A stretch of 11,203 nucleotides of DNA from Thalassiosira profunda. Lineage: Eukaryota; Bacillariophyta; Thalassiosirophyceae; Thalassiosirales; Thalassiosiraceae. A model generated the notes under the pieces. It had not been told where the DNA came from. It saw only the letters and a list, made by a program, of their open reading frames with translations, and did no database searches. The position numbers and the translations under genes were made by a program. The stretch is from positions 1 through 11,203 of the forward strand of contig JALLAP010002358.1 in assembly GCA_036939355.1 (NCBI GenBank), read 5' to 3'. Positions 1 through 11,203 of the stretch are shown in pieces (the first letter of the stretch is position 1; each line of letters opens with the position of its first letter).

Positions 1-680
1 TCTCCTGATTCGTAATGAGCCGGAAGAGGTCGAAGAAGTGGCAGCACTTCTCCACGAGGGTGTCGCCCGATTTTGAGACATCCTTGTTCCATTCCTCGAT
101 CTTGGACAAGAAGGGGTAGCGGTTTTCTCGGATGCAGCACTTCTTAATGTCGCCGACTTCCGGCAGAAGTTGCAGCAGCTTGTTGATCGCCGGGATGAAA
201 CGATACTCCATTGCAACCCAAATTTTGGCTTTTAGATTCGCAGCCTTCAGAGCGGCAACCTGCTTCTCGCTGACGGCCACCGGCTTTTCGCAGAGGATGG
301 TGATGTCGTGTTTGCCCCAGCGAAGGAGCTGCGGCGTGTGCATGAAGTTGGGAGAAGCAATCACGAGCAAGTCGATGTCGCCGACGCGCTCGAGCAGCTC
401 CTTCTCGTCGCGGAATACAGTAGGGGGCTCGCCATCGATCATCGACAACGCCGTATCGGTACTGGACTTGGTAGGGTCGCAGAGGAACTTGATCGCGAGA
501 TTGGAATACTGCGGTGGAGGATTCCGGGGAGGCGATGATGATGGTGATGTGCACAAGATGTGAGCATGACGCCAAGAACGCCCACGCCCGGCACGCCAAC
601 GAACTCACCTTGCCGATGTAGGAGATGTGCTCCTGCCCCATCATCCCGCATCCCAGGATGGCGATATTGATTCTCGTCAT
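1..680 (-). CDS. Gfo/Idh/MocA-family NAD(P)-dependent oxidoreductase, N-terminal part (partial at window edge)
   Basis: Two exons are visible: 680..609 and 508..1. They are separated by a 100-nt phase-0 intron with donor AAG|GTGAGT and acceptor CGCAG|T. The spliced product gives 193 residues and continues beyond the left edge. The N-terminus has a Rossmann glycine motif (ILGCGMMGQEH, G10-x-G12-x-x-G15). Further along are the family's EKP motif (C97-E98-K99-P100), an inositol-dehydrogenase-like VAMEYRFIPA segment near 123-132, and GDTLVEKCCHFFDLFR, where H181 and D184 sit in the usual catalytic region. Members oxidise or reduce sugars, inositols and related polyols with NAD(P); the substrate cannot be read from the sequence. 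The start ATG at 680 gives the Rossmann strand at once, so no targeting peptide is expected and a cytosolic enzyme is likely. It is divergent from the TauD-AKR fusion gene across about 400 bp. The family call is firm; the specific activity is unknown. Confidence 0.9.
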
Positions 681-1081
681 ATTGCAATTCGGCGGCTGGA
701 GTTGTGGCGATGATGATTGAGCCTGCTATGGTATGATTGGCGCCGAGGAGGTGCTCGGCAGAGCTGTCATTGGTTGACGCCTCGGTGGACTTCACTTCAG
801 GGGGCGCCAACTCTACACTTTTCGTACAGAATAAGCCAGAGCTTTATTGGGACGCCTCCTGGCTTCAGGACCTGCGACTACATTTTCCGTACAGAATCTT
901 ACCTTGACACCATACACTCTCTGAAACAACTGCCCGAATTGTTACAGAAGTTGTCGTGTCAAAGTGTCAAAGGGAGGTGCCGAGTGCCGATGCACCCACC
1001 CATCACATCATAACTTCCATCACCACTTCACCTTATCCAGAGCATTGATAGCATCGGGAGCATCGCCGAGGAGCCGCCGCC
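681..1081. promoter_or_regulatory. Divergent intergenic region between the Gfo/Idh/MocA gene and the TauD-AKR gene
   Basis: This 401-bp stretch separates two divergent start codons and must hold both 5' UTRs and promoters. I see no convincing gene or canonical TATA box. It contains a direct repeat, CGTACAGAAT, at 823-832 and 888-897. It also contains two back-to-back tandem duplications, TGTCAAAG x2 at 957-972 and GTGCCGA x2 at 977-990. A C/A/T-rich tract runs from about 990 to 1033. The ATG at 1082 sits in a strong Kozak-like context (GCCGCCATGAG). Any regulatory role is inference from position. Confidence 0.5.
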
Positions 1082-3405
1082 ATGAGGGTCACGCGGATAT
1101 TGGAGCGCCCGCACCGAGGAGAGAGTTACGGCGACATCAGCCAGGGGCAGTTCGTATCGCTGCTCGCGCAGCACAAGGCGTTGCTCCTGCAAAAAGACGA
1201 AGGCTCCGACCCGTTGTCCGTCGATGACTTCGCTCGCTTCGCCGAGGGGCTGTCGTTGAAACATTACGAGTACGTCGGGGGCGCAGGTGAGTGCCGGAGG
1301 TGCTTGTTGTGCACATCATGTGCACATCATGTGCACTTATTCTTTGCAAATCTAACACATCAACTTCTCTCAGCACCGCGGCGTGTCATCCCCGTCAAAG
1401 CGAATGTGGAAGTATTCACCGCCAACGAGGCCCCTCCCGACCAGCTCATTCCGTTCCATCACGAGCTAGCGCAGGTGGCGGATCCTCCGCAGTACCTCTT
1501 CTTCTACTGCGATCTGCCCTCCGAGACGGGCGGAGAGACTGCATTGATCGATTCAACGCTGGGTAAGACAAACGAAGATGTGCATGTGATTGCCGCTTTC
1601 TCTTGCTAATGAGCTCTTACTTTCATTCATTAGTCTATCGCTACGCGGCGGACAATTTCCCAGAATTCATGGACAAGCTCAAGAAGTTCGGCGCGAGATA
1701 CAAGCGTACTCTGCCCGCCGTGGACGATCCCGAGAGCCCGATCGGCAGATCATTCTACAATGCGTACCAAGTCGACAACAAAATCGACCTCGAGAAGAAG
1801 CTGAACAAGATTGCCGGTCTGGAGTATGAGTGGATGCCCGAGGGCTCGCTCACTGTGACCACTGAACCTATTCCTGGTGAGTTTGAGTGGTTGGCACTTT
1901 CACATGCATAGGTCTTACGTATTGCTCATATTGTGATGTTGCAGCTGTGAAAATGATCGAGCAGCAGCACGGGCACGGCATCTATCAGTGGACCTTCCAC
2001 AACTCCGTCATCGCTGCTTTCTTGGGCTGGGAAGACTGCCGGAACGATCGCACGAAGGCGGTATGCTTTGGAAACAACGATGCAATGGACCCTGCAATCC
2101 TCGCCGACATTGCTGCATTCATGGATCAGAACAAGGTCTCCTACCAGTGGAAGAAGGCAAGCAATGCTTTTTCTTTCATGTGTGCTTTTGTCCCTCAGCT
2201 CAACCATACATATCATACTTCACTGTTTTGCAGGGTGACATCTTCGCTCTGAACAACAGGCTTGTCATGCATTCGCGAAACGCTTTCACCGGAAAGAGGA
2301 GAGTCTACGCTGCAATGTTTGGCGATGTGATGGATACAAGTGAAGTGAAACGCGACGGAGTGGGCCAAATCATTACAGATTTCTCTGCGTTGCAAGTGTC
2401 TGATCCTACCACATTTGGCATGTGGCGCCTCGACGATCCAGAGGAGATTGCGTACAAAGCGATCAAAGCGGGATACCGCCGCTTCGACTCTGCTTGTGAC
2501 TATGGAAACGAAGTACAGACTGGAAATGGTATTCGCCGCGCCATTGAGGAGGGCATTGTGAAGAGAGAGGATCTTTACATCACGACCAAGCTCTGGAACA
2601 CGTATCATCACCCGGAGCACGTCCCGTTGGCGCTCGATCGATGCCTGCAAGACTTGGGGCTCGAGTATGTTGACGAGTTCCTCATTCACTTTCCGATTTC
2701 CATGGAGGTGAGTTCGTTTAGCATTCTTCTACACCGATGGTACGTGTAACAGGCTTCTCTCACTTCGCATTTTTGTCTGCGCAACAGTTTGTACCATTCG
2801 AGCAGAAGTACCCTCCCGAGTGGCAGAACATGAATGGCGAAATGGTCCTCGTGAAGAATGACATTACTGCAACCTGGCGGGCGATGGAGGGCCTCGTCGA
2901 CAAGGGCAAAGCAAAGCACATCGGCGTAAGCAACTTTTGTTGCCAGCACATTCGCCAGGTGTTGAGCGTCGCACGGATCCGCCCCACTAGCCTGCAGATC
3001 GAATGCCACCCTCATCTGTCGCAGCAAAAGCTCGTACGCTTTGCAAGGGAGTCAGGCATTCGTGTGTCGGCTTTCTCGCCTCTCGGAGGGACATCCTACA
3101 TCAGCCTCGACATGGCGACCGAAAACGATCTGCTCTTTGAGAACCCTGCCATCCTTGAGATCAGCAAGAAGCACAACAAATCGGCGGCCCAGGTGATGCT
3201 GCGGTGGTCGATTCAGAGGAACACCCTTCCCATCAGCAAGAGCAGCAATCCAGGGAGGATGGAAGAGAACCGGACCATCTTTGACTTTTACTTGACAAAG
3301 GAGGAAATGAGCGCAATTGACGCACTGAACAAGAATCACCGCTACAACGATCCTGGCTTGTTCTGTGAGGGCGGCATGGGCACCTTCTGTCCAATCTACG
3401 AGTAG
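1082..3405 (+). CDS. TauD/clavaminate-synthase-like Fe(II)/2OG dioxygenase fused to an aldo-keto reductase (sorbitol-6-P/mannose-6-P reductase-like)
   Basis: Six exons: 1082-1286, 1374-1562, 1634-1876, 1945-2156, 2234-2707, 2788-3405. They splice to 646 residues with frame kept throughout. Residues 1 to about 315 match the plant clavaminate-synthase-like type (At3g21360-like). This part has VGGAAPR at 66-71, the metal motif H97-x-E99 in PFHHELAQ, SPIGR, the GWED..ND segment, distal H296 in VMHSRNAF, and 2-oxoglutarate-type arginines R305/R306. After a short linker, residues about 335-646 form an aldo-keto reductase with the complete tetrad D368, Y373, K402 and H435. Other AKR landmarks are GVSNF, QIECHPHLSQ, AFSPLGG, and a cofactor loop with K592-S593, R598 and N602. 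The RAMEGLV segment, IQRNT and the C-terminus resemble aldose-6-phosphate reductases. Introns lie inside both domains, and exon 5 (2234-2707) runs uninterrupted from the distal His of the oxygenase into the reductase. No targeting peptide is evident. Both domains look active; the substrates are unknown. Confidence 0.92.
1308..1337 (+). repeat. Intronic tandem 11-mer TGTGCACATCA (about 2.7 copies)
   Basis: Inside intron 1 (1287-1373) of the TauD-AKR gene the unit TGTGCACATCA occurs at 1308-1318 and 1319-1329, followed by a partial copy TGTGCAC at 1330-1336. The unit contains the palindrome GTGCAC. The same 11-mer appears, sense to transcription, in the intron of the divergent neighbour (complement of 545-555). 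Function is unknown. Confidence 0.7.
2157..2233 (+). other. GC-AG intron (intron 4 of the TauD-AKR gene)
   Basis: The donor reads AAG|GCAAGC and the acceptor TTTTGCAG|GGT. Removing these 77 nt joins two segments in phase 0 and gives the continuous oxygenase sequence VSYQWKK-GDIFALNN. Without removal the frame runs into a stop at 2250-2252 after unrelated residues. No in-frame GT donor nearby gives as good a join. A GC donor with AAG before it and AAG after it is the usual form of this minor class of U2-type introns. All other introns I placed use GT. Confidence 0.85.
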
Positions 3406-3483
3406 GGTTGGGGGTTGACTTGACGGCCGTGGGTTGCGGCGAGGTACTATAGCATTGTATGTAGAAAGTTGTTGTATGCAGGG
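3406..3483. other. Convergent 3' intergenic region
   Basis: Only 78 bp lie between the stop of the TauD-AKR gene (3403-3405) and the stop of the opposing SDR gene (3486-3484). The two 3' UTRs must therefore overlap as antisense transcripts, or be very short. I see no AATAAA. Two TGTATG elements lie near 3456-3479 and may resemble UGUA-type polyadenylation signals on the plus strand. Confidence 0.5.
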
Positions 3484-4332
3484 TCACTTCCGCATCGGAT
3501 CGTTTTGAGGGTTTGCATATTGCCGGATTGAATGCCCTCCGTCGACGTCCAGTACCACCCCCGTGACAAACGGTGCAGTTGCAAGATAATAAATCGACTC
3601 GCCCATATCCTCTGGCTGCCCCACCCGCTTCAACGGCAGACTGGCAGCTGTATTCTCGAGCATTGCATTTCGTCGACCTTCCTCCATATGGTCGAACCGT
3701 TCAGTGTCGCAGAATCCAGGAGACAAGCAGTTGACTCGAAGTCGCGGCCCGAGCTCCAAAGCCAATGATCTCGTCAGCCCCTCCAATGCTCCGTTGGTGC
3801 ATGCAAGTGGCGAGCAGTTGATCCCCGGCCGGCGTCCCAGCACCCCCGATACGAACGTTATCGAACCGCCGCTTTTCAGCCTTGGACTGATGTACTTTGC
3901 AGCATGCACTGCCCCCCAAAACTTGCTTTCGAACAGCGATCGCGTCTCCGATATCGGCAGCTCCGTCACTGGTCCGTGGGGCGCCTTTCCTGCAGTTGAT
4001 ACTACGAGTGCATCCCATTCACCCGATGCAAGGCTCTCTCCAAACGCTTGCACCGCAGCCTCGTCTGTGATATCCAAGCACTGCGTTGATACCGAACCGC
4101 TCGTTTCGGCATCCGCCTCGACTTCTTTAGCAGCGCGTTCCAGCTTCCCCTCGGATCGAGATACGAGCAGGGCGTTGCCGCCACGCCTCACCGCCGCGAT
4201 TGCCGCCGCCTTCCCCATCCCGCTGCTGCCCCCGACGCATATCACATTGATGCTCGGCGGCGCCAGCGACGCCACGCAAGGCGCGCATGCGGCGAAGAGC
4301 ACCAACCAGGTGCAGAAGGCGGTGATGGCCAT
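3484..4332 (-). CDS. Short-chain dehydrogenase/reductase (SDR) with signal-like N-terminus and altered active site
   Basis: A single exon encodes 282 residues. Residues 1 to about 22 form a hydrophobic secretory-type leader (FCTWLVLFAACAPCVAS, followed by LAPPS). The Rossmann fold follows: glycine motif GGSSGMG at 34-40, LDITD at 86-90 and STAG at 112-115 in place of NNAG. FVSGVLGRRPG carries Ser162. ELGPRLRVNCLSPGFCDT and TGVVLDVDGG are classical SDR C-terminal features. The segment that normally carries YxxxK reads L176-A-C-T-N180 just before GALEGL, so both the catalytic Tyr and Lys are replaced. Divergent bacterial SDRs with NGALEGL-like segments exist, so this may be a subfamily trait rather than decay. 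The frame is intact over the full family length. Import into the ER, or into a complex plastid if the organism has one, is possible. The substrate is unknown. Confidence 0.92.
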   Translation of the reverse strand: MAITAFCTWLVLFAACAPCVASLAPPSINVICVGGSSGMGKAAAIAAVRRGGNALLVSRSEGKLERAAKEVEADAETSGSVSTQCLDITDEAAVQAFGESLASGEWDALVVSTAGKAPHGPVTELPISETRSLFESKFWGAVHAAKYISPRLKSGGSITFVSGVLGRRPGINCSPLACTNGALEGLTRSLALELGPRLRVNCLSPGFCDTERFDHMEEGRRNAMLENTAASLPLKRVGQPEDMGESIYYLATAPFVTGVVLDVDGGHSIRQYANPQNDPMRK

Positions 4333-4524
4333 CTCTGGTGTGAACCCAGCGCGGTGGGGGGGGGGGGGGGGCTCTCGTGCCGCCGCCGCCGGGTGATGTA
4401 TTAGGGGTGCAGGAAGAATGTGAAAGATAAATACAAATACAGAAACGTCATTGAAGTTTGAAGACGATCTGATTGATGTATCGCTACTACTAGCCCCCCC
4501 CCGCCGCCACTATCTATCCTCGCG
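4333..4524. promoter_or_regulatory. Divergent intergenic region between the SDR gene and the RPP38-like gene
   Basis: This 192-bp gap must contain the promoters of both flanking genes. It includes a 16-G homopolymer at 4356-4371, an A/T-rich ATAAATA at 4427-4433 that could act as a TATA-like element for either direction, an ACGTCA (CRE/bZIP-like core) at 4445-4450, and a 9-C run at 4494-4502 before the ATG at 4525. These are single motif matches and are weak evidence. Confidence 0.4.
4356..4371. repeat. Poly-G homopolymer (16 bp)
   Basis: An uninterrupted run of 16 G lies 24 bp upstream of the SDR start codon, so it is poly-C on that gene's sense strand. Such tracts slip during replication and sequencing, so the true length is uncertain. 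Confidence 0.9.
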
Positions 4525-5426
4525 ATGCCGTCCTCCCAGCCGCAAAAGCGGCCTCCGCCGCCGCCCCGCACCCACCTCGACAACGAAGACATTCGGTGCG
4601 TCGCATCGCCTTATTCGCCTTCAGGCATATCGGCGCCCGTGGCCTCGGCGGAAGTGAAGGAGGTGCTCCTCGATCGGTTGCGGAAGGAGATCACGTCGAA
4701 GATGGGCGGATCGGTGTGCCGCCGCAGATCTAGCGGTGGAAAGCCGAGTGGGAAGAAGAGGAGACGCGGGGATGGCGATGCATCGATTGATGGCGAAGTT
4801 GGGAGGAAAGGTGATGCACTATCCGCTATGGGCGGTGATGATGCAGCCGCAAACAGGGCAGGCGGAAGTGATGCACCGATGAGCACGGCCGAGTCTGTGG
4901 TGAGGTCGAGGTTCATCGTTGGTGAGTACACATCCTTCAGCGAGAGCATCATTATTGTACTTCGCTCTGCCTTGCAAATCTCTGACGCGACTTTATTGCA
5001 AATGCTTGATCGAATACGTGTGGCGCTGTGATCGTGCATCGGATAGGCATCAATCAGTGCACGCGAGCACTCGAAGGTGCGTGCAAGCGGCGGGCTCAGC
5101 AAACTGCTCAGGGAGCAGAATCAGATGCATCCATGCCATCGCTCGTTCTCTTGGCCCGGGACGTCCGCCCAGCCACCATCATCGCCCACATCTCCATCTA
5201 TGCGCACATCTTGGGCATCCCGACGCTGGTCCTCCCGGGCAAAGCCTCGGCCGAGCTGGGCGCGGCGGCGGGGATACGATCGGTGGCCGCGGCGATATTT
5301 CTGTCGTCTCCGGGAGAGGAAGGGACGCCGGACGACGAGCAGAAGGAACGAGAGTGGAGGGACGCCCACAACGAGGTCAACTCCTTTGTGAAATATGCCG
5401 TGTCCAAAATCCCCAGAGAGGCCTGA
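4525..5426 (+). CDS. L7Ae/L30e-like RNA-binding protein, RPP38/Pop3-like RNase P/MRP subunit candidate
   Basis: Two exons, 4525-4921 and 5047-5426, are joined across a 125-nt phase-1 intron (GTTG|GTGAGT to GGATAG|GC). They encode 258 residues. The join gives SRFIVGINQCTRALE, which fits the start of RPP38-type L7Ae domains (a GxNxVTRALE pattern). The domain continues with LVLLARDVRPATIIAHI, GIPTLVLPGKASAELG and GIRSVAAAIFL, at about 128-217. The N-terminal half is disordered. It has a Pro run at the start and a basic GKKRRRGDGD stretch that would serve as a nuclear or nucleolar signal. In other eukaryotes RPP38/Pop3 binds kink-turn-like RNA in RNase P and RNase MRP. The acidic, Lys-rich tail after the domain is unassigned. 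Another L7Ae-family protein remains possible because this superfamily diverges strongly. The alternative downstream GTG-initiated frame at 5028 is intron sequence up to 5046. Confidence 0.75.
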
Positions 5427-5642
5427 GTCTTCCGGTGGCACTGCGATCCAGCAATTGATCTCGCGAGGCGGTGGCTGTGGAAGCGACAGCAAGCTGTCGG
5501 ATTTCACCGCGTTGACACTTCACGCCAAAACTCTCGGCAGAAATCAACGCACAAATCTCTTGGAAAGTGCCTCGCCCCTATCGACCTTGTATCGACCGAG
5601 GCATCAGAGAGGCCAGGCGCTACAGTTTCAGCACCCGCCTGC
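5427..5642. other. Intergenic spacer between the RPP38-like and PARP-Deltex genes
   Basis: This 216-bp gap lies between two genes on the same strand. It must hold the 3' UTR of one and the promoter and 5' UTR of the next. It contains an inverted repeat at 5484-5499 and a direct repeat TATCGACC at 5579-5586 and 5590-5597. I see no TATA box or AATAAA. Confidence 0.5.
5484..5499. repeat. Inverted repeat CGACAGC-AA-GCTGTCG
   Basis: The two 7-bp arms are perfect complements around an AA centre, so RNA could fold with a 6-bp stem and a CAAG loop. It lies 58 bp past the stop of the RPP38-like gene. It may sit in the 3' UTR, but short inverted repeats also arise by chance. Confidence 0.5.
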
Positions 5643-8600
5643 ATGCCTGCCATGAGCGCCAAAGGCACCAATGAGTCGGCCGAGTCGGCCGACCAAGCCT
5701 ATGCGGCGAGACTGCAGCACGCGGACGACCGAGCGGCCATGATGAATTCCGACACCGGCAAGGCTTTCCGCCTCGTCGAGAGCGTGATCTCCATCGCGCG
5801 CACTATCAACGAGGCCTATCCGACGTTTGCCGAGCACAAGATCGAGGCTGTGTCCCACGACGATATGGTTTGGTTCGCCGAGCACATGATGGGCCTGCAA
5901 AAAGAGTACGGAGAGAGTCAGCAGAGGGAACACACCAAGGTTGACGTCGGCTTCCATTACACTCAATCAGATAACATTCCGAAGATACGCACGCACGGTT
6001 TATTGACGAAGGGCGAGCGCAAGGAGAAGAGCGTGACTTCCGCAAAGACCAACGCGAGCTTTTTTGGTGACGGGTAAGAGAGTTTGATGTTGTAGCTGCC
6101 TCGTGTCTGTGCGTCCATGTCTTGCCGAGCTCACCTCACTTCTTTCCTTCGGACTTGTTCCTGATCAGCATCTACACGGCGAACAATCCAACATCGTTTC
6201 GGCATTTTGGAGATGTTGGCCTGATTGTAGGAAGGCTCAAAGGCAAGGTCTTCCGAACCACTAAGTCGCTTTCTTCCGGCACTGACATCGGTGGCGCGAC
6301 GACCGTAATTGGAGACAAGCTAACGACCAGTCCCAAGCTGGACAGCAATGGCTTTCCTCTCGACGCTCGCACCAACGAGGTCGTCCTGCGAACGTCAAAA
6401 CAAGTCCTGCCAATGATTCGTTATAGTGACACGCTTCTCAAGTCGCCCGAAGGGAAGCAATGCATCCAGGACATGAAAGAGAATCTACTTCTGCTCATGT
6501 ATGAGTTCTTCAATAACGAGGGCAAGCCGCCGGCGGCCTCGCTTCCAGATCAGAAGACCCCGTCGGCGGCGGCGAGTGCATCCGCGAGGGCGGCGTTTGG
6601 TGATGTTGGTGCTTCTGCCTCCTCGGGGATGTCTGGAAAGGCACCCACCTCGCCCTTTGCCACACCGGGCGGGCTGCCGGCGCCTACAAAAGCATCGGTG
6701 GCCCACGCGCCCCCTTTTGGAGCACAGTCGTCTTCAGTTGGCACTTCCAGCCCAGCCAAATCGCCCGTTGGCTCTACGGGGGGTGTCGCATTTGGCGCTG
6801 CCTTTGGTGGAACGCAATCCTTTGGTACCATTTCTGCAGTCAATGCGCCTGCAAAGTCTCCTTTCGGCTCTACGACTAGTAAGGGCTTTGGTATTGGTGC
6901 TGCGCAGTCCCCGGGCAGTGCGTTTGGTGGTGGCGGACGATCGCCTCCGCATATCGGTGGCTTCAAACCCAGAGGTGCTGTTGGAATGCCATCACCCTTC
7001 AAGTTAGCGTCACCACCAACGAGCCCGATGAAGAGCAAGTCTTGCTAAAACTGCTGCACCAGCTTCTTCTGCCAAGCCTCAATTTGGCGCAATATCGAGC
7101 GGCGTGACCGGCGGCTCAGGCGCCTCGTTTGCTCCCTCGCCGAGTCCTGTTGCTGCTTCAGCATCTGCGTCCAGTGCTCCGTTAGGTTCTTTGCCTGGTG
7201 GCGGCTCTGCCGTTGGTGGGGGCGCTGCAGCCTCTAGATCACCAGTCTCTCCCAGCAGTCAGTTTGGCGCCACTCCCACCGCGGCGGGACCAGCCACCAA
7301 AGTTTCAGCCCCAGTTTCTGCTGCAACGAATTCATTGGCTGCTTTCCAGGTTGGGCAGGGCGGCTTGCCAGAAATTAAGATCCGGGCACGCAGGAATCTT
7401 CGCAGAACTGTCAAAAAGGAGCACGTTCAACACAACCAGCCTGTCTCAAGCTCGCCCTCAGCGGCAAAGGCAACGCCGAAAGTGGGTGGTGGTACTGTGA
7501 GGGAAAGTGGCTCTAACCTCAAGGACCCTCCGGAATGGGCCACTGCTGGTGCTGGCGCTGGCGCTGGCGCGCTCTCATCTGCGGCGAACCCTGTCCCAAA
7601 GAGCAACGACCCCCCAGCAGCGACGTCCAAGCCTCCGGCATTGAAATCTGACCCAAATGCCACTTCTTCGACTTCTCCAGTGGGCGGGCCTTCCGAGACC
7701 TCTTCGTCTGGAAGCAGTAAAGCGGCGGCAAAGAATGTGGTCGCAAGTTTGATTCCTTCTCTCGAGGAAACATCCCACTTGGCAACTTCCATCGCCCTGC
7801 ACTTGTGGTTCTTTGTGGCAGTTACATCGCCAATGAGCCCTGCTCGAGCATTTGCTGTGCATGCATTACTGCAAATCACGCTCCAGTTGCTCAATGCCAC
7901 GAGCCCGCCGGAGCTGTCTGCAGAGGCTCAATCTCCATTGGAGTCAGCATCAAAGAGCGCCACTCTTGTCGCTGTGGCTGATTACAAACGAATGCTGACC
8001 AAGTTCTACATTGAGGTCAATCTGAAGAAGGTTGCACAGGTTGATGCAATTTTGAACAAGTACAAGGTAAGTGATGAGGCGCTGGACTGGAAGAACACTC
8101 TCGATATCTTCGTTGACTCACCTGCTTGCGTACTGACCAGGGAAAAGAGCCCGAAATGTTCGTGAAGCTCGCCATGAAGTACAACACACCGAACGCATTG
8201 AACGAACTCTTCCTGGCCCGGGTCAAGGACATCGACAGAAAGGATTGCCTCGCTTTGACAAAGCTCTACATCCAAGTCTTCAACCCAGCCAAGGCTGCGG
8301 GCGCTGAAAAGTACTTATCTCAGCACAAGGTGCGTTCGATCTCGCAACGAGCAGTGTCTACGTTTCGCATTCTCACACTTGGTTACTCCACATCCGCTCT
8401 CTCAATTCACAGGGTAAGGAAGCTGAGATGTTCGCGAAGCTTTCGGAGAAATGGCGCACGGTAAATCCACTGGAAGTAGAGACGGAGGCAACAGCGCCTC
8501 CTGCAACAGCTGCTGCTCTACCCACGGCAAAGCCACAGAACCAGTCTGCTCCAACGCTAGCGACGAAGCCGAGCGCCCCCGGCCCATCTCTAGCTGCAAG

Positions 8601-10274
8601 TGCAGCTGCGCAAGTCTCGCCTCTTTTTGCCAGCGCGAGCGCACCTGGACCAGCGCCTCTTTTTGCATCCGCAAGCGCTCTTTTGACGGCTCCTTTCGCA
8701 TCTGGTGCTGAACTTGCTGCGCCCAAGACTCCTGGCAAGGAGGTTGATCCCTCCAATTCCAATTCTCAGGCTGCCTCGCCCACTGCACCACGCAGTATCA
8801 GCGCCGGAGGCTTTTCGTTTGAGGGAACGGCTGCCTCTGCTGCCAGTACTTCTGTCAGAGCTGTGTTTGGCTCAAGCAACTGTGGAGGATTCTCGTTTGG
8901 TGATGTCGGAGGCAAGCCGGTAGAGAAAAAGGGAGAAGCTGCCGCAACCAATGGGTTCTCGTTTGCAGTCTCTACAGGAACCAACGCCACCGCGTCAACC
9001 TCTACTGGCAAGAAGAGGGAAGGATCCACTGCATCCAATAGTCCTTTCGCTCCCAAGGTATCAAACAGCGCGTTCACTCCAACAGCCGCAGAGTTCAGAG
9101 CGCAAAAGGCTTCTGCTGCACTTTCTTCAGCGGCAGACTCAACAATGAAATCATCCAGCACGACTGTAGCGAAGAACAGGGAGAGTGCATCCGCTAAGCC
9201 GACGTCGAACAGTTCCTTTTCTCCGGCAACTGCCTCGCCTACGCCCTTTGCTGGATCATCTCCGAAGAAGGGACATGCCAATACGCCAAAAAAGACTTCC
9301 AGCGGCGGCGTCCTCCCTCCAACAACAGCAGCGTCGCAGAAGAAGGAAGAGTCAAAGCCATCAGTAAAGGCTTCCAGTGCCCTATCGACGGTGCCGAAGA
9401 GTCCTTTCCAACCCAATCCGACGTTGAGCAAGGCTTCTGCATTCAAATCCTCTGGAGCGTCGCCACCGAAGAAGAAGAGCGCATTCCCTCCCACGAAGTT
9501 CACTGCTCCCCAAACACTCTCTTACTACGCTCCGCAAACCCTGGATGGTGGGATTCCACCCGCGGCACTCTGTCAGCCTCGATCGGCCTGCAACATGGAT
9601 GAGGATTGCGTTGTCTGCCACGAAAAGCTGTCAACGGATAGCTGCGTAGCACTGTCACGATGCGGCCACGTCTTCCACTCGGAGTGCATCGAACAGGCGT
9701 TCAGGATGAAGCCGCAATGCCCCGTGTGCCGCGAACCAGTTGGTGAACCGCGGGGGAAGTCTCCGTCGGGTTCGATGGAAATTTCCATCACGCCCACATC
9801 GTGCTCCGGGTTCCAAGGGGACTCGATTGCCATCAAGTACCACGTCCCGTCGGCCACTCAACGGAGCTACCATGACCGCCCAGGTGCCTTTCATAGTGGG
9901 AAACACGCGACAGCCTATTTGCCCAACACTGTCGAGGGCCGGGGCATTCTCAAGAGGTTGGCGTACGCGTTCACGCACGGCCTCACGTTCACAGTGGGCA
10001 CATCGGCCACGACCGGGCAGACGGACCAGGTACGTTTGTTTGCCTGCTTTGTTTCTCTCTGCCAACTTCTCGCTGAATCCCGACTTCTCTACTGATCGTT
10101 TCTCAGTGCACCTGGGCTTCCATCCACCACAAGACGTCTACACATGGCGGCGCGGCGAAGCACGGATTTCCCGATGCTCACTACTTTGTGAATTGCAACG
10201 GCGAATTGGACGGCCTTCGTGTTCCTCCCGCGCATTCACTCGACTACAGTGGAAACGAGTTCACCGGCCCGTAG
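5643..10274 (+). CDS. PARP-like ADP-ribosyltransferase - FG-rich linker - RING-H2 - Deltex C-terminal (DTC) fusion protein, with one frame break
   Basis: Five exons: 5643-6073, 6169-8066, 8141-8329, 8413-10029 and 10107-10274. Skipping one base in 7032-7046 gives one frame of 1433 residues. About residues 100-230 look like a PARP-type catalytic domain. They carry H105 in GFHYTQSDNIPKI, then HGLLTKGE, Y146 in GDGIYTANNP, and E214 in TNEVVLRTSKQVLPMIRY, so a His-Tyr-Glu triad is present. The usual Gly after the His is Tyr. Ser/Ala/Pro-rich tracts with FG motifs follow, then a hydrophobic stretch (about 681-697) and a duplicated helical repeat (749-857). A PPKKKS basic signal lies at 1190-1195. 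The RING-H2 has C1238, C1241, C1256, H1258, H1261, C1264, C1275 and C1278. The DTC domain (about 1290-1420) shows H1326 in YHDRPG, ATAYLPN, FTVGTSATTG, IHHKT (1384-1388) and HGFPD (1397-1401). Deltex RING-DTC modules bind E2-ubiquitin and ADP-ribose/NAD. ATG 5652 is an alternative start. Confidence 0.83.
6594..7268 (+). repeat. FG-motif-rich low-complexity coding region, first block
   Basis: Within exon 2 the protein is Ser/Ala/Gly/Pro-rich and shows repeated FG dipeptides: AAFGDVG, PPFGAQ, VAFGAAFGGTQSFG, KSPFGS, KGFGIG, SAFGGGG, KPQFGA and SQFGAT. These resemble nucleoporin FG repeats. SPxK and KSP motifs occur among them. The block spans the frame break near 7040, with FG motifs in frame on both sides, which supports one continuous gene. 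Confidence 0.7.
7032..7048 (+). other. Frame break (+1) inside the PARP-Deltex gene
   Basis: The upstream frame reads through SPPTSPMKSKSC and stops at TAA 7046-7048. The downstream frame opens just after a TGA at 7029-7031 and continues LAKTAAPASSAKPQFG with the same composition. The switch must therefore lie in about 7032-7046 and equals one extra base. No good intron explains it: the only candidates of the right length end at a GAG acceptor (7099) and would remove coding-like sequence. A sequencing or assembly error, a true frameshift mutation, or programmed +1 recoding at TGC-TAA-A are all possible. Confidence 0.8.
7983..8466 (+). repeat. Duplicated helical repeat in the PARP-Deltex protein
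   Basis: Two copies of a helical unit of about 46 residues are visible. Unit 1 is coded at 7983-8066 plus 8141-8194 and unit 2 at 8243-8329 plus 8413-8466. Shared positions include LTK(F/L)YI, a Lys-rich helix, then (Y/H)K|GKE(P/A)EMF(V/A)KL..K(Y/W).T.N. In both copies a phase-0 intron falls exactly before GKE. Exon 3 (63 codons) therefore equals one period, which points to an exon duplication. I do not recognise a named family. Confidence 0.75.
8806..9450 (+). repeat. FG/FSFG-rich low-complexity coding region, second block
   Basis: In exon 4 the motifs GGFSFEG, AVFGSS, GGFSFGD, NGFSFAV, NSPFAP, NSAFTP, NSSFSP, TPFAGSS, KSPFQP and SAFKSS recur in a Ser/Thr/Lys/Pro-rich background. The GFSFG core is the classical nucleoporin FxFG form. 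The region probably stays disordered and links the helical repeat to the RING-DTC module. Confidence 0.7.
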
Positions 10275-10438
10275 AGAAAATGTCGATTGTAGGCGCCGAT
10301 GTCTTGTTTGTTTCACCTTAGTAGCGGCTTCTCCTTCTATGCTTTGTAGGGAGGCCAAACCTTAATTGATGGACCATCTAGCTTTTGCCCTCCATAAGAC
10401 TCCCTTCTGCTATCATCCCCACATTGTGAGTTCTCTTT
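10275..10438. other. Convergent 3' intergenic region
   Basis: These 164 bp lie between the stop of the PARP-Deltex gene (10272-10274) and the stop of the opposing YCII gene (10441-10439). The stretch is T-rich with TTGTTTGTTTC near 10308-10318 and shows no gene. No AATAAA is visible on either strand. Confidence 0.5.
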
Positions 10439-11000
10439 TTAGTTGGTCCCCACCACCACGCTCCACTCCGCAATCGAATGCCCGGTCACGATGCCGTTCG
10501 ACACGTACGGATCCCCGGCCACGAACTTCTCCGCCGCCTCCTTCGTCGTGAACACAAACAGGGCTGTTGTATGCGTTGCGTGCAACGTTGGAGCCAGCAT
10601 TACAAGGAAGATTGCAAATACCCGTCAATATCAATTGCGCAAATTCAACCCTGCACATTTGCAGTTGCCAACACTCACCGCCGTTCGGCACCCCCTCCCC
10701 GGGCACCAACGTCGGTCCGCCGCTCACACACGTGCCTTCTTCGATCATATCTTTTGCCAGCCCAATGTGTCCCTCCCGATGCGGGCCGCGCTTTTCCAAC
10801 ACATCCGGGATATACTCGTAATTTAGGAGATAGCGCGTCGGCGGGGTCGAGAAGAGGGCGGTGGATCCGGCGTAGGATCGGCTGATGGGCGTCGTTGATG
10901 GGTGATGGAAAGTGGTGAGGGCCGGGGCGAAAGCGGCCGCCGTGCGCGCCGCGACGCCCATGGCGGCGGAGCGGTGTAGCAGGCGCATCGATGATACCAT
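10439..11000 (-). CDS. YCII-related domain protein with organelle-type N-terminal extension
   Basis: Two exons, 11000..10679 and 10563..10439, are joined across a 115-nt phase-1 intron (GGCG|GTGAGT to CAACAG|CC). They encode 148 residues. Residues about 57-146 match the YCII (YciI-like) fold: RYLLNYEYIPDVLEKRGPHR, then EGHIGLA with the conserved H78. GGPTL.PGEGVPNGALFVF follows, then FVAGDPYV with D125, NGIVTGHSIAEWSVVVG and the end. YciI-type proteins are small ferredoxin-like-fold proteins with a His/Asp pair, often of unknown substrate. The first about 50 residues are rich in Arg, Ala and Ser with no acidic residue, which suggests a mitochondrial or plastid transit peptide. An AAAFAP segment (21-26) recalls the ASAFAP motif of complex-plastid targeting in diatoms and relatives. 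ATG 11000 is the first in frame; ATG 10988 is also possible. Confidence 0.88.
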
Positions 11001-11203
11001 GACGGGTGCAGGGCGGCGAATTGAGGAGGCCAGGCGTGGTGGAGGTGGGGTGCGGTGCGTGGGCGGGGGAGCGTCCACTTTATCATGTTGTTTTACTGGA
11101 GATGTAAAAAAGCTAGCTCGACTCGAATTCCTACGTAGACGGTAGTACCTTTATTCGTGTGTCACATGTGACTTTTTTCCTGACGAAAAGGGGGGAACGG
11201 GCA
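11001..11203. promoter_or_regulatory. Upstream region of the YCII gene
   Basis: No gene is seen. The stretch carries several palindromes close together: AGCTAGCT (11111-11118), GAATTC (11125-11130), CTACGTAG (11131-11138, with an ACGT core) and GTCACATGTGAC (11161-11172). They lie about 110-170 bp upstream of the YCII start codon, where promoter elements would be expected. The assignment is positional only. Confidence 0.4.
11161..11172. promoter_or_regulatory. 12-bp perfect palindrome GTCACATGTGAC (E-box-like)
   Basis: The site is fully self-complementary and contains CACATGTG, the kind of core bound by dimeric bHLH or bHLH-ZIP factors in other eukaryotes. It lies about 160 bp upstream of the YCII start. 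No binding protein is known here. Confidence 0.45.

Follow-up and report, generated by a model that had tools for sequence, protein, structure and literature searches.

An ADP-ribosyltransferase-like domain encoded together with a RING-Deltex ubiquitin ligase module in the diatom Thalassiosira profunda

The window analysed here is a stretch of 11,203 nucleotides from Thalassiosira profunda (contig JALLAP010002358.1). On its forward strand lie an ADP-ribosyltransferase-like (ART) domain, an FG-rich linker, a helical repeat region, and a RING-H2 finger followed by a Deltex C-terminal (DTC) domain (Table 1). The initial annotation described this locus as one gene fusing a PARP-like domain to a RING-DTC ubiquitin ligase, and its start and stop codons are both borne out by the open frames. 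The core of the fusion claim is also supported, by the window itself, by a paralog without a frame break (C982) and by a third locus (C1329). A single uninterrupted reading frame across 5643-10274 does not stand, as one break, absent from the initial annotation, interrupts it in the interval 7032-7048.

Table 1. Features of the fusion gene in the window (positions are those of the whole window)
Feature	Position	Strand	Remarks
Exon 1	5643..6073	+	Helical N-terminus and the first portion of the ART-like domain; frame opens with ATG 5643, GT at 6074
Intron 1, 95 nt, GT-AG	6074..6168	+	Interrupts ART-like domain; missing from C982 paralog
Exon 2 open frame	6169..7048	+	Remainder of ART-like domain and FG-rich linker; terminated by TAA 7046-7048
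ART/PARP-like domain	5940..6433	+	Residues about 100-232; intron 1 inside span
FG-rich linker	6470..7048	+	FG count compared with shuffles
Frame break	7032..7048	+	Sole overlap of the two open frames
Shifted-frame continuation	7049..8066	+	Linker of low complexity followed by the beginning of the helical repeat
Helical repeat region	7923..8508	+	Called helical by eye; includes introns 8067-8140 and 8330-8412
Intron	8067..8140	+	Position matches C982 paralog intron
Intron	8330..8412	+	Position matches C982 paralog intron
RING-H2	9607..9729	+	Pfam zf-RING_2; 8/8 metal ligands by pattern
Deltex C-terminal domain (DTC)	9754..10208	+	PF18102; catalytic His 10125-10127, Glu 10203-10205
Intron inside DTC, GT-AG	10030..10106	+	Missing from C982 paralog
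Last exon	10107..10274	+	Stop codon 10272-10274

The C-terminal RING-H2 and DTC domains proposed earlier are confirmed. The RING-H2 finger, with its eight metal ligands, matches Pfam zf-RING_2 (E=4.9e-11) and immediately precedes a DTC domain that matches PF18102 with E=9.1e-37 and 126.6 bits against a cut-off of 25. Residues His582 and Glu608 of DTX2 correspond to H954 and E980 of the window Deltex frame, with a spacing of 26 in both proteins. According to published reports, these two DTX2 residues are required for ubiquitylating ADP-ribose (PMC7615817, PMC10810221), the DTC His touches ADP-ribose (PMC7615817), and Deltex ligases are able to ubiquitylate ADP-ribose (PMC7615817, PMC12407064). 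Among PDB sequences, the C982 copy matches DTX1 (1e-30), DTX2 (2.7e-28), and DTX3L (6e-25).

Two further Deltex loci have been found in the same assembly. The C982 paralog encodes 1,043 aa with no frame break and the same domain order as the window gene; exon 1 of this paralog covers the ART domain and the linker and reaches into the helical repeat, and two intron positions are common to both genes. The RING-DTC parts of the two are 52% identical over 231 aa by BLAST, a match that was missing from one BLAST listing and emerged when the C-termini were compared alone. C1329 has the reverse order, TAZ-RING-DTC-PARP, in a single 854-aa open frame, and Pfam recognizes both its PARP domain (E=2.5e-8, 34.1 bits against a cut-off of 26.7) and its DTC domain (6.5e-45). 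The RING and DTC matches are significant in all three genes, and the DTC catalytic His/Glu pair is invariant across them. Since the window, C982, and C1329 each have one, an ART-like domain appears to be present at 3/3 of the Deltex loci found in the assembly. In viral contigs, 59 pattern matches to the ART alignment and 24 to the DTC alignment gave no confirmed relative, and neither did 20 matches to the DTC alignment in prokaryote genomes; because these collections are viral and prokaryotic, the searches are mute on the spread of the fusion among algae.

The assignment of the 5' part as a PARP relative needed profile-profile comparison because Pfam PF00644 is silent on it. No PF00644 match was found in the window at E<=0.1, and the ART domain alone gave 0 families at E<=10, a range in which HMMER filters discard most matches above about E 0.1. 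The ART domain of C982 alone reached E=0.23 and 11.4 bits, below the 26.7 cut-off, and the window ART domain is therefore not filed under PF00644. By hhalign, a two-sequence profile of the window and C982 domains, which are 43-48% identical (48% across the N-terminal 262 columns), matched a profile of nine bacterial PARP domains with a score of 33.4, P=6e-5, and a modest probability of 65%. The highest score in 200 column shuffles was 20.4 (0/200 as high), and the reversed profile scored 14.4. The nine domains are those above cut-off among the 11 PF00644 matches listed; L053 and L054 fell below it and were dropped.

The significant hhalign match is restricted to the H and Y motifs. An earlier comparison with three PARPs (P=7e-4, probability 10.7%) also aligned the E part. 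The triad in the window is H105 (nt 5955-5957), Y146 (6173-6175), and E214 (6377-6379), assigned through alignment A3, with the Glu falling outside the significant hhalign local match; the exon carrying the Tyr is joined to exon 1 via the GT-AG intron 1. The PARP-like His-Tyr-Glu domain of the initial annotation is supported by its triad and by remote PARP homology but not by the PF00644 profile, and over residues 100-230 a PARP-fold match is absent in Pfam and significant in the profile-profile comparison. These results support the assignment of the window 5' part, from its sequence, as an ART-like domain remotely homologous to PARP catalytic domains. When the ART alignment served as a profile against the PDB, the only matches were two TPR-repeat sequences, recognized via the N-terminal helices. 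AlphaFold runs on the C982 copy with a single sequence and a six-row alignment gave no confident model (pLDDT 31.8 and 33.0). Motif scans found 18 prokaryote loci, 3 of which are PARPs by eye, and two viral loci, neither of which was matched by the PARP profile.

The middle of the window protein looks nucleoporin-like, a feature that is new beyond the PARP-Deltex fusion. The first linker holds 8 FG dipeptides in 192 residues against 2.0 expected, a count equalled in 0/2000 shuffles. The helical repeat is 70% identical to that of C982 over 143 aa and 82% identical over 72 aa to a repeat at the C580 locus, where a 523-aa frame contains 26 FG and an upstream frame encodes RanBP-type zinc fingers (E=5.8e-16). 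The C982 exon also contains a GLEBS motif, known from Nup98, at 27.6 bits against a Pfam cut-off of 27, found nowhere else in the assembly; on the whole C982 protein the score is 26.8 bits, slightly below the cut-off. These observations argue against a reading in which the middle is just a genome-common helical repeat plus low-complexity sequence, the resemblance to pore proteins is misleading, and the site of action is another one, such as chromatin or the cytoplasm. Such a reading is nonetheless a real possibility, if not a probable one. C1292 has a further copy of the repeat, in a 393-aa frame that contains no FG, the FG counts in the two later stretches of the window are at chance (256/2000 and 663/2000 shuffles reach them), those in C982 are only slightly above it (57/2000 and 35/2000), and Pfam finds no GLEBS match in the window protein.

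The fusion may also be real with an ART-like domain that lacks catalysis and serves to bind NAD+/ADP-ribose or as a scaffold, comparable to PARP13, in an ordinary Deltex E3 that is targeted by its other parts. Animals have inactive PARP domains. The strong divergence of the domain, with no Pfam match above cut-off in either the window or C982, is in keeping with this possibility, as is the Asp that replaces the expected Glu in the C1329 PARP domain when aligned by eye. On the other hand, H, Y, and E are retained in both the window and C982 despite only 48% identity, and we consider a non-catalytic domain unlikely.

The frame break bears on the continuity of the window gene. The ART frame stops at its TAA. 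The Deltex frame is shifted relative to it and has no stop from 7032 onward, and the two share 17 nt only. The break is attributed to an unrecognised intron, or to a small length change in the gene or the assembly. It could instead mean that the window holds two genes or a decayed copy, with an ART/FG gene that stops at 7048 and, downstream, a Deltex gene that is separate or dead, leaving C982 and C1329 as the sole intact fusions; the stop codon itself favors this, and a DNA search of the assembly offers no second copy of the stretch for comparison. However, the Deltex frame runs for 267 codons from 7032 until its first Met at 7833, and 3/20,000 mononucleotide shuffles were open to that extent. 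The small overlap of the frames and, farther downstream, the undamaged metal ligands of the RING and catalytic pair of the DTC also speak against two genes or decay, as do 7 putative GT-AG pairs, found by motif search, that are able to bridge the break, though chance also yields such pairs. Two genes or a decayed copy in the window are quite improbable, and the fusion reading, which leans on the C982 paralog, is supported by the sequence of that unbroken gene. Adjacent separate PARP and Deltex genes are rejected as a general explanation, because a single C982 exon covers the ART domain and continues as far as the helical repeat, of which it includes the start, and C1329 is one open frame. The assembly is fragmented (1366 contigs), but a chimera of unrelated sequences is a negligible prospect and is ruled out as the source of the architecture by the C982 gene, in which a separate contig repeats the domain order and two intron positions at 43%, 70%, and 52% identity (ART, helical, and RING-DTC parts).

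On the fusion reading, a single protein with an ART-like domain, a nucleoporin-like FG/helical middle, and a RING-DTC end may be a two-step ADP-ribose-ubiquitin enzyme, a proposal to which we give about an even chance. The ART domain would move ADP-ribose from NAD+ onto its own chain or nearby proteins, the RING-DTC end would then bind that ADP-ribose, and an E2 would attach ubiquitin to the ADP-ribose or the target, so that an ADP-ribose-ubiquitin mark would be made in cis. Perhaps the middle region tethers the enzyme to the nuclear pore or its vicinity. Domain content and order, the residues, and the unbroken paralog are observed directly, while we infer that the protein is active, that it works in cis, and where it is located; the predicted write-then-ubiquitylate activity fits the conserved residues. 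A wider version is rather doubtful: pore components of this photosynthetic stramenopile would be full ADP-ribose-ubiquitin writers, ART and Deltex would have been joined at least twice in the lineage, in opposite orders, and each Deltex ligase identified in the assembly would be self-equipped with a transferase. The ART domain would then mark pore or cargo proteins and the RING-DTC module of the same chain would convert the mark to an ADP-ribose-ubiquitin hybrid.

The fusion bears on which transferase supplies ADP-ribose to Deltex ligases, and on whether the coupling is both ancient and deliberate. One algal protein would unite steps that animals divide among separate proteins. An ART-like domain at 3/3 Deltex loci, in two orders, is "Rosetta stone" evidence that ADP-ribose writing and ubiquitylation form one pathway, and the fusion would provide a single protein for testing the coupled reaction. 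The nucleoporin-like middle hints at a cellular location. No PARP-RING-DTC fusion was present among the titles and abstract starts listed in the open-licence PMC literature.

Known systems share parts of this architecture. In animals, the PARP-family protein PARP9 is reported to cooperate with the RING-DTC E3 DTX3L as a heterodimer, which likewise pairs a PARP-family partner with a RING-DTC ligase but uses two polypeptides where the alga has one. The algal gene also differs in keeping H-Y-E, in its nucleoporin-like middle, and in giving no Pfam match to macrodomain, KH, or WWE. DTX1 and DTX2 have the same RING-linker-DTC arrangement with the catalytic His/Glu, whereas the algal protein has no WWE match in Pfam and carries the ART-like domain in its chain. 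Tankyrase and DTX2/DTX3 are reported to place ubiquitin on mono-ADP-ribose (PMC12407064); in that system too, a PARP and then a Deltex ligase produce an ADP-ribose-ubiquitin hybrid, but the two are distinct proteins and work in trans. In fungi, moss, and a green alga, PARP6/8-like proteins carry a fused E2-like (UBCc) domain (PMC1266365, PMC4245714), for which the 2005 paper (PMC1266365) uses the name ubiquitin ligase domain. They also link ADP-ribosylation to ubiquitin within a single chain but have an E2-like fold instead of RING-DTC and no module known to ubiquitylate ADP-ribose. PARP11 is reported to modify Nup98-Nup96 (PMC9189837). The algal proteins resemble Nup98 and other FG nucleoporins in the first-linker FG dipeptides, the GLEBS of the C982 copy, and the repeat shared with the FG-rich RanBP-finger locus. 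Unlike Nup98, the fusion lacks the Nup98 autopeptidase domain, which sits on a separate contig, C981.

The fusion architecture has been established without relying on the broken frame of the window gene. A DTC-family search of the host genome gives at least four matches at three or more loci, one of which is a paralog of the window gene on another contig (C982). In our gene model, the paralog encodes a 1,043-residue protein in three exons, and exon 1 reads unbroken from the ADP-ribosyltransferase (ART)-like domain through the linker into the first part of the helical repeat. Its two introns are at positions matching window introns 8067–8140 and 8330–8412. By BLAST, the window and C982 proteins are 43% identical in their N-terminal parts (281 columns), 70% in the helical repeat (143 columns), and 52% in the RING-DTC (231 columns); the linkers gave no BLAST alignment. 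The paralog thus shows the ART/helical middle/RING-DTC architecture whatever the cause of the window's frame break. Searching the assembly with the C982 ART domain returned three matches only, C982 itself and two window exons.

Exons of the window gene
Feature	Coordinates	Strand	Remarks
Exon	5643–6073	+	GT-AG intron ends
Exon	6169 onward, then shifted frame up to 8066	+	
Exon	8141–8329	+	
Exon	8413–10029	+	
Exon	10107–10274	+	

All introns of the window gene have GT-AG ends. The frame changes between 7032 and 7048: the stop of the upstream frame is at 7046–7048, and the open stretch of the downstream frame begins at 7032. An intron that escaped recognition, a mistake in the assembly, or a genuine lesion could each account for this change; a DNA search found no second copy of this stretch in the assembly. 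The downstream frame has 267 open codons ahead of its first Met, a length reached in 3 of 20,000 mononucleotide shuffles, which suggests that the coding region is continuous across the frame change. The assembly (21.8 Mb, 1366 contigs, the window being on C1261) is eukaryotic, judging by its spliced genes and nuclear-pore families. It also has 32 matches to the light-harvesting family PF00504; one such protein matches 15 solved sequences at E ≤ 1e-40, 15 of 15 being FCP-type (fucoxanthin chlorophyll a/c) by name, and a second matches two LHCI chains among the solved sequences. These matches point to a photosynthetic stramenopile.

At the Deltex end, the window RING-H2 has a complete set of metal ligands and the DTC scores 126.6 bits against Pfam. 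Among solved-structure chains, the C982 DTC matches DTX1 (1e-30), DTX2 (2.7e-28), and DTX3L (6e-25). According to PMC7615817 and PMC10810221, activation of the ADP-ribose 3' hydroxyl by DTX2 is proposed to depend on His582 and Glu608. These residues correspond to H954 and E980 in the window's Deltex frame (we placed the DTX2 numbering on the PDB chain by the 26-residue spacing and alignment), and their equivalents are invariant across the window gene, C982, and a third Deltex gene on contig C1329.

The C1329 gene (L007 3635–6196, minus strand) is a single open frame of 854 residues from the first Met, with the order TAZ zinc finger (2.6e-14), RING (3.3e-6), DTC (6.5e-45), and PARP (2.5e-8). 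Its PARP part keeps the H and Y of the His-Tyr-Glu (H-Y-E) triad and has Asp at the expected Glu position (alignment by eye). The closest PDB match is PARP16 (E = 0.002), followed by CCCH-type antiviral protein 1 (PARP13), PARP10, and PARP3, every match being weak. With this PARP domain and the ART-like domains of the window and C982 genes, 3 of the 3 Deltex loci found carry an ART-like domain in an assembly that may be incomplete, and the ART-like domain and RING-DTC occur in two opposite orders. A fourth PARP-like gene, on contig C810 (L009 1607–3307, minus strand), has a hydrophobic C-terminus and by eye looks PARP16-like; its PARP score is 25.3 with the whole frame, just below the 26.7 cut-off, and 26.9 in the genome search, just above it.

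The window ART domain has zero Pfam matches at E ≤ 10, and the C982 domain has three weak ones, to DUF7002 (0.033), DarT (0.13), and PARP (0.23), the last two being ADP-ribosyltransferase families by description. Using hhalign, the two-sequence ART profile matched a profile of nine bacterial PARP domains with a score of 33.4 (P = 6e-5, probability 65%), compared with a maximum of 20.4 in 200 column shuffles and 14.4 for the reversed profile. The significant match is local, spanning the H and Y motifs; the position of the Glu comes from alignment alone, and neither of two structure prediction runs on the C982 copy gave a confident model. For these reasons, we call the N-terminal domain of both proteins ART/PARP-like and keep it out of PF00644. 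In the Armatimonadetes sample, PF00644 has been found in 10 of 201 genomes at E ≤ 0.001 and in 8 of 201 above the cut-off; three bacterial loci, L031, L037, and L038, titled as Armatimonadetes in their records, have PARP1-like catalytic domains bearing H-Y-E motifs.

The best reading is a putative enzyme in which the ART domain would write ADP-ribose and the RING-DTC of the same chain would bind it and ubiquitylate. Deltex ligases are described as attaching ubiquitin to tankyrase mono-ADP-ribose in cells (PMC12407064); the proposed writing followed by ubiquitylation is alike, with separate proteins there and one chain here. Two surveys (PMC1266365 and PMC4245714) report that fungi, moss, and a green alga have PARP6/8-like proteins with a ubiquitin-pathway domain within one chain, a precedent for joining both pathways. 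The RING-DTC fusion in two orders with a nucleoporin-like middle was not found among the titles and abstracts listed from a limited open-access literature, and other algae probably have unannotated relatives. The sole macrodomain match in the assembly (L062, contig C847:1620–1967, minus strand, E = 5.4e-23) is a possible ADP-ribose eraser or reader.

FG dipeptides number 8 in the 192-residue first linker of the window protein versus 2.0 expected, a count matched by 0 of 2000 shuffles. FG counts in two later stretches are within chance (reached in 256 and 663 of 2000 shuffles), and those in C982 were reached in 57 and 35 of 2000. The window helical repeat shares 82% identity across 72 residues with a locus on contig C580 (L023), which has several copies of this repeat, RanBP-type zinc fingers in two stretches (E = 5.8e-16), and a 523-residue frame with 26 FG. 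The zinc-finger frame adjoins the repeat frames on C580, and they may belong to one gene. Another frame (contig C1292, L024 2827–4008, +) has two stretches of the repeat without FG. The sole Nup98 GLEBS match in the assembly is in C982, where the exon scores 27.6 against a cut-off of 27 and the whole protein 26.8, just below. The Nup98 autopeptidase domain lies close to the start of contig C981, and therefore the N-terminal part of an ordinary Nup98 may be absent from the assembly. Sequence kinship offers a lead to a possible association with the nuclear pore; a PARP–Nup98 link in animals has been described for PARP11 (PMC9189837).

Elsewhere in the window, TauD-family dioxygenase exons lead into an aldo/keto reductase (1082–3405, +). 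One open frame (1937–2749) holds both the TauD end (E = 3.7e-4, under the cut-off) and the Aldo_ket_red start (4.6e-11), which suggests a predicted TauD-AKR fusion gene. A short-chain dehydrogenase (adh_short_C2, E = 8.7e-36) lies on the opposite strand (3487–4509, −). A short gene (4525–5426, +) has a later frame (5010–5426) matching the L7Ae/L30e/Gadd45 family (1.5e-5) behind a basic stretch, and is possibly an Nhp2-like RNA-binding protein.
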